From contig DASYYH010000011.1 in the NCBI GenBank assembly GCA_035934015.1, positions 310,001-374,000 of the forward strand: DNA of 64,000 bases, in the 5' to 3' direction. The notes under the pieces are model-generated. The model had not been told where the DNA came from. It saw nothing but the letters and a program-made list of their open reading frames with translations, and ran no database searches. Each line of letters starts with the position of its first letter. Position 1 is the first letter of the stretch. The position numbers and the translations under genes were made by a program. This document shows, in pieces, positions 1-64,000 of the stretch. This DNA is from Candidatus Acidiferrales bacterium (GTDB taxonomy: Bacteria > Acidobacteriota > Terriglobia > Acidiferrales > UBA7541).

Positions 1-1
1 T

Positions 2-754
2 GCCGGATTCAAGCGCGGAATGGGAAGTTTTCTAGCGGCGGTAGCGATGAAACTCGGCCACTCTTGCGCCACGGGAGTGACCGTCAAGTCCATCGCGCGT
101 GCTGCGGATACTCCTGGCTGGAAAATTGACTGCTCTGAATCCAGCCAAGGCGGAACCCTGCACGCTGATGCCGTCGTCCTTGCGACGCCCGCGTATGAAG
201 CGTCTCGGTTGATGCAGAAGCTCTCGGAACCTCTTGCCGCAGCTCTGGCAGGCATTCCGTATGCGCCTGTGGCAGTTGTCTCCGAGGGATATCGCCGTGA
301 ATTCGTCGGTCACACGCTGAATGGATTCGGCTTCCTCGTGCCCCGAGGAGAGAAAATGCGAACTCTCGGCACGGTTTGGAATTCTTCTCTCTTTGCGGGA
401 CGAGCACCCAGCGGGATGGTGCTGATGACCAGTTTCACGGGCGGAGCACTGGATCCTGCCATTGTGGAAATGGAAGAAACCGAGATCGCCGACCTGATTC
501 GCAATGAACTGGTCAAAATACTTCAGATCAGTGGTCCGCCCGCGGCGCATCACGTATGGCGTCATCGGCGCGCGTTGCCGCAATACAATCTTGGGCATGC
601 GCAGCGAGTGAACGCAATCCGCGACGGAGTCGAGCCTTTTGCCGGGCTCTTCATTACCGGCAATTACCTCGAGGGGCCATCCATTGGAAGTTGTGTGGCG
701 CAAGGATTCCGCGCCGCGAAAGAGGTTCAGGAGTATTTTCTGAGTCCGCCGTAA
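2..754 (+). CDS. hemY: Protoporphyrinogen/coproporphyrinogen oxidase, C-terminal part (partial at window edge)
   Basis: The reading frame is open to the left edge (codons for AGFKRG precede the first ATG at 20), so only the C-terminal ~250 residues are present. The family is an FAD-dependent oxidase of late heme synthesis that converts a porphyrinogen to the porphyrin. Seen here: the GMGSF segment that opens the substrate-side half, a central FGFLVP..E segment with a nearby T-x-W-N-S-S motif, and a C-terminal flavin-binding segment (GLFITGNYLEGPSIGSCVAQG) that is a hallmark of HemY-type enzymes. It converges on the thioesterase gene ending at 774. Whether it acts on proto- or coproporphyrinogen cannot be decided from this part. 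Confidence 0.88.
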   Translation, partial: AGFKRGMGSFLAAVAMKLGHSCATGVTVKSIARAADTPGWKIDCSESSQGGTLHADAVVLATPAYEASRLMQKLSEPLAAALAGIPYAPVAVVSEGYRREFVGHTLNGFGFLVPRGEKMRTLGTVWNSSLFAGRAPSGMVLMTSFTGGALDPAIVEMEETEIADLIRNELVKILQISGPPAAHHVWRHRRALPQYNLGHAQRVNAIRDGVEPFAGLFITGNYLEGPSIGSCVAQGFRAAKEVQEYFLSPP

Positions 755-773
755 CGCTCGCCGCGTTGTGTTT

Positions 774-1274
774 CTAGGAATTTGATTTTTTGTAACGGTG
801 CGCAAGGCGAATCTTGCGGCGCTCGCCAGCCTCTCGCCAGCGTCGGCGATCTTCTTCAGTTTCCAGCAGCAGAGGCGGGATCGCATGCGTTTTCAAGTTC
901 TGATCGACCGCAACATAAGTGACATATGCGCTCGAAGTATGCTTGCGCTCGCGCGTAAGAATGTTTTCGGAAAAAACCTTCACGCCGACTTCCATTGACG
1001 TGTGAAAGACGCGATTCACTTGGGATTTCAGCACAATCAAATCGCCGACGTGAATCGGGCTTCGAAAATCGAGATAATCAACAGAGGCGGTAACCAGATA
1101 GCTCCCGGAATGACGGTGACCGGCAATAGCTCCGGCAATGTCGATCAAATGCATCACGCGTCCGCCAAGAATATAGCCCAGCGGATTTGCGTCGTTCGGC
1201 AGCACGGCCTCGAGCATTTCCGAACGGGACTCACTTACAGCCTTCGCGGCAAAGGTCGCGGTTGCCGGAGCCAT
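774..1274 (-). CDS. Acyl-CoA thioesterase, YciA-type hotdog fold
   Basis: Predicted cytoplasmic hydrolase of acyl-CoA thioesters. The sequence shows the hotdog signature N-P-L-G-x-I-L-G-G-x-V-M-H-L-I-D-I-A-G-A, whose aspartate is the usual catalytic residue, followed by the S-V-D-Y-L-D-F-x-S-P-I-H-V-G-D strand pattern and V-x-V-x-x-E..T-R-E..T-S-x-A-Y-V-T-Y-V-A-V, all typical of YciA-like enzymes. The ATG at 1274 has a GGAAGGG Shine-Dalgarno and gives 166 residues, the usual family size. A TTG at 1346 would add 24 basic residues without similarity to the family. It is divergent from the TPR gene at 1406. Substrate chain length is not predictable. Confidence 0.85.
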   Translation of the reverse strand: MAPATATFAAKAVSESRSEMLEAVLPNDANPLGYILGGRVMHLIDIAGAIAGHRHSGSYLVTASVDYLDFRSPIHVGDLIVLKSQVNRVFHTSMEVGVKVFSENILTRERKHTSSAYVTYVAVDQNLKTHAIPPLLLETEEDRRRWREAGERRKIRLAHRYKKSNS

Positions 1275-1367
1275 TGCGTGCCCTTCCGCTTTAGTGTGCC
1301 GGGCTGGATGACGCGCGACGCGTCCAGTGTTCTCCTTCTTTTTCAAGACTCTCTCCTGTGGCGGATT

Positions 1368-1395
1368 TTGCTTACCGAATCGAGGCCATTATAAT
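1368..1395 (+). promoter_or_regulatory. Sigma70-type promoter, nearly leaderless transcript
   Basis: TTGCTT (1368-1373), a 16-bp spacer and a perfect TATAAT (1390-1395). The expected start of transcription is near 1402, only about four bases before the ATG at 1406, so the TPR gene would be translated from an almost leaderless mRNA. Confidence 0.6.
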
Positions 1396-1405
1396 ACGCG
1401 ACGTT

Positions 1406-1747
1406 ATGGATACGGCCAAAGCGGCAGAAGGTTCTGCCAGGAACCGGCGCCAGATGCTCGAAGAATTCGTCGCCCAGCATCCGACGGATGCGTTTGGCCG
1501 CTACGGCCTGGCCATGGAGTGCCTGAAGGAGAATGACGCCGCAGCTGCAGAAGAAAATTTCAAGCAGCTTCTGTCCGCAACGCCCGAATACATCCCTGCC
1601 TATTTTCAGTACGGACGTATGCTCGCAACGATCAGCCGCACAGAGGAAGCCCGCAGGGTTCTCGCTGAAGGCGTTGCACGGGCCTCGAAATCCGGAGACG
1701 CTCATGCTCTCAGCGAGATGCAAGCTGCGCTCGACGACCTCGGCTGA
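1406..1747 (+). CDS. TPR-repeat small protein
   Basis: A 113-residue soluble protein with no signal peptide. The segment H-P-T-D-A-F-G-R-Y-G-L-A-M-E..A-A-A-E-E-N-F-K-Q-L-L..P-E-Y-I-P-A-Y-F-Q-Y-G-R-M-L..T-E-E-A-R-R-V-L-A-E-G fits two tetratricopeptide repeats, so it is probably a small protein-binding adaptor. ATG 1406 is chosen over the upstream ATG at 1358 because the -10 box at 1390-1395 would lie inside the longer frame. Related short TPR proteins are frequent in Acidobacteriota and have no assigned function. No partner is evident from the neighbours. Confidence 0.75.
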   Translation: MDTAKAAEGSARNRRQMLEEFVAQHPTDAFGRYGLAMECLKENDAAAAEENFKQLLSATPEYIPAYFQYGRMLATISRTEEARRVLAEGVARASKSGDAHALSEMQAALDDLG

Positions 1748-1811
1748 TTTTCCCAGTTGCTTCAACACGCAAAATGGGATTCTGCTATGCTAGGCGCGGG
1801 GCGCCGCTGAA

Positions 1812-2429
1812 ATGAAGCCAACGCGCATTCCATTGTTTCCTCTGGATATTGTCCTTTTTCCAGGCCTGCCCTTGCCCCTTCACATTTTTGAACCGCGTTA
1901 TAAATTGATGATTCGGCGCTGCCTGACCATGAAACTGCAATTCGGCGTGATTCTCACGCAAAAAGACGGAATTGCCACAGTCGGCTGTACGGCGGCGATC
2001 TTCAATCTTTTGCGCCAGGATGCCGATGGCAAGATGGATATCCTGACGCGAGGCGAGATGCCGTTCCAGGTCAAGGAGGTCTTCGACGACAAACCGTACT
2101 TCGAAGCTGCGATCGAGTGTCTCGATGAATCGCCACTTTCGTATCCTGCCGCATCCAAGGAACTGATGGATGCTTACGAGCAATGCTACTGGCTGCTCTT
2201 CAATCATGCGCCGGATGCGCTCGCGCCGAAATCGAAGGTTTCTCCGGCATACGCGATGGCCGGGTCGCTGCCGTTAGAGGTGGACGAAAAGCAGGTGTTG
2301 CTCGAAATGCGCAACGAGGGGGACCGGCAGGCGCATCTCTTTGAGAGGCTGAAGGAGTGGCTGCCGCAATTGCTGTACTTGAACGAACGTCGCGAACGAG
2401 CCCGCGGCAACGGACACGCGCTGAATTAG
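1812..2429 (+). CDS. LON substrate-binding-domain protein (no protease domain)
   Basis: This 205-residue protein begins with the N-terminal signature of Lon proteases (I-P-L-F-P-L-D-I-V-L-F-P-G-x-x-L-P-L-H-I-F-E-P-R-Y), which in Lon recognises substrates. Neither the AAA+ module nor the Ser-Lys protease domain follows, so it is a stand-alone LON-domain protein of the PF02190 type, present in many bacteria with unclear function. The C-terminus is charged (E-R-R-E-R-A-R-G) after a helical segment. It lies 58 bp before the GTG start of the AAA+ gene in the same direction and may be cotranscribed with it. Confidence 0.85.
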   Translation: MKPTRIPLFPLDIVLFPGLPLPLHIFEPRYKLMIRRCLTMKLQFGVILTQKDGIATVGCTAAIFNLLRQDADGKMDILTRGEMPFQVKEVFDDKPYFEAAIECLDESPLSYPAASKELMDAYEQCYWLLFNHAPDALAPKSKVSPAYAMAGSLPLEVDEKQVLLEMRNEGDRQAHLFERLKEWLPQLLYLNERRERARGNGHALN

Positions 2430-2487
2430 CACGGCATCGGTGGCAAGGGCGGTCGCACAGCATTAAAATGCTCTATGGAGATACACT

Positions 2488-4014
2488 GTGGCCAAAGAAG
2501 CTGCGCGGCAGATGCGGCAAGAGAGTCCAGACAACATGCAGACAAGACCTGGTTCTTTCGGCGAACTGAAAAAGAGCTCATGGAATGAAGCGCGTTGCAG
2601 TCAGCGCACGGTGAAGGACGAACTGCGCGAAAACATGATTCGAAAATTAAGCGCAGGCGAAGAACTTTTTCCGGGAGTCCGTGGTTACGACGACACGGTA
2701 ATCCCGCAAATCGTTAATGCCATTCTTTCGCGTCACCATTTCATCCTGCTCGGCCTGCGCGGGCAGGCGAAAACGAGGATTCTGCGCGCGCTCACAGGTT
2801 TTTTGGACGAGGCGATCCCCGTAATCGCTGGCTGCGAAATCAATGACAATCCTTATCGCCCCATTTGCCGCGCCTGCAGAGACCGCCTTCGGGCCGAGGG
2901 AGATGCAGCGCCAATCGCCTGGCTCCCGCGCGACCGTCGCTACGTCGAAAAGCTCGCCACTCCCGACGTGACCATCGCTGACATTCTTGGCGACGTGGAT
3001 CCGATCCGCGCGGCGAAAGGCGGCCACGATCTTTCCAGTGAATTGACGATTCACTATGGCATGCTCCCCCGCGCCAATCGTGGCATTTTTGCCATCAATG
3101 AGCTTCCGGATCTGTCGGGAAAAATTCAGGTGGGTCTGTTTAACGTGATGCAAGAAGGCGACGTGCAAATCAAAGGCTACCCGGTGAGGATGCCTCTGGA
3201 TGTCCTGCTCGCTTTCACGGCGAATCCTGAGGACTACACGGCGCGGGGAAAAATTATCACGCCGCTCAAGGACCGCATCGGATCGGAAATTCGCACGCAC
3301 TACCCGGCCACAGTCGACGAAGGCATCGCGATTACCTCGCAGGAATCGTGGACGAGTCGCGACGGTGACATGCGAATCGCGATCCCGAACTACATTCGTG
3401 AAATAGGTGAAGAAATTGCTTTTCAGGCGCGCGAGGACAAGCGCGTGGACCGGCGCTCCGGTGTCAGTCAGCGGCTGCCGATTTCGTCGCTGGAAAATGC
3501 GGTGAGCAGCGCGGAACAGCGCGCGATCCGCAATCGGGAGAAATTGGCCGTCGTGCGCGTGGCTGATATTTACGCGGCGATTCCATCCATGACGGGCAAA
3601 TTCGAGCTCGAATACGAAGGCGAATTGCGCGGTGCGGAAACGATCGCGCGCGAATTGATTCGCTCCGCTATCGGAAAAACGTTTACGAGGTACTTCGCCG
3701 ATACGAATTTGCAGTCCGTCGTGCAATGGTTCGAAGCTGGCGGTGAATTGAAAGTAGCAGCGGCTGCGAAAACGTCCGAGCATCTTGCCGAGCTGGAAAA
3801 AATCGAGGGTCTGTTTGACCACACGGCCGCGCTTGGCATTGGGCCCAAGGATGCCCCCGCAGTGCAGGCGGCTGCCGCCGAGTTCGTACTCGAAGGACTG
3901 TGGGCGCACAAGCGGATCAGTCGCAGCGAGGAGCGCGGATTCTACGCAGAGCCTAGGAAGGTTCCTGAGTCGCGCGATGCGCAGAGCCGCATGCCACGCC
4001 GCCAGTTTAACTGA
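2488..4014 (+). CDS. MoxR/magnesium-chelatase-like AAA+ ATPase
   Basis: A 508-residue cytoplasmic AAA+ ATPase resembling magnesium chelatase subunit I. Walker A reads G-L-R-G-Q-A-K-T (residues 89-96), an altered but family-typical form. The pre-sensor region contains R-G-I-F-A-I-N-E-L-P-D-L (Walker B-like, with N in place of the usual D-E) and the sensor-type segment L-A-F-T-A-N-P-E-D-Y-T-A-R-G. The GTG at 2488 has a GGAG Shine-Dalgarno; an ATG at 2536 is an alternative. It is followed at 4030 by an isoprenylcysteine-methyltransferase-like gene and at 4569 by a VWA protein, the usual partner of such ATPases. By analogy the pair may remodel or load metal into a target enzyme; that target is unknown. 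Confidence 0.85.
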   Translation: MAKEAARQMRQESPDNMQTRPGSFGELKKSSWNEARCSQRTVKDELRENMIRKLSAGEELFPGVRGYDDTVIPQIVNAILSRHHFILLGLRGQAKTRILRALTGFLDEAIPVIAGCEINDNPYRPICRACRDRLRAEGDAAPIAWLPRDRRYVEKLATPDVTIADILGDVDPIRAAKGGHDLSSELTIHYGMLPRANRGIFAINELPDLSGKIQVGLFNVMQEGDVQIKGYPVRMPLDVLLAFTANPEDYTARGKIITPLKDRIGSEIRTHYPATVDEGIAITSQESWTSRDGDMRIAIPNYIREIGEEIAFQAREDKRVDRRSGVSQRLPISSLENAVSSAEQRAIRNREKLAVVRVADIYAAIPSMTGKFELEYEGELRGAETIARELIRSAIGKTFTRYFADTNLQSVVQWFEAGGELKVAAAAKTSEHLAELEKIEGLFDHTAALGIGPKDAPAVQAAAAEFVLEGLWAHKRISRSEERGFYAEPRKVPESRDAQSRMPRRQFN

Positions 4015-4029
4015 GGAAGGGGGATAGCC

Positions 4030-4566
4030 ATGTCTGAATCAAGACCGCTCCTCACGCAAACATGGTTCAATGCTCTGCGTACGGTCCTCTACGCCTCTGG
4101 TTTCATCTTTTTCTTTGCATGGATTGCGCTGCAGGTGCGCGCTTACGACAGCAATTTCGGATTTGCGCTTCCTGCTGCAACCGTCGCCGTCGGCATGGTG
4201 CTAATGATTATTGGCGCGACTCTGGGCATTTCCTGCGTTGCAACATTCGTTGTTCGCGGCCGCGGCACGCCGGCGCCCTTCGATCCGCCGCGCCAGTTCG
4301 TCGCCGTTGGGCCCTATCGCTACGTCAGAAATCCAATGTACCTGGGCGGTTTCACGCTATTGCTAGGATTGGCTCTTGATCTGCGTTCCGTTTCGATCGT
4401 GCTAATGACCATCGTCCTTATGTTTGCGATTCATTTACTCGTCGTTTTGTATGAAGAGCCTATTCTCAAACGCAAGTTCGATGGCCCGTACGAAAGTTAT
4501 CTGGCAACTGTCAGGCGCTGGCTGCCGCGCGTCCCTCGCACCAGTGCAAGCTCAACTGCTCTATAG
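4030..4566 (+). CDS. Isoprenylcysteine carboxyl methyltransferase (ICMT)-like membrane protein
   Basis: A 178-residue integral membrane protein with about four to five hydrophobic segments. The C-terminal half carries the ICMT/PEMT signature G-P-Y-R-Y-V-R-N-P-M-Y-L-G-G, then Y-E-E-P-x-L-x-x-x-F-x-x-x-Y-x-x-Y, which binds S-adenosylmethionine in this superfamily. Bacterial members methylate diverse small or lipid substrates, so the eukaryotic function should not be assumed. A strong AGGAAGGGGG Shine-Dalgarno precedes the ATG. It sits between the AAA+ gene (15-bp gap) and the VWA gene (2-bp gap), so the three are almost certainly one operon. Confidence 0.85.
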   Translation: MSESRPLLTQTWFNALRTVLYASGFIFFFAWIALQVRAYDSNFGFALPAATVAVGMVLMIIGATLGISCVATFVVRGRGTPAPFDPPRQFVAVGPYRYVRNPMYLGGFTLLLGLALDLRSVSIVLMTIVLMFAIHLLVVLYEEPILKRKFDGPYESYLATVRRWLPRVPRTSASSTAL

Positions 4567-4568
4567 CC

Positions 4569-5855
4569 ATGAAATACGTTCGCTATAAAAAATACGCAGG
4601 GCAGGAAGCCGACGACATCGACTTGCAGGAGCTCATGAGCCGCCTTTCGGATTTCCTGCTTCAGAGCGGTTTCGAATCCCAGTTCTACGGCATCTCCGAA
4701 ATGGACCCGGAGCGTTCTTCCGAGCGAATGATGGAGCAGTTGCGGCAAGCCATTTTGCGCGCCCTCGAAGAAGGCGATCTGCTTTCTCCGGAAATGATGG
4801 AAGAGCTACTCGAAAATCCTGACCTCGCCCAGAATCAAAAGTTGCGCGACCTGGTTGAACAGCTCGTTGAGCGGATGACGCAAGAAGGTTACATCTCTCC
4901 GCAGCCGCCGCAAGTCACGCCGCCGCCTCAGCAAACTCCCGGCGGAGAGGTTGGCCCTTCGGGGCAGCAAGAGATCTCAGCGCGTTTCGAAGTCACGGAC
5001 AAGGCGCTCGATTTCCTCGGATTCAAGACGCTCCGTGACCTGCTCGCTTCTCTCGGCAAAAGCAGCTTCGGCCGCCACGACACTCGCGACCTGGCAACGG
5101 GAATCGAATCAGGCGGCACATCCCGCCCGTACGAATTCGGCGACACTCTAAATTTGGACATCCCGGAAACTTTGTTCCACGCCCTCCGCAGGCAAAGCGT
5201 AAATCACGAGCCGGCTGTTCCTTTGGAGATCGATTACCAGGATCTGATGGTCCACCAATGCGAATACCAGAGCTCCTGCGCCACGGTCTTGATGCTCGAT
5301 TGCAGCCACAGCATGATTCTCTATGGCGAAGACCGCTTCACGCCCGCCAAGCGCGTCGCGCTCGCGCTGTCGCATCTGATTCGCTCGCAGTATCCCGGCG
5401 ATTCACTGCATTGCGTGCTCTTTCACGACAGCGCCGAAGAGATCCCTCTCGGGAAATTGGCTCGCGTTCAAGTCGGTCCCTACTACACCAACACGCGGGA
5501 AGGTTTGCGGCTGGCGCAACGCATCTTGAACCGCCAGAAGAAAGACATGCGGCAGATTGTGATGATCACGGATGGCAAACCCTCCGCGCTTACTTTGGAA
5601 GATGGCCGCATTTACAAGAATGCCTTTGGGCTCGATCCTCTTGTCGTGACGCAGACAATGGAAGAAGTTGCCAAATGCCGTCGCGCGGGAATCCTGATCA
5701 ACACGTTCATGCTGGCCAGCGACTACACGCTCGTCCATTTCGTGCAAAAAGTCACGGAACTCTGCCACGGCAAAGCGTATTTCACGACGCCGTATACCCT
5801 CGGCCAGTACTTGCTGATGGATTACCTGCAGAAGAAAACCAAGCACATTCACTGA
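4569..5855 (+). CDS. VWA-domain protein, partner of the AAA+ ATPase
   Basis: A 428-residue soluble protein. The N-terminal third is acidic and helical, followed by a Pro/Gln-rich linker (about residues 115-135). The C-terminal half is a von Willebrand A domain with an intact metal-ion-dependent adhesion site, D-C-S-H-S at 244-248, and the later M-I-T-D-G-K-P loop. In the MoxR/VWA and ChlI/ChlD systems the VWA protein couples ATPase action to a target. The start codon lies 2 bp after the methyltransferase stop, indicating translational coupling. No signal peptide is seen, so a cytoplasmic role is likely. The substrate is unknown. Confidence 0.85.
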
Positions 5856-5948
5856 GAAAAACCTGAGGGGCACTTAGACGGGCCGCTTCGGCTGAACTCT
5901 GGCGCGATGGCCTGGCGTGCAAGCCATGACTCCAGCGCCGGTCGTAAA

Positions 5949-6345
5949 TCACTTACAACGGTTCAGTTGGGCCTGCCAGGCTGCGCGCAAAAGCTTGTCA
6001 AAAAGCGATCCTGAAACCACGTATGGATCGGGCGCACCCTGGACTATCGAATCCAAGTCTCGTGGGTCGGAATGGTGCAGCGCCGCGTTGCCAAGGCTGG
6101 CCTCGGCATTTTCTGCCCTGCTCGTCTCCGGACTATACGTGCGCACGTACACCCTCCACAAAATCTTCTAAGCGCTCGATGAACGCCTCGATGGGATTTT
6201 GGAATTCGTAGCACGAATCAGAGTAGAGTGCTACTGAACTGTTTCTGAATTCTTCCAAGTCGCCGCCTGTACACCTAACATATTGAAATCGGAGCACTAA
6301 AGACAGATGCTGAACCGCTCTATAGTTCCCAACCTTCGGCGGCAA
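5949..6345 (-). pseudogene. Broken hypothetical ORF (two frames)
   Basis: On the minus strand a 70-residue frame (6345-6133, containing E-E-F-R-N-S-S-V-A-L-Y-S-D-S-C-Y-E-F and F-I-E-R-L-E-D-F-V-E-G-V) runs into a TAG. A second frame, offset by one base, continues from about 6161 to 5949. Together they would form one ~130-residue protein, which suggests a frameshift near 6150. The family is not recognised, and either half could be a chance ORF. The rest of the 5856-6559 gap shows no other gene. Confidence 0.25.
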
Positions 6346-6559
6346 GAGCCCCTCCCGGCTTCCCCAAATCGATTTCGCTCTGTAGATGGCTGTGATGTGC
6401 GCACAACGGTCTAAGCGAACAATCGCATACGTCCTTTGGTGCTACTTCTGCGCGACACGACTCCACATGGCTTTTGCACGCTGCATCCGCTTTGCTACAA
6501 TCAAATTAATAATGAGTTTAATGTGGATGATCTTCGGGCGTACCGGGGGAGGCAAAATA

Positions 6560-7054
6560 ATGTCGAAGATTCAGCCTGGACAAATCGCGCCAACGTTTGC
6601 GCTCTCCGGCATGGATGGCCGGAATTACTCTCTGGCCAGCGCTCTCAAGAAAGGGCCTGTGCTCGCGGCATTTTTCAAGATCAGCTGCCCGGTTTGCCAG
6701 TTCACATTTCCGTTCCTCGAGCGAATGTATGAAGACTATGGCGACGAAAAGATGAGCTTTTGGGGAATATCCCAGGATAACGCAGCCGACACGCAGGAAT
6801 TCCTTGCCGAATACGGTGTGAAATTTCAGGCGCTGCTGGATTCGGATGGATACAAAATCTCGAAACTCTATGGGCTCACAAACGTGCCCACATTGTTTTT
6901 GATCCAGCCAGATGGCAAGGTTCACATGGCATGTGTCGGTTTCGTTAAGAACGACATAGAGAAAATGGCCGCGCAGGCTGCGGTTGCGTCAGGCAAGCCC
7001 CTACAGGCAGTCTTCCATCGAGGCGAAAAGATCCCGGAATACAGACCGGGCTGA
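6560..7054 (+). CDS. Thioredoxin-fold (AhpC/TlpA-like) redox protein
   Basis: A 164-residue protein starting M-S-K-I-Q-P-G-Q-I-A-P-x-F, the usual beginning of AhpC-TSA/TlpA proteins. The active site is S-C-P-V-C-Q-F, a CxxC pair at the position of the peroxidatic or thiol-oxidoreductase cysteines, and the cis-proline loop is V-P-T-L-F-L-I. The start is set by the GGGGGAGG Shine-Dalgarno about 8 bases before the ATG at 6560; a longer frame from 6386 has no such signal. No signal peptide is visible, so a cytoplasmic peroxiredoxin or thiol-disulfide reductase is likely. No selenocysteine codon is present. Confidence 0.85.
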   Translation: MSKIQPGQIAPTFALSGMDGRNYSLASALKKGPVLAAFFKISCPVCQFTFPFLERMYEDYGDEKMSFWGISQDNAADTQEFLAEYGVKFQALLDSDGYKISKLYGLTNVPTLFLIQPDGKVHMACVGFVKNDIEKMAAQAAVASGKPLQAVFHRGEKIPEYRPG

Positions 7055-7094
7055 GGCTCGAAGCGCTAGGTTCCGGTCGGAACCTATCCATTCT

Positions 7095-7256
7095 TCAGAC
7101 GTAGTCGTCTTCGGTCAGCGGTTTTTTGTGTTTTGCAGGTTTCAGGCGGCGGTCCGGGACAACACGTCCCGCTGGCGGAGCGCCCACTTTTTCTCTCGCC
7201 ATTCGGCGGGCTTCAGTTCCCTTTTCGAATCTGGATTTTCTCTTGCGACGAGCCAT
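7095..7256 (-). CDS. Very basic 53-residue protein
   Basis: A short minus-strand frame begins M-A-R-R-K-R-K-S-R-F-E-K and ends K-P-L-T-E-D-D-Y-V followed by TGA. Roughly a third of its residues are Lys or Arg, with an acidic C-terminal tail. The composition differs from random reading of this GC-rich DNA, and the frame fills the otherwise empty gap between the redox protein and the glycosyltransferase. Function is unknown; a ribosome- or nucleic-acid-associated protein is one possibility. It has no signal peptide or known domain. Confidence 0.6.
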   Translation of the reverse strand: MARRKRKSRFEKGTEARRMAREKVGAPPAGRVVPDRRLKPAKHKKPLTEDDYV

Positions 7257-7361
7257 TCAAACCGCCTCAAGTTCACCAAAATCGCGATCATTCCTTGTTG
7301 GATTCTACACTCACCAGGTTGTGGTATCCAAACACGCTGAATTTGCGTCACAATTCCTGCC

Positions 7362-8696
7362 ATGCCACGAGCCCACACGATGAAAACCAAGCTTCGCGGA
7401 GCAGCGACTTCTCTCTTGTTGATTTTATTCGTTGCCGCCGGCTTCCGTGTCGGTTTCGCGTGGAACAATGCGCTTCACAATTCCCGTCATGCGCTCAGCG
7501 TCGTGCCGTTTATGTTCGAATCCGGAGATATCGCCGTCTCGCTGGCGCAGGGTCGCGGATTCAGCTCTCCGTTTCGCGTTCCCACTGGCCCTACGGCTTG
7601 GATGACTCCGGTCTATCCTCTGCTCCTCGCGGGAGTGTTTCGAATCTTCGGCGTCTATACCTACAACTCCTATGTCGCGGCGACGGGATTAAACATTCTG
7701 CTCGCAACACTCGTTTGCATCCCGCTATTTTTTGTGGGCAAGAGAATCGGCGGCACAATTCTGGGCGCCAGCGCCGCTTGGTTATGGGCCATCTTTCCCA
7801 ATGCGATTCTCATTCCATTTGAAAGCATGTGGGAGGCGTGCCTTTCGGCCTTGCTCGCAGCAACAATCCTCTGGGCCACCCTTGCGCTTGCTGATTCACG
7901 TCGCATTCGTGACTGGGTTGCGTACGGCTTCCTCTGGGGATTTACGTTGATGACGAATCCAACTTTGGAATCGTTGCTGCCCTTCCTGTTGATCTGGCTC
8001 GCCTACCGCGCGTACAAAGAGAAGCGCTCGTGGCTCGTCATTGCGCGCCCATTATTGGCGCTCGCCGTTGCCGTTTTCTGCTGTATACCTTGGACGGCGC
8101 GTAATTATGATGTCTTCCACGCTTTCGTGCCGCTTCGCTCTGTTCTCGGTTTGCAGCTCTGGATGGGAAACAACGCCGATGCCAGCCCCATCTGGCTCGG
8201 GCAGTTGCATCCCATCAATGATTCAGCGGAACGGGAAAAGTACATCGAATTGGGCGAAATTCGCTACATGCGATATAAAAGAGACCAAGCGCTCGCTTAC
8301 ATGCGCACGCACCCTCGCCGCGAAGCCTATCTGATTGGAAACCGTTTTGTCGCCCTCTGGGCGGGAGGAACACCAAATCCCATAACGGATTTTTTCCGTG
8401 TTCGCGACGCCTGGTTTCGCTATGTCCTGCTGTTCAACATCTGCGTGGCCCTGGGAGCACTGGCAGGTATCGTCCTGTTAGCATGGAGGCGTAGCATCTA
8501 CACGCTACCGCTGGCCGTTTTCCCCGTCGTCTTTCCCTTCGCCTACTATTTGACGCTGGCGGCGCCGCGCTATCGTTTGCCGATTGATCCCGTCGTAATC
8601 TTGCTCACGGCCATCGCGCTCGTCGCGTGCTTTCATCGTTTGCGCGCTGCTGATTCGGACGCCAGCCCCAACCAAAGCTTGCCTGTGAGCGACTAA
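7362..8696 (+). CDS. GT39/ArnT-like membrane glycosyltransferase
   Basis: A 444-residue polytopic membrane protein with about ten hydrophobic segments. The first external loop after helix 1 contains G-D-I-A-V-S-L-A-Q-G-R-G-F-S-S-P-F and P-T-A-W-M-T-P-V-Y-P-L-L-L-A, the pattern seen in dolichyl-phosphate-mannose and aminoarabinose transferases (GT39/GT83 group). Later there is C-C-I-P-W-T-A-R-N-Y, again typical. Such enzymes move a sugar from a polyprenyl-phosphate donor to a lipid or protein on the outer face of the inner membrane. An alternative ATG lies at 7380, just before the first helix. Sugar and acceptor cannot be inferred. Confidence 0.75.
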   Translation: MPRAHTMKTKLRGAATSLLLILFVAAGFRVGFAWNNALHNSRHALSVVPFMFESGDIAVSLAQGRGFSSPFRVPTGPTAWMTPVYPLLLAGVFRIFGVYTYNSYVAATGLNILLATLVCIPLFFVGKRIGGTILGASAAWLWAIFPNAILIPFESMWEACLSALLAATILWATLALADSRRIRDWVAYGFLWGFTLMTNPTLESLLPFLLIWLAYRAYKEKRSWLVIARPLLALAVAVFCCIPWTARNYDVFHAFVPLRSVLGLQLWMGNNADASPIWLGQLHPINDSAEREKYIELGEIRYMRYKRDQALAYMRTHPRREAYLIGNRFVALWAGGTPNPITDFFRVRDAWFRYVLLFNICVALGALAGIVLLAWRRSIYTLPLAVFPVVFPFAYYLTLAAPRYRLPIDPVVILLTAIALVACFHRLRAADSDASPNQSLPVSD

Positions 8697-8782
8697 CGCA
8701 GCGAGACATCGGTCATCGAATAACCAATGAATAGGAAAGAATTGGAAATGAATTGGAAATGCCGCGCTGTCAGGCTTCCGGC

Positions 8783-9091
8783 TTACGCCGTTTTGGCCCG
8801 AGGCGCAGGATTCAGATGCCGCCAGGGAACGACAATTGGCCGTTCAAAGTGGGGTTGAGATGAGGGGAGTCCATTGAAATCCCTGATTTCACTTGTCAGG
8901 TAAGGCGCTTCTCGGCCACAAGACATGCACCAGATCACAAACCGCCACGGCTCAGTTGCGCTCGTCCGATTTGCAGTTGTGGTCTGAAGATTTGCTTCCC
9001 GCTCTGCGACTTGAGGCATCAGCGGTATCGGTTCACCACAATGAAGACACGAAATTCCTCGAAAATGCGCCCCTCCCGTCCCTTCACTCAT
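8783..9091 (-). CDS. Small two-CxxC (zinc-ribbon-like) protein
   Basis: A 102-residue hypothetical protein. Two CxxC pairs, C-L-H-C-G-E near the start and C-M-S-C-G-R about 40 residues later, suggest a treble-clef or zinc-ribbon metal site. The ATG at 9091 is preceded by an excellent GGAGGGG Shine-Dalgarno about 6 bases upstream, so it is preferred over a longer frame starting with TTG at 9133. The C-terminal part is Pro/Arg-rich and probably disordered. No specific family was recognised, and its neighbours give no functional hint. Confidence 0.7.
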   Translation of the reverse strand: MSEGTGGAHFRGISCLHCGEPIPLMPQVAEREANLQTTTANRTSATEPWRFVIWCMSCGREAPYLTSEIRDFNGLPSSQPHFERPIVVPWRHLNPAPRAKTA

Positions 9092-9299
9092 ACGTGCCCC
9101 TCCAAAGCTGCGATTGGTTAGCTTGGGAGGCAAATCATAGCCTCGCGCATGAGCCGTGTCCAGAACCCGACGACGAAATACAGCGGCTATGAATGAAATT
9201 TCACATAGCCTGCCAAATTCACGCTATCTTCTATTGTATCAATGGAATGGATGTTGGGCGAACGCTCAAAAAACCACATTTCCACAGCCTCCAGCTCTG

Positions 9300-10268
9300 C
9301 TACTTTTGCGTCCTCTTCATTCGCGCCAGCTCTGTCTCCGAGCCAACAAACCCCCATGCATTCCACGCATTTCCGGTCACCACTTCCCTGAAAAGTTCAG
9401 TTGCCCGCTTAGGATCGTGATCGTAGAGGTGCCAATTGCCAACGCCGTACGTTACCGTGTCAAACGAAAGCTCCGCCTCCGTGTCGTTCGGGTCGGCAGG
9501 CTTTGCTGGCAACACGGCCTGCTCCGTCAGCGCACCCTGATAAAACCGCTCCAGCCGCAAATAAAAGAGCAGGTGCGGCTCCGTGTTCTTCACCTCCGGC
9601 GTGATCCGCGCGAGTGCCTGCGCCGCCTCTTTGGTCCGGTCCGCGCGCCGCAGCGAGACGTACAGCCAGTTTGTGCAGTCAATCAAGCTGTCATCGCTTT
9701 TCGCCAGCGCCGCTGCTTTGGCAAAGGCGTCCGCGGCCGCGCTGAATTGCCCCTGAAAATAGTGCGAAAGCCCCAGATGATAGAAAGCGTCAAGTTTAGT
9801 CGGGTCAAGCGTCGCCGCATGTGCCAGGTCGCGCTCTGCGCGCATGAATTCGCGCAATCCCAGCTCTCTGTGTCCGCGCTCGATATAAAGATCCGCATTC
9901 TTCGGTGCAAAAACCAGCGCCTTGGTGCAAGTCGCAATGGCCTCGCGATATTGCCTCCTTCCCGCTTCTGCTTGCGAAAGCGCCAGGGCAAGGCTCGCGT
10001 TTTTCGGGTCCGCGGCCAGCTTCTTCCGCGCCGCAATGACGCCATCATTATCCGCCTGCGCGTAAAGTCTGCGCCCCAGTTGCGACATCACTTCAAACGC
10101 GCCGCGTCCCGCCGCCTGCGCCGCCCCAGCCTTCGTCTGCGGACGAGGCCGCGTCGGCAGCCCCCATGCCACGCACGCCCCCAAAAGCATAAGACACGCC
10201 ATCAGTTCCATCGCCAGCTGCGCCGCTGCTGACACGCCCACGCCTCGCATTTCGCCCATCGTCCTCAT
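9300..10268 (-). CDS. TPR-repeat protein with N-terminal membrane anchor
   Basis: A 322-residue protein. An N-terminal hydrophobic segment (about residues 15-36) acts as signal or anchor. It is followed by at least four degenerate tetratricopeptide repeats, for example A-I-A-T-C-T-K-A-L-V-F-A-P-K-N-A-D-L-Y-I and L-D-A-F-Y-H-L-G-L-S-H-Y-F. It is probably periplasmic or membrane-attached and mediates protein contacts. The C-terminal ~80 residues (W-H-L-Y-D-H-D-P-K-R-A-T-E-L-F) look like a last TPR. It is divergently placed relative to the promoter and small-RNA region at 10475. No enzymatic domain is seen. Confidence 0.8.
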   Translation of the reverse strand: MRTMGEMRGVGVSAAAQLAMELMACLMLLGACVAWGLPTRPRPQTKAGAAQAAGRGAFEVMSQLGRRLYAQADNDGVIAARKKLAADPKNASLALALSQAEAGRRQYREAIATCTKALVFAPKNADLYIERGHRELGLREFMRAERDLAHAATLDPTKLDAFYHLGLSHYFQGQFSAAADAFAKAAALAKSDDSLIDCTNWLYVSLRRADRTKEAAQALARITPEVKNTEPHLLFYLRLERFYQGALTEQAVLPAKPADPNDTEAELSFDTVTYGVGNWHLYDHDPKRATELFREVVTGNAWNAWGFVGSETELARMKRTQK

Positions 10269-10474
10269 AAATCCTCGCTTCCCTCGCGTCCGCTCACTTT
10301 GACTCTAATTCGACATCCCCCGCGGCGCACATCATAGTCCCCTCATCTATTTTCGCCAAGAAGTTGCACCGAACGATCCCGCCCGGGCCAGGATCACGCC
10401 CAGAGCCCCGGCCAGCATCTTACGAGCCCGCCTGCCCAGCGGTGGAAATTGTCGCGTCGGACCATCAATTTTCC

Positions 10475-10503
10475 TTGACCTCTTGTTAACTCTATGGTAT
10501 ATA
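10475..10503 (+). promoter_or_regulatory. Strong sigma70-type promoter
   Basis: TTGACC (10475-10480), an exact 17-bp spacer and TATATA (10498-10503). The predicted start is 10510, the first base of an 8-bp hairpin. It drives the candidate RNA 10510-10586 and possibly the S10 peptidase gene beyond it. Confidence 0.7.
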
Positions 10504-10509
10504 GAGCTT

Positions 10510-10586
10510 TCGGCTGGCATTCCGGCCGAATGAAAATTAAGGGGGAGAAGAAAAGCGGGCCGCGAAGACGCGGCCTTTTCGCTTTT
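10510..10586 (+). ncRNA. Candidate ~77-nt small RNA or attenuated leader
   Basis: Directly downstream of a near-consensus promoter are two structures. Hairpin 1 starts at the predicted +1 (10510-10517 pairs with 10522-10529, loop CATT). A single-stranded purine-rich linker with AAGGGGGAGAAG follows. Hairpin 2 is GGCCGCG/CGCGGCC (10558-10564 with 10569-10575) flanked by AAAAGCG and CGCTTTT and ending in a T-run, an intrinsic terminator. This is the architecture of a stand-alone sRNA or of a transcription-attenuated leader for the S10 gene starting at 10915. No known RNA family was recognised. A 22-codon frame from 10530 is possible but has no Shine-Dalgarno. Confidence 0.5.
10556..10586 (+). 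terminator. Intrinsic terminator of the candidate sRNA/leader
   Basis: A seven-pair GC stem (10558-10564 with 10569-10575) with loop AAGA is followed by TTTT, and the flanks AAAAGCG and CGCTTTTT can extend the stem. The nearest downstream gene starts 330 bases away, so the element either ends a small RNA or attenuates a long leader. Bases 10587-10914 contain no other convincing gene. Confidence 0.6.
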
Positions 10587-10914
10587 TATGCGCTTTCTAA
10601 ATTCTAATCGCGGTACCTATGAAGAATTAGAACTCGGCCTAACTTACACAAAACAAACACTCGGACCCATTTCTAATCGCGGATTTTTTCGATTTTTTGA
10701 GATTCTGTCGTCCCGTTTTCGGACGCCTTTCCCATACACGCACACTTTCGCCGCCCTCCATAATTTTTCTTGCATGCGAAACGCAACAAACGTTGCATTC
10801 ACTCCTTGTTCCGTGTACGTTGTTTCTCGCCAAAATTTTGAAAACAGGGAACAAAATTTAGCCAAGTCGCGTTTATCCCAATACGGAACCCATCTCAACA
10901 ACTGGAGACACTTG

Positions 10915-12516
10915 ATGCGCAGACTTATTTTCTGGTTCGTCGCTTTGGTAATTGCAATCCCGGCCCTGCCGATCCTTGCGGCCCACGCGCAATCCAAGGA
11001 AGCCGCTGCGCCCCCGGCCGCCACTGCCGCCCCGGCCAATCCCAACGAATTTAAAGTTGAGCAGCAGAAGACCAGCGGCTCTGTCACCATAGAAGGAAAG
11101 GTCGTTAATTACGACGCATATGCAGGCACTATCGTTGTGCACCCGAAGGGGTGGGACGATGTGCCGCAAGACCAGCCCAAGGACGACAAGAACCCGCCCG
11201 TCGAAGCCAGCATGTTCTACGTCGCATACATGAAGTCTGGTGTGGACCCATCCACGCGCCCTGTAACGTTTCTTTATAACGGCGGCCCCGGTTCATCGAC
11301 CGTGTGGCTGCACATGGGCGCCTTCGGACCGCGTCGAGTAGTCACTGCGGATGATACGCACACGCTGCCCGCGCCATATTCGGTCGTCAATAATGATTTC
11401 AGCTTGCTCGATGCCAGCGACCTCGTGTTTGTGGATGCGCCCGGAACGGGTTTTGGCCGCATCGCCGGCCCGAACAAGGAAAAGGCGTTCTACGGCGTAG
11501 ATCAGGATGGACATGCATTTGCCGAATTCATCGCGCAGTTCCTGGCGAAGTATGGCCGGTGGAATTCGCCCAAGTATCTGTTCGGCGAAAGCTACGGCAC
11601 AACTCGCTCCGCCGTACTGATCGCCATGTTGGAAGGCGAATACGACACGGACTTCAACGGTGTGATGTTGCTCTCGCAAATCTTAAGCTTCGATAACAGT
11701 GTCGATGGCCCGGAAGGCAACCCGGGAATGGATTTGCCCTACGAACTCGCGTTGCCGACCTATGCCGCGACCGCTTGGTATCACCATAAGTTGCCGAACG
11801 GACAGAAGGATTTGGAGCCTCTGATAAGCGAAGTCGAGCATTTCGCGATGAACGATTACGCATTGGCGCTGGAACAGGGTTACACGCTGCCTGCCGAGCA
11901 GCGCCAGGCGATTGCTGAAAAACTGCACGAGTATACCGGCCTGCCTCTCGATTACATCTTGAAAGCCGATTTGCGCATCAGCGGCGGCGAATTCGAAAAG
12001 ACGCTTCAGGATGCGAATGGCCTGACTACGGGCCGGCTCGACACGCGCTTCTCCGGACCCACAATGGATCCTCTCAGCAAGGAAGCTGAGTATGACCCTC
12101 AATCCGCCTCAATCAGTTCGGCATATGTATCTGCATTCAACGACTATGTGCGTAAGAATTTGAAGTATGGCGAGGACAAAACGTACAAGCCTGAAATCAA
12201 CCCTGGAAGCTGGGACACGAACCACAACGGCAACCCGGCGACACCGAACGTCATGATTGATCTGGCTGAGGCGATGAAATACAACCCCAATCTAAAAGTG
12301 ATGCTGAACGCGGGTTATTTCGACCTGGCCACGCCGTTTTTTGAAGGCGTGTACGAAATGCGCCATCTGCCGATTCCCGCGTCGCTGGACAAGAACATCG
12401 AATTCAAGTTCTATCAGTCCGGCCACATGGTCTATGCACACGAACCTTCGCTGAAGCAGTTGCATGACAATGCGGTAGCATTCATCGAGAGCACTGAAAA
12501 CGTCAAAGGAAAGTAA
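10915..12516 (+). CDS. Secreted serine carboxypeptidase-like peptidase, S10 family
   Basis: A 533-residue protein with a clear signal peptide (M-R-R-L-I-F-W-F..A-A-H-A-Q-S, cleavage near residue 25) and an Ala/Pro-rich start of the mature chain. The alpha/beta-hydrolase fold is evident: oxyanion segment N-G-G-P-G-S-S-T-V-W-L-H-M-G, nucleophile G-E-S-Y-G with serine 226, aspartate in A-G-Y-F-D-L-A-T-P and histidine in S-G-H-M-V-Y. It therefore probably cleaves C-terminal residues from peptides outside the cytoplasm. ATG 10915 with a GGAG Shine-Dalgarno is preferred to the long open frame from 10588, which lacks a signal peptide at its start. A terminator follows at 12528. Confidence 0.88.
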   Translation: MRRLIFWFVALVIAIPALPILAAHAQSKEAAAPPAATAAPANPNEFKVEQQKTSGSVTIEGKVVNYDAYAGTIVVHPKGWDDVPQDQPKDDKNPPVEASMFYVAYMKSGVDPSTRPVTFLYNGGPGSSTVWLHMGAFGPRRVVTADDTHTLPAPYSVVNNDFSLLDASDLVFVDAPGTGFGRIAGPNKEKAFYGVDQDGHAFAEFIAQFLAKYGRWNSPKYLFGESYGTTRSAVLIAMLEGEYDTDFNGVMLLSQILSFDNSVDGPEGNPGMDLPYELALPTYAATAWYHHKLPNGQKDLEPLISEVEHFAMNDYALALEQGYTLPAEQRQAIAEKLHEYTGLPLDYILKADLRISGGEFEKTLQDANGLTTGRLDTRFSGPTMDPLSKEAEYDPQSASISSAYVSAFNDYVRKNLKYGEDKTYKPEINPGSWDTNHNGNPATPNVMIDLAEAMKYNPNLKVMLNAGYFDLATPFFEGVYEMRHLPIPASLDKNIEFKFYQSGHMVYAHEPSLKQLHDNAVAFIESTENVKGK

Positions 12517-12527
12517 AAGTAGGCGTT

Positions 12528-12566
12528 CTGGGAGCCCTCGGCGACCCTGAGGGCTCCCAGCAGTTT
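12528..12566 (+). terminator. Intrinsic terminator after the S10 gene
   Basis: A perfect 12-bp inverted repeat, CTGGGAGCCCTC (12528-12539) and GAGGGCTCCCAG (12549-12560), is followed by CAGTTTTT. It lies 11 bases past the stop codon of the S10 peptidase. Confidence 0.85.
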
Positions 12567-12685
12567 TTCGTCCGCACACGACTTCTTTTCGCGTATCTAA
12601 ATTTCCGCTTTGCGAAAAAAGCAACGCAGAGAATCCGCGATTCATCGAAGAAACAGTCGTCTATATTTAGAGTTTGGGCAGAATC

Positions 12686-12784
12686 TGGCGGAAGCGTGTG
12701 GGAGTCGAACCCACCATTCGACTCGCGAAGAGCCGAATCGCCGGCTTTGAAGGCCGGGACAGTCACCGGACCATTTTCGCCTCC
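12686..12784 (-). tRNA. selC: tRNA-Sec (anticodon UCA)
   Basis: The 99-nt minus-strand gene folds as a bacterial selenocysteine tRNA. The acceptor strand GGAGGCGA faces ACGCTTCC, with the eighth pair A-A mismatched. The D-arm has the diagnostic six base pairs with a four-base loop (ATGGTC-CGGT-GACTGT). The anticodon stem CCGGC/GCCGG carries loop CTTCAAA with UCA. The long extra arm has a 9-bp stem (ATTCGGCTC with GAGTCGAAT), the T-arm is GTGGG-TTCGACT-CCCAC, and GCCA is encoded. The organism should therefore possess selA, selB and selD and selenoproteins elsewhere; none is in this window. Its promoter is at 12791-12818. Confidence 0.93.
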
Positions 12785-12790
12785 GGAAAG

Positions 12791-12818
12791 ATTATAAGGG
12801 GCGCGCCTCAACTCGCAA
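12791..12818 (-). promoter_or_regulatory. tRNA-Sec promoter placing +1 at the mature 5' end
   Basis: On the minus strand TTGCGA (12818-12813), a 16-bp spacer and a perfect TATAAT (12796-12791). The last T of the -10 box is seven positions before base 12784, so transcription would normally start exactly at the first G of the mature tRNA. Confidence 0.65.
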
Positions 12819-12853
12819 AGCGCTCACGAATTGAACACCGAAGCGACGCTGGC

Positions 12854-15322
12854 TTAATGCTTTGCTGCGGCGACCTTCTTGCGGGCAAGCTCGAGCAGTT
12901 TCGGATGGACGCAAACTTCAAAAAAAGGCCGATTGGTGGGGCCGCCGACTTTGCCCCCAGCTTGCAGCTGCCGAGTCATTCCGCGGCGAACCACAATCGG
13001 TTCCAATGAATCTCCGAGCGGCAATTCTCCATAGAAAAGTTGCGCGCGATCTTTGCCCCAGGGCATGGGGAAGTTTCCTTCGAGTGGAAACAGCGAAATT
13101 TCACTCGTCAGTTTCTGAAAGCCTTCTTCATTTAGCTCGATTCCATTCATGTTGTAACGCATTAACAGCTCGTCGCCCTCTTCTTCGCCTGCTCCTTCCA
13201 CGACGACCGTTTGCAATGAAAACACGCGAAATGGCGATGGATTATCAGTGAGGAGACGGCGCGCCATTTTGGCGCAACTGGAAAGGCGATCCGAAAGATT
13301 CAGCGCCTTTGAAATCATAATCTTCGAATCGCCATCCGACCATACTGATGGCGCGGAATTCTGGAAAGCAACGCCGACACCGAGTTCGAGCCTCGGCAGA
13401 TTGCTCGATTCCGCCTTCGCATTATAAGCCTGGGTCACTTCGATGATTTCGCGCGCCAACACGCAAGCCTTCGCGACGGCGCGCTGGCTCGTCCGGTTCG
13501 ATTCGGTCTCATAGATGGCGAGAATAATCGCATCGCCCTCCAAAAATACTTTGGCGGCGCCGTGACGATCCAGCAGGCGCTTCACGGGCTCGTGAAGCGT
13601 CAGGCTGAAATGCGATGCCGGATTCAACCCGCGCGACAATAAATCCTTTGTGATTTCCGTCGACCCGCGCACATCGGCTTTGATGACCACGTGCGACACG
13701 ACGGGATCATCAGTTCCGCGCCGCTCATCCGGAAACACAAATTCATAAAGGCTGTTATTTACGCGCGACAGTTCGCGCTGCCGGTCGGTGCGCACCAGAT
13801 TGACTTTTTCCAGCCACGCCGCGACGTGCTGGTAATTCCGCCGGTCACGCCGTAGCCGCATCAAATCCTGCGCAAAACGCAACGCGATGGCGCGCGAATC
13901 CTCATGAGAGTAACGCCGCAGATTTTTCGCGGTTTCCTCGATGCGCTTCAGTGAAAAATTCCGCGCCGGAAATTGACTGAGAATCTTCTCCACGCGCTTC
14001 AACTCATCCTTCGAAAGCAAAGCGCGCTTCAACTGCTGCAAATGGACGGGCGGGCAAAAATCATGATGCAGCTTGACGACTTCGTAGCTCGCCAGCATAT
14101 ATCCGAGAAGTTCGTGTTCTTCCAGACGGTGATGCCATTCTTCGAGCAGGCGCTCACGAACTTCTGCCTCCCCTGCATGATTGCCGCTCCCCGACGGATC
14201 GAACAGGCGGCGCGCGTTCTGCGGCTCACTCAGATAATCGCCCAGCCGATTGCGGAATTCCTCAGTAAGAAAATCCACCTTCTGTTTCGCGGCTTCCAGT
14301 TCCGGACTGATTTCTGCAAGCTTAAATTCCAAATCCGCCTGCCGGCGCCGCAAGACGGCCAGATTGGCTTCCATTTCCGCCCCACCGCGACGCTTGAAAA
14401 TTCCTGGAAGGAAGCCGTCACCTCCGCCCGCCTTTCTGAGCACTTCTTCCTGTTCTTCCTCCAGTTTTCCGAGTTCCGAGCGCCTTGCCAGCGCTCTTTC
14501 CACGAGTTTTCCATAGGCTTCATGGGCGCGGCGTAATTCTTCGGAGTTTGCGTCTGTCACCACAAAATCGCGGAGAAAATCGACTAACAAACCCTCAAAA
14601 TTTTCAAAGCGGTCTGGATCGTTCAAGAAATTGCCGAGTAGAACGTAATGCTCGAGGAAAAGATAGTCGTCTGTTCCGTTTTCCACGAATAACAGCCGGT
14701 TGGTGAAAAGCTCGTAGGTATCTGCGAAATCTTCGCCGAAAAATGCGCGCCGTGCCTTGGCAAGAACGCTCTCGTCGAGCTCCTTCAAGATGTGGAAAAG
14801 CGTCTGCCCCGCTCGACGAACGACGCTCTTGCGATTCGATTGCAACTCCGCCAACTGCGCCCTCTTTACGTGTGCTTGTTCACTATGCTCGAATGCGGAG
14901 CCGCGCGACCGGATGTGCTCCTTGCACTCCACAATCATGCTGGAAAATTCGCTGACGATTTCCTGAATGAAAAACTTCAGAATCGCGATGCGCAGGATCA
15001 GGTCGTACTCGATGTTTTTCTCGAATTGCGCGCGGGTGATCCCCGATTGCAGAAGTTCACTGAGCAGCTTGCGAAACTGTGCCGAGTCCGGGGGCCGTGT
15101 GGTGCGCGCCTCGAAACCGAAAAACTGCTGCAAATTCGCCGACTGACGAACTAAATCACAGATATATTGCCGGGCGATTTCCAGAAATCGCAGGCTGAGG
15201 TAAACGTCATAATGGATGTTGTCGACGCCGGGGGTAAGGGAGGCCAAACGCAGTTCGGCCGTATAGGCTTCCAGCTTCAAGCGAGCCGGACGAGCCGGCG
15301 ATGAGATAGACGTTTCCGGCAT
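12854..15322 (-). CDS. Large coiled-coil protein with class III nucleotidyl-cyclase-like domain
   Basis: An 822-residue protein without signal peptide. Residues about 1-270 are mostly helical. Residues about 270-370 form a charged coiled coil (K-L-E-E-E-Q-E-E-V-L-R-K, R-R-R-Q-A-D-L-E-F-K-L). A class III cyclase-like domain spans about 545-740: I-K-A-D-V-R-G-S-T-E-I resembles the first metal-binding loop of adenylate/guanylate cyclases, and F-L-E-G-D-A-I-I-L-A-I-Y-E resembles the second metal aspartate segment. The overall similarity is modest, so catalytic activity is uncertain. It ends 69 bases upstream of selC on the same strand. It may belong to a lineage-specific signalling family; no partner gene is adjacent. 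Confidence 0.7.
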   Translation of the reverse strand: MPETSISSPARPARLKLEAYTAELRLASLTPGVDNIHYDVYLSLRFLEIARQYICDLVRQSANLQQFFGFEARTTRPPDSAQFRKLLSELLQSGITRAQFEKNIEYDLILRIAILKFFIQEIVSEFSSMIVECKEHIRSRGSAFEHSEQAHVKRAQLAELQSNRKSVVRRAGQTLFHILKELDESVLAKARRAFFGEDFADTYELFTNRLLFVENGTDDYLFLEHYVLLGNFLNDPDRFENFEGLLVDFLRDFVVTDANSEELRRAHEAYGKLVERALARRSELGKLEEEQEEVLRKAGGGDGFLPGIFKRRGGAEMEANLAVLRRRQADLEFKLAEISPELEAAKQKVDFLTEEFRNRLGDYLSEPQNARRLFDPSGSGNHAGEAEVRERLLEEWHHRLEEHELLGYMLASYEVVKLHHDFCPPVHLQQLKRALLSKDELKRVEKILSQFPARNFSLKRIEETAKNLRRYSHEDSRAIALRFAQDLMRLRRDRRNYQHVAAWLEKVNLVRTDRQRELSRVNNSLYEFVFPDERRGTDDPVVSHVVIKADVRGSTEITKDLLSRGLNPASHFSLTLHEPVKRLLDRHGAAKVFLEGDAIILAIYETESNRTSQRAVAKACVLAREIIEVTQAYNAKAESSNLPRLELGVGVAFQNSAPSVWSDGDSKIMISKALNLSDRLSSCAKMARRLLTDNPSPFRVFSLQTVVVEGAGEEEGDELLMRYNMNGIELNEEGFQKLTSEISLFPLEGNFPMPWGKDRAQLFYGELPLGDSLEPIVVRRGMTRQLQAGGKVGGPTNRPFFEVCVHPKLLELARKKVAAAKH

Positions 15323-15486
15323 GCGACGCTTCTGGCCTTACATCTTCGACTTTAACAGAACGCGCCCGTACCTCGACTGCTTCCGCCCTGCTCGTTGCCC
15401 AATCGTTTAACGACCAAAGGCGACCTCGCACCCCAACCAGGTTAGCAAATCCCGCCTCGGGACACTGTCCACGCTCTGCGCGACTC

Positions 15487-16068
15487 TTACGGCAGAAACT
15501 CCTTGGGAATCGAATTTCCAGGCCGCTCTTCGTCCCAAAGATCGCAGACGATCCACCAACGCTTGCCATCGTAGAACAATTCGAGGCTGTTCACGCCGCG
15601 CCCGATGAGCGGCCCGTTCGCAGTCCGCCTCATTACGTACGTGCTCATTACGTGCGCGATCGTTCCATATCTTGTGGTGACACGATGGATTTCCTGCTCG
15701 TAGAATCCCTGCGAGACTACCGAAGCGTTGTACTTATCGACGAACTGCTGATGACTCATGATCTCGTGATACGGTTTGCCATCTTTTGTCACGTCCGTGG
15801 AAATGAAAAGAACGCCGGGGACATAAAGCGTGCTGTCCCTCGACCATTGCCTTGGCTGGCCGGCGGGCCCGCTGACCACATCGTAGAATGCTTTTATAAT
15901 GCCATCCATCGTCGAGACATCTTGCGGGCGCGGGGCGATTTTTGGCACGAGAACGTGAGCAGCTTTTGCACCAAGCCGCCCTTGCCCGTGCGCATTCACA
16001 GGAAAAATGAATGACACGGCAATCAACAGGAACAGGGTTTCGCGAATGTAGCGTGCAAATTTCAACAT
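15487..16068 (-). CDS. Secreted NTF2-like hypothetical protein
   Basis: A 193-residue protein with an N-terminal signal peptide (M-L-K-F-A-R-Y-I-R-E-T-L-F-L-L-I-A-V-S-F, cleavage near A-H-G-Q). The mature part, with T-M-D-G-I-I-K-A-F-Y-D-V-V-S-G and a late W-W-I-V-C-D-L-W-D-E segment, has the shape of SnoaL/NTF2-like proteins. These form a small alpha+beta barrel that binds or converts small hydrophobic ligands. ATG 16068 has a GAGG Shine-Dalgarno and removes a non-hydrophobic 17-residue extension. It is probably periplasmic or a surface protein; the ligand is unknown. Confidence 0.7.
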   Translation of the reverse strand: MLKFARYIRETLFLLIAVSFIFPVNAHGQGRLGAKAAHVLVPKIAPRPQDVSTMDGIIKAFYDVVSGPAGQPRQWSRDSTLYVPGVLFISTDVTKDGKPYHEIMSHQQFVDKYNASVVSQGFYEQEIHRVTTRYGTIAHVMSTYVMRRTANGPLIGRGVNSLELFYDGKRWWIVCDLWDEERPGNSIPKEFLP

Positions 16069-16322
16069 CTCTTGAGCCTCCAATTTCCTCGTAAACTTCT
16101 GGCGCGGGACTGACTTCACACCATGGGACAGATTGATTCGATTTGCCGCGTCGATGGTTGCCTACGGGCGGTCTGCAAAGCAGGGATTGCGTGTTAAGAA
16201 CCAGCAGAATCGATCGAATGGCAGGCCAGCTCAGCTGAGTCGCACAACTCACGCGCGGCTCTTCTTGCCACAGAGTTTCTTTGCCTCGCGTTTTCTTTAT
16301 GAGAAAGTTATATCTATCGGCG

Positions 16323-16571
16323 ATGATGGAAAATCAGCCCACAATCGAGCAACACAACTCCACCTCGCAGTGCCTTTATCTCAGCAGTTCCGGAGAGCGC
16401 TGCACGCGCCCTGCTTACGAGGACGGCTTCTGCGACCGACATGGCAAGTCGACAACATGGCTCTCCGGCAACCAGATGCCTCGAAAGCTGGCGGCCCTGC
16501 TTATCGGATTGGCGGTGATCTGGCCGATTTTGCAGGATTTGTGGAACGCGGTTCGTCACCTGTTTCACTAG
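16323..16571 (+). CDS. Small Cys/His-motif protein with one membrane segment
   Basis: An 82-residue protein. An N-terminal motif C-L-Y-L-S-S-S-G-E-R-C-T-R-P-A-Y-E-D-G-F-C-D-R-H has the C..C..C..H spacing of a compact zinc site seen in many short bacterial and phage proteins. A single transmembrane helix (L-A-A-L-L-I-G-L-A-V-I-W-P-I-L) follows, with a short C-terminal tail. It is probably a membrane-anchored zinc protein with the metal site in the cytoplasm. Starts at 16299 or 16281 are possible; none has a convincing Shine-Dalgarno. It overlaps no other gene and converges with tsaE at 16572. Confidence 0.6.
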   Translation: MMENQPTIEQHNSTSQCLYLSSSGERCTRPAYEDGFCDRHGKSTTWLSGNQMPRKLAALLIGLAVIWPILQDLWNAVRHLFH

Positions 16572-17036
16572 CTACTTTGAGGTCTTGCTACTCAGAGGAG
16601 AATTACCGGAGATTTCCTCGACAGTAATTTTGCGAAGTTCCTCTCCAGAGTGCTCCAGGCCGATCCGCAGAACCGGCCAGTCTGTGCGCAGACGCATGCG
16701 CTCCGGCCACTCGACAACGACGACGGCGGGCTCAATGAATAGATCTTCCAGCCCCAACGAATCGAACTCCTGCACTTCGCTCACGCGATACAGATCGACG
16801 TGATAGACCTTCACCGCGCCGCTGAAGGCGTGCACCAGCGTGAACGTCGGACTCGTAATTTCCTCCTCTGTTGCCGCACCCAAACCGCTGACAATCCCCT
16901 TTGCCAACGTCGTCTTCCCGGCGCCGAGTTCGCCTGTGAGCAATACGAGCAAAGGTGGCCGCAGACGCGCGGCGATCTCCCTGCCCTTGGCGATCGTTTC
17001 TTCGGTGGAATGTGAAAGGATTTGGTCGGCAGCCAT
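16572..17036 (-). CDS. tsaE: tRNA threonylcarbamoyladenosine biosynthesis ATPase TsaE
   Basis: A 154-residue P-loop protein, the ATPase partner of TsaB and TsaD in making t6A37 of ANN-decoding tRNAs. Seen: Walker A T-G-E-L-G-A-G-K-T-T, followed by the family motif I-T-S-P-T-F-T-L-V-H, then V-Y-H-V-D-L-Y-R and V-V-V-E-W-P-E-R-M, all hallmarks of TsaE. ATG 17036 is one base after the stop of nnr, so the two are translationally coupled; an upstream start at 17084 would overlap nnr heavily. The nnr-tsaE pairing is conserved in many bacteria. Confidence 0.95.
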   Translation of the reverse strand: MAADQILSHSTEETIAKGREIAARLRPPLLVLLTGELGAGKTTLAKGIVSGLGAATEEEITSPTFTLVHAFSGAVKVYHVDLYRVSEVQEFDSLGLEDLFIEPAVVVVEWPERMRLRTDWPVLRIGLEHSGEELRKITVEEISGNSPLSSKTSK

Positions 17037-17037
17037 A

Positions 17038-18627
17038 TCACAGCACTCGGATTGTGTCGCGAAGCTGCGCCAGCGCTGGCGCAATCATGCGAATTACGTC
17101 CGACGCGATCAGCGGCCCCTCGCCAAATTCTTCTGCCGCCAAGTCGCCCGCCAATCCATGGAGATAAACGCCCAAAGTCAGCGCAATCTCCCAATTGTGA
17201 GCGCCGAACTGGGCTGTCACTCCCGCTAACATTCCCGTGAGGACGTCGCCCGTCCCGCCCGTCGACATCCCCGGATTCCCTGTTGAATTGATCCAAACGC
17301 GGCCATCCGGCGCGGCGATCACTGTTTGATGCCCCTTCAGGATCACAAAAGCCTGCCAATCCGCTGCCGACTTACGCGCGATCTCCAGCCGCTGTGCCTG
17401 AACATCCTTCACACCTAACCCCAAAAGGCGGGCCATTTCGCCCGGATGCGGGGTCAAGGCCAGCATTCCGCGCGAATTTCGCAATTCGCCGGCGTGCCCT
17501 GCGAATGCATTCAGGCCGTCAGCATCCAAGATGCTCGGCACTTGCGACCTGCCCGCGATTACGGATCTCACGAATTGCTGCGTTTCGTCATGGGTCGTCA
17601 GGCCAGGACCTAGCGCCAGCACGTTTTTTCCTTGCATCAGTTTTTCGAAGACACCGGATTCAACGACGTCGCGCGCAACCGTTCCCGCCCCCGTCGCGTG
17701 CAGAGGCTCGGTCATAATTTCGGGTGCGAATCCTGCCACAGTGGCAAGAACTGGCTCTGGTGTAGCCACCGTCACGAGACCTGCCCCCACGCGCAAAGCG
17801 CCTTTGGCCGCTAAAACCGCTGCCCCCGCTTTGCCGACCGAACCTGCCACAATCAGCACATGCCCATAAAGCCCCTTATTTGACTCAGCGCTGCGGTGAA
17901 ACGAAACATCTCGAAATTCCCAGGGCTCAAGCCAGCGCACGTTCGTTTTTGCAATCTCTTCGATTAATTCGCGTGGAGAACCAATATCGGCGACGGTCAA
18001 GCGCCCGACGAAAAATGGCGCTCCGGCGCCAAACATCCCTGTCTTCGGTGCAGTAAACGTCACAGTACAATCGGCGCGGATTGCTCCGCCGGGCGCTTCT
18101 CCCGTGTCGCCCGACATCCCCGAAGGGATATCCACGGCGACCACGCGTGTGCGCGGACCATGGGCGTTGACGTCTTCAATTACGTGAGCGAGCAACCCCT
18201 CTACTCCGGCGCGCAAGCCTGTGCCCAGAAGTGCGTCAACAACGATTCCAGCACCAAGAGCTGCCTCTCGTACTGATTCCCAATCCGAAACGCTGCGAAT
18301 TACTTGAGGCACGATCGAAGCACTGGCCAGCCGCTTAAAATTTTCTTGCGCATCACCATGAAGCTCCGCCGGATCGGCGAAAATCAAAACGCTCGGGTTC
18401 GCGCCCGCCTCTTTCAGCTTTCGCGCAGCGACAAACCCGTCGCCGCCATTATTTCCCCGCCCGCAAAGCACGGCGATGCGGCACCCATCCACCGGCGCAA
18501 AACGCGAAGCAATGAATTGTGCAACGCCTGCGCCTGCATTTTCCATGAGCGCCAGGCTCGGCACACCGTGACGTTCGATCGTCAGGCGGTCGACCTCGCG
18601 CATCTCGGCTATGCTTAGAATTTTCAT
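17038..18627 (-). CDS. nnr: Bifunctional NAD(P)H-hydrate epimerase / ADP-dependent hydrate dehydratase
   Basis: A 529-residue fusion of YjeF_N and YjeF_C. The N-terminal part (about 1-215) contains the epimerase pattern C-G-R-G-N-N-G-G-D-G-F and V-A-V-D-I-P-S-G-M-S-G-D-T-G. The C-terminal part (about 225-520) contains G-H-V-L-I-V-A-G-S and the dehydratase motif G-N-P-G-M-S-T-G-G-T-G-D-V-L-T-G. Together they repair hydrated NADH and NADPH: the epimerase interconverts R and S hydrates, and the kinase-like domain dehydrates S forms using ADP. It is cotranscribed with tsaE (1-bp gap). Length matches the family. Confidence 0.96.
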   Translation of the reverse strand: MKILSIAEMREVDRLTIERHGVPSLALMENAGAGVAQFIASRFAPVDGCRIAVLCGRGNNGGDGFVAARKLKEAGANPSVLIFADPAELHGDAQENFKRLASASIVPQVIRSVSDWESVREAALGAGIVVDALLGTGLRAGVEGLLAHVIEDVNAHGPRTRVVAVDIPSGMSGDTGEAPGGAIRADCTVTFTAPKTGMFGAGAPFFVGRLTVADIGSPRELIEEIAKTNVRWLEPWEFRDVSFHRSAESNKGLYGHVLIVAGSVGKAGAAVLAAKGALRVGAGLVTVATPEPVLATVAGFAPEIMTEPLHATGAGTVARDVVESGVFEKLMQGKNVLALGPGLTTHDETQQFVRSVIAGRSQVPSILDADGLNAFAGHAGELRNSRGMLALTPHPGEMARLLGLGVKDVQAQRLEIARKSAADWQAFVILKGHQTVIAAPDGRVWINSTGNPGMSTGGTGDVLTGMLAGVTAQFGAHNWEIALTLGVYLHGLAGDLAAEEFGEGPLIASDVIRMIAPALAQLRDTIRVL

Positions 18628-18718
18628 CGCTTCAAAAGGCAGCGGACGTTTCGCCGCGCGTGTCCCAGTTTATCGTGACGCAGCGAAATGGGAAACCACG
18701 GATCGGAGGGAAGGCCCC

Positions 18719-19462
18719 TTACAACATCCAGCCGCCGGAAACGCTGAGGGTTTGGCCTGTGATGTAATCGGCGGACTCATCGGCGAGAAACACGACGGCG
18801 GAGGCAATGTCGTCGGCAGAAGGAGGCCGGCCGACGGGAAAGCGCGCGTCGTGCATTCGGCGAGCTTCTTCCAGTGAGAGTTCCTTGTCATCAATATTCG
18901 GCGGATTCACAACATTTACCGTGATGCCATTTTTCGCTTCCTCCACGGCAAGAGAACGCGAAAAAGCCACCATGCCTGCTTTTGCTGCGGCATACGCAGA
19001 AATCGTCGCCTGGCCGAATGCGCGCTCCGCTCCAACCGCTCCTAAATTGACGATGCGGCCCCATCTTTGCCGTCGCATCGCCGGCAGCGCTGCTTTACTC
19101 ATATAAAAAACGCTCAACAAGTTCGAATCCAGCACGCGCTTCCATTCTTCGATCGTCGTTTCCGCGACGGTACCCCAATTGAAAATCCCCACGTTGTTGA
19201 CCAGAACGTCGAGCCGCCCGTAGTGCTCAAGTACAGATTGCACAAGCGATTCCGCTCTGGCTGGGTCCGTAACGTCCGCTTCTACCGCAAAGCAATCGCA
19301 CCCCATCGCTTGCAGCTGCCGAAGCGCATTCTGCGCTGCCGCCTTATTGGAGCGGTAAGAAATGGCCACGCGTGCGCCCGCGCGTCCCAATCCCAGCGCT
19401 ATTCCTTTGCCGATGCCACGGCTTCCGCCGGTCACAAGCGCTACTCGTTGCCGCAAACTCAC
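18719..19462 (-). CDS. SDR-family oxidoreductase (FabG-like)
   Basis: A 247-residue classical short-chain dehydrogenase/reductase. N-terminal nucleotide-binding motif T-G-G-S-R-G-I-G-K-G-I-A, an N-N-V-G-I-F loop in place of the usual N-N-A-G, and catalytic Y-A-A-A-K preceded by a serine-poor segment (I-V-N-L-G-A-V-G) where the typical catalytic serine is not obvious. This makes the enzymology uncertain. The C-terminal G-Q-T-L-S-V-S-G-G-W-M-L is typical of FabG-type SDRs. GTG 19462 is chosen for its GGAGGGG Shine-Dalgarno; a frame from 19543 adds an unrelated extension. Substrate is unknown. Confidence 0.82.
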   Translation of the reverse strand: MSLRQRVALVTGGSRGIGKGIALGLGRAGARVAISYRSNKAAAQNALRQLQAMGCDCFAVEADVTDPARAESLVQSVLEHYGRLDVLVNNVGIFNWGTVAETTIEEWKRVLDSNLLSVFYMSKAALPAMRRQRWGRIVNLGAVGAERAFGQATISAYAAAKAGMVAFSRSLAVEEAKNGITVNVVNPPNIDDKELSLEEARRMHDARFPVGRPPSADDIASAVVFLADESADYITGQTLSVSGGWML

Positions 19463-19568
19463 CCCGTTACCCCTCCACGCGATTGCTGAACCCAAACACG
19501 GTACCGAAATCCGCGTTTCTTGCCAAGCCTTGCCGCTCCGCAAATTTCTGCAAAACTGCTTTCAGCAT

Positions 19569-21599
19569 CTACCGAAACCGTGCCACGATCACCGTCATAT
19601 CGTCGGCTTGCTCTGGGGTGCCCGCCCATTGTTCGACCGATGACAGCAAGCCTTCAGCCACTTGTTCCACTGGAGCATCGCGCAACCTCAGAACTTCATT
19701 GGCCAGCCGCACCGCACCGAACTCTTCTCCGTAAACATTCTCTGGTTCGAGCAGGCCATCACTAAAGCCTACGAATAAAGCACCGTGCTCCGCCGGCACA
19801 GTCACTTGCCTATAGTCCGCGTGATCAAAAAGTCCTACGACCGTGCCACCTTCATCCAACCGCTTCACGTTGCCATCTGTGACAAAGAACGGAGCGCAGT
19901 GCCCCGCATTTGTATAAGAAAACGATCGCGAGCTCGCATCGTACTCCGCATAAAACAGCGTCGCATAACGGTCGTCGGAAGTATTGAAAAAAAGATGGCG
20001 ATTCAAAACCTCTACAACCTGCGCGGTGGTGCGATGCCCGTTCGAGATGGCCTGCCCGCGCAGCGCCGCCTGCAAACTGGCCATCAGTAGAGCCGCTGAA
20101 ATTCCCTTTCCGCTGATATCCGCAATCGCCAGTCCCAGCTTCGATGAATCCAATTTAACGAAATCGTAGTAATCCCCCGAAACCACGCGCGCCGCCCGGC
20201 AAATCGCTGCCAGCTCGAGACCTGGCATCTGCGGCAGTTCTCGCGGAAAAAGCTGCTCCTGCACCTCGCGCGCGATCGTCAGTTCGTTTTCCAGTTTTTG
20301 CCGCTGGCGCTGTCCTTCGATAAGTTCCGCGAGCGATCCGGTCATCGCGTTGAACGACTCCGCCAGCGCACCCAATTGATCGCGCTGGCGCACATGAATC
20401 CGGTGCCGAAAATCTCCCTGCCGAACATGCCGCGTCGCTTCATAGAGGTCATCAACAGCTGCAGTGATTGTGCGCGTCAGGACGATTCCCGTGATAAGCG
20501 CCGCCACTTCGAGCGCAAGAAAAAAGAATCCGATGAGAATCAGGATGACGACAAGAGGATCGCCTAATAGCCCCAGCGAAGCAAACAGCCGATGATTTAC
20601 TTGTGACGGCCGCAGCGAAAAGCCCGCAATCACTGGCATTGTGTCGATCGTCGTGCCATTTTCATTCAGCAAGACGGCATCCAATGTCGAACCGCCGGAT
20701 ATTTCGAAGTCATACCAGCCGCGCCTGGGCTGAACCGCGCGCAGGCTCGCCACTTGCCCAGCTCGAACCATTCTCCGGCCATTCAAACTCAGAACGTCAG
20801 CAGGACGATCCGAATTCGTCGCTGGCCGGAATGTGGTGAGTTGAACAGGCCCGAGATCCGGCGCAAGCCCTTGCAGCAGTGCCGAAGTCACGGGCACGCG
20901 GACATAAAGCTCGCCTTCCGACGAGTCGCGTGTGCCGGAAACAACCGCCTCAATCCATAGGCTGCCGCCGGATTGCACCAATCCGGAGAAGTTGCGCACA
21001 GGCCGCTCGTTCGACCCAATGGCCGCGGCAGAAGTAGGAAGATGGACATCCAGTCCCGGAAGCTCCTTGCGAGCGTGCTCCAGCAATGCCGAAATGCCCG
21101 GCCCTTGCACAATGGATTTCGGCTCCTCGAACACACCTCGCGCGCGATTGCTTTCGAGCGCGCTTTCCACCGTTCCTGCAATCCCCGCAACCTCACTAAT
21201 TCTCTCGTTCAAATCGTCCTGCAAGAGATGCGCGCCAAATTGGAAGTACATCAGGTAAGCGGAGAGAGCTACCATCGCAACGAGAAGCACGACCGGAACG
21301 ACAGCGATGAAAACGTAAGCTACGATGAGGCGATTCCGAAGGCCCCAGAGAAGGCGTTTCCGCGCCCAACGCGCAAAGCGCACTAGCAGGTAACCAGCAG
21401 CCACGACAAAGAGTACAACGAGCCACGCGCCAAGTTTCGAGACGTAGCTCCCGAGCCGTGTAGTCCACGCCAGAATACAGAAAATCGCTACGGCTGCCGC
21501 CGTGCGATCCGTCGGCGTAGTCGTCCTCCAGAATGCGTGCACGCGGTGGAGCGAAAACACGAATGTCCTCAGTCGCGACTCCTGCGCCGGCCTGTACAC
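19569..21599 (-). CDS. Membrane HAMP-SpoIIE (PP2C-type) serine phosphatase
   Basis: A 676-residue signalling protein. Two or three hydrophobic segments near the N-terminus (W-L-V-V-L-F-V-V-A-A-G-Y, L-I-V-A-Y-V-F-I-A-V-V-P) precede a sensor region of about 220 residues, another membrane helix, a HAMP linker (R-Q-G-D-F-R-H-R-I-H-V-R-Q-R-D-Q-L-G-A-L), a coiled segment and a SpoIIE-type phosphatase. Metal-binding signatures are V-V-S-G-D-Y-Y-D, I-A-D-I-S-G-K-G-I-S-A-A-L and G-F-S-D-G-L-L-E. It probably dephosphorylates an anti-sigma-factor antagonist in response to an extracytoplasmic cue, as RsbU and RsbP do. The cognate regulators are not in the window. The start is GTG without a good Shine-Dalgarno. 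Confidence 0.88.
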   Translation of the reverse strand: MYRPAQESRLRTFVFSLHRVHAFWRTTTPTDRTAAAVAIFCILAWTTRLGSYVSKLGAWLVVLFVVAAGYLLVRFARWARKRLLWGLRNRLIVAYVFIAVVPVVLLVAMVALSAYLMYFQFGAHLLQDDLNERISEVAGIAGTVESALESNRARGVFEEPKSIVQGPGISALLEHARKELPGLDVHLPTSAAAIGSNERPVRNFSGLVQSGGSLWIEAVVSGTRDSSEGELYVRVPVTSALLQGLAPDLGPVQLTTFRPATNSDRPADVLSLNGRRMVRAGQVASLRAVQPRRGWYDFEISGGSTLDAVLLNENGTTIDTMPVIAGFSLRPSQVNHRLFASLGLLGDPLVVILILIGFFFLALEVAALITGIVLTRTITAAVDDLYEATRHVRQGDFRHRIHVRQRDQLGALAESFNAMTGSLAELIEGQRQRQKLENELTIAREVQEQLFPRELPQMPGLELAAICRAARVVSGDYYDFVKLDSSKLGLAIADISGKGISAALLMASLQAALRGQAISNGHRTTAQVVEVLNRHLFFNTSDDRYATLFYAEYDASSRSFSYTNAGHCAPFFVTDGNVKRLDEGGTVVGLFDHADYRQVTVPAEHGALFVGFSDGLLEPENVYGEEFGAVRLANEVLRLRDAPVEQVAEGLLSSVEQWAGTPEQADDMTVIVARFR

Positions 21600-21739
21600 T
21601 TAATGGCCGCGGAGTCGCACCCTATAATTTAGACAATATTTGCCTAGGAAAGAAAACAATCGTACATGCTGACCACACAAAGCTGCTCGAAGTAGCGAAT
21701 GCTTTCAGCTCGACCACCCGGTACGTATTTCTGCCACCG

Positions 21740-23227
21740 TTACTTCGCGCTCGCTGATGGGTTCCGGGACAGACTTAACTGCACCGTGCTGTGCTTCCGA
21801 CTATAGGTAAAGTAAATAGTTAGCCCGAAGACGAGCCAGCACCCGAAGACGATCCAAGCTGGGGCATCGAGCGACAACATCAATGAGAGGGATACGATGA
21901 TTCCGAGAATTGGCACTACAGGAACCCAGGGTGTGCGAAACGGCCGCGGCACATCAGGACGTTTCACCCGCATGACCCACACACTGAGGCAAACGATCGT
22001 AAAAGCCAGAAGGGTACCAAGACTGACAAGCTTCGCAAGAAAAACAATATTGAAGAACGCAGCGAGAAAGGCAACGAAGCATCCGACTACGATTGAGGTG
22101 ATGTACGGCGTGCGAAAACGTGGATGAATCCTTCCCACCCATGGCGGAAGGAGACCGTCATGCGACATTGTGTAAAGAACGCGCGATTGCCCCAAAAGCA
22201 TGACCAGCATAACGGACGCCAGACCTGCAATTGCTCCCAAATCCACGAGGAAAACACCCCATTGAACACCAATCGTGGCCGCTCCATCAGCAACTGGAGC
22301 AGGAGTATTCAGAGTAGCGTAGTTTTTTATTCCGGTGAGAAGGCCAGAGACAATGATGTAGAGAATTGTGCAGATGATGAGCGAGCCAAGGATGCCGAAC
22401 GGCATGTCTTTTTGAGGATTTCTTGATTCCTGAGCAGCGGTAGAAACCGCGTCAAAGCCGATATACGCAAAGAAAACGACACCAGCGCCACGCATGATTC
22501 CAGACCAACCGAATTGTCCAAAACTACCCAAGTTCTTCGGAATGAAGGGGTGCCAGTTCGCAAGCATGTGCGACCAATTGGCAAAAGCAAAAGTCAACGC
22601 AAGACCAATGAAGATAAGCACCACGGAGACCTTGACCATCACTGCACCACTATTGAAGTTGGCCGATTCGCGCACTCCGACCACGAGAATCAATGTGATG
22701 ATAATAATAGCCGCCATCGCGAAGATATCCACCTGAACCGGGAACGTGTGGCCAAAAAGCGAAACGCTTCCCTTCGGCGTGGGATTAAAAGGGACCGTGA
22801 CGCCGAAGAAGTGCAGAAATCCACTGACGTAACCGCTCCAGCCAACAGCGACAGTCGCGGCTCCAAACGCGTACTCCAAGACGAGCGCCCAACCAATAAT
22901 CCAAGCGACGATTTCGCCCATCGTCGCATACCCATAGGTATAAGCGCTGCCCGCAATGGGGATCATGGATGCAAATTCGGCGTAGCAGAGACCCGCAAAA
23001 ACGCAACCGATGCCCGCGATTACGAAGGACAGAACGATTGCAGGACCCGCAAATTGCGCTGCCGCTGTGCCAGTCAAAACGAAAATTCCCGCGCCGATGA
23101 TCGCTCCGATGCCGAGAGTGACCAAGTTGATGGGCCCCAGGGACCGCTTGAGCGAGTGCTCGCCCGTGTCCGCGGCCTCCGCCATGATCACGTCTAGCGG
23201 CTTCTTGGCTAAGAGTTGGCTGGCCAT
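21740..23227 (-). CDS. APC-family amino acid permease (CAT/YfnA-like)
   Basis: A 495-residue membrane protein with about 12 to 14 hydrophobic segments. The start region L-G-I-G-A-I-I-G-A-G-I-F-V-L-T-G is the APC-superfamily substrate-binding helix 1. Later F-F-A-Y-I-G-F-D-A-V-S-T-A-A-Q-E-S-R-N-P-Q-K-D-M-P is the cationic amino acid transporter signature of helix 6 and the following loop. It is probably a proton-coupled importer of amino acids. ATG 23227 has a strong GGAGGAG Shine-Dalgarno. It lies downstream of a second permease gene (23275-24810) on the same strand. Substrate cannot be assigned. Confidence 0.9.
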   Translation of the reverse strand: MASQLLAKKPLDVIMAEAADTGEHSLKRSLGPINLVTLGIGAIIGAGIFVLTGTAAAQFAGPAIVLSFVIAGIGCVFAGLCYAEFASMIPIAGSAYTYGYATMGEIVAWIIGWALVLEYAFGAATVAVGWSGYVSGFLHFFGVTVPFNPTPKGSVSLFGHTFPVQVDIFAMAAIIIITLILVVGVRESANFNSGAVMVKVSVVLIFIGLALTFAFANWSHMLANWHPFIPKNLGSFGQFGWSGIMRGAGVVFFAYIGFDAVSTAAQESRNPQKDMPFGILGSLIICTILYIIVSGLLTGIKNYATLNTPAPVADGAATIGVQWGVFLVDLGAIAGLASVMLVMLLGQSRVLYTMSHDGLLPPWVGRIHPRFRTPYITSIVVGCFVAFLAAFFNIVFLAKLVSLGTLLAFTIVCLSVWVMRVKRPDVPRPFRTPWVPVVPILGIIVSLSLMLSLDAPAWIVFGCWLVFGLTIYFTYSRKHSTVQLSLSRNPSASAK

Positions 23228-23274
23228 TCATCTCCTCCGTCCGTTGATTTTTGCTCTATGATGTCCATTCCTGT

Positions 23275-24810
23275 TTATTCGGTTGCTGAGGCTGTTCGAT
23301 TTCGTGTCACCAATTGCCAGACCAGATAAACCGGGAGGCCGACCAAAACGATGATGAGCCCCGGCCACGTGTTTTGCGGCTTATAACGCAACAATTGCAC
23401 TTCCAAGAACAGCGCCATCGCAATATAAATTGCCGGAAGCACGGGATACCCGAAAGCCCGGTATGGCCTCTCCATCGTTGGCCGTGTTCGCCGCAAGACA
23501 AATATCGCCACGAGGGTCAGGATGTAGAAAATCAGCTCGGCGAAGATCAGAAAATCAAGGAGCTGGTTGTATGTGCCCGAAAGGCACAAAATAGAAGCCC
23601 AGGCGCACTGCAAAATCAGCGCAACGCCAGGCACACTGTGCCGATTCACCCGCCCGATGGATCTAAACAGCAAACCGTCTTTCGCCATTGCGTAATAAAT
23701 GCGCGCTCCGGCAAGAATCAGTCCATTATTGCAACCAAAACAAGAAATCAGAATCGCCAGCGCCATAATCACCGCGCCAATCGGTCCAAAAATTACCTGC
23801 AATGCAGCGGTCGCCACGCGTCCGTCCGTTGCGAACTGGATTCCGCGTGAAAGAATCGAAGTTCCATTCGGGTCGCCAGCCATCGGCAGAATTCTGAGGT
23901 AAGCGAAATTCGTGAGCACATACAGCGTTGTGACAATCACCGTCCCCAGGAACAAAGAAAGCGGAAGGTTCCGCTCCGGCCGCTTTACTTCCGCGGCTGT
24001 GAACGTAATGTCGTACCATGCGTCGGACGAAAAAAGCGCTCCAACCATCGCGACACCAACCACCGTGGCCGTCGCAACCTCCCACGTGCCCACGCCCGGA
24101 GGATAAGCGTGCTGCACGGAAAGCCCTGCGTTTCGCCAGAAGTTATGGAAGTTTGCAGCGATCGATTCCGCGCGCGAAAAAATGATCCCGATGATGACCA
24201 ACGCGGCCAGCGTGACAATCTTTACGCTGGTAAAAACATTTTGAACGATCTTGCCCAGGCGAAGCCCGCGCAGGTTGATCCACGTCAGTAACACGATGGA
24301 AAGGATGGCCAGCAAGTTTTGCCGGTTCAAACCCAGCTCGTATGGGCCCAGCACGCCAAAACTGAATTTCCATGGCCCGAAAGTCCCGAACTTTAAAATC
24401 CATGCTGTTGGAGAAAACCACGGCATGAACACGCCGGTGAACTTGGCAAACGCGATAGCCACCGCCGCAATCGTCGCGGTTTGAACCACAAGCAGCATCG
24501 TCCAGCCATACAAGAACCCCCAGAGCCGTCCAAAGGATTCTCGCAAGAAAACATACTGGCCGCCGGCGTGCGGCATCGCCGCTGCAAGCTCCCCGTAGCT
24601 GAGCGCGCCGATCAGCGTCATTACACCGGACATCACCCAGACCATGATCAGCAAGCCCGGGCTCTGCACCTGATTGGAAATATCTGCGGAAACGATGAAG
24701 ATGCCGGAGCCGATCATCGATCCGACCACAATCATCGTCGAATCGAACAGGCCGAGCCCCTTCACAAGCTCGGGAGCTGTCTGCTTCAATGATGCGGCCC
24801 GTTCAGCCAT
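23275..24810 (-). CDS. APC-family amino acid permease (LAT/SteT-like)
   Basis: A 511-residue integral membrane protein with about 12 helices. The motif I-V-V-G-S-M-I-G-S-G-I-F-I-V in helix 1 and F-S-S-D-A-W-Y-D-I-T-F-T-A-A-E-V-K-R-P-E-R-N-L-P-L-S in helix 6 and its loop place it in the APC superfamily, closest to the LAT/SteT exchangers. Its start codon lies inside the end of thiE (an 8-bp ATGGCTGA overlap), so both are one transcription unit. The neighbour at 21740 is a second, divergent family member. Substrate unknown; amino-acid or polyamine exchange is plausible. Confidence 0.88.
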   Translation of the reverse strand: MAERAASLKQTAPELVKGLGLFDSTMIVVGSMIGSGIFIVSADISNQVQSPGLLIMVWVMSGVMTLIGALSYGELAAAMPHAGGQYVFLRESFGRLWGFLYGWTMLLVVQTATIAAVAIAFAKFTGVFMPWFSPTAWILKFGTFGPWKFSFGVLGPYELGLNRQNLLAILSIVLLTWINLRGLRLGKIVQNVFTSVKIVTLAALVIIGIIFSRAESIAANFHNFWRNAGLSVQHAYPPGVGTWEVATATVVGVAMVGALFSSDAWYDITFTAAEVKRPERNLPLSLFLGTVIVTTLYVLTNFAYLRILPMAGDPNGTSILSRGIQFATDGRVATAALQVIFGPIGAVIMALAILISCFGCNNGLILAGARIYYAMAKDGLLFRSIGRVNRHSVPGVALILQCAWASILCLSGTYNQLLDFLIFAELIFYILTLVAIFVLRRTRPTMERPYRAFGYPVLPAIYIAMALFLEVQLLRYKPQNTWPGLIIVLVGLPVYLVWQLVTRNRTASATE

Positions 24811-25480
24811 TCTTGTTGGCTCCAGCCTTCGAATGGAACACGGAGTTGCCGCGCGAGTTTTCTCTTACTTCTGCTGCAATAGCAAGGAATTCTTTTGCGC
24901 GCGTTGCCGGATCACTGCTGGAGATCAGCTCGCGAACCACGGCAATCGAATCTGCACCAGCAGCATAAACTTCAGCAGCACGAGATAGGGTTATGCCGCC
25001 AATGGCCACGATTGGCTTTCGCGTCAGCTTCCGCGCCTCGCGGATCAACGCCGTGCCAACGACGGGATCCGGCTTCTCTTTTGTCGAAGTTGCAAAGATC
25101 GGGCCAATCGCAATGTAATCCACGGACGTTTTCGCCGCGGCGCGAAACTGCTCCAAATTATGTGTCGAAACACCCACCCAGCGTCCCGAGCCACAGACCC
25201 TGCGGGCGTCTTCTGGTGTCAAGTCCCGCTGTCCGACATGCACTCCTCCCGCACCCGCCATTGCCGCAATATCGGGCCGGTCATTCACAATGAATCGCGC
25301 ATTGCGGCTTGCCAGGGTCTCGGCAAGCGCCGAGCATGTCCTCAGATACTCGCGCGATGACAATCGCTTGGCCCTGTATTGAATCAACTCCACACCGGCG
25401 GCCGCCAAAGTCTTGGCGCATCCCGCTGGCGCGCCATTTAATAGTTCGTTATCCAACACCGCATACAGAGGAGGAAACAA
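24803..25480 (-). CDS. thiE: Thiamine-phosphate synthase
   Basis: A 225-residue TIM-barrel enzyme that joins hydroxymethylpyrimidine diphosphate and the thiazole phosphate to form thiamine phosphate. Visible motifs: V-E-L-I-Q-Y-R-A-K near the N-terminus, F-I-V-N-D-R-P-D-I-A with G-G-V-H-V-G-Q-R-D-L (metal and diphosphate binding), Y-I-A-I-G-P-I-F-A-T-S-T-K, and the phosphate loop V-A-I-G-G-I-T. Length is normal. It overlaps the following permease gene by 8 bp. It is 11 bp downstream of accC, so the accBC-thiE-permease set is likely transcribed together. No TPP riboswitch is seen nearby. Confidence 0.93.
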   Translation of the reverse strand: MFPPLYAVLDNELLNGAPAGCAKTLAAAGVELIQYRAKRLSSREYLRTCSALAETLASRNARFIVNDRPDIAAMAGAGGVHVGQRDLTPEDARRVCGSGRWVGVSTHNLEQFRAAAKTSVDYIAIGPIFATSTKEKPDPVVGTALIREARKLTRKPIVAIGGITLSRAAEVYAAGADSIAVVRELISSSDPATRAKEFLAIAAEVRENSRGNSVFHSKAGANKNG

Positions 25481-25491
25481 ACGCGCGTCTC

Positions 25492-26844
25492 CTATTTAAC
25501 CGCAGCCGCTTCGTAGCGGTCGAGAAAATGCGTGTCGAGCCGCCCAGCGATGAAATCCGCATCTTCAAAAATCTTCTTATGTAGCGGAATCGATGTTTTG
25601 ATTCCCTCGATCACGAACTGATCGAGTGCCCGCGACATTCGTGCGATGGCTTCGGCTCGGTCGTCTCCAAACGCTACCAATTTCGCCACGAGCGAATCGT
25701 AATACGGCGGCACAACCGCCTCGGAATAGAGCGCGGTATCCACGCGAATCCCTGGGCCGCCTGGAACGCGAAACGCCGTGATTCGGCCCGCCGAAGGTGC
25801 AAACGTCACCGGGTCCTCGGCATTGATCCGGCACTCGATTGCGTGGCCGTGGAAGTTGGGCTTCCGCAGCACGGCATCCAGTTTCTCGCCCGCCGCAAGC
25901 CGAATCTGTGCCTTCACGAGATCCACGCCGGAAACCATCTCTGTGACGGGATGCTCCACCTGAATCCGCGCGTTCACTTCGATAAAATAAAGTTCGCCTG
26001 AAGCTTCATCCCGCAGAAATTCCACCGTTCCCGCATTTGAATATCCAAGTTTCGCCAGCGCCTTCGCCACGCGGTTGCCCATGGCATCGCGCGCCTTCGC
26101 ATCTAGCGCGGGCGAAGGGGATTCCTCGATGATTTTCTGGTGTCGCCGTTGAATTGAGCATTCGCGCTCCCGGAGATGCGTCACATTCCCGTGCTTGTCT
26201 CCAATCACTTGGAACTCGATGTGCCGCGGCCGCTCGACGAGCTTCTCGATGTATACGTTCGGGCTGCCGAAGGCCTGCTGTGCCTCGTTTCGCGCGGTTT
26301 GAAATGCGGAGACAAGTTCGTCACGTTTGCGCACCACGCGCATCCCGCGTCCGCCACCGCCCTCCGCAGCCTTGATAAGCACCGGAAAGCCGATCTCCTC
26401 GGCTAGTTTCTGGGCCGTCTCTTCGTCCGGCACCACTCCCGGGCTACCGGGAATGATCGGCAACCCGGCGGCGGCCATTTCACGCCGCGCACGATCCTTC
26501 TCGCCCATCATGCGGATCACTTCCGGAGAAGGCCCAATAAACGTGATGTGTGAAGCCTCGCAGACTTCCGCAAAATTGGCATTTTCTGAGAGGAATCCGT
26601 AACCCGGGTGAATGGCGTCCACATTGGTGATTTCCGCAGCGCTGATGACATGCGGAATATTCAGGTAACTCTCAGAAGAACGCGGCGGTCCGATGCAAAC
26701 CGCTTCATCGGCGAATCGCACATGCAGTGAATTGCGGTCAGCTTCCGAATAGACGGCAACCGTCTGTATCCCAAGCTCTTGGCATGCACAGAGCACGCGA
26801 AGCGCTATCTCGCCTCGATTGGCAATCAGAATTTTTCGAAACAT
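25492..26844 (-). CDS. accC: Biotin carboxylase subunit of acetyl-CoA carboxylase
   Basis: A 450-residue ATP-grasp enzyme that carboxylates biotin on AccB using bicarbonate and ATP, the first half-reaction of malonyl-CoA synthesis. It begins [17 protein letters not shown]. Further motifs are [10 protein letters not shown], the glycine-rich ATP loop [12 protein letters not shown], and [17 protein letters not shown], all complete. ATG 26844 has an AGGGG Shine-Dalgarno; the TTG at 26874 would only add ten residues. It follows accB by 30 bp on the same strand. Confidence 0.96.
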
Positions 26845-26874
26845 TTTCCCCTGAGGAAGGCTCCCCAGTCTCAA

Positions 26875-27420
26875 TCACTGTTTCCGGCTGGGATGGATTG
26901 CAAAAAGAGGCTCGCCATACTCCACCGGCTGCCCGTTTTCCACCAATATGCGCATAACTTCCCCGGCCACGTCGGCTTCAATTTCGTTCATCAATTTCAT
27001 GGCTTCAATGATGCACAGAACCTGCCCGGTATTCACGCGATCCCCGACGCGAACAAAGGGCTCCGCGTTAGGGCCTGGAGACGCGTAAAAAGTGCCGACA
27101 ATGGGGGATTTTATGACGTGAAGATTTTCCTTGTTGGTATCGGGAGCAGGCTGCGGCACGGCAGCAGATGCCTCGGGCTGAACAGATCGCGCCACCACGA
27201 TTTCCGGCGTAGGTTGGGCCGCCCGAAATGGAGTTCCTCCGTGGAACTGGGCTTGCCCTTTGCGAAGCCGGATCCGCACAGCACCGTTCTCGAATTCAAA
27301 CTCCTCGAGGCCATGCTCGCTCATGAAATCAAGGATCTTAGAGATCTCGCGGAGATCCGGTGATGGCGAATGCGAAGATTGTGAGCCTGACGAACTGCTT
27401 TTCTTGCCTTTTGCCTTCAT
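26875..27420 (-). CDS. accB: Biotin carboxyl carrier protein of acetyl-CoA carboxylase
   Basis: A 181-residue protein. An N-terminal Ser/Lys-rich tail and a helical region ([19 protein letters not shown]) are followed by a Pro/Ala linker and a C-terminal biotinyl domain (about residues 105-180) with the acceptor motif [10 protein letters not shown]. The central lysine carries biotin and shuttles between AccC and the carboxyltransferase. Its ATG overlaps the stop codon of the upstream M24 peptidase by four bases (ATGA), so the three genes are translationally coupled. The carboxyltransferase genes accA and accD are not in the window. Confidence 0.95.
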
Positions 27421-28469
27421 CCGAGTTCGATCAGCTCCCGTTTAGCCTGCGTCAGATACTCAGCACCCGTTTCCGTCAAAACCACGTCATCCTCAATTCG
27501 GATGCCGCCCTGCCCCTCAAAATAGACCCCTGGCTCGAGGGTTACCACCATTCCCGTTCGCAGGATCGACTTATCCCCACGGCCTAGCCGAGGTATCTCA
27601 TGGACTTCCAGTCCAAGTCCATGTCCGGTGCTGTGGATAAACTTATCGCCTAGCCCAGCGCGCTGGAGAACCCGCCTAGCTGCTGCATCCACTTCTCCGC
27701 CACGCACGCCCGGCTTCAGCGCCAATCGCGCGGATTCCTGCGCTTCGAGTACGACCTTGTAGCGCCGCTTGATCTCCTTCGGCGCCCGCCCCACGAAAAC
27801 CGTCCGCGTCAGGTCACTCGAATAACCGCGGAGTATAGCACCCAGGTCAAAGACCACCAACTCGTTTTTCTTGATAGCCTTCCGGCTGGCGCGGGCGTGC
27901 GGCAAGGCCCCTCGCTCCCCCGATGCGACAATTAACTCAAAGGCGGCGCCCCAGGCCCCCCTGCGCCGCATACGGTACTCAATCTCAGCCGCCAGATCCG
28001 ACTCCCGCACTCCAACCTTTACCAGTGGCAATATATCGTTCCATGCCGCGCAAGCGATTCCTCCGGCCTCGCGGATAATCTGTATCTCTTCGGCATCCTT
28101 GATCGCACGCACCATCTCAATCCGGCCATCCCAGGCAAACCACTGTATCCTCTTCCCGGCCATCCCCTCGAGCGTGCGCTCTTGCATGACCGTGAGCCTA
28201 ACGGCCTCAAACCCAACTCGGCGCGCCCGGATGGCCTTTAATCGCTTTGCGGCGCCCGCCAGGAGCGAACCCCGGACAATCTGGACCTTGGCCGCGGCCA
28301 CTTCCTCTCTGACTTGGGTTGTGTAGCGAGTATCCGAAATGAGAGTGGCGTCGGAAGGGGTCACTACCAGAATCGCCGAACTACCAGAAAAGGAGGTTAA
28401 GTAGAAGACGTTCGGAAGATGGGTTACCACGAAGGCGTCGAGGCCCTCGGCACCCATCTGCTGCTGCAA
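27417..28469 (-). CDS. M24-family Xaa-Pro aminopeptidase/dipeptidase
   Basis: A pita-bread metallopeptidase of about 350 residues that likely removes N-terminal residues or cleaves X-Pro dipeptides with two metal ions. Metal-ligand segments are visible: [37 protein letters not shown] and G-I-R-I-E-D-D-V. The frame stays open upstream of the TTG at 28469 into the pilQ terminator (see findings), and the expected N-terminal helix R-L-S-L-L-Q-Q-Q lies partly before that codon, so the start is uncertain. An ATG at 28457 is also possible. It is upstream of accB by a 4-bp overlap. Confidence 0.85.
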
Positions 28470-28473
28470 AAGA

Positions 28474-28510
28474 GAAAGGCGGGTCGCTTGACTTACATGA
28501 CCCGCCTTTC
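28474..28510 (-). terminator. Intrinsic terminator of the pil operon
   Basis: A perfect 12-bp inverted repeat, GAAAGGCGGGTC (28474-28485) and GACCCGCCTTTC (28499-28510), is followed on the minus strand by TCTTTT. It begins 39 bases after the pilQ stop and ends about five bases before the annotated start of the M24 peptidase gene. Confidence 0.85.
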
Positions 28511-28549
28511 GAGATTCGATTGCCAGTCCCGAAATTCTTCCCTCCCGCG

Positions 28550-31315
28550 CTACATGGGAAGGATACGAGGAGTAATGAAGAACAGCAACTCCGTTGTATT
28601 GACGGAGACTATTCGCTCCTGGAACAGATGCCCGATGATCGGCAGGCTGCCCACGAACGGGACCTGGTTGATATTCGTTTGCTGGTTGGTGACAAACACA
28701 CCGCCAATCATGACCGTCGCACCGTCGTTCACGAGCACCTTCGTATCCTCCGCCTGGGTGTCAAGAGCGGGGATACCCTGAATTCGTGGAATCGAAGGAT
28801 CGATCTGCGTGTTCTCGACGTGGAGAGTCATGAAAATGGTGCCGTCCTTCGTAATTTGCGGGGTCACCTGCAGTTCGAGCACTGCGTCGACGAACTGCAC
28901 AGAAATCGTATTGTTGATAATCGTCTGAATCGGAATCTTGGTTCCTTGCTTAATCGTAACTTCCTGGTTGTTTTCAGCCACGATCTGCGGCTTGGAAAGC
29001 AGTTTACCAACGCCCTTGGACTCAGACGCGCTGATGATTTCATCCAGCGCGAAATTGGCCGAAGAGAACGCATATGATATGGCGCTCGTCGGTACGGCTG
29101 CTCCCAGGTTCGAAACCAGCGGCATCTGCACCGCCGTTGCACTGCTGCCTGAGGGGGCGGAAGTTCCTACAATGACCGGGGGCGCTGGAAGCGGTGGCAC
29201 GAAGCGGCTGATGGGGCTGGTGCCCACACTCGTCGCTCCACCAAAAAGGTTGCGTCCGTTTGTCGCGGAGCCAGCAAATCCGAACTGGTTGCCAATGTCC
29301 TGGGCGAAGTTGCGCTGCGCCTGAACGACTCGCGCCACGATCTCCACCTGCTGCGTCCGCTGATCAAGTTCACGGATCAAATTGTCAACTACAGGGAATA
29401 TGGTTGGAATGTCGCTGATAATCAGCGTGTTCGTGCGGTCGTCCGCGAGCACGTCGCCCCGCGGAGACAGGAACTTCTTGACTGTGCCGACCAAGTCAGA
29501 GGCTTTGGCGTAGCTAAGCACCTTGGTAGTCGTCACCAAATCCGCAGCTTCGACTTCCGCCTTCGCCAGTTCCTTGGCTTCGTCGGCCTCTTTCTTGATG
29601 GTTTCCTTGGTCGCTATCCGTAGAACGTTACCGTCGAGCTGTTTGTCCAAGTCGTTGTTCTTCATTACGATATCGAGCGCCTGATCCCACGGAACGTTGT
29701 CCAAAACCAAGGTTAGCGTGCCCTTCACGCTAGGATCCACGACTACGTTCAAACCGCTGATTTCATGAATCAACCGGAAGAAATCCTGCAAATCAACGTT
29801 CTTCAAATTCACCGAAATCGGCGCACCCGTGTATTTTTCTCCGCCCCCCTGAATGGGCTGTATCCCCGCGGGAGAATCGGTGGCTGCAGGCGAGGCGACA
29901 GCGTTTGGCTGTTGCGGCGTCGCGTCTGCGTTGGTAACCATCGCCGAAGGCACGACGGTCGGCGCGTTAGGGGCCGCACTCGCAGGCGCTGCTGGCTGTT
30001 GCGCTGGCGAGGCTACTGCTTGCGATGCCGCACTATCCGGCTTCGCGGCATCCTGCGCCGTTGCCGTTTCAGTTGAATTGCTTGGCGAGGCCGCGGCATT
30101 TGGCTGCTGCGGCGCCGGATTTGTGCTGGGAGCCATCGCCGGAGACACAGGCGGAGCCGCTGGCTGTTGCGCTGGCGAGGCTGTCGCTTGCGATGCCGCA
30201 CTATCCGGCTTCGCGGCATCCTGCGCCGTTGCCGTTTCAGTTGAATTGCTTGGCGAGGCCGCTGTTGGAGATACAGAGGGCTGAGCGGGCTGGGTTGCTT
30301 CCGCTGGATTCGTTGTAGGATTGGCCGGTGAGCTTCCACTCTGGCCAGAATTCGAGTTTGTTTCAGGTTTTGCCGTGGCCGCTTGCGCCGAAGACGCATC
30401 AGAATCCGCAGCCTTTGCGGCGCTTTCCGAGGCCAGCGGCGGAACTGCAGCTGCTGGATCGCTCGATGGCGCTGGAGTTATAGCAGCCGGGGCGGCTGAT
30501 GGAACCGCGGAGGCCGCCTCGGGTTGGAAATCCACCGCGATGCCGCCGTCCACTTGCTTGACCTTATACGGCGCCGTATTGGAAAGGTCGATAACGATTC
30601 GCGCGACTTGAGGCGAGAACTGTCCTGCGCGTACATCGCGAATCGGTTCGACATTGCTCGAAATCTTGTGCGGCCCTGCCATGCGCGTGCCGGGGAAATC
30701 CAGCACAAGCCTGTCCGGCTTGCTCAATCGCAGTTCTTGATGGTTGAGTGAACCTGACCCCAACACCAAAACTTCCGCGGCATCATTGCTCTTGACGATA
30801 GAAATCTGCTTTATCGCAGACAGCGCGGCTGTTCCAGGGGCGTCGACGCCCTTCAGCGAGGTCGGCACAACACGCGGAGATTGATCAGCATTGGAACTCG
30901 CATCCGAGATCCCGCTTTTCGATACGATGATTTGCAATCCGTCCTGTCCCTGCCGGGTAATTTTGGGAGTAGCTCCGTCGCCGAGCAAAATCTCTAGCCG
31001 AGAAACGGTCTTGTCTCCATCCTGGTATTGCTCGAGCCTGTAGCTGCGCACAATGTCTGTGCCCAAAACCTCAGACGCATCCGCGGTCGACGCAGCCACG
31101 CCCTTCAGGTCAACATAGTAGAGGTCCGGGCTCGGATGATGAATCGTGTACTGGAACGGTCCACTGGCTTTAGCGTCGAGACGCACGACTCCTTGACCGA
31201 TTGCTGACGTCACATGCACCGTCGGGCTCGAATCCGCCCGGAGTGCGCTTGTCGGAATCAGGAGGCTCGCCGCCGTGAGGCAGGCAAGCCCAAACGGCTG
31301 CCAAATCTTGCTCAT
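28550..31315 (-). CDS. pilQ: Type IV pilus secretin PilQ
   Basis: A 921-residue outer-membrane secretin through which the pilus fibre passes. A signal peptide (about 1-27) precedes two AMIN-type peptidoglycan-binding regions (about 30-135 and 165-270). A long Ala/Pro/Ser/Thr-rich linker (about 270-490) contains a duplicated block. An STN/N0 domain begins at I-S-V-N-L-K-N-V-D-L-Q-D-F-F, then an N1 domain, and the C-terminal secretin pore ends with V-P-F-V-G-S-L-P-I-I-G-H-L-F and T-E-L-L-F-F-I-T-P-R-I. The linker is unusually long for PilQ. Its start overlaps the pilP stop by four bases. A terminator follows. Confidence 0.95.
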   Translation of the reverse strand: MSKIWQPFGLACLTAASLLIPTSALRADSSPTVHVTSAIGQGVVRLDAKASGPFQYTIHHPSPDLYYVDLKGVAASTADASEVLGTDIVRSYRLEQYQDGDKTVSRLEILLGDGATPKITRQGQDGLQIIVSKSGISDASSNADQSPRVVPTSLKGVDAPGTAALSAIKQISIVKSNDAAEVLVLGSGSLNHQELRLSKPDRLVLDFPGTRMAGPHKISSNVEPIRDVRAGQFSPQVARIVIDLSNTAPYKVKQVDGGIAVDFQPEAASAVPSAAPAAITPAPSSDPAAAVPPLASESAAKAADSDASSAQAATAKPETNSNSGQSGSSPANPTTNPAEATQPAQPSVSPTAASPSNSTETATAQDAAKPDSAASQATASPAQQPAAPPVSPAMAPSTNPAPQQPNAAASPSNSTETATAQDAAKPDSAASQAVASPAQQPAAPASAAPNAPTVVPSAMVTNADATPQQPNAVASPAATDSPAGIQPIQGGGEKYTGAPISVNLKNVDLQDFFRLIHEISGLNVVVDPSVKGTLTLVLDNVPWDQALDIVMKNNDLDKQLDGNVLRIATKETIKKEADEAKELAKAEVEAADLVTTTKVLSYAKASDLVGTVKKFLSPRGDVLADDRTNTLIISDIPTIFPVVDNLIRELDQRTQQVEIVARVVQAQRNFAQDIGNQFGFAGSATNGRNLFGGATSVGTSPISRFVPPLPAPPVIVGTSAPSGSSATAVQMPLVSNLGAAVPTSAISYAFSSANFALDEIISASESKGVGKLLSKPQIVAENNQEVTIKQGTKIPIQTIINNTISVQFVDAVLELQVTPQITKDGTIFMTLHVENTQIDPSIPRIQGIPALDTQAEDTKVLVNDGATVMIGGVFVTNQQTNINQVPFVGSLPIIGHLFQERIVSVNTTELLFFITPRILPM
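29991..30261 (-). repeat. 103-bp direct repeat inside pilQ linker
   Basis: Two copies, 29991-30093 and 30159-30261, start 168 bp apart and are almost identical (about two mismatched positions). They encode the same Ser/Thr/Ala/Pro-rich block of the PilQ linker. Their recent-looking identity suggests tandem duplication or ongoing repeat expansion. Confidence 0.85.
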
Positions 31316-31989
31316 TGCTCGTCTCCTGCAATCGGGTAGAGTCGTTTGGTCACTTCGCGTTGCACCACCCTGCCAAACGCGTCTTTGCTTTCCTGCTGGA
31401 ACGTAATTTGCCCAAGCTCGATTTTTTCCACTACACCGTCGAAAATATGGTCTCCGGTGTGGAGAAAATAGACGTGATCCTCGGGGTTCGCCACTACGGC
31501 GACAAAACTATCCGAAGTCCTTACCATCCCTTGGAGCCGCATCGTGGCTACCTGCAAACCGGCGATTCCGGGCGGCAGATTCCCGCGTCCCGCACCAGGC
31601 TCGGAGGTCTTCACCAATGGCGCAAAGGGGTCCCGGGTATGCATGGCCTCTTCCACGGCCACAGGCGGCGGAGGGGGCAAAGGAGCTACAATTTGAGGTG
31701 TTTGTGGCGCAGCCACGACCTTAGCGGGCAGCGGCTTCTTGGGCTGAGCTTTGGTCTCGACTCTCTTCGCCGGCGCACTCTTCCCAAGGCTGACTTTCTT
31801 TCTTACGATCGGTCGCGATGTCCGCTTTTGGGTCACCTGCATCCCAGAACTCGTCTTCGTGGCAGGAGTTTTCGAGGCCTGAGGCTTCGCCGGAGTTCTC
31901 GGGACTTGCTGCGACCCTGCCATGGATGCGCACAACAGCAGCAGCGCAAGAAGCGTAACGAATCTCATAAATGGTTGCAGGCGTTTCAT
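31312..31989 (-). CDS. pilP: Type IV pilus assembly protein PilP
   Basis: A 225-residue protein that links the inner-membrane PilMNO complex to PilQ. An N-terminal hydrophobic signal/anchor (F-V-T-L-L-A-L-L-L-L-C-A-S-M) is followed by a Lys/Pro/Ala-rich linker (about 25-110) and a C-terminal beta domain with T-R-D-P-F-A-P-L, the PilP family hallmark, and L-Q-G-M-V-R and V-Y-F-L-H-T-G-D segments. ATG 31989 has an AAGGA Shine-Dalgarno; an ATG at 32004 is an alternative. The signal-region cysteine may be a lipidation site as in other PilP proteins, although a clear lipobox is not seen. Confidence 0.88.
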   Translation of the reverse strand: MKRLQPFMRFVTLLALLLLCASMAGSQQVPRTPAKPQASKTPATKTSSGMQVTQKRTSRPIVRKKVSLGKSAPAKRVETKAQPKKPLPAKVVAAPQTPQIVAPLPPPPPVAVEEAMHTRDPFAPLVKTSEPGAGRGNLPPGIAGLQVATMRLQGMVRTSDSFVAVVANPEDHVYFLHTGDHIFDGVVEKIELGQITFQQESKDAFGRVVQREVTKRLYPIAGDEQ

Positions 31990-32009
31990 GTGTCCTTGTC
32001 CCATTCCAC

Positions 32010-32678
32010 TTAGTGATTCCCGGCCATCGGTGCGCTCGGCGCCTTACCGCCAGCTGCGCTGCCGGAACCCGATGCCGTACCGTCCGTCGAGTTTGTGAAA
32101 AATGTCGTAATTGTGAATTGAGCCGTTACTGTCGTGCCCGGTGTAGTCCGAAATTGTGTGGAAGCGCCCCCGTTCTGGCTCACTTGGGACAGCTTCATGT
32201 CTCCCACATTGATGATCCGAGAGAGGCGCCCAAGCCGCGTGAAAAAATCAAGAAGAGCGAAATAGGGGCCGTCAACCGTGAGCTTGAACGGCATGGCGTA
32301 ATGGTATTGCTGCGACACGACCGGTTGCGTTTCGATCTTGCGGATCATGACTCCTGAGGCGCTCGCTGCGGTTTGCACCATAATGATGAATTGATCGACT
32401 TCTTTGTTTTCAGGCACAATTGCCTGCAGCGTCTCCAGTTGTTTCTGCAGTGCCGTCATCTCTCCCTGCAACTCAACCCGTCGCTGTTGGTACACGCGCA
32501 GCGATTGCACATTCGCATCGAGAGGTTTCAATCTTGCGTTGGCATCGTCCACAGCCACACGTTCCGCTTGCACTGGCGAAAACGGCATGTATAAGCCGGC
32601 GAGGACCAGCACGATCGCCAGCGCCAAGAACACCAGAGCTTGAATTGGCCACGCCATTTCCTTGAAAGAAGTCGCCAT
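32010..32678 (-). CDS. pilO: Type IV pilus inner-membrane protein PilO
   Basis: A 222-residue bitopic inner-membrane protein. One membrane helix (A-L-V-F-L-A-L-A-I-V-L-V-L-A-G-L) is followed by a periplasmic coiled coil (D-A-N-A-R-L-K-P-L..Q-L-E-T-L-Q-A-I-V-P) and a ferredoxin-like domain containing P-F-K-L-T-V-D-G-P-Y-F-A-L-L-D-F-F-T-R-L-G-R-L-S-R-I, the PilO signature. It forms heterodimers with PilN and anchors the alignment complex. The start lies 2 bp after the pilN stop. The C-terminus ends in a Gly/Ser/Ala-rich tail. Confidence 0.93.
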   Translation of the reverse strand: MATSFKEMAWPIQALVFLALAIVLVLAGLYMPFSPVQAERVAVDDANARLKPLDANVQSLRVYQQRRVELQGEMTALQKQLETLQAIVPENKEVDQFIIMVQTAASASGVMIRKIETQPVVSQQYHYAMPFKLTVDGPYFALLDFFTRLGRLSRIINVGDMKLSQVSQNGGASTQFRTTPGTTVTAQFTITTFFTNSTDGTASGSGSAAGGKAPSAPMAGNH

Positions 32679-32680
32679 GA

Positions 32681-33307
32681 TTAGCTCTTCCCCGGCCGTG
32701 CTGCTGCCGCAGGGGTTGTCGAAGCTCCCGCACCCGATTTCCCGGCCGCGTTCACGTTTGCCGTCATCGCAAACGCATATGTCTGAACGCCCTTGACGAT
32801 GTCATTCTCGGTCGCCGTCTTGATTTCAATCTGACCGAAATACCCTGACCGCTTCATCTGCGTGATGAAGTTCGCGATTGCTGTGATTGAAGCAGACTCG
32901 CCCGTGATATTCAGAGAATCCCCGTTGCGCTCAAGTTCTGTCAGCCACAATTGGTCGGATCGGCTAACGGTATTCGCGACCATTTGCAATAAATCCTGGC
33001 CACCGGAACGCCCGGCCTGCAACGCTTCAATCACGTTGATGCGCTGCTGCAGGACCGTTTTTTCCTTCTCGTAGGTTTCCACTTCGGTCTTGGTCTGTTG
33101 TAGTCTGGCTTGCTCCGCTTGCAGACTCGCTATGCGCGCCTGAATACCGGTAAGTTCGGTTTCTTTTTGGTGGTACATCACATAGAGCACCACGCAGGCG
33201 AGCAATATGGAGGCTGCAAACAGCACCAGTCGCAGCGACGACTCCAGCGGAATCGTCGGCCCGGTTGTCTTCGGCCTTTCCTGACCGAGGAGGTTGATCC
33301 GAATCAT
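32681..33307 (-). CDS. pilN: Type IV pilus inner-membrane protein PilN
   Basis: A 208-residue bitopic protein beginning M-I-R-I-N-L-L-G, the conserved cytoplasmic tail that binds PilM (the canonical form is I-N-L-L-P). A membrane helix (L-V-L-F-A-A-S-I-L-L-A-C-V-V-L-Y-V-M-Y) and a periplasmic coiled coil (Q-A-R-I-A-S-L-Q-A-E-Q-A-R-L-Q-Q) follow, then a small alpha/beta domain. It works with PilO and PilM in the inner-membrane alignment complex. Its start overlaps the pilM stop by four bases. The C-terminus is a low-complexity Ala/Pro/Thr stretch. Confidence 0.93.
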   Translation of the reverse strand: MIRINLLGQERPKTTGPTIPLESSLRLVLFAASILLACVVLYVMYHQKETELTGIQARIASLQAEQARLQQTKTEVETYEKEKTVLQQRINVIEALQAGRSGGQDLLQMVANTVSRSDQLWLTELERNGDSLNITGESASITAIANFITQMKRSGYFGQIEIKTATENDIVKGVQTYAFAMTANVNAAGKSGAGASTTPAAAARPGKS

Positions 33308-34356
33308 GGGGTATCGAAGCTCCTCAGCGCCAAGCCGACCGCAATAGCCAGCCGCGGCGCCATCTCCCGAATTTTTTCTTCATCATGCCGCCCCGGATTC
33401 ACCACAATCTTCCGGAACGGGTAAAGCTCTTCGACCGGCATCCCAAATTCTTCCCGCAACAAATCCAAAAGGCCAGGCACACGTGCCGTTCCCCCCGCCA
33501 CTACGATCCGGCGAATGTTTTCGCCGCTGGCCGTAGCGCGGAAAAAGTCAAACGTCTTTTGAATTTCCAAAATCAAGATGTCCGATACCGAACGCAGGAT
33601 CGACGTCCGCTGCTCCTCAGTTATGCCCGGAACAGTTCCGCCCATCTTCAATCTCTCGGCGTCTTCGAAGTTCAGGTCGAGTTCCTTTTGGAGCGCGTCT
33701 GTGTACTGATTGCCACCCACCGAAACGTCGCGGGTGAATAACGGTGTCCAGCCGCGAATGATATTGATGTTCATCACGCTCGCGCCGATATTGAGCAGCG
33801 CCACTACCTGCGCCGGGTCAGGGTCGTAATTGATCTCGAAGCAGTTCTCCAGCGCAAAGGCGTCAATGTCCACAACCACGGGAGCCTTCCCCGCCTGCGC
33901 CAGCACGTTTGTGTGGTTTAGAATTTTGTCCTTTTTCACTGCCACCAGGAGAACGTCCATCTGGCTTTCCGTGGTTTCCAAAAGCTGGTGACTCAGGTTC
34001 ACGTCTGCAATGTCGAAGGGAATATGCTGGCTCGCTTCCGCCTGCACGCGATCGTAGAGCTCTTCCTCGGTCATCAACGGCATGGGCACGCGCTTCACGA
34101 TCACAGAGTGCCCGGAAACGGATGTGGCTACGTCCTTTATCTTGATCTTCTGCGTGTCAAAGATGGCGCTGATCCGTTCGGCGACAGCCGGCGCGTCCAT
34201 AATCGCGCCGTCCACTACGGTATCTTGCGCCAGCGGCTCAATCCCGAAGTTGATAAGCTCGTACCCCTGCTTCGTCTTCTTGAGTTCCACCGCTTTGACG
34301 GAGCTTGACCCGATATCCAGCCCGATCAGAGATTTCGATTTCCCCATCCCGAACAT
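33304..34356 (-). CDS. pilM: Type IV pilus actin-like ATPase PilM
   Basis: A 350-residue cytoplasmic protein with the actin/FtsA fold. The N-terminal phosphate loop L-I-G-L-D-I-G-S-S-S-V-K-A-V-E-L is typical of PilM. Later motifs are V-D-I-D-A-F-A-L-E-N, L-N-I-G-A-S (second phosphate loop) and V-V-A-G-G-T-A-R-V-P-G (adenosine loop). PilM binds the N-terminal tail of PilN and connects to the assembly ATPases. ATG 34356 is preferred to an upstream start at 34371. A promoter candidate with TTGACA lies about 170 bases upstream. Confidence 0.94.
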   Translation of the reverse strand: MFGMGKSKSLIGLDIGSSSVKAVELKKTKQGYELINFGIEPLAQDTVVDGAIMDAPAVAERISAIFDTQKIKIKDVATSVSGHSVIVKRVPMPLMTEEELYDRVQAEASQHIPFDIADVNLSHQLLETTESQMDVLLVAVKKDKILNHTNVLAQAGKAPVVVDIDAFALENCFEINYDPDPAQVVALLNIGASVMNINIIRGWTPLFTRDVSVGGNQYTDALQKELDLNFEDAERLKMGGTVPGITEEQRTSILRSVSDILILEIQKTFDFFRATASGENIRRIVVAGGTARVPGLLDLLREEFGMPVEELYPFRKIVVNPGRHDEEKIREMAPRLAIAVGLALRSFDTP

Positions 34357-34523
34357 CGTGTCGCCCCTCAATCAATGGCTTCTGCTGCCGCAGTCTCCAC
34401 AAGACCGCTCAATTCTCGCGGCCGCTAGAAGCAATTTTTCTTTGAAAGCCCCAATTACTGCTCGACCCACCCCGGTCTCATCGAGCAATCACCCATACTG
34501 AACTTACCAGTACTGCTGTACCC

Positions 34524-34552
34524 CTTATCCACTGCAGCGAATTCACTGTCAA
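34524..34552 (-). promoter_or_regulatory. Candidate promoter of the pil operon
   Basis: On the minus strand a perfect TTGACA (34552-34547), a 17-bp spacer and GATAAG (34529-34524, four of six to consensus). A palindrome CGAGCGATTCGCTCG lies immediately upstream of the -35 box at about 34554-34568 and could be an operator. The rest of 34372-34685 shows no gene. Confidence 0.5.
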
Positions 34553-34685
34553 GCGAGCGATTCGCTCGGTGTGCAGTTGGTAATGCCCGACAGTCACGAT
34601 TTAAATAGAGGAAAGAGAAGAAGTCTATGGACTTTCCCGAAGAGCGTGCGAAAAGTGAACCTGTTCTAGCGGACAGGATTTGCCA

Positions 34686-36152
34686 CTATGTTAGACGCGA
34701 AATGTCAATTCCCATAGTTTTCCACAGGGCGTCAACCCGCGACTTCGTCGCGTCGTCCATACGAATCTCATCCGGCCACGGCCGCGCAAATCCCTCCGCT
34801 GCCCATTTGCGCGTCGCGTCGATGCCCATCTTCGAACCAAAATCCTGCATGCGAGACGCGTGTTCTAGCGTATCCACCGGACCAAGTACGAATTCGATAT
34901 CGCGCTGCGGGTCAATCGCGCAAAGCGTCTTCCACAGAACTTCACGGCCGTTCTGAACATTCACGTCGTGATCCACCACGACCACGACCTTTGTAAACAT
35001 GGCCTGCCCCAACGACCAGATTGCGTTCATGATTTTCCGCGCATGGCCGGGGTACGATTTGCGGATAGAAACGAGCATCAGGTTTTGAAAAATACCTTCC
35101 GCCGGCATCGCCACATCCACAATCTCCGGGTATTGCATCTTCATTACGGGGAGGAATATGCGCTCGACCGCGTGTCCCATGAAAAAATCTTCCTGCGGTG
35201 GAGGGCCGACGATCGTCGTCAGATAGAGCGGGTCCTTGCGGTGGGTAATGCACGTAATGTGAAACACGGGGTACTCGCCTTCGAGCGAATAAAAACCGGT
35301 GTGGTCGCCAAAGGGGCCCTCTGTGCGCATCTCAGAAAGGTCTACGTACCCTTCCAGCACGATTTCTGCATTTGCTGGGACTTCCAGATCCACAGTCTCG
35401 CACGCAACCATCTCTACCGGAGACCTCCGCAGGAACCCCGAAAACATGAATTCGTCCAAATCAGGCGGCACGGGCAAGATGCCAGCCAGTGCCGTCGCCG
35501 GATCGGCGCCAATCGCCACGGCAACTTCCAGCCTTCCCTTTCCGTGGCGCGCTCGCGCACTCCGAAAGTGCTCGGCTCCATGCTTCTGGGTCTGCCAGTG
35601 CATTGCAGTCGTTCGCTCGTCGAAAACCTGCATGCGGTAACATCCGACGTTTCGCTTGCCTGTCTCCGGATTCTTCGTAATCACCATCGGCCAGGTGATA
35701 TATTTACCCCCGTCCTGCGGCCAGCATTTCAAAATTGGAAAATCTGAAAGCGAAAACTCATTCTTGAGAATTACTTCCTGGCATGGCCCCGATTTAACCG
35801 TCTTTGGAAAAAACGAGCCTAGTTCCGCTAACTTTGGGAGCATTTTCAGTTTGTCGAGGAAACCCTGCGGCGTCTGCACATCCAGAAACGACCGCACGCG
35901 ACTGGCAACTTCGTCTAAATTCTCCACCTCCAGAGCCAAATTCATTCGCCGCTCACTTCCAAGGAGGTTGATTACCACCGGTATGCGTGATCCCTTGGGG
36001 TTCTCAAAAAACAAGGCCGGACCGCCCGCTTTCGTCACGCGGTCGGTGATTTCTGTAATCTCCAGGACGGGGTCGACTTCAGCGGTGATCCGCTTCAGTT
36101 CGCCCTCTTTTTCGAGCCTGCCAAGGAAATCGCGCAAGTCGCGGTAAGCCAA
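34686..36152 (-). CDS. ubiD: UbiD-family (de)carboxylase
   Basis: A 488-residue enzyme of the prenylated-FMN-dependent UbiD family, which decarboxylates (hydroxy)aryl or alpha,beta-unsaturated acids; the namesake acts in ubiquinone synthesis. Motifs: Y-R-D-L-R-D-F-L-G-R-L-E at the start, G-C-Y-R-M-Q-V-F-D near the cofactor pocket, and a C-terminal V-V-V-V-D-H-D-V-N-V. The active-site segment E-G-P-F-G-D-H-T-G-F-Y is complete. The partner prenyltransferase UbiX is not in the window. Acidobacteriota often use menaquinone, so the substrate is open; mqn-pathway decarboxylation is one alternative. Confidence 0.88.
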   Translation of the reverse strand: MAYRDLRDFLGRLEKEGELKRITAEVDPVLEITEITDRVTKAGGPALFFENPKGSRIPVVINLLGSERRMNLALEVENLDEVASRVRSFLDVQTPQGFLDKLKMLPKLAELGSFFPKTVKSGPCQEVILKNEFSLSDFPILKCWPQDGGKYITWPMVITKNPETGKRNVGCYRMQVFDERTTAMHWQTQKHGAEHFRSARARHGKGRLEVAVAIGADPATALAGILPVPPDLDEFMFSGFLRRSPVEMVACETVDLEVPANAEIVLEGYVDLSEMRTEGPFGDHTGFYSLEGEYPVFHITCITHRKDPLYLTTIVGPPPQEDFFMGHAVERIFLPVMKMQYPEIVDVAMPAEGIFQNLMLVSIRKSYPGHARKIMNAIWSLGQAMFTKVVVVVDHDVNVQNGREVLWKTLCAIDPQRDIEFVLGPVDTLEHASRMQDFGSKMGIDATRKWAAEGFARPWPDEIRMDDATKSRVDALWKTMGIDISRLT

Positions 36153-36367
36153 CGTCCCTCCTCCAACTCAATAGGATGGCCAACTCAGGCTGCTCAATGT
36201 AGCATGGAGAAAGCTGGCGATGAAGGGAAGCCTCAGCTTGACGAAGATGAAACCCGGCACGCCTGCCTTGCGTCCTTACTTATGTAGTGTCCAGCGGAAA
36301 GACCTCTAATCTGCCAGGTTATTGGTATCGGCCGCGAGAATTCTAAATCGAGGAAATGAACTAACCC

Positions 36368-37696
36368 ATGTCCGTACGAGAGACCTACCAAAAGCACAAG
36401 GGCCTGACTTGGCTCGCCGTGATCGTCATCGTTGCCGTCGTCGGCATCGGCGCCGTGATGAAGGGCCGCTCGAAAGATGTCCGCTATATCACCATGCCCG
36501 TCAAACGCGCAAGCATCACCGCCATGGTGCAGGCTACGGGGACCATTAATCCACTCACTACAGTGCCTGTCGGCTCATTCGTCTCCGGCACCGTTCAATA
36601 TATTTTTGCCGACTACAATACTCAAGTTCACGCCGGCGACGTGCTCGCACAGCTGGATCCTACGATTTACCAGGCCCAGGTAACCACGGCGCGCGGCAAT
36701 CTCGACAGCGCAATTGCTAACGTTAAGAACCTCGAGGCGAGCATCATCGCGGATCAGGCCAACGTCGACAAACTGAAAGCCACGGCCGTGTACGCTCAGG
36801 TGAATGCCAAGCGCATTGCAGATTTAACGCAGCAGGGCGTCATCTCTCAGGATCAGGACGATCAGACGCAGGCAAATTACATCGCCGCCAATGCTTCAGT
36901 GAACCAGGCGATAGCTCAGGTCAATCAAACCAAGGCGCAGCTCTCTCAGGCGCAAGCTCAGGTCATTTCCGCAAGGGGAAATCTGCGACAGGCGGAAACC
37001 AATCTCGAATACACGACGATCATCTCTCCTGTGGACGGCACCGTCGTCGCGCGCAACGTCACGGTCGGTCAGTCCGTCGCCGCATCTTTACAAGCCCCCA
37101 ACGTATTTACCATTGCCCAAGACTTGACGCGCATGCAGGTGTATGCGGCCACAGATGAATCCGACACAGGACAGATTCGCGTCGGGCAACCGGCTACATT
37201 TCAGGTCGACGCGTATCCAGCTCAGACGTTCACGGGCCGCGTCAGCGCCATTCGCCTGAATGCTTTCACCGTGCAAAACGTCGTTACGTACGACACCATC
37301 ATTGATTTCGAAAATCCGGAGGGTAAACTTCTGCCCGGCGAGACGGCCTATGTCACGATCCCCACTGGACACGCAAGTGACATTCTCACCGTGCCGAATA
37401 TCGCGCTTACCTTCACGCCGCAAATTCCGGCCAACCAACTGCGCGACCTTTATACACGCTACAAAATTCCTCCTCAGGCTACGGTCTCTCACGTCGGAGG
37501 TGTGCAACTTGTCTGGAAGCTAGACGCAAATAACCAGCTCATTCCTGTGGCGATTCAAACGGGCATCACCGACTACACCAGTACGCAGGTAATTTCCGGC
37601 GATTTGAGGGAAGGCAGCTTGGTCGTCACCGGTGAACAAAATCTTTCCGGCGGCAGCGGCACGCGATCGCCCTTCGGTGGTCCTGGGAGGCGGTAA
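36368..37696 (+). CDS. Efflux periplasmic adaptor (HlyD/MacA type)
   Basis: A 442-residue membrane-fusion protein. One N-terminal membrane helix (W-L-A-V-I-V-I-V-A-V-V-G-I) is followed by a lipoyl half-motif, a long alpha-helical hairpin (about 100-200, rich in A-N-V-x-x-L and Q-A-Q-A-Q-V) and the second lipoyl half, Y-T-T-I-I-S-P-V-D-G-T-V-V-A-R-N-V-T-V-G. Beta-barrel and membrane-proximal domains complete the protein. The C-terminal R-S-P-F-G-G-P-G-R-R tail is Gly/Arg-rich. It couples an inner-membrane transporter to an outer-membrane channel. The permease gene starts 5 bp later; no outer-membrane channel gene is nearby. Confidence 0.9.
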   Translation: MSVRETYQKHKGLTWLAVIVIVAVVGIGAVMKGRSKDVRYITMPVKRASITAMVQATGTINPLTTVPVGSFVSGTVQYIFADYNTQVHAGDVLAQLDPTIYQAQVTTARGNLDSAIANVKNLEASIIADQANVDKLKATAVYAQVNAKRIADLTQQGVISQDQDDQTQANYIAANASVNQAIAQVNQTKAQLSQAQAQVISARGNLRQAETNLEYTTIISPVDGTVVARNVTVGQSVAASLQAPNVFTIAQDLTRMQVYAATDESDTGQIRVGQPATFQVDAYPAQTFTGRVSAIRLNAFTVQNVVTYDTIIDFENPEGKLLPGETAYVTIPTGHASDILTVPNIALTFTPQIPANQLRDLYTRYKIPPQATVSHVGGVQLVWKLDANNQLIPVAIQTGITDYTSTQVISGDLREGSLVVTGEQNLSGGSGTRSPFGGPGRR

Positions 37697-37701
37697 GAAC
37701 C

Positions 37702-38922
37702 GTGGAAGCTGGCGAAATCGTTCGCGTCGCTCTCAGGGCGCTGGCTCGCAACAAAATGCGCACCGTGCTCACCATGCTCGGCATCATCATTGGCGTGGGT
37801 GCGGTGATTTGCACCGTCGCCATCGGAGAGGGCGCTTCCGACCAGGTCCAGTCGCAGATCGAAAGTCTCGGCGAGAATATGGTTTTCATATCCGCTGGCA
37901 GCGTGAACAAAGGCGGCGTCCACATGGGAGGCCAAGCCACAAAAACTCTGACTGTGGCTGACGGCCAGGCCATCCTCGCTGAAGTTCCCTTCATCAAGTG
38001 GTTTTCACCAAGCGTCGGCTACAGCGGCCAGATCGTGTACGGAAATAATAACTGGTCCACGCACGTCAGCGGCATCAGCCCCGATTATCTTAAGATTCGT
38101 CATTGGGCTTTGTCCGCAGGTGGCGCTTTTTCCCAGCGCGATGTTGACGCGGCATCCAACGTCTGCCTCCTCGGCCAGACGGTCGTGAAGAACCTCTTCT
38201 CCCCAAGCGAAGATCCCGTGGGAAAAACGATCCGCATCTCAAGTCTTCCCTTTCAAGTGGTCGGCGTCCTCGCGGCAAAGGGCAGTTCGCCATTTGGCGG
38301 CGATGAAGACGACACGATTCTTGCCCCGTATACCACTGTGCAGAAGAAGCTTTCAGGGATTAGTTGGATTCAGTTTATGATGCTCTCAGCCGACTCTGCG
38401 GCCGACATCCAGCCCGCGGAAGATCAGATCTCTGCGCTTCTTCGCCAGCGCCACCATTTGCGGCCGAATGAAGACAACGACTTCATCATCCGCAGCCCCA
38501 CGGATTTTACCGCCGCGCAGACGCATGCGAGTGACGTCATGACCATTCTCCTTGCCAGCATCGCTTCCGTTTCGCTCCTCGTCGGCGGCATCGGTATCAT
38601 GAACATCATGCTCGTCAGCGTCACCGAACGTACGCGCGAAATTGGAGTTCGCATGGCTGTTGGCGCCACGGAGTCCGACGTGCAGCGCCAGTTTCTCAGT
38701 GAAGCTATGGTATTGAGTTCTATGGGCGGGCTTGTGGGGATTGTCGCCGGCATTTTCGGTTCCGTTGCCGTCTCTGACATGTTTCACTGGCCCACGCACG
38801 TTTCTCCGGCGTCCATTGTTATTGCCGTCGTCTTTTCTGCATTCGTGGGAATTTTCTTCGGGTATTACCCAGCGCGCCGCGCTGCACAACTAGACCCAAT
38901 CGAGGCTCTTCGCTATGAATAA
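37702..38922 (+). CDS. MacB-type ABC transporter permease without fused ATPase
   Basis: A 406-residue protein with the FtsX/MacB topology: helix 1 (V-L-T-M-L-G-I-I-I-G-V-G-A-V-I-C), a large periplasmic domain (about 50-270), then three helices including L-L-V-G-G-I-G-I-M-N-I-M-L-V-S-V-T-E-R-T-R-E-I-G-V-R, the coupling-helix motif of this family. The start is GTG 6 bases after the adaptor stop. MacB itself carries an N-terminal ATPase; here none is present and none is encoded next to it, so the nucleotide-binding subunit must be elsewhere. Likely exports a small molecule or peptide. Confidence 0.88.
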   Translation: MEAGEIVRVALRALARNKMRTVLTMLGIIIGVGAVICTVAIGEGASDQVQSQIESLGENMVFISAGSVNKGGVHMGGQATKTLTVADGQAILAEVPFIKWFSPSVGYSGQIVYGNNNWSTHVSGISPDYLKIRHWALSAGGAFSQRDVDAASNVCLLGQTVVKNLFSPSEDPVGKTIRISSLPFQVVGVLAAKGSSPFGGDEDDTILAPYTTVQKKLSGISWIQFMMLSADSAADIQPAEDQISALLRQRHHLRPNEDNDFIIRSPTDFTAAQTHASDVMTILLASIASVSLLVGGIGIMNIMLVSVTERTREIGVRMAVGATESDVQRQFLSEAMVLSSMGGLVGIVAGIFGSVAVSDMFHWPTHVSPASIVIAVVFSAFVGIFFGYYPARRAAQLDPIEALRYE

Positions 38923-39517
38923 AGCTATTCGTATTTCCGATTCTCTCTTGCGATTTTTGCTGCCGGTTCTCGCGCTCGCGGTTGCTCTTCCAGCGCGCGC
39001 TCAGGCTCCCCAGAATCCGAAGAATGCGCGCGGTGAGCAGTTCTTCATAATTTCATCGGTCAATCTGCCGAAACACGAGATCGTCTTGATGGCCCCCACT
39101 CAGTTGACGCTGGTTGCCGGCACGACGAGTCTTTCTGAATATGTCGGCGGCAAGGGTCAGAAGCTCGCTGAGAAGGATCTTAAAGCCGGCGATACGGTCT
39201 GGGCCATTATCAAAGCAGGAAAAAACGGTCAATTCACTGCGGTCAGAATCCGCGAAGGCTCCATGACCCCTGCGGATCTTCAGAAGCTATATCTCAGCCA
39301 TCCATCGAACGTCGTGGCGCCGCTCCCATCCACGATGCAATCTGCCGCTCCGCTTACTGTGGCACCACAGGTCAATGCCCAAAACTACGCACACACGTCG
39401 AACCCATCCGCATTGAGTGCAACGCCGGGTTTGATCCATCCGGATACCCATCACGAAGGTTTGGCTCACCCACGCACGCATCGCCACGGCCCGGGCGACA
39501 AGCCTCGCAACTCCTAG
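38915..39517 (+). CDS. Secreted hypothetical protein, last gene of efflux operon
   Basis: A 200-residue protein with a signal peptide (L-L-R-F-L-L-P-V-L-A-L-A-V-A-L-P-A-R-A, cleavage near A-R-A-Q). A compact beta-rich part (about 35-110, containing F-F-I-I-S-S-V-N-L-P-K-H-E-I-V-L-M) could bind a substrate. The C-terminus is low-complexity and rich in His, Pro and Thr. It overlaps the permease gene by 8 bp (ATGAATAA), so it belongs to the same operon and may assist the transporter in the periplasm. No known family was recognised. Confidence 0.7.
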   Translation: MNKAIRISDSLLRFLLPVLALAVALPARAQAPQNPKNARGEQFFIISSVNLPKHEIVLMAPTQLTLVAGTTSLSEYVGGKGQKLAEKDLKAGDTVWAIIKAGKNGQFTAVRIREGSMTPADLQKLYLSHPSNVVAPLPSTMQSAAPLTVAPQVNAQNYAHTSNPSALSATPGLIHPDTHHEGLAHPRTHRHGPGDKPRNS

Positions 39518-39674
39518 CCGAAGAACTGTCGCGCGTGAAGGCCGATCATCTAGCCCATCTTGACCCGCGCTGGAACACGCGTTTCGTATCGAGGCACTTC
39601 CCTGCATCGGGACTTGCAAGCGCAAGGTACTGCTCCCAATTGAAAATCGCTTTTTGTCAATGAGCCTAAAAAAC

Positions 39675-39887
39675 TTACGGCCCCCAGTGTGTCACTTTTT
39701 CATAGTACTCAAAGGCCTCGGCGCAATATTTTCTGCCTTTCCCTTTGGCTATTTGGGTGCACTTACATGCATTGCGCACGCGGAGCAGGTATTTGATCTG
39801 CACCGCGGCGGAACGCAAAGCCATGATTAGGCATAACCACATCGCCCGGCCGTATTCGTTGAGCAAGCTCACCGAGGGAGCTCGCAC
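39675..39887 (-). CDS. Small Cys-containing hypothetical protein
   Basis: A 70-residue frame with a hydrophobic start (A-M-W-L-C-L-I-M-A-L) and a basic, cysteine-containing second half (N-A-C-K-C-T-Q-I-A-K-G-K-G-R-K-Y-C-A-E-A). The Lys-rich Cys cluster is unlikely for random sequence in this GC-rich region, but no Shine-Dalgarno is obvious. It is divergent from the gene at 39921. Function unknown. Confidence 0.4.
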   Translation of the reverse strand: MRAPSVSLLNEYGRAMWLCLIMALRSAAVQIKYLLRVRNACKCTQIAKGKGRKYCAEAFEYYEKVTHWGP

Positions 39888-39920
39888 TGCGCCTTCTCGC
39901 CTTGCGGCTATTCAACCTAA

Positions 39921-40304
39921 ATGATCCCTGTTGCGATTCTTATGCTCTCGGGCATGGCTCTGGTGCAGTTTTTCATGTCCTATGCGCGTTCAATCCTGGC
40001 CTCCTATGCCATGGCGGAAATCGCGCCGGCTACTATGAACCTTGTTGGCGCTCAGGCTTCCGAGATTCGTGGCCAGGAGTTTCATCGCCTCCTCAATCTT
40101 GTGCGCCTCGCACCGAATCCCGGCGACGACAAATGGGACCTGCGCATCGTGCGCTCGTATTTCAGCGTTGTGAACGTGATCGGCGGATTGGCCTGCCTGT
40201 TTGCTTCCTCCGTGTGCCAGTGGCGTGAACGCGAATCGGACCTCTGCTCTAAGTTCGCGCTCGCGGTACTCGACCGTCGCATCGCTGCAGTGGCCGCGCG
40301 CTGA
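39921..40304 (+). CDS. Hypothetical protein with N-terminal and central hydrophobic segments
   Basis: A 127-residue protein. The first 30 residues (M-I-P-V-A-I-L-M-L-S-G-M-A-L-V) form a hydrophobic segment, and a second one (V-V-N-V-I-G-G-L-A-C-L-F-A-S-S-V-C) lies near residue 90, so a two-pass membrane protein is possible. No family was recognised. The gene is flanked by the divergent small ORF ending at 39675 and the tRNA-Gly gene at 40446. Coding status is moderate: codon use looks native but there is no strong ribosome-binding site. Confidence 0.5.
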   Translation: MIPVAILMLSGMALVQFFMSYARSILASYAMAEIAPATMNLVGAQASEIRGQEFHRLLNLVRLAPNPGDDKWDLRIVRSYFSVVNVIGGLACLFASSVCQWRERESDLCSKFALAVLDRRIAAVAAR

Positions 40305-40398
40305 GCGGGCAGGCGTTCATCTTCCTGCGTTGGGGTTCTTCATTGTCCGGCTTCCCCATCGATCGTTAAGACTTTTTTTCATCCACAACGCCGAACGC

Positions 40399-40427
40399 TT
40401 GAGACTGTCTCCGTGCGATGCTATCCT
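40399..40427 (+). promoter_or_regulatory. tRNA-Gly promoter
   Basis: TTGAGA (40399-40404), a 17-bp spacer and TATCCT (40422-40427), with the expected start near 40434, twelve bases before the mature tRNA. This is a conventional leader, unlike tRNA-Sec. Confidence 0.6.
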
Positions 40428-40445
40428 TTCGTGTCTGCCTTTTGG

Positions 40446-40519
40446 GCGGGAGTGGTTCAGTGGCAGAACGCGAGCTTCCCAAGCTTGAGATGAGGGTTCG
40501 ATTCCCTTCTCCCGCTCCA
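40446..40519 (+). tRNA. tRNA-Gly (anticodon CCC)
   Basis: A 74-nt tRNA with encoded CCA. Acceptor stem GCGGGAG/CTCCCGC, D-arm GTTC..GAAC, anticodon stem CGAGC/GCTTG with loop TTCCCAA (anticodon CCC), and T-arm GAGGG-TTCGATT-CCCTT. It reads GGG codons and is a single-copy-type isoacceptor. Confidence 0.95.
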
Positions 40520-40614
40520 ATGATTCCGGCCAAATCGCTTTCTTCAGGGTGATACACTTGCGCCGCACCGAACGATCCGGCGTCGCCGTCCCGCGAAATG
40601 CCAAAGGTGGTCAC

Positions 40615-42036
40615 ATGCCCAGAACAAATCTTCGTGGCTTGTTTTTCGCTATCCTCGCTTTTACCGTATTTCCCGCGCAAGCCCTCCGCGCGCAGACGTC
40701 GCTCCCGCGCGCTCCCGGCGCGCACATCGTCAATATTTCTCCTCCCGCTGTCCATGCCAGCGAGCCTTCCATCGCTGTAAATCCAAACGACCCAAGCCAG
40801 GTTGTTGCCGTCTATCAGCCGGCATCAGTCGCTTACTCCACCGATGGAGCACAGACGTTCACCCTTGCGGATCTCCCGCCCGTTCTCGGCTGGAGAGGTG
40901 GCGGAGATGTTTCTGTGACGTTCGACAACAAAGGCCACGTTTTCCTGTCGAGCCTTCATTACGATCATCTCGGCGCGGCGTCCTATTGGGCCTATGGCGC
41001 AGGCCATAACGGAATCTTTGTTCGCCGCTCTCTCGACGGCGGCAAAACGTGGGAAAAAGACGCCGCCACCGTGAAAGCTACCGATGGCACGCAGTCGCTC
41101 ATGGAAGACATGCCGCGCATCTTTGCCGACAACAATCTTCATAGTCCCTACGCAGGAAATCTCTACATCGGCTGGATCGAATGGCAGCTCAATCAATCCA
41201 TCATTCTTTTCGCTCGTTCCACGGATGGCGGCAAGACTTTCTCTGCTCCTATGCGCATTAGCACCCACGCCGGTCTGCCGCGCGACGACAACGGCGCTTT
41301 GGTCAGTTTCCTCGGCGTCGTCGGCGCCGACGGCGCCATTTACGCTATCTGGAACGACGGCCTCACGATTGCCTTCACCACTTCGCACGACGGCGGAAAA
41401 ACGTTCGCTCCTTCGCGCTCGATCATCGATGTCGCCGCTCCTTATTTCGGCGGAGCAACCGGTATCCCCGGCGTTGCTCGCGCGATGGGCTTTCCGCAAA
41501 TCGCCGTCGATGCCCGGCCAGGTAAATCTGGCGGAAATTTGTACGTCACGTGGAGCGATTTCCGAAATGGCGATGTCGACGTGTTCATCTCGTCCTCAAA
41601 AAATCGTGGCCGCACATGGTCTCCAGCCATGCGCGTCAATACCGATCCGATTCACGATGGCAAAGACCAGTTCTTCCAATTCCTCGCCACCGATCCAATT
41701 ACCGGCGACGTCTACGTCCAGTTTTACGACCGCCGTGACGATTCTGCAAACCGCAAGACGTGCTTCACTCTCGCTCGTTCCATCGACGGCGCGAAGACCT
41801 TCACGAATTATGCCTGGTCCGCCGATCCGTTCGAGGGCTTTCAATCTTTCCTCGGCGACTACACTTGGCTCACCGCTTTCAACGATAAAATTTATGGCGT
41901 GTGGACCGAATCCACTCCGCCTCCGCCGCCAGATCCTTCCGCGCCTCAAGCCGCACAGGGATTCCGCGGTCTGCGTGGAGGGACGGTCGTCCGCGTCGGC
42001 TTTGCCGATTTTTCGCAAGCCGCGGTTCACCGCTGA
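40615..42036 (+). CDS. Secreted BNR/sialidase-like beta-propeller protein
   Basis: A 473-residue protein with a signal peptide (L-F-F-A-I-L-A-F-T-V-F-P-A-Q-A) and repeated Asp-box/BNR elements: R-R-S-L-D-G-G-K-T-W-E, A-R-S-T-D-G-G-K-T-F-S, T-S-H-D-G-G-K-T-F-A and S-S-K-N-R-G-R-T-W-S, which mark successive blades of a sialidase-like propeller. The conserved catalytic residues of true sialidases are not obvious, so an exo-sialidase activity should not be assumed. ATG 40615 has a good AAAGGTGG Shine-Dalgarno, while the frame is open from 40549. It is followed by a cytochrome c fragment that overlaps in another frame. Confidence 0.8.
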   Translation: MPRTNLRGLFFAILAFTVFPAQALRAQTSLPRAPGAHIVNISPPAVHASEPSIAVNPNDPSQVVAVYQPASVAYSTDGAQTFTLADLPPVLGWRGGGDVSVTFDNKGHVFLSSLHYDHLGAASYWAYGAGHNGIFVRRSLDGGKTWEKDAATVKATDGTQSLMEDMPRIFADNNLHSPYAGNLYIGWIEWQLNQSIILFARSTDGGKTFSAPMRISTHAGLPRDDNGALVSFLGVVGADGAIYAIWNDGLTIAFTTSHDGGKTFAPSRSIIDVAAPYFGGATGIPGVARAMGFPQIAVDARPGKSGGNLYVTWSDFRNGDVDVFISSSKNRGRTWSPAMRVNTDPIHDGKDQFFQFLATDPITGDVYVQFYDRRDDSANRKTCFTLARSIDGAKTFTNYAWSADPFEGFQSFLGDYTWLTAFNDKIYGVWTESTPPPPPDPSAPQAAQGFRGLRGGTVVRVGFADFSQAAVHR

Positions 42037-42045
42037 AAAGGTCTA

Positions 42046-42220
42046 CCGCACTTCGATGGGTTCGCTCACCGAAGGGGACGTCCAGGCAAAATCCGACGCC
42101 GATCTCAGGAGAATCATTGTCGAAGGGAACGGCCGCATGCCGCCCGTGAAGCGCCTCTCGCACACAGACGTCGTCAACGTCATCGCATTTGTCCGGAGCT
42201 TCAGGAGCACAGGAAAATAA
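42046..42220 (+). pseudogene. Cytochrome c C-terminal fragment
   Basis: In a frame different from the BNR gene, about 57 codons encode a typical class I cytochrome c ending: S-L-T-E-G-D-V-Q-A-K-S-D-A-D-L-R-R-I-I-V-E, then G-N-G-R-M-P-P with the axial methionine, and V-V-N-V-I-A-F-V-R-S-F. The heme-binding CxxCH half is absent and no start with a Shine-Dalgarno precedes it. It is probably the remnant of a deleted or truncated gene, fused by deletion to the BNR gene's end. Confidence 0.55.
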
Positions 42221-42316
42221 TTCTGCGCAGCGAAGTCACTGAGACGGAGGGGAGGAACTGGAATAGAGATTGTGCGCTATGCTCGCTCTGAGCCTCGGCA
42301 AATGCGCTACAAATAA

Positions 42317-42350
42317 AAAATGGGAGCCCGTGGCCACAGGCTCCCATTTT
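42317..42350. terminator. Bidirectional terminator downstream of cspA
   Basis: A perfect 12-bp inverted repeat, AAAATGGGAGCC (42317-42328) and GGCTCCCATTTT (42339-42350), with A- and T-tracts on both sides, can serve both strands. On the minus strand it lies 14 bases after the cold-shock stop. Bases 42221-42316 contain no gene. Confidence 0.85.
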
Positions 42351-42363
42351 CTTTCGTCACAAA

Positions 42364-42570
42364 TTATAGGCTGGTGACGTTCGCCGCTTGCAAGCCCTTC
42401 GGCCCGGACACGACGTCGAATTCGACCGCCTGTCCTTCGTTCAGCGACTTATATCCCTCGGATTGAATCGCCGAGAAGTGGACGAAAACATCTTCGCCCG
42501 ACTGGCGCTGGATGAACCCGAACCCCTTGCTCGCATTGAACCACTTCACCGTTCCTTGTTCTTTAGACAC
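42364..42570 (-). CDS. cspA: Cold-shock protein CspA family
   Basis: A 68-residue single cold-shock domain that binds single-stranded nucleic acid and acts as an RNA chaperone. RNP1 (K-G-F-G-F-I-Q) and RNP2 (V-F-V-H-F) motifs are both present. The start is GTG at 42570, preceded by AGAGGAAA as Shine-Dalgarno. A terminator-like hairpin sits about 65 bases upstream in its own leader and another terminator follows the stop. The leader (42571-42690) is the usual site of cold-shock regulation. Confidence 0.95.
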
Positions 42571-42629
42571 TTTGTATTTCCTCTTCTTTTTTAAGCTATT
42601 TGCGTCTCGAACGCCTCCAGCCGTAAATC

Positions 42630-42660
42630 AAAAAAGGCCGCGAGTTTGTAACTCGCAGCC
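42630..42660 (-). terminator. Intrinsic terminator in the cspA leader
   Basis: On the minus strand an eleven-pair hairpin with one mismatch (42660-42650 with 42646-42636, loop ACA) is followed by TTTTTT. No minus-strand gene lies upstream within 1.4 kb, so it either attenuates cspA or ends a short RNA made from the cspA promoter. Confidence 0.6.
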
Positions 42661-42930
42661 CCTTTCATCGAATCCAAAGGTTTTACAAGATCAACAAACG
42701 CAACCCTACTCTACCACAACCACGCGCCCCCGCAAAGCGATTTCTTTGAACGATGGCGACTCAATCCGAATTCTTCTGATCGTGATGCAAGCAATCAGAA
42801 TTCAAACAGACCCGCTCTCCTTCGAACTTTCTTGAGCCTCTCCCCACAAGTTAGACCTTTTTTGACTGGAACCGCCTTCCTTTTTCAGGCACATTCTTTC
42901 TGCATCATCTCTACGGGAGTTCGCGCTCGA

Positions 42931-44091
42931 ATGCGTCGAATAGTGTTTCATCTCGGAAAGATTTTACTGTTTTTCGCCTTCGCCTTCTTTTCCGTATCGG
43001 CACGCGCACACTCCCCGCAGCCAAGCTCGTCTCAGTCCTCTGACCAAATCGGCGCAATTTTTTCCAGTCTTGTCTCTCCGCAGGAACCCGGCCTCGCCGT
43101 ACTAGTCCGCAAAGATGGGCGCACAATTTTCGAGCGCGGTTATGGCATGCGCGATCTGCGCTCAGCCCAACCCATCGACTCGCGCACAAATTTCCGTCTC
43201 GCCTCGTTCACTAAGCAATTCACCGCCATGGCCATCATGCTCCTCGTTCATGACGGCAAATTGCATTACGACGATCATCTCACCGATATTTTCCCCGAAT
43301 TCCCCGCCTACGGCCGCACCATCACCATTCGCAATTTGCTCAATCACACCTCGGGCCTCGTCGCCTATGAAGATTTGATGGACAGGCAGTACGCCGGAAA
43401 GTCCTGGCAGGAAATTCCGCAGATCTCGGACGCGGGCGTTCTCGCGCTCATGGAACAGCAAACGGGAACGAAATTCCCTCCCGGCACACAGTGGGAGTAC
43501 AGCAACAGCGGCTATTGCGTTCTTGCGATGGTCATCGAGAAAATCTCAGGCATGCCTTATGCCGATTTTCTGCGCCAGCGGATTTTCGCGCCGCTCGGAA
43601 TGGACCATACCGTCGCGCACGTCTACGGCAAAGATATCGTTGCCAATCGCGCCTACGGCTACACCAAAGATTCTGGCATCTGGCTTGAAACCGATCAAAG
43701 CCCGACTTCCGCCACTCTCGGCGACGGCGGCATCTATACCTCTCTCGACGATCTCGCCAAATGGGATGACGCGCTTCGCAATCAAACTCTGCTCAGCGCC
43801 GCCGAATTTCAGCCCGCCATCACTCCCGAAAATTCCGCCGCCGTTTTGCCTTCCGCCGTCGACGATTTGCCCAAAGCCGCCGCCGGCAAACCTTTCGCTT
43901 ACGGCTTCGGTTGGTTCCTCGATCCTTATCGCGGTTACGCGCGCATGTGGCACTACGGCAGTTCCATCGGCTTCAACACCGTCATCGAGCGCTTCACCGA
44001 AAACAATCTCACCATCATCATTCTCGCCAATCGCACCGATCTCGACCTCGCCGCTCTCGCCCTCCGCACCGCCGACCGATACCTACACTAG
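42931..44091 (+). CDS. Serine hydrolase, class C beta-lactamase/esterase family
   Basis: A 386-residue secreted protein. A signal peptide (I-L-L-F-F-A-F-A-F-F-S-V-S-A-R-A) precedes a penicillin-binding-protein-like fold. The nucleophile motif S-F-T-K (92-95), the Y-S-N triad (190-192) and the late H-Y-G (after R-M-W) correspond to the SxxK, YxN and (K/H)xG elements of class C-like serine hydrolases, so the active site is complete. HxG in place of KTG points to an esterase or D-aminopeptidase rather than a beta-lactamase. ATG 42931 is preferred over 42832 because the signal peptide follows it. Confidence 0.85.
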   Translation: MRRIVFHLGKILLFFAFAFFSVSARAHSPQPSSSQSSDQIGAIFSSLVSPQEPGLAVLVRKDGRTIFERGYGMRDLRSAQPIDSRTNFRLASFTKQFTAMAIMLLVHDGKLHYDDHLTDIFPEFPAYGRTITIRNLLNHTSGLVAYEDLMDRQYAGKSWQEIPQISDAGVLALMEQQTGTKFPPGTQWEYSNSGYCVLAMVIEKISGMPYADFLRQRIFAPLGMDHTVAHVYGKDIVANRAYGYTKDSGIWLETDQSPTSATLGDGGIYTSLDDLAKWDDALRNQTLLSAAEFQPAITPENSAAVLPSAVDDLPKAAAGKPFAYGFGWFLDPYRGYARMWHYGSSIGFNTVIERFTENNLTIIILANRTDLDLAALALRTADRYLH

Positions 44092-44098
44092 AAGGATG

Positions 44099-44902
44099 CT
44101 ACTGCCGCCGCTCATAAACCTTGAGACTCGCATATCCCGGGTCTGCCTCTGGAATCAGCGCTGGGGCTTCGCCATTTCGTAGGACGAGCACTCGGCCAGC
44201 CAGCAAGTCGTCGGTGATCAAATCGACCACTGCTTGCGCAACTTCCTCGAGGCTCAAAAGCGACGCTGGAATTCGCGGATCGCGTCTCTCCTTTGGCGTC
44301 AATGCCTCCCAGTAAGTTTTCACTTCGGGCGTCGCGATCCATGCAGGGACGAGGCAATTCACGCGGATGTTTTCCGTCCTGCTCAATCCAGCGAGAGTGG
44401 TTGTCAGGCGGAGTACTCCGGCCTTCGCGGTGTCATAAGCCGGTGCGGGCGAATGATCCTTGCCGTGGCTTAGCGCCGAGGTTGAGCTGACGTTGACAAT
44501 CACACCACCTCCGCGTTTGCGCATCGCCGGCACGCCAAATTCCAAGCCGTAAATCGCCGAGATTAGGTCACCGTGAATCGTCTCATACCATTGTTCGATG
44601 GGTGCTTCCGGATGGTACGGCACACCTGAGGCGTTGTTAATCAAGATGTCCACTCCTCCGAACTCCTTCTCGGCGAATGCCATCAGCGCCTGCATGTTGC
44701 CCCTCACGTTCACATCGCACCGGCAAAACTTTGCACGCCCTCCTGCTGCTTCAACCCGCCGTACAGTTTCCATGCCGCCCGTTTCATCTATATCGGACAC
44801 GACAACGTGGCAGCCTTCCGCAGCCAGTCGGCGCGCTTCCGTGCGGCCCGAACCTTCGCCGCCCGAGCCGGTCACTACCGCGACTTTGTTCTTGAGATTC
44901 AC
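44099..44902 (-). CDS. SDR-family oxidoreductase
   Basis: A 267-residue short-chain dehydrogenase. Cofactor motif V-T-G-S-G-G-E-G-S-G-R-T-E-A, I-S/N-N-A-S-G loop (D-I-L-I-N-N-A-S-G) and catalytic S..Y-D-T-A-K (V-S-S-T-S..A-Y-D-T-A-K). The acidic residue after the second strand (V-S-D-I-D-E) favours NAD(H). The C-terminus departs from FabG. It converges with the serine hydrolase 8 bp away and is followed upstream by kdsC with a 9-bp gap, so it may be the last gene of the kds operon. Substrate unknown. Confidence 0.85.
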   Translation of the reverse strand: MNLKNKVAVVTGSGGEGSGRTEARRLAAEGCHVVVSDIDETGGMETVRRVEAAGGRAKFCRCDVNVRGNMQALMAFAEKEFGGVDILINNASGVPYHPEAPIEQWYETIHGDLISAIYGLEFGVPAMRKRGGGVIVNVSSTSALSHGKDHSPAPAYDTAKAGVLRLTTTLAGLSRTENIRVNCLVPAWIATPEVKTYWEALTPKERRDPRIPASLLSLEEVAQAVVDLITDDLLAGRVLVLRNGEAPALIPEADPGYASLKVYERRQ

Positions 44903-44911
44903 GTCGGCAAC

Positions 44912-45466
44912 CTACGCCAGCGCCTTCGGAATCGCCGCTTCCCACTTCCCTTGCGCTTTCAAAATCAGCTCGACCACTTCGCGCACCGCGCCTTCTCCGC
45001 CTTTCGCTCGCGTGACGTAATGCGCCGTGTACTTTACCTCGGCTGTCGCATTCGCCACGGCAACCGCCAGCCCCGCGCGCGCGAGCAGCGGCAAATCCGG
45101 CAAATCGTCTCCTACGTATGCGACTTCCTCGTCCTTCACTCCTGCGCGCCGCAAAATCTCCTCGTATGCTGCCGTCTTTTTCGCCTGCCCCTGATAAACG
45201 AATTCAATTCCCGCTTCGCGCGCTCGCTGACTCACGGCCGGCGTATTCCGCCCGGTAATCACGCCGCTCCGCAATCCCACAATCGACGCCAGCTTCAGCC
45301 CTGCTCCATCGTGCGAATGGAAAACTTTCATCTCCGCAACGCTGCCATCCGGAAAAGCCTGCAAGCACACATTTCCCTTCGTCAGCACGCCATCCACGTC
45401 CATCAGCAGCAGGCGAATCTTCTTCGCTCGCCGCTTCACTCCCGCCGACCTTTTCTTTCTCGCCAT
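44912..45466 (-). CDS. kdsC: 3-deoxy-D-manno-octulosonate 8-phosphate phosphatase
   Basis: A 184-residue HAD-superfamily phosphatase of the KdsC type, which releases KDO from KDO-8-phosphate. Motif I is L-L-M-D-V-D-G-V-L-T-K-G, with the two aspartates of the HAD nucleophile/acid pair. Later motifs are G-L-R-S-G-V-I-T-G-R and V-A-Y-V-G-D-D-L-P-D-L. No cap domain, as expected for the family. It follows kdsD on the same strand across a 95-bp gap that contains a dispersed repeat. Its presence with kdsA and kdsD gives three of the early KDO steps in order. Confidence 0.93.
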   Translation of the reverse strand: MARKKRSAGVKRRAKKIRLLLMDVDGVLTKGNVCLQAFPDGSVAEMKVFHSHDGAGLKLASIVGLRSGVITGRNTPAVSQRAREAGIEFVYQGQAKKTAAYEEILRRAGVKDEEVAYVGDDLPDLPLLARAGLAVAVANATAEVKYTAHYVTRAKGGEGAVREVVELILKAQGKWEAAIPKALA

Positions 45467-45476
45467 TGGAATCTAC

Positions 45477-45546
45477 GTTGTCATTCCGATGAAAATGCGA
45501 CCAGCATCCGAGTAGGCTTGCCCGCTGTGGCGGGAATCTGCAGTTG
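45477..45546. repeat. Dispersed repeat copy 1 (GTTGTCATTCCGA family)
   Basis: Starts GTTGTCATTCCGA and ends with a conserved part TGTGGCGGGAATCTGCAGTTG. A second copy is at 56755-56823 with the same start and end and a variable centre. It lies in the kdsD-kdsC gap. Confidence 0.55.
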
Positions 45547-45561
45547 CATTTTGGTCGGCAT

Positions 45562-46572
45562 CTAGAACAACTGCAACGTCCACAAATCGTGCAAGTGCAC
45601 CACACCCTCGACGCGCCTCGCCTCATCCACCACAATCACCGCCGTAATCTTCTTTTCTTCCATCAACCGTAGCGCGCTCGCCGCCAGTTCCGTGCCCTCG
45701 AGCGTCACCGGAGTTTTCGTCATACATTCCGCTGCGGTCAAATCCAACGCTTCCTTCTTCCGCTTCTCCATCAGCCGCCGCAAATCTCCATCGGTCACAA
45801 CGCCGAGTAGCTTCCCGCCGCCGTCTGTCACCACCGCGAGCCCCAATTTCTTGCGGCTGATTTCGTAAATCACATCCGGAATTGCCGCCTGCGGCCCCAC
45901 GCGCGGAATCGCCTCACCCGTATGCATCACCGACTCGACGCGCCGCAGCTTCGCGCCCAGCCTTCCCTTCGGGTGCAGCGCCGCAAAATCTTCTTCGCGG
46001 AACTCGCGCCGCTCGAGCAGCGCAATCGCCAGCGCGTCGCCCATCGCCACCGCCGCTGTCGTCGAAGCCGTCGGCGCCAGATTCAGCGAGCATGCTTCTT
46101 CTTTCACCGCGATATCCAGTGTCACGTCGCTCGCCGCCGCCAGCGTCGAACGCCCGTTCCCTGTCATCGTCACCAGCCGAATCCCCAGCCGCTTGATCGG
46201 TTCGAGCAGCGCGAGCAACTCCTCTGTCTCGCCGCTCTGCGAAATCGCCAGCACGACGTCTTCGCGCGTCATCATGCCCAGGTCGCCGTGCAACGCCTCC
46301 GCCGCATGCAGAAAAATCGAAGGCGTTCCCGTACTCGCCAGCGTCGCCGAAAGTTTCCGTCCGATCAGTCCCGATTTTCCGAGGCCCGTCACCACCACGC
46401 GCCCGCCGCACGCGAAAATTAATTCCACCGCGCGCTCGAATCGTTCATCGAGCCGCGCAATCAAATCCGCAATCGCCTCCGCCTCGATTCGCAGCACGCG
46501 TTGCGCCGCCGCCAAACTTCCGCGTGCTTTCGCTGGCTTCGCAGCCTTCGACATCTTCATTACTTTTCCCAT
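45562..46572 (-). CDS. kdsD: Arabinose-5-phosphate isomerase
   Basis: A 336-residue enzyme that converts ribulose-5-phosphate to arabinose-5-phosphate, the precursor of KDO. The N-terminal SIS domain has V-V-T-G-L-G-K-S-G-L-I-G-R-K, F-L-H-A-A-E-A-L-H-G-D-L-G and I-S-Q-S-G-E-T-E-E. Two CBS domains follow (C-terminal ~130 residues, with V-M-H-T-G-E-A-I-P and V-V-T-D-G-D-L-R-R). The gene overlaps the end of kdsA by 13 bp. All features match KdsD/KpsF of normal length. Confidence 0.95.
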   Translation of the reverse strand: MGKVMKMSKAAKPAKARGSLAAAQRVLRIEAEAIADLIARLDERFERAVELIFACGGRVVVTGLGKSGLIGRKLSATLASTGTPSIFLHAAEALHGDLGMMTREDVVLAISQSGETEELLALLEPIKRLGIRLVTMTGNGRSTLAAASDVTLDIAVKEEACSLNLAPTASTTAAVAMGDALAIALLERREFREEDFAALHPKGRLGAKLRRVESVMHTGEAIPRVGPQAAIPDVIYEISRKKLGLAVVTDGGGKLLGVVTDGDLRRLMEKRKKEALDLTAAECMTKTPVTLEGTELAASALRLMEEKKITAVIVVDEARRVEGVVHLHDLWTLQLF

Positions 46573-47399
46573 TCGCGCACCATCGCCGAAATCTTCATCA
46601 CCCGTTCCACCAGCGGCTCGAATTTTTCCAGCGCCAGCGCGTTCGCTCCGTCCGAAAGCGCCTCTGCCGGATTGTCGTGCACTTCCATAAAAATTCCGTC
46701 CACGCCCGCCGCCACGCCCGCGCGCGCCAGCGGCTCGATGAACTCCGGCTGCCCGCCGCTCGATTTGCCCTGCCCGCCCGGAAGCTGTACCGAATGCGTC
46801 ACGTCAAAAACCACCGGAAATCCTAGCTTGCGCAGAATCGGAAACGACCGCATGTCCACCACCAGATTCTGATATCCAAACGATGCTCCGCGCTCCGTCA
46901 CAATGATTTTCTCGTTCCCCGTGCTCGCGATTTTTTCCACCGCGTTGCCCATCTCCCACGGCGACACAAACTGTCCTTTCTTCACGTTCACCGCTCGCCC
47001 CGTTTCCCCCGCCGCGATCAGCAAATCCGTCTGTCGGCACAAGAACGCCGGAATCTGAATCACGTCGCAAACTTCCGCCGCCGGTCCTGCTTGCGATGTC
47101 TCATGCACATCCGCCAAGATCGGCAGCCCGAATTTCTCTTTCACCTTCGCCAGAATCCGCAGCCCTTCCTTCAGCCCCGGCCCTCGAAACGAATTCACCG
47201 ACGATCGATTCGCTTTGTCATACGACGCTTTGAAAATCAGCGGCACATCCAGTTTTCGTGCTGCCGCCGCGAGCCGCTCCGCCATCGTCATAGCGTGCTT
47301 TTCACTCTCGATGACGCACGGCCCCGCGATCACGAAAAGGGGCGCGCCCGCTCCCATCGCAATCTTGCCTACCGAAAATTTGTGCCTCTTCTCGCTCAT
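46560..47399 (-). CDS. kdsA: 3-deoxy-8-phosphooctulonate synthase
   Basis: A 279-residue TIM-barrel enzyme condensing arabinose-5-phosphate and phosphoenolpyruvate to KDO-8-phosphate. Motifs: I-A-G-P-C-V-I-E-S-E, F-K-A-S-Y-D-K-A-N-R-S-S, T-D-V-H-E-T in the related form A-D-V-H-E-T, I-P-A-F-L-C-R-Q-T-D-L and F-D-V-T-H-S-V-Q-L-P-G. The cysteine in G-P-C and the later histidine suggest the metal-dependent class. ATG 47399 is preferred to 47450 because the upstream extension has no family similarity. Confidence 0.95.
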   Translation of the reverse strand: MSEKRHKFSVGKIAMGAGAPLFVIAGPCVIESEKHAMTMAERLAAAARKLDVPLIFKASYDKANRSSVNSFRGPGLKEGLRILAKVKEKFGLPILADVHETSQAGPAAEVCDVIQIPAFLCRQTDLLIAAGETGRAVNVKKGQFVSPWEMGNAVEKIASTGNEKIIVTERGASFGYQNLVVDMRSFPILRKLGFPVVFDVTHSVQLPGGQGKSSGGQPEFIEPLARAGVAAGVDGIFMEVHDNPAEALSDGANALALEKFEPLVERVMKISAMVREWEK

Positions 47400-47470
47400 C
47401 GCCTCATTTCCACGCCTATCATGCCCTAACATTGACTCCCGCGAGCACAAAAAGATACTCTCTCGGGGCC

Positions 47471-48382
47471 ATGTCTCTGCGCCGAATCTTCCTGACCGAC
47501 CGTGGAATCCGTGCCGGCTGGCGCTTGCTCATTTGGCTCGCGATTGTTTTCGGCATAGAATTCGTTCTCTACTACGCTGTCCAACAGCCGCTTCATGTTT
47601 CGCCCACTAGCACGACCCCCGGCAATCATTCCTTCCTGGACCCTGCCTGGAGCCTTGTCGTCCAGGCTTCCGATCTCATCTCTGTCCTCGTCGCCTCGCT
47701 CATTCTGGCTCGCATCGAACACGCCTCACTCAGCGACTATTACATTCCAACTCGCAATATTTTCGGCCGCCAGCTCTGGGTAGGTTCACTCTGGGGCCTT
47801 CTGGCTGTTTCGCTTTTGATAGGACTCATCGCTGTTTTTCACGGCTACCGCATTATCGGCCTGGCCATCCACGGCCGTCCGCTTGTTCATGCTGTTTTTT
47901 GGTGGCTGATCCAGGCATTCGCTATCGGCTTCTCCGAAGAATTCCTTTTCCGCTCTTACTTGCTCCGCACTCTCGCGGATGGCATCCGTTTTTGGCCTGC
48001 CGCTGTCCTGATCGCCATCAGCTTTGGTTCTCTTCATTATTTTTTCAAGTCTTACGAACGCTGGGAAGATTTCGCCTGCACCGCCCTTTTCAGCCTCTTC
48101 TGCTGCCTCACGATTCGCCGCACGGGCTCCCTCAAATTCGCCATCGGCTTCCACGCCGCCTTCGACTGGGGTGCGATATTCTTGTTTTCTGGAAAAAATG
48201 GCGGCGAGTTTGCCCCCGGCCATCTCCTTCAAACTTCCTGGACCGGCCCCGACTGGCTCACCGGTGGCATGCTCGGCCCAGAAGCCAGTTGGTTCGTCTT
48301 CCTCGTTATCGCACTCGTCTTCCTTCTCTTCCCCCGCTTCTATCCTTCATCCTCCTCCAATCCGACACCGCAATCTCCCTGA
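47471..48382 (+). CDS. CPBP-family (CAAX/Abi) intramembrane metalloprotease
   Basis: A 303-residue membrane protein with about seven hydrophobic helices. The family catalytic segment F-S-E-E-F-L-F-R-S-Y-L-L-R (EExxxR), the helix S-L-H-Y-F and the later H-A-A-F-D-W give the glutamate and histidine ligands of CPBP proteases. Such proteins process prenylated or membrane substrates and often confer bacteriocin self-immunity. The start ATG 47471 is preceded by CGGGG. It is divergent from kdsA. Neighbours do not identify a substrate. Confidence 0.85.
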   Translation: MSLRRIFLTDRGIRAGWRLLIWLAIVFGIEFVLYYAVQQPLHVSPTSTTPGNHSFLDPAWSLVVQASDLISVLVASLILARIEHASLSDYYIPTRNIFGRQLWVGSLWGLLAVSLLIGLIAVFHGYRIIGLAIHGRPLVHAVFWWLIQAFAIGFSEEFLFRSYLLRTLADGIRFWPAAVLIAISFGSLHYFFKSYERWEDFACTALFSLFCCLTIRRTGSLKFAIGFHAAFDWGAIFLFSGKNGGEFAPGHLLQTSWTGPDWLTGGMLGPEASWFVFLVIALVFLLFPRFYPSSSSNPTPQSP

Positions 48383-48482
48383 CCTTCCCGTCCTTTCGTC
48401 CAATTAATCCACTCAGCACAGCTTTCGTCGCCGTCCTTGCTCCGCAAAATCGTCCCCGTGAAAATTGAGTCGAGGTATTTTC

Positions 48483-48794
48483 ATGCACTGTCCTCGCTGC
48501 AAGATCGTGCTGCCGGACCACGCATTTTCTTGCCCAAAATGCCGTACCGAATTCGCTTCATCCCGCCGTGGGAGTTCGCATTTGCTCCGAACGGTTCTCC
48601 TTCTTGTCTTGCTTGTCGCTCTGGTAGTTTGGGCGTATCGTTCCGGACGTTTCCACAATCTTCTCAAGTTCGCGCCCTTGAAATCCGCACACGCCGAATC
48701 CATCCCCGGCGCACGCTTTCGCATGGGCGCCAGCAGGTTTGCTTCCTTGCGCTCCACCGTTGTGGATGCCGCCGCAACTCTGCATTACTCCTAG
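48483..48794 (+). CDS. Small zinc-ribbon membrane protein
   Basis: A 103-residue protein. N-terminal double CxxC pair (M-H-C-P-R-C..F-S-C-P-K-C-R-T-E-F) forms a zinc ribbon of the FYDLN/double-zinc-ribbon style. One transmembrane helix follows (V-L-L-L-V-L-L-V-A-L-V-V-W-A-Y), then a small basic and Ala-rich C-terminus. ATG 48483 with a GAGGT Shine-Dalgarno is chosen. Such proteins are widespread and uncharacterised; the topology predicts the zinc site in the cytoplasm. Confidence 0.7.
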   Translation: MHCPRCKIVLPDHAFSCPKCRTEFASSRRGSSHLLRTVLLLVLLVALVVWAYRSGRFHNLLKFAPLKSAHAESIPGARFRMGASRFASLRSTVVDAAATLHYS

Positions 48795-48914
48795 CAGTCC
48801 ATCTCGTTCAACTCTCGCGCAACCGCCTGCCGCCTGCGCCAAACCGCAAGAAGCTTGATTCCTCGCCATTTTTTTCGTATTAAGGGGTTATAGATTGCCC
48901 TTCGGAGGTGCCTC

Positions 48915-49124
48915 ATGCGTGCGGATCGCGTCGATGTTTCCTGGGATGCTCAAAAATCGCAGTGGCTCGTTCGCATTACGAGTGGCGAAGAGGTTCTCCG
49001 TCGCCACGTGAAGTTGCCGAACAACGCCGATGCTGCCGCGCTTCAAGCCGCCGCGCGGCAGACTGTCTCCGACGAAGGCTACGAAGTCGACCCGTCGCAA
49101 ATCACCGTCGCCCGCTCCGCCTAA
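48915..49124 (+). CDS. Small conserved hypothetical protein
   Basis: A 69-residue soluble protein with a strong GGAGGTG Shine-Dalgarno and ATG start. It contains V-S-W-D-A-Q-K-S-Q-W-L-V-R-I, suggesting a short beta hairpin, followed by an Ala-rich helix (D-A-A-A-L-Q-A-A-A-R). The compact alpha/beta pattern is consistent with a real small gene. No known domain is recognised. It is flanked by the zinc-ribbon protein and the hypothetical at 49171. Confidence 0.65.
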   Translation: MRADRVDVSWDAQKSQWLVRITSGEEVLRRHVKLPNNADAAALQAAARQTVSDEGYEVDPSQITVARSA

Positions 49125-49170
49125 CGCACACCCCGTGCTGGCGGAAATCCATCCTCTGTCGGTTGTGCGC

Positions 49171-50166
49171 TTACTTAACCTCGAAGACTTCTACCTTGGC
49201 GTCTCGAATCAACGCGAGTTCGTGGCCGTCTGGCGAAAGAGCTGGCGGTAAAACAGTTGGGGAGTGTCGAGGGTCCCAATGCATCTCAAATAATTGCTGT
49301 CCCGAATCCGTATCAAAGACTCGCACGCGAACGAAATTGTACGGCCTGCTGCTGTCAATATCCAAAAAATTCACGATTCTGTTCCATCGCGTATACGACT
49401 CCTCGACGGCACAAAATCGCTCACCAGAGCGATTAGCTACCACCGTTGTCTCATATTGAGCAGTAACCGGAATCGAATATAAAACGCTGCCGCCCACTCT
49501 CTGAATTGGCACTTGTCGTACATCACCTTCTCCGATCTCGGCCACCGTGTCGTGATTTATCCATTCGTGGCCGTCGAACAAAATCCCTCCCTTGAAAATA
49601 TCCACTTTGAGATTCGACGGCGCAGGGTGGTTCAATACTTGGAGCGTCGATGCATCAAGCAAGTCGGTTTCGCTTCGCATGTTGCCGCCAACGAGCAACC
49701 TCGTTCCCCCAGGAAGCACGCGAACAGGGCCATAAGTGGCGAATGGCGTTCCGCAAATTAGCTGAGGCGTGCAGACATGCAAACCCTGCCGATTGAGAAC
49801 CACGAACTGATCATCCTGAGTCGCTTGCACGGAGCTGTGACTCTTTTCGACCGCGTACAATGCTGTCCTGACCACCTTCTGCTGCTTAATGTCAAATAAT
49901 AGGAGCTTGGACGGGGGTTCGTCATACTTGAGCGGATGAATCGGAGCCGAACTCCCATCATTGACACTGACGAGTAGAAGATTGTCGGAGAGAAACTGTA
50001 CTTCCGTATAAGCGGCGACACCGCCGATCCTTTGCTTATTCGGGAAACCATATGGACCAAGGTCACCAACGAGAATAAGCTTCCCGGTCTCTTTTCCGGC
50101 GGCCACTAGCGAAATTGCTGCTACGGTGAGAGCCGCAATTAGGACAGCCGCGATGCGGGTGAACAT
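49171..50166 (-). CDS. Secreted beta-propeller-like hypothetical protein
   Basis: A 331-residue protein with a signal peptide (I-A-A-V-L-I-A-A-L-T-V-A-A-I-S-L-V-A-A-G). The mature chain has repeating strand-rich units such as V-Q-F-L-S-D-N-L-L-L-V-S-V-N-D and L-L-L-F-D-I-K-Q-Q-K-V-V-R-T, consistent with a beta-propeller like those of WD40/YVTN-type periplasmic proteins. The gene sits 6 bp downstream of the pyrG stop in the same direction, so it is probably cotranscribed with it. No catalytic motif is visible. Confidence 0.6.
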   Translation of the reverse strand: MFTRIAAVLIAALTVAAISLVAAGKETGKLILVGDLGPYGFPNKQRIGGVAAYTEVQFLSDNLLLVSVNDGSSAPIHPLKYDEPPSKLLLFDIKQQKVVRTALYAVEKSHSSVQATQDDQFVVLNRQGLHVCTPQLICGTPFATYGPVRVLPGGTRLLVGGNMRSETDLLDASTLQVLNHPAPSNLKVDIFKGGILFDGHEWINHDTVAEIGEGDVRQVPIQRVGGSVLYSIPVTAQYETTVVANRSGERFCAVEESYTRWNRIVNFLDIDSSRPYNFVRVRVFDTDSGQQLFEMHWDPRHSPTVLPPALSPDGHELALIRDAKVEVFEVK

Positions 50167-50172
50167 AGCAGC

Positions 50173-51852
<1,680 letters not shown>

Positions 51853-51973
51853 CTAAGGTAGGCGCAACTCGTACAAATCATTATCGCCGTCTCGCCCGCT
51901 GCTGTCAACGGAGAGTTTGCAAACAAAACTTCAAATCAAAAAATTTCTCGCGAAAAATGTGCGCGCAATAAAA

Positions 51974-52003
51974 AAGCCTGCTTGCAATTACGCAAGCAGG
52001 CTT
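51974..52003 (-). terminator. Intrinsic terminator after PEP-CTERM gene
   Basis: A perfect 12-bp stem, AAGCCTGCTTGC (51974-51985) with GCAAGCAGGCTT (51992-52003), followed on the minus strand by a TTTTTT run. It sits 23 bases after the stop of the PEP-CTERM gene. Confidence 0.9.
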
Positions 52004-52026
52004 CCTTGAAAAAAATCTGTCTAGTT

Positions 52027-52638
52027 CTAAAGGCCAAGCCGGCGGCGAACCACGAAGCCGAGCCCGAGAAGTCCGGTCCCGAGGAGCGCTAATGAGCTAG
52101 GCTCCGGAGTCGGGAACGTGCTCGTCGTAACGGCCAGCGACTCGCTCCACGGAGTCGTCAGCACGCTGCCAGTGGCGGATACGTCGAATCCAATAAAAAT
52201 CGTCCCTTGCGCCACCGAAGAGTAGCTGTAGCTCAGCGGGCCGGTAAAGGTCCCCGTCCCCAGGCTCACTAGGGCGATGTTATATCCGCCAGACGACGGG
52301 CTGAATGACTGCGTCGAGGGATAGTTGTGCTGATTGTCCACGAAGCCCAAGAAGTTGCCTACGGTGCATCCCGTCTTTACCTTGCTAGTGCAAGGAGTGC
52401 CCTGCCATGCGCCAGAGCTGGAAGGCGTCAGGATCGCGATGTAGGCCGTCCCGCCGTTGTACTTACCATTTGACATGATAAGGTCGAAGGTCCCCGATGA
52501 GCTCGTCGTCGTCTGGATCCCGCCCGCCGCACACGTTATACTGGTGCACTGTATCTGCAATGGGTCGGCGCTTGACCTCATCGCCCCCAGAGAGACGGCA
52601 ACCGCCGCCGCAGCCAACATGAACAAAAACTTCCTCAT
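52027..52638 (-). CDS. PEP-CTERM sorting-domain protein
   Basis: A 203-residue secreted protein. A signal peptide (F-L-F-M-L-A-A-A-A-V-A-V-S-L-G) is followed by a Ser/Thr/Gly-rich beta-type mature region with four cysteines in the first half. The C-terminus is a typical PEP-CTERM signal: P-E-P-S-S-L-A-L-L-G-T-G-L-L-G-L-G-F-V-V-R-R-R, read by an exosortase and anchored or released at the outer surface. An exosortase (EpsH/XrtA type) is not in this window. ATG 52638 has a GAGGTG Shine-Dalgarno. Confidence 0.88.
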   Translation of the reverse strand: MRKFLFMLAAAAVAVSLGAMRSSADPLQIQCTSITCAAGGIQTTTSSSGTFDLIMSNGKYNGGTAYIAILTPSSSGAWQGTPCTSKVKTGCTVGNFLGFVDNQHNYPSTQSFSPSSGGYNIALVSLGTGTFTGPLSYSYSSVAQGTIFIGFDVSATGSVLTTPWSESLAVTTSTFPTPEPSSLALLGTGLLGLGFVVRRRLGL

Positions 52639-52647
52639 CGAAAGCAC

Positions 52648-53041
52648 CTCGCACGAAATTTAAAAATACCCTGCATGACAACCTCGCAATCCGTGTTCCA
52701 AAATTGCGGCATATCGCGATTTTTTTGCCAAACTACTAAGCCCTTGAAATGAAAGCGGTTAATCAATCGGCTAGGTAAGTTCTAAAACTCATGCGAAACT
52801 TACGCATACGCAAAGACTTTCACCTTCAGGAGACATTAATTCCAAAGCCTTGCATAGGCTCGACTGCTCTCAGATCGCCGAAGAAAACCTGCAGGAAGGC
52901 TTGGTCCTTGAATTCATCGAATTCATCTGATTCGACTGGGATTGGGAACTCGCGTGGACTCGTCGGAAGCTAAACAAAGAGCGGCCCGGAGCAAAAATGC
53001 CTTCAGTGCAACCCCACGTCGTGCCGCGGCATGGCTCCACT
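52648..53041. other. Intergenic region, no clear gene
   Basis: Between the PEP-CTERM gene and the cyclotransferase gene no start-bearing frame with a ribosome-binding site was found. A plus-strand open stretch (about 52820-52930) ends E-E-N-L-Q-E-G-L-V-L-E-F-I-E-F-I, which could be the C-terminus of a degraded gene, but no start was seen. Confidence 0.4.
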
Positions 53042-53848
53042 CTAACGCCGGCTCGCTTTCTTCCTCACAATTTGTATCTCAAACAGCGTCGGCCAGAGCT
53101 TTCCAGTCACGAAAAGCCGGTCGCTCTTCGCATCGTACGCAATTCCGTTCAGCACCGCGTCCGAATTTGCCCTCTCATTCTCCGGAAGCAGCCCCGTCAG
53201 GTCGATCCACCCCGTCACGTGCCCATCCTGTGGCGAAATGATCGCGATGTAATCCGTCTGCCACACGTTCGCATAAATCTCGCCGTGAATGTATTCCAGT
53301 TCATTGAGGTCGTGGACTTCCACTCCCCCATCGGTCACATCAATGTGCCTCACCTCGTGGAAATCCTGCGGGTCTAGAAAATAAAGCGTCGAACTGCCAT
53401 CGCTCAAAATCAGATTCGTTCCGTCTTGCGTTAGCCCCCAGCCTTCCCATGGATACTGAAACGTCCGCAGCAAGCGGAAACTGGCGCGGTCGTAGACAAA
53501 GCCCGTGTGCGCCTTCCACGTCAGTTGCACGAGCGTATTTCCCCAATTCGTCAGCCCTTCGCCGAATAAATTCTGCGGCAAATTATATTGCTGCACGACT
53601 TTTCCGCTTTTCAGCTCGACCTTCCGCACCGAAGATTTCCCGTTCAATCCAGTGCTCTCGTAAAGAAATCCGTCCAGATAGATCAATCCTTGCGTGAACG
53701 CCGCCGGATCGTGCGAATACGTGTGCACGATGCGATATCCGTACTTCGCGGCTTTCTTTTGGGCGTCGTGCGCGGTCGCCGGAAAGAAAATGAAAATCGA
53801 AATGACCAAGAAGCAGGAGAAAATCGTGACTCTGTTCGCGTGGCTCAT
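53042..53848 (-). CDS. Glutaminyl-peptide cyclotransferase (glutamine cyclotransferase family)
   Basis: A 268-residue secreted protein of the bacterial glutamine cyclotransferase type, a five-bladed propeller that turns N-terminal Gln into pyroglutamate. A signal peptide (F-S-C-F-L-V-I-S-I-F-I-F-F-P-A-T-A) is followed by the family motifs F-T-Q-G-L-I-Y-L-D-G-F-L-Y-E-S-T-G, G-E-G-L-T-N-W-G, E-G-W-G-L-T-Q-D-G and L-N-E-L-E-Y-I-H-G-E-I-Y-A-N-V-W. All key parts are present and the length is normal. It may act in turnover of exported peptides. Confidence 0.88.
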   Translation of the reverse strand: MSHANRVTIFSCFLVISIFIFFPATAHDAQKKAAKYGYRIVHTYSHDPAAFTQGLIYLDGFLYESTGLNGKSSVRKVELKSGKVVQQYNLPQNLFGEGLTNWGNTLVQLTWKAHTGFVYDRASFRLLRTFQYPWEGWGLTQDGTNLILSDGSSTLYFLDPQDFHEVRHIDVTDGGVEVHDLNELEYIHGEIYANVWQTDYIAIISPQDGHVTGWIDLTGLLPENERANSDAVLNGIAYDAKSDRLFVTGKLWPTLFEIQIVRKKASRR

Positions 53849-54118
53849 TTCGGCATCGCTAAATTATCAGATGCCGCGTTCCGCTTCTACGTAAAACCCA
53901 AAGCCGGTGATGCGGCGCTCGAAGTTTTCTTTACGCGACAGGCTAGGCGTAAGCGTATTGTCAGCGACCTATATTCTCGTGGGGGCTGCGAAGTCGCTGA
54001 AAAGGACCGCAGGAACCGTTCTCTGTGGGCAAATTTGTGGGTAAGAATTCTCGCGTTGCAACCACCCACTGTGACTGGGCGATGGATACTATCCTAACTG
54101 GCTTGCAGACCGTGCGCT

Positions 54119-55168
54119 TTAGCTGTTCTTTAGCCGTGGCAGCAGAGTCAGCGCGTTGTCGCGCCCAATCAGTCGGAGATCATCTTCGGAGAAGCCGAGT
54201 TTCATCATGCCTTCAGCGGTTTCGGCGAGGGGTACGAATGGATCGTCGCTGCCAAAAAGAATCTGTGTCGTGGGAACGAGACTGGTGAGTGCCGCAATAG
54301 CTGGTCGAAAGGCAGTACCAGCGATGTCGTAATGGAGGCGTTTAAGTTCGTATTCGATTCCGTTGGGGGCTTTGTCGGCGATGTTTTTAGTGGCGTATTG
54401 GTGCATACGACCGAGCAGCATCGGCACGTTTCCGCCCGCGTGCGTAAAGATGAAGCGAATATCGGGGAACTTCGCAAATGTACCTGTAAACAGCAGATTC
54501 GTGACCGCACGAGCGGTCTCTTGGGGAATCTCGAACATATACGGAGAGACATCCGGCAGCAATGTGCGGCAGCACGAGGAGATGGTCGGATGCACGAAAA
54601 CGACGGATTTGCGCCGATTGAGTTCCTCGAAAACTGGCTGGTACTCGGGATGACCCAACCACTTGTCGTCGTAGCTGGTGATTAGATGAATTCCGTCCGC
54701 CTTAAGCACGCTATAGGCGTAGTCGATTTCGCGAAGGCTCGTCTCGGTATCTGGAAGCGGGAGGGCGGCAAACAGACCGAAGCGCCCCCGGTGGCTCCGT
54801 ACCACATCGGCGGCGTATTCGTTCGCTCGCCGCGCCGCGCCCGTTGCCGCCTGTCGGTCACCGAACCAAAGAATACTCGATGTGACAGACAAAACAGCCG
54901 TCGCTACTCCGTGCTTGTCCATCACTGCTAGTGCTTGCTCCGGAGTCCAGCTATAAATTCGGCCGCCGCCCGCAACACCCGTGCCTTCTGGATGTTCAGC
55001 AAAATAGAAAGGCGGGACGAAGTGATGATGTACATCGATCAGACCGCTCTTCGGGGCGGGCGCTGTTTGCGCAAAGACCGACATGAAACGTCCAGCGCCA
55101 GAAAATGTCAGCGCACCTAATCCCGCTGCATTTTGCAAAAAGCTGCGACGGCTGTGTTTGATGTCCAC
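54119..55168 (-). CDS. Tat-exported amidohydrolase (ACMSD-like metal-dependent hydrolase)
   Basis: A 349-residue protein. The twin-arginine-like start S-R-R-S-F-L-Q-N-A-A-G-L-G-A-L indicates export folded via Tat. The catalytic TIM barrel begins I-D-V-H-H-H-F-V-P-P, the first metal-binding histidines of amidohydrolase-2/ACMSD enzymes, with later F-I-F-T-H-A-G-G-N and a D-D-P-F-V-P near the C-terminus that would hold the last metal aspartate. GTG start with an AGGAAGG Shine-Dalgarno. Probably hydrolyses or decarboxylates a small aromatic or acyl substrate. Confidence 0.85.
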   Translation of the reverse strand: MDIKHSRRSFLQNAAGLGALTFSGAGRFMSVFAQTAPAPKSGLIDVHHHFVPPFYFAEHPEGTGVAGGGRIYSWTPEQALAVMDKHGVATAVLSVTSSILWFGDRQAATGAARRANEYAADVVRSHRGRFGLFAALPLPDTETSLREIDYAYSVLKADGIHLITSYDDKWLGHPEYQPVFEELNRRKSVVFVHPTISSCCRTLLPDVSPYMFEIPQETARAVTNLLFTGTFAKFPDIRFIFTHAGGNVPMLLGRMHQYATKNIADKAPNGIEYELKRLHYDIAGTAFRPAIAALTSLVPTTQILFGSDDPFVPLAETAEGMMKLGFSEDDLRLIGRDNALTLLPRLKNS

Positions 55169-55344
55169 GGGAACCTTCCTCGCCCGGCATTCTACCTCAA
55201 AGATGCGGATCAGTAAGCGGCAGAGAGAAAGCGCTCAACATTAGCTAATTACCTTCCCGGCCGAGAGCATCTGTTTCATCTTTTGGACTCGGCGGGCGCG
55301 GAAGCACGCCAGACCTTCTAGCTAGTTTGCAGCTGTCAATTGTT

Positions 55345-56592
55345 TCATGGGATCGTGCTTGCGCGTGCCATGGCGTGCGAATCTGCAACTCGGCGCAATT
55401 TCAAACCGTAAGCCATGAAAACCACAGCAACAACTCCAAACACGAGCAGGTTGGCTCCGGCATCAATCCAGAGCAGCCCGTGCATTCCGAATCTGCCGAA
55501 GCCAAAACCATCGAGTCTGATCATGTAGAGGAGAGGGATCGTCACAATCGCGTTGAGCACGCTATACAGCGTACTGGCATCACCGGTTTCGACTCCAACA
55601 ATCTCCACGACTAACGCCGTGCTTCGCGCCCAACACAAGCCTTGCGTCACCAAGTAAAGCGCCGTTCCAGCCAGATAGATGGACGGCCGATTTGCCACCA
55701 AGAGCACGAATGCAGCAAGGGCGTTCGTCAGTCCCGCTGCCGCGTAAGTAAATCTTCGATCCCAGTTGCCGGGAATCAGAGCGCCACCGAGTGATCCCAA
55801 CGCGAGCAATGCTCCTCCACCCACGCCATTCATCCACATCACGCCGGATGTGCCCACCCCGTAATGCGAGGCGACCGCAGGCAGAAGGATCTGGGCAGCG
55901 CCCGTTCCGCCTGGTGCAAGGAGAAGAAGGGTGCCCCATCGGCGCTCCGGGGAGCGGACAACCGCCCATAACTCTTTGCCGATTTGAGGAAGGCGGCCTT
56001 GGAACCATGCAGATGGCTGGGGCGAGGGTTCAGCTATGGTGAAGGCCACAAGTCCCGGCAGAGCGACCAGAATCGCGACACATACTCCGACAGTAGCTAC
56101 AGGCACGCGCGCTGCAAGCCAGAGAATGACGGCTGCGCCGAGCGCACCTCCGCCTAACTGCCCTGCCATCATCCAACCCGCGGCTTTCGATTGAGCCGAT
56201 TCCGATAGAGTCTTCACGATCAGTCCGCCGCAAGCTGCCCCAACTAAGAAAGTGATGAGACCGCCAGCGAGGACGAGCGCAGTCATCAGAATCAAATGCG
56301 AAGCGCCGATCAACGGGAAATATAGGCAGGCAGAAAGGGCGGTGCCAAAACTCGCGAGCACCAGCCAAGTCCTGCGGCGGAACTTGATGTCCACGATGGG
56401 GGCAAAGAGGAAGCCGATGACTCCGGGCAGGTTGATGATCGAACTGATGCTGGCGATCCGATCCACCGGGACGCCAGCCTGCGCAAGTAGCAAGGGAAAG
56501 GCTGTGAAGTTGAAGCCGACCACGACGATACCGAGAGGCAGGATCAGTAGGCTGAAAAGCCAAGGCGAAGGTGGCTTGCGCAGTTCGCGCAT
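55345..56592 (-). CDS. MFS transporter
   Basis: A 415-residue polytopic membrane protein with about 12 hydrophobic helices. It has an MFS-type basic loop after helix 2-3 (V-D-I-K-F-R-R-R-T-W-L) in place of the canonical G-x-x-x-D-R-x-G-R-R, and paired domain halves. The loop between the halves (about 195-220) is hydrophilic. The overall arrangement is like the AmpG/PAT group of uptake transporters, but the assignment is tentative. The gene faces the same way as the amidohydrolase gene, 176 bp upstream of it. Substrate unknown. Confidence 0.8.
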   Translation of the reverse strand: MRELRKPPSPWLFSLLILPLGIVVVGFNFTAFPLLLAQAGVPVDRIASISSIINLPGVIGFLFAPIVDIKFRRRTWLVLASFGTALSACLYFPLIGASHLILMTALVLAGGLITFLVGAACGGLIVKTLSESAQSKAAGWMMAGQLGGGALGAAVILWLAARVPVATVGVCVAILVALPGLVAFTIAEPSPQPSAWFQGRLPQIGKELWAVVRSPERRWGTLLLLAPGGTGAAQILLPAVASHYGVGTSGVMWMNGVGGGALLALGSLGGALIPGNWDRRFTYAAAGLTNALAAFVLLVANRPSIYLAGTALYLVTQGLCWARSTALVVEIVGVETGDASTLYSVLNAIVTIPLLYMIRLDGFGFGRFGMHGLLWIDAGANLLVFGVVAVVFMAYGLKLRRVADSHAMARASTIP

Positions 56593-57054
56593 GGGCAGGA
56601 ATCATACCAGTTCTGGGGTCGTCCCAAGCTCACTGGACGAGATCAGAACTTGCGGTGCGGAATGAGCGCCGAATCGCCGCCGATCCGGTGCCCATCTCAG
56701 TACGCGCGAATCAGACACGGAAGCTGATCCGCATTGGCAGCCCCAATCTCTTTGGTTGTCATTCCGAACCGGCCGCATTTCGGCCGCGTGAGGCATGCTC
56801 GCCGTGGCGGCAATCTGCTGTTGGTTTCGAGAGTGCCTATCCTGCTCGCCCCGCTCGCGCCTGCCCGCCATGGCGACCTCCCGAGTCGCGCTATTCCCGG
56901 GTGGATGTTTGAATTCTCTGGCTCGTAACACACGCAATCAATATTCAAACTGACTCTTGCCGTACACCTGTTCGCACGCCTCACTGATTTTTCGTGACTC
57001 TCGTCATTTCATGGGTAAAAATGCCGCGGTCATAATTTTCGTGAGGAGCCTTGC
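56593..57054. other. Intergenic region with repeat
   Basis: A 462-bp gap between the divergent MFS and DPP genes. It holds the second copy of the GTTGTCATTCCGA repeat (56755-56823), and the DPP gene's GAGGAG ribosome-binding site near 57042. No convincing gene is seen in the rest. Confidence 0.5.
56755..56823. repeat. Dispersed repeat copy 2 (GTTGTCATTCCGA family)
   Basis: Begins GTTGTCATTCCGA, includes a palindromic centre CGGCCGCATTTCGGCCG, and ends GTGGCGGCAATCTGCTGTTG. Matches the copy at 45477-45546 in both ends; the centres differ. Confidence 0.55.
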
Positions 57055-59505
57055 ATGGATCGTGAATCTCGCATTTCGCGCCGCCTCTTCCTGCGAGCCA
57101 CTGCCCTGACCGGCGCCGGCGCGGCTATCACTGGCGGGCTTTCCCCGTTCCGCGAATTGGATGCCGCCGTTCCTACCCCTCCTGTTTCATCCGCCGGTTC
57201 CCAACAATCTTCCGCTCTTCCTCCCGCCTCTCTCAACGAATGGATCGAGCACATTTTTTCCTCACGCGAATTTCTCGGCGAACGTTTCGGCCCCGCGCGC
57301 TGGGATGAAGGCGGAAAATCCTTCACCATCCTTGAACGCTCCCTCGACGATGGCGAGACGCAGGAGCTTGCGCGCTACGAAACTGCAACCGGCGCGCGCA
57401 CCGTCCTTTTCTCTTCCGCCGATTTGATTCCCTCGGGCGCGAAAGTGCCTTTGCCCGTGGACGATTTCCAATGGTCGCAGGACCGCGAGAAACTCCTGAT
57501 CTACACGAACTCTGCGCGTGTCTGGCGCGAAAATACGCGCGGCGATTATTGGGTCCTCGATCGCCAGTCAAAAAAATTGCGCAAGCTCGGAGGCGACGTC
57601 GCCCCATCCACACTCATGTTTGCGAAATTTTCCTCCGATGGCTCTCGTGTCGCGTATGTTCGCGCGAATAATATTTATGTCGAGGAGGTCGCCTCCGGAA
57701 AAATCAAGCAGCTCACCCCCGACGGCAACGAAACCGTCATCAACGGCACATCTGACTGGGTCTATGAAGAAGAGTTCGACGTGCGCGATGGTTTTCGCTG
57801 GAGCCCCGATGGCCGCACCATCGCTTTTTTCCAGTTTGATTCCAGCCCCGTCCGCGAATTTTCCATGATCAACAATCTCGGCGCAGGCTTTCGCGACCCG
57901 GTCACGCAGATTCCCTATCCGGAATTCGGTGTCTATCCAAAGGTCTGGACCTACCGCATTCCTTCCGCCGGCACGCCGAATTCCAACGTTCGCATCGGCA
58001 TCGTGGACATCGATAAGGGAAACACGAAATGGCTCAACGTCGTCGGCGATTCGGAAAAATCCTATCTCCCGCGCATGGACTGGACCGGCAACGGAAATGA
58101 CATTCTTCTCCAGCACATCAATCGCCGCCAGAACCAGGATGATCTTTATCTCACCGATGGCCATAGCGGCCACACGCGTCAGATTCTCCGCGAGGAAGAC
58201 GCCGCTTGGGTTGACGTGAACGAAGATACGCGGTGGCTCGCAAAATATAATGGCTTTCTTTGGGTCAGCGAGCGCGATGGCTGGCGCCACGTTTATATCG
58301 TTGCGCGCGATGGCAGCGGTGCGCGCCTTGTCACGCGCGGCAATTTCGATGTCATCGAAGTTCTCGCCGCCGACCCTGCGCAAGACTTCCTCTACTTTAT
58401 TGCTTCGCCGGATAATGCCACGCAGCATTTTCTGTTTCGTACGCGCATGGACGGCAGCGCTGCGCCCGAGCGCCTCACTCCCGCGAGCATGCCCGGCGTG
58501 CATCACTATGATATTTCTCCGGATTGCCAGTGGGCGTTTCATTCGTATTCGTCCTTCGATGTTCCGCCGATCACCGAACTCATCAGCCTTCCCGATCATC
58601 GCGCCGTGCGCGTGATGGCCGGCAATGCAGCATTGCTTGAGAAAATAAAAGTTCTCGTCAAGCAGCCTGTGGAATTTTTTCAAGTGGATATCGGCGAAGG
58701 CGTGACGCTCGATGCGTGGATGATCAAGCCCGCCGATTTTGATCCGTCGCGCAAGTATCCGATTCTTTTCAACGTCTATGGAGAACCTGCGGCGCAAACG
58801 GTTCTCGATGCATGGCATGGCGCTGGGAGCTTGTATCATCGCGCCATCGCGAATCACGGATATCTGATCGCCTCCGTTGATAATCGCGGGACGCCCGCGC
58901 CGAAAGGACGCGCATGGCGAAAAATAATTTACGGCGCCGTCGGCGTGCTTTCTTCGAAAGAGCAAGCCGCGGCTGTGCGCGCGATTGCGAAAGATCGCTC
59001 GTACGTGGATATGGATCGCGTTGGTGTGTGGGGCTGGAGCGGCGGCGGAACAAACACTTTGAATTTGATGTTTCGCTCGCCGGAAATTTATCGCGTGGGC
59101 ATGTCCGTTGCGCCGGTTCCCGATCAGCGCATCTACGACACAATTTATCAAGAGCGCTACATGGGATTGCCGCAAGAAAATGTCGACGGCTACAGAGCAG
59201 GTTCGGCAATTAATTTCGCGGAAGGATTGCAAGGAAGACTTTTGCTCGTGCACGGCACCGGCGACGACAATGTTCACTACGCCGGATCGCAGTTGCTCGT
59301 CGATCGCATGATCGAACTTGGAAAATCTTTCGACTTCATGACGTATCCGAATCGCACGCACGGCATTTCCGAAGGCGCGGGAACCACAGTGCACATTTTC
59401 AAACTTCTCGCGCGGCATCTCATCGCGCATCTTCCTGCGGGGCCGGCGCCGCGAACGATGACGCTGTTTCTGAACGAAAAAGCGAAACAGGTTTCGCGGG
59501 GATAA
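57055..59505 (+). CDS. Dipeptidyl peptidase IV, S9 family
   Basis: An 816-residue exported serine peptidase. Twin-arginine-like leader (R-I-S-R-R-L-F-L-R-A-T-A-L-T-G) suggests Tat export. An N-terminal eight-bladed propeller (about 50-540) includes the D-W-V-Y-E-E-E-F motif that holds the substrate N-terminus in DPP IV. The C-terminal alpha/beta-hydrolase domain has G-W-S-G-G with Ser662, Asp737 in G-T-G-D-D-N-V-H, and His769 in N-R-T-H-G. It removes X-Pro or X-Ala dipeptides outside the cytoplasm, working with the S10 and cyclotransferase proteins on peptide scavenging. Confidence 0.94.
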   Translation: MDRESRISRRLFLRATALTGAGAAITGGLSPFRELDAAVPTPPVSSAGSQQSSALPPASLNEWIEHIFSSREFLGERFGPARWDEGGKSFTILERSLDDGETQELARYETATGARTVLFSSADLIPSGAKVPLPVDDFQWSQDREKLLIYTNSARVWRENTRGDYWVLDRQSKKLRKLGGDVAPSTLMFAKFSSDGSRVAYVRANNIYVEEVASGKIKQLTPDGNETVINGTSDWVYEEEFDVRDGFRWSPDGRTIAFFQFDSSPVREFSMINNLGAGFRDPVTQIPYPEFGVYPKVWTYRIPSAGTPNSNVRIGIVDIDKGNTKWLNVVGDSEKSYLPRMDWTGNGNDILLQHINRRQNQDDLYLTDGHSGHTRQILREEDAAWVDVNEDTRWLAKYNGFLWVSERDGWRHVYIVARDGSGARLVTRGNFDVIEVLAADPAQDFLYFIASPDNATQHFLFRTRMDGSAAPERLTPASMPGVHHYDISPDCQWAFHSYSSFDVPPITELISLPDHRAVRVMAGNAALLEKIKVLVKQPVEFFQVDIGEGVTLDAWMIKPADFDPSRKYPILFNVYGEPAAQTVLDAWHGAGSLYHRAIANHGYLIASVDNRGTPAPKGRAWRKIIYGAVGVLSSKEQAAAVRAIAKDRSYVDMDRVGVWGWSGGGTNTLNLMFRSPEIYRVGMSVAPVPDQRIYDTIYQERYMGLPQENVDGYRAGSAINFAEGLQGRLLLVHGTGDDNVHYAGSQLLVDRMIELGKSFDFMTYPNRTHGISEGAGTTVHIFKLLARHLIAHLPAGPAPRTMTLFLNEKAKQVSRG

Positions 59506-60059
59506 TTCAAGAAGGCGATTTTCAATTCAAGGCCGAAAAGAGACAAATTGGCCTGGTCGCGTTATTGATTACAAAGAACTTAAGGAAACTCGCCGTAAAT
59601 TGGCCTGTATGATTTTCCCCTGAATTGGACTGGTTGAGTGATTTTTGAATTTTTGTGTTTTGGGCATTCGCGAGGCGCGATGCGGCGGCGAAGTGTGCGA
59701 AAAGGCCCATAAAATGGGCCTCGCAGCGATGCCGGTGAAAATCATGCGATGATTTCAATGTGCGCGGAATCGGCAAAATGCAAAGAGACAATTCTCCAAA
59801 AAATGAGGAAATTGGGATTGCACAATTTTGGTGCAATTTGTCACTCGGACTGAGGGTGTGGTCAAACCTGCGATATGACAGGCCGCGGGAATCGAAGCCA
59901 TACCATTGCAAGAAGGACGACCTTCGGCTCTTCCGTCGTCAGGGTAAACGGGTGAAGGGCCGAAAAGGAAGGAATCGGAAACGACTCCCGCGTCGTACCC
60001 TTCGACTGCGCCCGCCGCCCGCCTAGGCGGGCACGCTCAGGATAAACTCGGGTGTAATT
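59506..60059. other. Gene-free stretch with repeats and a terminator
   Basis: Contains a minus-strand terminator-like hairpin GGCCCAT/ATGGGCC (59704-59720) followed by TTTT, a palindrome ATTGCAC..GTGCAAT near 59815-59838, and near 59999-60048 a repeat-like block: TTCGACTGCGCCCGCC, the palindrome CCCGCCTAGGCGGG, then CGCTCAGGATAAAC. No credible gene was found in the stretch. Confidence 0.5.
59699..59720 (-). terminator. Terminator downstream of the RHS array
   Basis: GGCCCAT (59704-59710) and ATGGGCC (59714-59720) form a seven-pair stem, followed on the minus strand by TTTTCGC. It is the first terminator-like structure met by transcripts from the RHS modules. Confidence 0.5.
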
Positions 60060-60333
60060 CACGCACCCGACGAAGTGGTCAGTTCGTTTTCCGCATTGTA
60101 CGTGAAGGTTATGCCGCCGGTGCCCGGAATCGTATCGAGATTCCCCGCCGCATCGTACGTGTAGCCGCTGATTTGATTCGCCGTGGTCACGCTGATGCTC
60201 AAATTATCCGGCTGCCCGCAGGACGAATAGCCCGATACTTTCGCAATCGTCAGCAGATTTGCCCAGGCATCGTAGCCATACTGCTCGCTCCAGCAATTGG
60301 TCCCGCTGGTATTGGACTCGTCGAGAATTTCTG
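60060..60333 (-). pseudogene. RHS/YD-repeat fragment (module C)
   Basis: A minus-strand stretch of about 90 codons without a start codon encodes YD-repeat sequence: Q-Y-G-Y-D-A-W-A-N-L-L-T-I, I-S-G-Y-T-Y-D-A-A-G-N-L-D-T-I and F-T-Y-N-A-E-N-E-L-T-T, then TGA. It resembles the start of the module at 63290 but cannot be expressed alone. It is directly behind the candidate immunity gene 60339-60731, so it looks like a leftover of an earlier RHS gene or of recombination. Confidence 0.7.
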
Positions 60334-60338
60334 TTCCT

Positions 60339-60731
60339 CTACGTTAACGAACGGTCGTTGCCGCTCTTGGCGTCGCTCTTGGCTTGCCGCTTCTCGATCC
60401 ACGCGCCGCGAAACCACGTGACAATGACGAGCACCAGTAGGATGATCCAAAGCGGATTGTGTTCGTTTAGAAGTCCGTGATCCAGCGCTAACCCCAACCC
60501 CGCAAAGGCGCAAGCCCCAAGTACAACGTCCGCCCGCCTCGGGCCGGTACTCCCGTGGATGAAGAAAATCATCCCCAGCACGACGCCATTCATGGCACCA
60601 CCCCACGTGTCCGCCAAGGGATTGCCCCACACGCCCGACCCAAGATAAAAAGCGTCCGCGAAACAGATGCCTGACAGCATTAAAATGATCCAACCGGGAA
60701 GACGAAATCTCATTTGATCGCCAGTCGCCAT
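60339..60731 (-). CDS. Membrane protein, candidate immunity protein for module B
   Basis: A 130-residue protein with about four hydrophobic segments (P-G-W-I-I-L-M-L-S-G-I-C-F-A, G-A-M-N-G-V-V-L-G-M-I-F-F, V-L-G-A-C-A-F-A-G-L-G-L-A-L, I-I-L-L-V-L-V-I-V-T-W) and a basic cytoplasmic tail. Its start lies 9 bases after the stop of the RHS module B ORF and has a GGTAGGA Shine-Dalgarno. Genes in that place after RHS toxins normally encode immunity proteins, so this one may protect against the B tail, perhaps at a membrane. It is not a recognised family. Confidence 0.55.
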   Translation of the reverse strand: MATGDQMRFRLPGWIILMLSGICFADAFYLGSGVWGNPLADTWGGAMNGVVLGMIFFIHGSTGPRRADVVLGACAFAGLGLALDHGLLNEHNPLWIILLVLVIVTWFRGAWIEKRQAKSDAKSGNDRSLT

Positions 60732-60740
60732 TCGATGGTC

Positions 60741-61616
60741 CTACCTATCCTCCAATGCCTTCACCAGCTCTATGGCGGCCACATGGAGCTCCAGGGAAAG
60801 TTTGAAACCTTCATACTCTTGCGCCACAGGAAAGAAGAGACCTCCAACTTCGCCAACCTTGAAGAGGTACTGAAATGGGTGCGCCTTGGCGTCGGCGGCG
60901 ACGGTACCTGGGAAGCGAGCCAGTGTTCCTCTGGTATCCATATGGCTGAAGTCCGTTCCGCCGAGCGTGCGGGTGGCTTCGGCCGAGGTCAACGTGCGCG
61001 AAGAGTTGATCGCTTGCGTTGTATACTGGTCGCCCTTCATGGTGAATGCTGTTCCCACGGTCTGGGATTGGCCGCTAATCAGGTTTCCCGCCGAGTTGAA
61101 CTTATATGTCTGCGTTGTCGCGGTCGTCGTCATGGTGATCGAGCCGTCCTTGTTCGTCGTTACATTCGCGTCAGTGCTGCGCAGCGTGACGGTCGTGACG
61201 CCATTCTTGTCGGTCTCCACCGAAAGATTCTGGGCGTTTTGGGTCGAAGATTTGCCCGTGCCTGTGCCGGTTTTTTGTCCTTCGCCTGTGGTGGCGGCAG
61301 GGCTCGGTGCAGCGGGCGTACAATTTTGGAGCGAACCTGGCAGCGCCTGCCCGCACGAAGGAGGACCATCATGCCCGTCGAGATCGGCGAAGGTCTCGGG
61401 GTTATCGCTGACCATGGCGTACAGGTTCAGCGTCTGCGGATTCGTCAGATTCGCATACGGCACCGCCTCGGGAACGGCACGGCCTATCTCCCAGGCTCCC
61501 CTTGCCGGGGACCTGGGAGCCCTTTTTGCCGCCGAAATGAACCGCCCAATCGTCGAATCGTTGTAGCGCGCCCCAAAGTTGTCCAGCCCCGTCTCCGCGT
61601 CGCGTTCCTTCCCCAT
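60741..61616 (-). CDS. Truncated RHS-core protein with variable C-terminal tail (module B)
   Basis: A 291-residue frame. Residues 1-80 are an RHS-associated core (M-G-K-E-R-D-A-E-T-G-L-D-N-F-G-A-R-Y, Y-N-D-S-T-I-G-R-F-I-S-A, L-N-L-Y-A-M-V-S-D-N-P-E-T-F-A-D-L-D-G-H). The tail (about 80-291) is unlike the tail of module A and ends in a long helical region. No Shine-Dalgarno precedes the ATG and a TGA lies nine codons upstream in frame, so it is probably not expressed by itself but is an orphan that could recombine with a full RHS gene. An in-frame 42-nt palindromic insert is found near residues 33-46. Confidence 0.65.
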   Translation of the reverse strand: MGKERDAETGLDNFGARYNDSTIGRFISAAKRAPRSPARGAWEIGRAVPEAVPYANLTNPQTLNLYAMVSDNPETFADLDGHDGPPSCGQALPGSLQNCTPAAPSPAATTGEGQKTGTGTGKSSTQNAQNLSVETDKNGVTTVTLRSTDANVTTNKDGSITMTTTATTQTYKFNSAGNLISGQSQTVGTAFTMKGDQYTTQAINSSRTLTSAEATRTLGGTDFSHMDTRGTLARFPGTVAADAKAHPFQYLFKVGEVGGLFFPVAQEYEGFKLSLELHVAAIELVKALEDR

Positions 61617-61634
61617 GAACTTGAACGCCGGATC
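61373..61634. repeat. RHS core repeat, copy in module B (262 bp)
   Basis: Roughly 87% identical in the parts compared to 62561-62780 (220 bp). The only length difference is a 42-nt insertion, of which bases 61488-61519 form a hairpin. Homology ends abruptly at GGATC (61634), the likely recombination edge. Confidence 0.75.
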
Positions 61635-61657
61635 AAGCTGTCATCTTCCATTGGGCG

Positions 61658-61921
61658 CTAATGGATTAGCCCGGCGTTCTGGAGCTGCCGTCGGGCATTC
61701 CATCCGCTTGGCGGGCGACTACGAGTGCTCCACCACGGCATCCCTTGCGCAATCCATTTCTCCCGGAGTGCTGCATGCGACGTATCTGCATCGTCGTAGC
61801 CAAATTCGGTCCCACAGCAGGGACAAATTTCGTAAGTGGGACATCCGTGCTCATCGTATGGTGGGCCATTCAATCCGGTAAATCCGCACACCGGACACTC
61901 GGTCGAAGCCCTACTGCGCAT
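61658..61921 (-). CDS. CPCC-type Cys-rich protein, candidate immunity protein for module A
   Basis: An 87-residue soluble protein with two cysteine pairs, E-C-P-V-C-G-F and E-I-C-P-C-C-G-T-E-F-G-Y-D-D, matching the cysteine-rich CPCC protein family (PF14206 type), whose members often sit next to toxin genes. Its ATG (61921) overlaps the last codons and stop of the module A RHS ORF by 11 bases, so translation is coupled. It is thus the probable antidote of toxin A. A zinc site is expected from the cysteine pairs. Confidence 0.7.
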   Translation of the reverse strand: MRSRASTECPVCGFTGLNGPPYDEHGCPTYEICPCCGTEFGYDDADTSHAALREKWIAQGMPWWSTRSRPPSGWNARRQLQNAGLIH

Positions 61922-63290
61922 TGAAGTAAGCCAGTCCATTAGTTGGCTTGAAGAACGTTCGAATGGCTCCGCTCTTACTTATGACTCCAAATTCGTTTGT
62001 GGCAGGATTATACCTGAGGATGTCGCCGTTCGGCCTGACCTTCTCGAGGACGCCTTCTAGCTTAGGTCCACTCAGGAAGTCTTTTGCGAGCGCTTCGTAC
62101 TCGCCTTCGCTTTTAGCTCCAAATTCAGCGCCGTGTTTCTCAAAGTGCGCGGCGAGGCTTGAATCGTCGGCGAAGCCCGCTTCAGCTGCCTCACCTGCAG
62201 TGCCAACGCTCTCCCCCACGGTTTCAGCGGTGGCTTCTGCCACATCGCCCGCCACTTCCTCAGGTCCTGCGGCACCATCAGTCGCAGCCATAATCATAAC
62301 TTGGACGACAACTTCGGTTTTGTGGTGTGTCAACCAGTTCCAAGTGCGCTTCCAGAAACCGGGCTTCTTCTGCTCCTTCGCTTTTTGTTGGTCAGATTGT
62401 ACGTTCGCATTTGCGCCTGCAGCCTGTTGCGAATTAGAAAGCTGCTGCCCGTCGCCTGTGTTCGACGGCGCAGGAGGCCCGTCACCTTCCCGAGCCGCCT
62501 CGGTTTGCGTACTTCCTGCGCAAAAATCGACCCAGCACAACCCCTCAGTTCCCGACAAATGCCCATCGAGATCCGCAAACGTTTCCGGGTTGTCGCTGAC
62601 CATGGCGTAGAGGTTCAGCGTCTGAGGATTGGTCAGGTTCGCATACGGCACCGCTTCGGGAACACTCGACCAGTCCGCCGAAATGAACCGCCCAATCGTC
62701 GAATCGTTGTAGCGCGCACCAAAATTGTCCAACCCCGTCTCTTCGTCGCGTTCCTTCCCCATGAATTTGAACGCCGGATCGTAGCTGTCCTTGAACTGAT
62801 GCGCTCGCCCAAACGGATAGTAGTCCGAGTCAAATCCCTGACTCACTGTTCCCGAAGAGGATACTTCCTCCAGCTTGCTCGTCGATCCCAGATGATCGTC
62901 AAAGAACCCCAGCACCGTCGATGTAGGCGTGTACACCGAAATGCGCGCGCCATCGAAAAAGATATAATCCCGCAGCATCCCGCCCGTCAGATTGGTTTCT
63001 TCCAAAGGAGCGCTGTTCAGGCCATACCAATACAGCGTGCCGCTGGATTTTTCGACGCGGTTGCCGTCGCCATCGTAGGTGTATGTCACCCCCGCCGCCG
63101 ATTTGATTTCACTCTCGGCGTTATAGCCGTAGGTGTTGGTCCCGTCGGTCAGCATGTTGCCCGCCGCGTCGTATGCCGCGCCGGTGAACGAAAGCTGATC
63201 CTTCGTTGTGGCAGAGACGCTCAGATTTTGTTCGGCCAAGCGAAAGATACTGAGCAAAACCGCACCCTTAAACATTGAAGGGTGCGCCAC
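61911..63290 (-). CDS. RHS-repeat protein with polymorphic-toxin-like C-terminus (module A)
   Basis: A 459-residue frame. YD repeats (G-N-M-L-T-D-G-T-N-T-Y-G-Y-N, Y-T-Y-D-G-D-G-N-R-V) are followed by the RHS-associated core (F-F-D-D-H-L-G-S-T, Y-Y-P-F-G-R-A, M-G-K-E-R-D-E-E-T-G-L-D-N-F-G-A-R-Y, L-D-G-H at about 230). A linker with one hydrophobic basic segment follows, then a C-terminal domain with K-H-G-A-E-F-G, V-R-P-N-G-D-I-L-R-Y-N-P-A-T-N-E-F-G-V and I-R-T-F-F-K-P. The last pattern resembles CdiA-CT/BECR-type RNase toxins. The N-terminus of a full RHS protein is missing; the start (GTG or ATG 63275) lies in a palindromic element. Confidence 0.75.
   Translation of the reverse strand: MAHPSMFKGAVLLSIFRLAEQNLSVSATTKDQLSFTGAAYDAAGNMLTDGTNTYGYNAESEIKSAAGVTYTYDGDGNRVEKSSGTLYWYGLNSAPLEETNLTGGMLRDYIFFDGARISVYTPTSTVLGFFDDHLGSTSKLEEVSSSGTVSQGFDSDYYPFGRAHQFKDSYDPAFKFMGKERDEETGLDNFGARYNDSTIGRFISADWSSVPEAVPYANLTNPQTLNLYAMVSDNPETFADLDGHLSGTEGLCWVDFCAGSTQTEAAREGDGPPAPSNTGDGQQLSNSQQAAGANANVQSDQQKAKEQKKPGFWKRTWNWLTHHKTEVVVQVMIMAATDGAAGPEEVAGDVAEATAETVGESVGTAGEAAEAGFADDSSLAAHFEKHGAEFGAKSEGEYEALAKDFLSGPKLEGVLEKVRPNGDILRYNPATNEFGVISKSGAIRTFFKPTNGLAYFNAQ
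62561..62780. repeat. RHS core repeat, copy in module A (220 bp)
   Basis: Encodes the same RHS-associated core as 61373-61634 without the 42-nt insertion. Both ends match the module B copy exactly in position, at GCCC(A/G)TCGAG and GGATC. Confidence 0.75.
63258..63284. repeat. Extragenic palindrome at the start of RHS module A
   Basis: Perfect inverted repeat CGCACCCTT..AAGGGTGCG with an eight-base loop. It is followed by CCACCC, and lies where RHS homology stops. The initiation codons of module A (GTG 63290, ATG 63275) are inside or next to it. Confidence 0.6.
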
Positions 63291-63393
63291 CCACTTCGCA
63301 AAATCCCGTTGAACGTATCGCGTAGCCTGCGCGACCCGCCTGGTACAAAAACTCCGGGGCGCTCACCCGGGGCAGGTCGTGATCTTTCCCGCT

Positions 63394-63999
63394 CTAGCCT
63401 TGATTGGCTAACTTGCTGTACTTCGCGGCTTCGTCGTACTGCCCGAGAGCATGGCAGGTAGCCGCGAGCCATTCATAGATGTTTCTGCGAGACGGATCCC
63501 TCTCCTCTTTCAAGGATAGGCAAGTTTCAAACTCCTGTCTTGCCCATCCGTGCGACTCCTGCTCGAAGTAAATGATTCCCAACCTATAGTGTGTTCTCAG
63601 TTCCAATGCACCAGACACACCCAGATCGAGAGCTTCCCTAAACCGTCGTTTTGCCTCGTCCAACTGGCCAAGATCGAGATAACAGAGCCCAAGGGAATAA
63701 GAAACCCAGTCCCATGCCGGCTCATAGGAAGCGGCCGCTTCGAGAATTGGACGTGCCTCGGCTGAACGATTCAATTGCACTAACAAGATTCCACGGAGGC
63801 TTTGAAGGTTCTCGTAGGTGTCCTTTGCCTCTAGCTCTTGCAACGTGTCTGCACAATGCGATAGAAGCCCCTCGACACGTCTGAGTGCCTCTTCGCCACG
63901 GAGTTGGTCAAACAACAAGCGCGATTCGTGAAAGCCAAGAAACACATAGGTTGGACTGCACTCAGGAACGAGCGGATAAGCTTGCTTCAACGCCCCCCA
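63394..63999 (-). CDS. TPR-repeat protein (partial at window edge)
   Basis: At least 198 codons are present and the frame stays open to the window edge, so the 5' part is missing. Three or more tetratricopeptide motifs are visible: N-R-S-A-E-A-R-P-I-L-E-A-A, W-V-S-Y-S-L-G-L-C-Y-L-D-L-G-Q-L-D-E-A-K-R-R-F-R-E-A-L and H-Y-R-L-G-I-I-Y-F. No signal sequence is available. It ends about 100 bp before the RHS module A, and is not obviously connected to it. Likely a protein-binding factor of unknown partner. Confidence 0.75.
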   Translation of the reverse strand, partial: WGALKQAYPLVPECSPTYVFLGFHESRLLFDQLRGEEALRRVEGLLSHCADTLQELEAKDTYENLQSLRGILLVQLNRSAEARPILEAAASYEPAWDWVSYSLGLCYLDLGQLDEAKRRFREALDLGVSGALELRTHYRLGIIYFEQESHGWARQEFETCLSLKEERDPSRRNIYEWLAATCHALGQYDEAAKYSKLANQG

Positions 64000-64000
64000 A

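Follow-up and report, generated by a model that had tools for sequence, protein, structure and literature searches.

On the minus strand of a 64,000-nt stretch of DNA (C11:310001-374000; in the following called the window), we found an array of truncated RHS modules that we consider likely to be orphan RHS C-terminal cassettes. Each would combine a toxin tip with the immunity gene of that tip, the tips having been exchanged over a shared core and linker, in a genome in which no full-length carrier was found. An earlier note on this DNA had described the locus as an orphan polymorphic-toxin layout. Core homology, gene linkage and recombinant mosaics support this description, and from it we infer toxicity of the tips and neutralization by their partners.

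The host genome comprises 3.37 Mb in 28 contigs, with an estimated completeness of 98.6%. The three RHS pieces previously described in a row on the minus strand (modules A and B and fragment C) are all present with their reading frames (Table 1). In the direction of transcription, the order is module D, a TPR gene, module A, a CPCC-type gene, module B, a membrane gene and fragment C. The TPR gene and the fourth RHS module, D (C11:374280-375646), carry the array beyond the end of the window. Other RHS pieces of the same genome lie on contigs C23, C6, C1 and C3. The TPR gene matches TPR models down to 8e-15, has no close homologs in the congeners searched and, judged from its position after module D, is a possible partner of tail D. 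At the orthologous site in the same-genus genome G003, which follows a peptidase gene, the array is absent and another gene is in place. Rfam gave no match within 54000-64000 and PADLOC none for the four proteins searched; weak Pfam matches to Stimulus_sens_1, LAMTOR5, FecCD, ZZ and Rad50 hook lay below cut-off and were discarded.

Table 1 Features of the RHS array, given in window positions unless a contig is named.
Feature	Position	Strand	Size or remark
TPR gene between modules D and A	63394..64000, on to C11:374209	-	271 aa
Hairpin-bearing 77-base element at the 5′ edge where module A is truncated	63260..63340	-	
Module A: end of YD repeats, Rhs_assc_core, linker, predicted toxin tip	61911..63290	-	459 aa, truncated RHS
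Tail A: predicted colicin-D-like / CdiA-CT type RNase domain	61914..62162	-	83 aa
CPCC-type candidate immunity gene, overlaps the toxin stop codon	61658..61921 (alternative longer start 61939)	-	
Module B: short RHS core piece and tail B	60741..61616	-	291 aa
Palindromic REP-like insertion in the core of module B	61490..61531	-	42 bases net, in frame
Membrane gene, putative immunity partner of tail B	60339..60731	-	130 aa
Fragment C: scrambled RHS repeat scrap, stop codon beside palindrome	60059..60343	-	
Palindromic element at the end of fragment C (TATCCTGAGC...GTCGAAGG)	59999..60045	-	module D and contig C1 have related copies

Modules A and B both match the Rhs_assc_core model TIGR03696 above its cut-off (3.7e-16 and 9.9e-9, respectively). 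Moreover, the module core is 54–57% identical to the C-terminal end of a 1659-aa RHS protein of the congener G001, with nothing corresponding to its N-terminal part. The modules can thus be regarded as displaced 3′ ends of full-length rhs genes, and the similarity to such a gene, the absence of which the earlier note had named as an argument against its own reading, is present. The cores end with ...DLDGH, beyond which the tails of A and B are unrelated. The core lengths given before (220 and 262 bp in A and B, followed by wholly different tails) hold, and the difference between them is the in-frame palindromic insertion in B. Neither module has a convincing start signal. Fragment C contains an RHS/YD repeat (PF05593, 1.5e-6 by hmmscan) and, along 185 bases, matches a C1 scrap with 95% identity. 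Reading its sequence by homologous blocks, we found it scrambled, with a late-repeat scrap (TEILDESNTSGT) joined ahead of earlier-repeat sequence. A PF05593 profile search of the own genome gave nothing at E 0.001; because it misses fragment C, which hmmscan does score, this search is insensitive to short repeats.

The tip of module A could be assigned to a toxin family. Tail A matches chain A of PDB entry 8EY4, a CDI toxin-immunity complex from E. coli O32:H37, over residues 5-83 (phmmer 6.4e-15; profile 2e-10). Its AF2 model (pLDDT 95.1) was superposed by VIA-align on 8ey4_A with a Z of 14.4 and an rmsd of 1.4, and on colicin D tRNase structures with a Z of about 8. The BECR fold is characterized by a helical start followed by a four-stranded sheet (PMC3482391), and the model of tail A shows both, with helices at residues 3-14 and 19-31, four strands and a further helix at 76-82. 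Four residues (H6, Y22, A26 and T69) are invariant across 26 aligned sequences and present in the window copy, while H10 is nearly invariant. Judged by sequence and model, tail A is a homolog of the 8EY4 CDI toxin with the predicted fold of the colicin D tRNase, and most likely it would be toxic by cutting tRNA in the manner of colicin D. The domain had no meaningful match in the Pfam scans made here and is carried by 33 of the 349 genomes of the class. It also occurs in records of Streptococcus and Faecalibacterium phages, under proteins labeled capsid, portal or hypothetical.

The CPCC-type gene that had been described as overlapping module A was confirmed as an open reading frame at the 3′ end of the module. 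A gene of this type lies directly downstream in 15/15 other strong matches to tail A from the class with downstream sequence, a count that leaves out the pair of the window and one match ending at a contig edge. Toxin and CPCC genes of the class often overlap by 4 or 22 bases. Likewise, the CPCC gene is next in all six plasmid loci inspected (two from Rhizobium and one each from Ochrobactrum, Priestia, Paenibacillus and E. coli), against a background of 7/915 for a CPCC-type ORF at random places. The CPCC gene thus tracks tail A across phyla and scaffolds; immunity genes that fail to follow the tails had been the second argument named against the reading. The CPCC proteins of the window and R. 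binae have 58% identity, and their genes share with the Ochrobactrum gene a short insert that is lacking in the standalone members of the class. Against the Pfam family Cys_rich_CPCC (PF14206), the longer window ORF reaches 11.8 bits, compared to a gathering cut-off of 24.5, and the shorter ORF is unmatched; 13 of the 15 aligned members match weakly (best 9.4e-5). The partner of the toxin in 8EY4 (chain I) is a Cys_rich_CPCC protein, which the window protein resembles by position and by its CxxC...CxxC pattern, though below the PF14206 cut-off. A search for CPCC as an immunity family gave nothing relevant among the papers covered.

A general association of CPCC genes with the tail-A domain was rejected, as only 2 of 65 in a broad set of relatives have one; in this set, secreted versions of the domain often adjoin another gene of 120-140 aa. 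Since the weaker members of the class have an apparent signal peptide and a different neighbor of 120 aa, and most relatives from the broad scan lack CPCC, the pairing belongs to the subfamily of tail A. Versions with an apparent signal peptide, observed in members of the class, are followed by a different 120-140-aa gene, often with a 4-base overlap (L072-L084; L156-L174), and one toxin domain is found with either of two immunity-like partners, the CPCC gene or the 120-140-aa gene. Many Terriglobia-class genomes carry a standalone two-gene unit in which a colicin-D-like ORF of 100-130 aa overlaps a CPCC gene (L055, L057-L064, L066-L071), followed in L052 and L049 by a third ORF. This unit has no RHS or CDI carrier and looks like an undescribed type of toxin-antitoxin system.

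The membrane gene begins 9 bases past module B, as reported before, and has a good start signal with a GGAGG-type sequence upstream. It had been called a four-transmembrane gene; four segments are plausible, while hydropathy at a cut-off of 1.4 gives three clear ones. A homolog with 84% identity lies in genome G003 beside RHS scraps, without tail B, and the dN/dS of 0.27 between the two genes shows that the membrane gene is under purifying selection. Weak homologs lie beside RHS pieces in G018 and G073. Directly upstream of these, in loci L046 and L101, we found tail-B-like sequence (26% and 29% identity), which in G073 is joined to an RHS core. At E 6e-5 and 5e-4 in a small database, this similarity is weak and by itself marginal; we accept the pair because the adjacency is repeated in two genera. 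The expected tracking of tail B by its neighbor thus holds more weakly than that of tail A, in that a weakly similar pair recurs in two other genera. Modeled alone, tail B reached a pLDDT of 58 with only the strand-rich stalk confident, and we therefore claim no fold for its tip. By analogy, its helical end and hydrophobic partner suggest that tail B is most likely a membrane-active toxin restrained by a polytopic membrane protein. In a locus from another family (L101:492-3628), two tandem RHS modules with a common core and linker have different tips and a membrane gene each.

Modules A, B and D and the module on contig C23 have core sequence in common and different tips, and their comparison points to recombination. 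Between A and the C23 module, cores that for the most part clearly differ are followed by ~130 identical linker bases and then by unrelated tips; at the protein level, the first 64 tail residues are 94% identical. Similarly, the start of the linker is common to modules B and D, whereas the tips differ. In G001, the tail of the C23 module is again found with its secreted partner gene (38% and 50% identity, respectively). The cleanest case of exchange is that of module B and a module in a sister species (G003:C183). Their cores are almost identical and carry a palindrome insertion at one and the same base, yet their tails are completely different; the case is the cleanest because the insertion shows the core to be of common descent. 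A core marked in this way in two species provides a clean natural tracer of tip exchange. The earlier note had proposed that such a layout can replace the active tip by recombination. The DNA mosaics agree with this, but as no complete carrier was found, the replacement has no obvious recipient in this genome.

The insertion in module B is missing at that place from the cores of A and D, and the frames of B, D and G003:C183 stay open despite the palindromes within them. The 77-base element has three copies in the genome, each where an RHS piece is cut off, and is the only element that is RHS-specific so far; for the insertion types, a restriction of palindromes to RHS loci was rejected, as they are also present in a 400-kb background sample. 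Further in-frame palindromic REP-like insertions in RHS sequences were seen at L011:6159-6202 and L048:7335-7431. Such insertions in RHS frames are reminiscent of the in-frame Rickettsia palindromic elements. A role of REP-like elements in the making of the modules, with tips shuffled through such elements in these Acidobacteriota in the absence of a resident carrier and the array kept as an immunity bank, appears rather improbable to us.

No RHS piece with a full N-terminus had been seen in the window, and a complete RHS gene was also sought without success in the whole draft. When 1317 residues of the G001 RHS protein, which has an apparent N-terminal signal sequence, were used as query, the genome had a counterpart only from residue 1165 on, at the modules. 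A divergent full-length RHS protein of G003 matched only on C3, by a 70-aa scrap with 93% identity, and weakly on C6. In G001, the expected layout is intact: the full-length rhs gene is followed by a small gene and then by an orphan module plus the gene for a secreted partner. Without a carrier, the delivery of the tips lacks an explanation here.

We propose that each cassette is a displaced RHS 3′ end, consisting of core and variable tip, followed by the immunity gene of that tip. Tip A would cut tRNA as colicin D does, and the CPCC protein would bind and block it, while tip B would act on membranes and be neutralized by the polytopic membrane protein. The common core and linker would provide the homology for tip swaps between modules and, in relatives owning a full-length secreted RHS carrier, also with that carrier. 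In this genome, where no carrier was found, the tips are probably silent, and the array may be kept mainly as a stock of immunity genes and a substrate for recombination; the expression of the cassettes and their present function or benefit we infer.

Part of this evidence would also fit debris, that is, 3′ ends left after the loss of a full-length RHS gene and without a present role. No carrier was found, A and B have no clear start signals, the cores are invaded by palindromes, and the lack of most of the core in module B together with the scrambled scrap C points to decay. However, the ORF of tail A is unbroken and keeps every invariant residue, the CPCC gene is intact as well, the palindrome insertions leave the frames open, and the selection on the membrane gene argues against a mere remnant. 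We consider debris a real possibility, albeit the less probable one.

It appears unlikely that tail A and the CPCC gene form an intracellular toxin-antitoxin pair instead of a delivered weapon, with the RHS part being incidental. The relatives within the class are mostly standalone pairs with toxin ORFs of 100-130 aa and no RHS part, and an intracellular role has been reported for an RHS orphan in Salmonella (PMC7043789). Here, by contrast, tail A is attached to an RHS core and linker, there are relatives that sit on CdiA-type carriers, and in the tree of the toxin domain, which is too poorly resolved to place the origin of the window copy, this copy falls outside the standalone group, if weakly (75/92). 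A carrier that is present in the organism but missing from the draft, which would make the modules ordinary orphans behind a main gene, has a similarly small chance: the 28 contigs and an RHS scrap that lies ~260 bases into contig C1 leave room for it, but the genome is nearly complete by estimate and the N-terminal two thirds of a carrier are unrepeated and should assemble, yet two different carrier queries found no trace.

Orphan RHS cassettes, as we read the array, extend this model to a lineage of Acidobacteriota known mainly from metagenomes, and one of the cassettes is given a concrete toxin type and immunity type. Across phyla, the same toxin-immunity pair, a predicted colicin-D-like RNase and a CPCC protein, turns up on scaffolds of three kinds: RHS, CDI-type and standalone.

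Orphan rhs-CT/rhsI and cdiA-CT/cdiI modules are established in Enterobacteriaceae (PMC3150448, PMC3967940). The cassettes described here share with them the truncated 3′ ends with a conserved upstream part, a variable tip and a linked immunity gene, as well as the tandem array, the toxin part without start signals and the recombination over common sequence. They differ in belonging to Acidobacteriota, in the palindromes within the cores, in the core end (DLDGH compared to DPxGL) and in the lack of a main gene in the genome, the presence of which is typical of those orphans but not defining. Tail A and the 8EY4 toxin are homologous from end to end of tail A, and each has a CPCC protein as immunity partner, but the carrier is RHS here and CdiA there, and the window CPCC protein is longer and below the Pfam cut-off. 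With colicin D/ImmD, tail A shares the predicted fold of the toxin domain at ~20% identity, whereas the partner here is a CPCC protein. Tail B resembles the ionophoric CDI toxins (PMC11630599) in its helical end and hydrophobic immunity candidate, a likeness of general character; this candidate has 130 aa and three or more hydrophobic segments, compared to immunity proteins of 72-100 aa in those systems.
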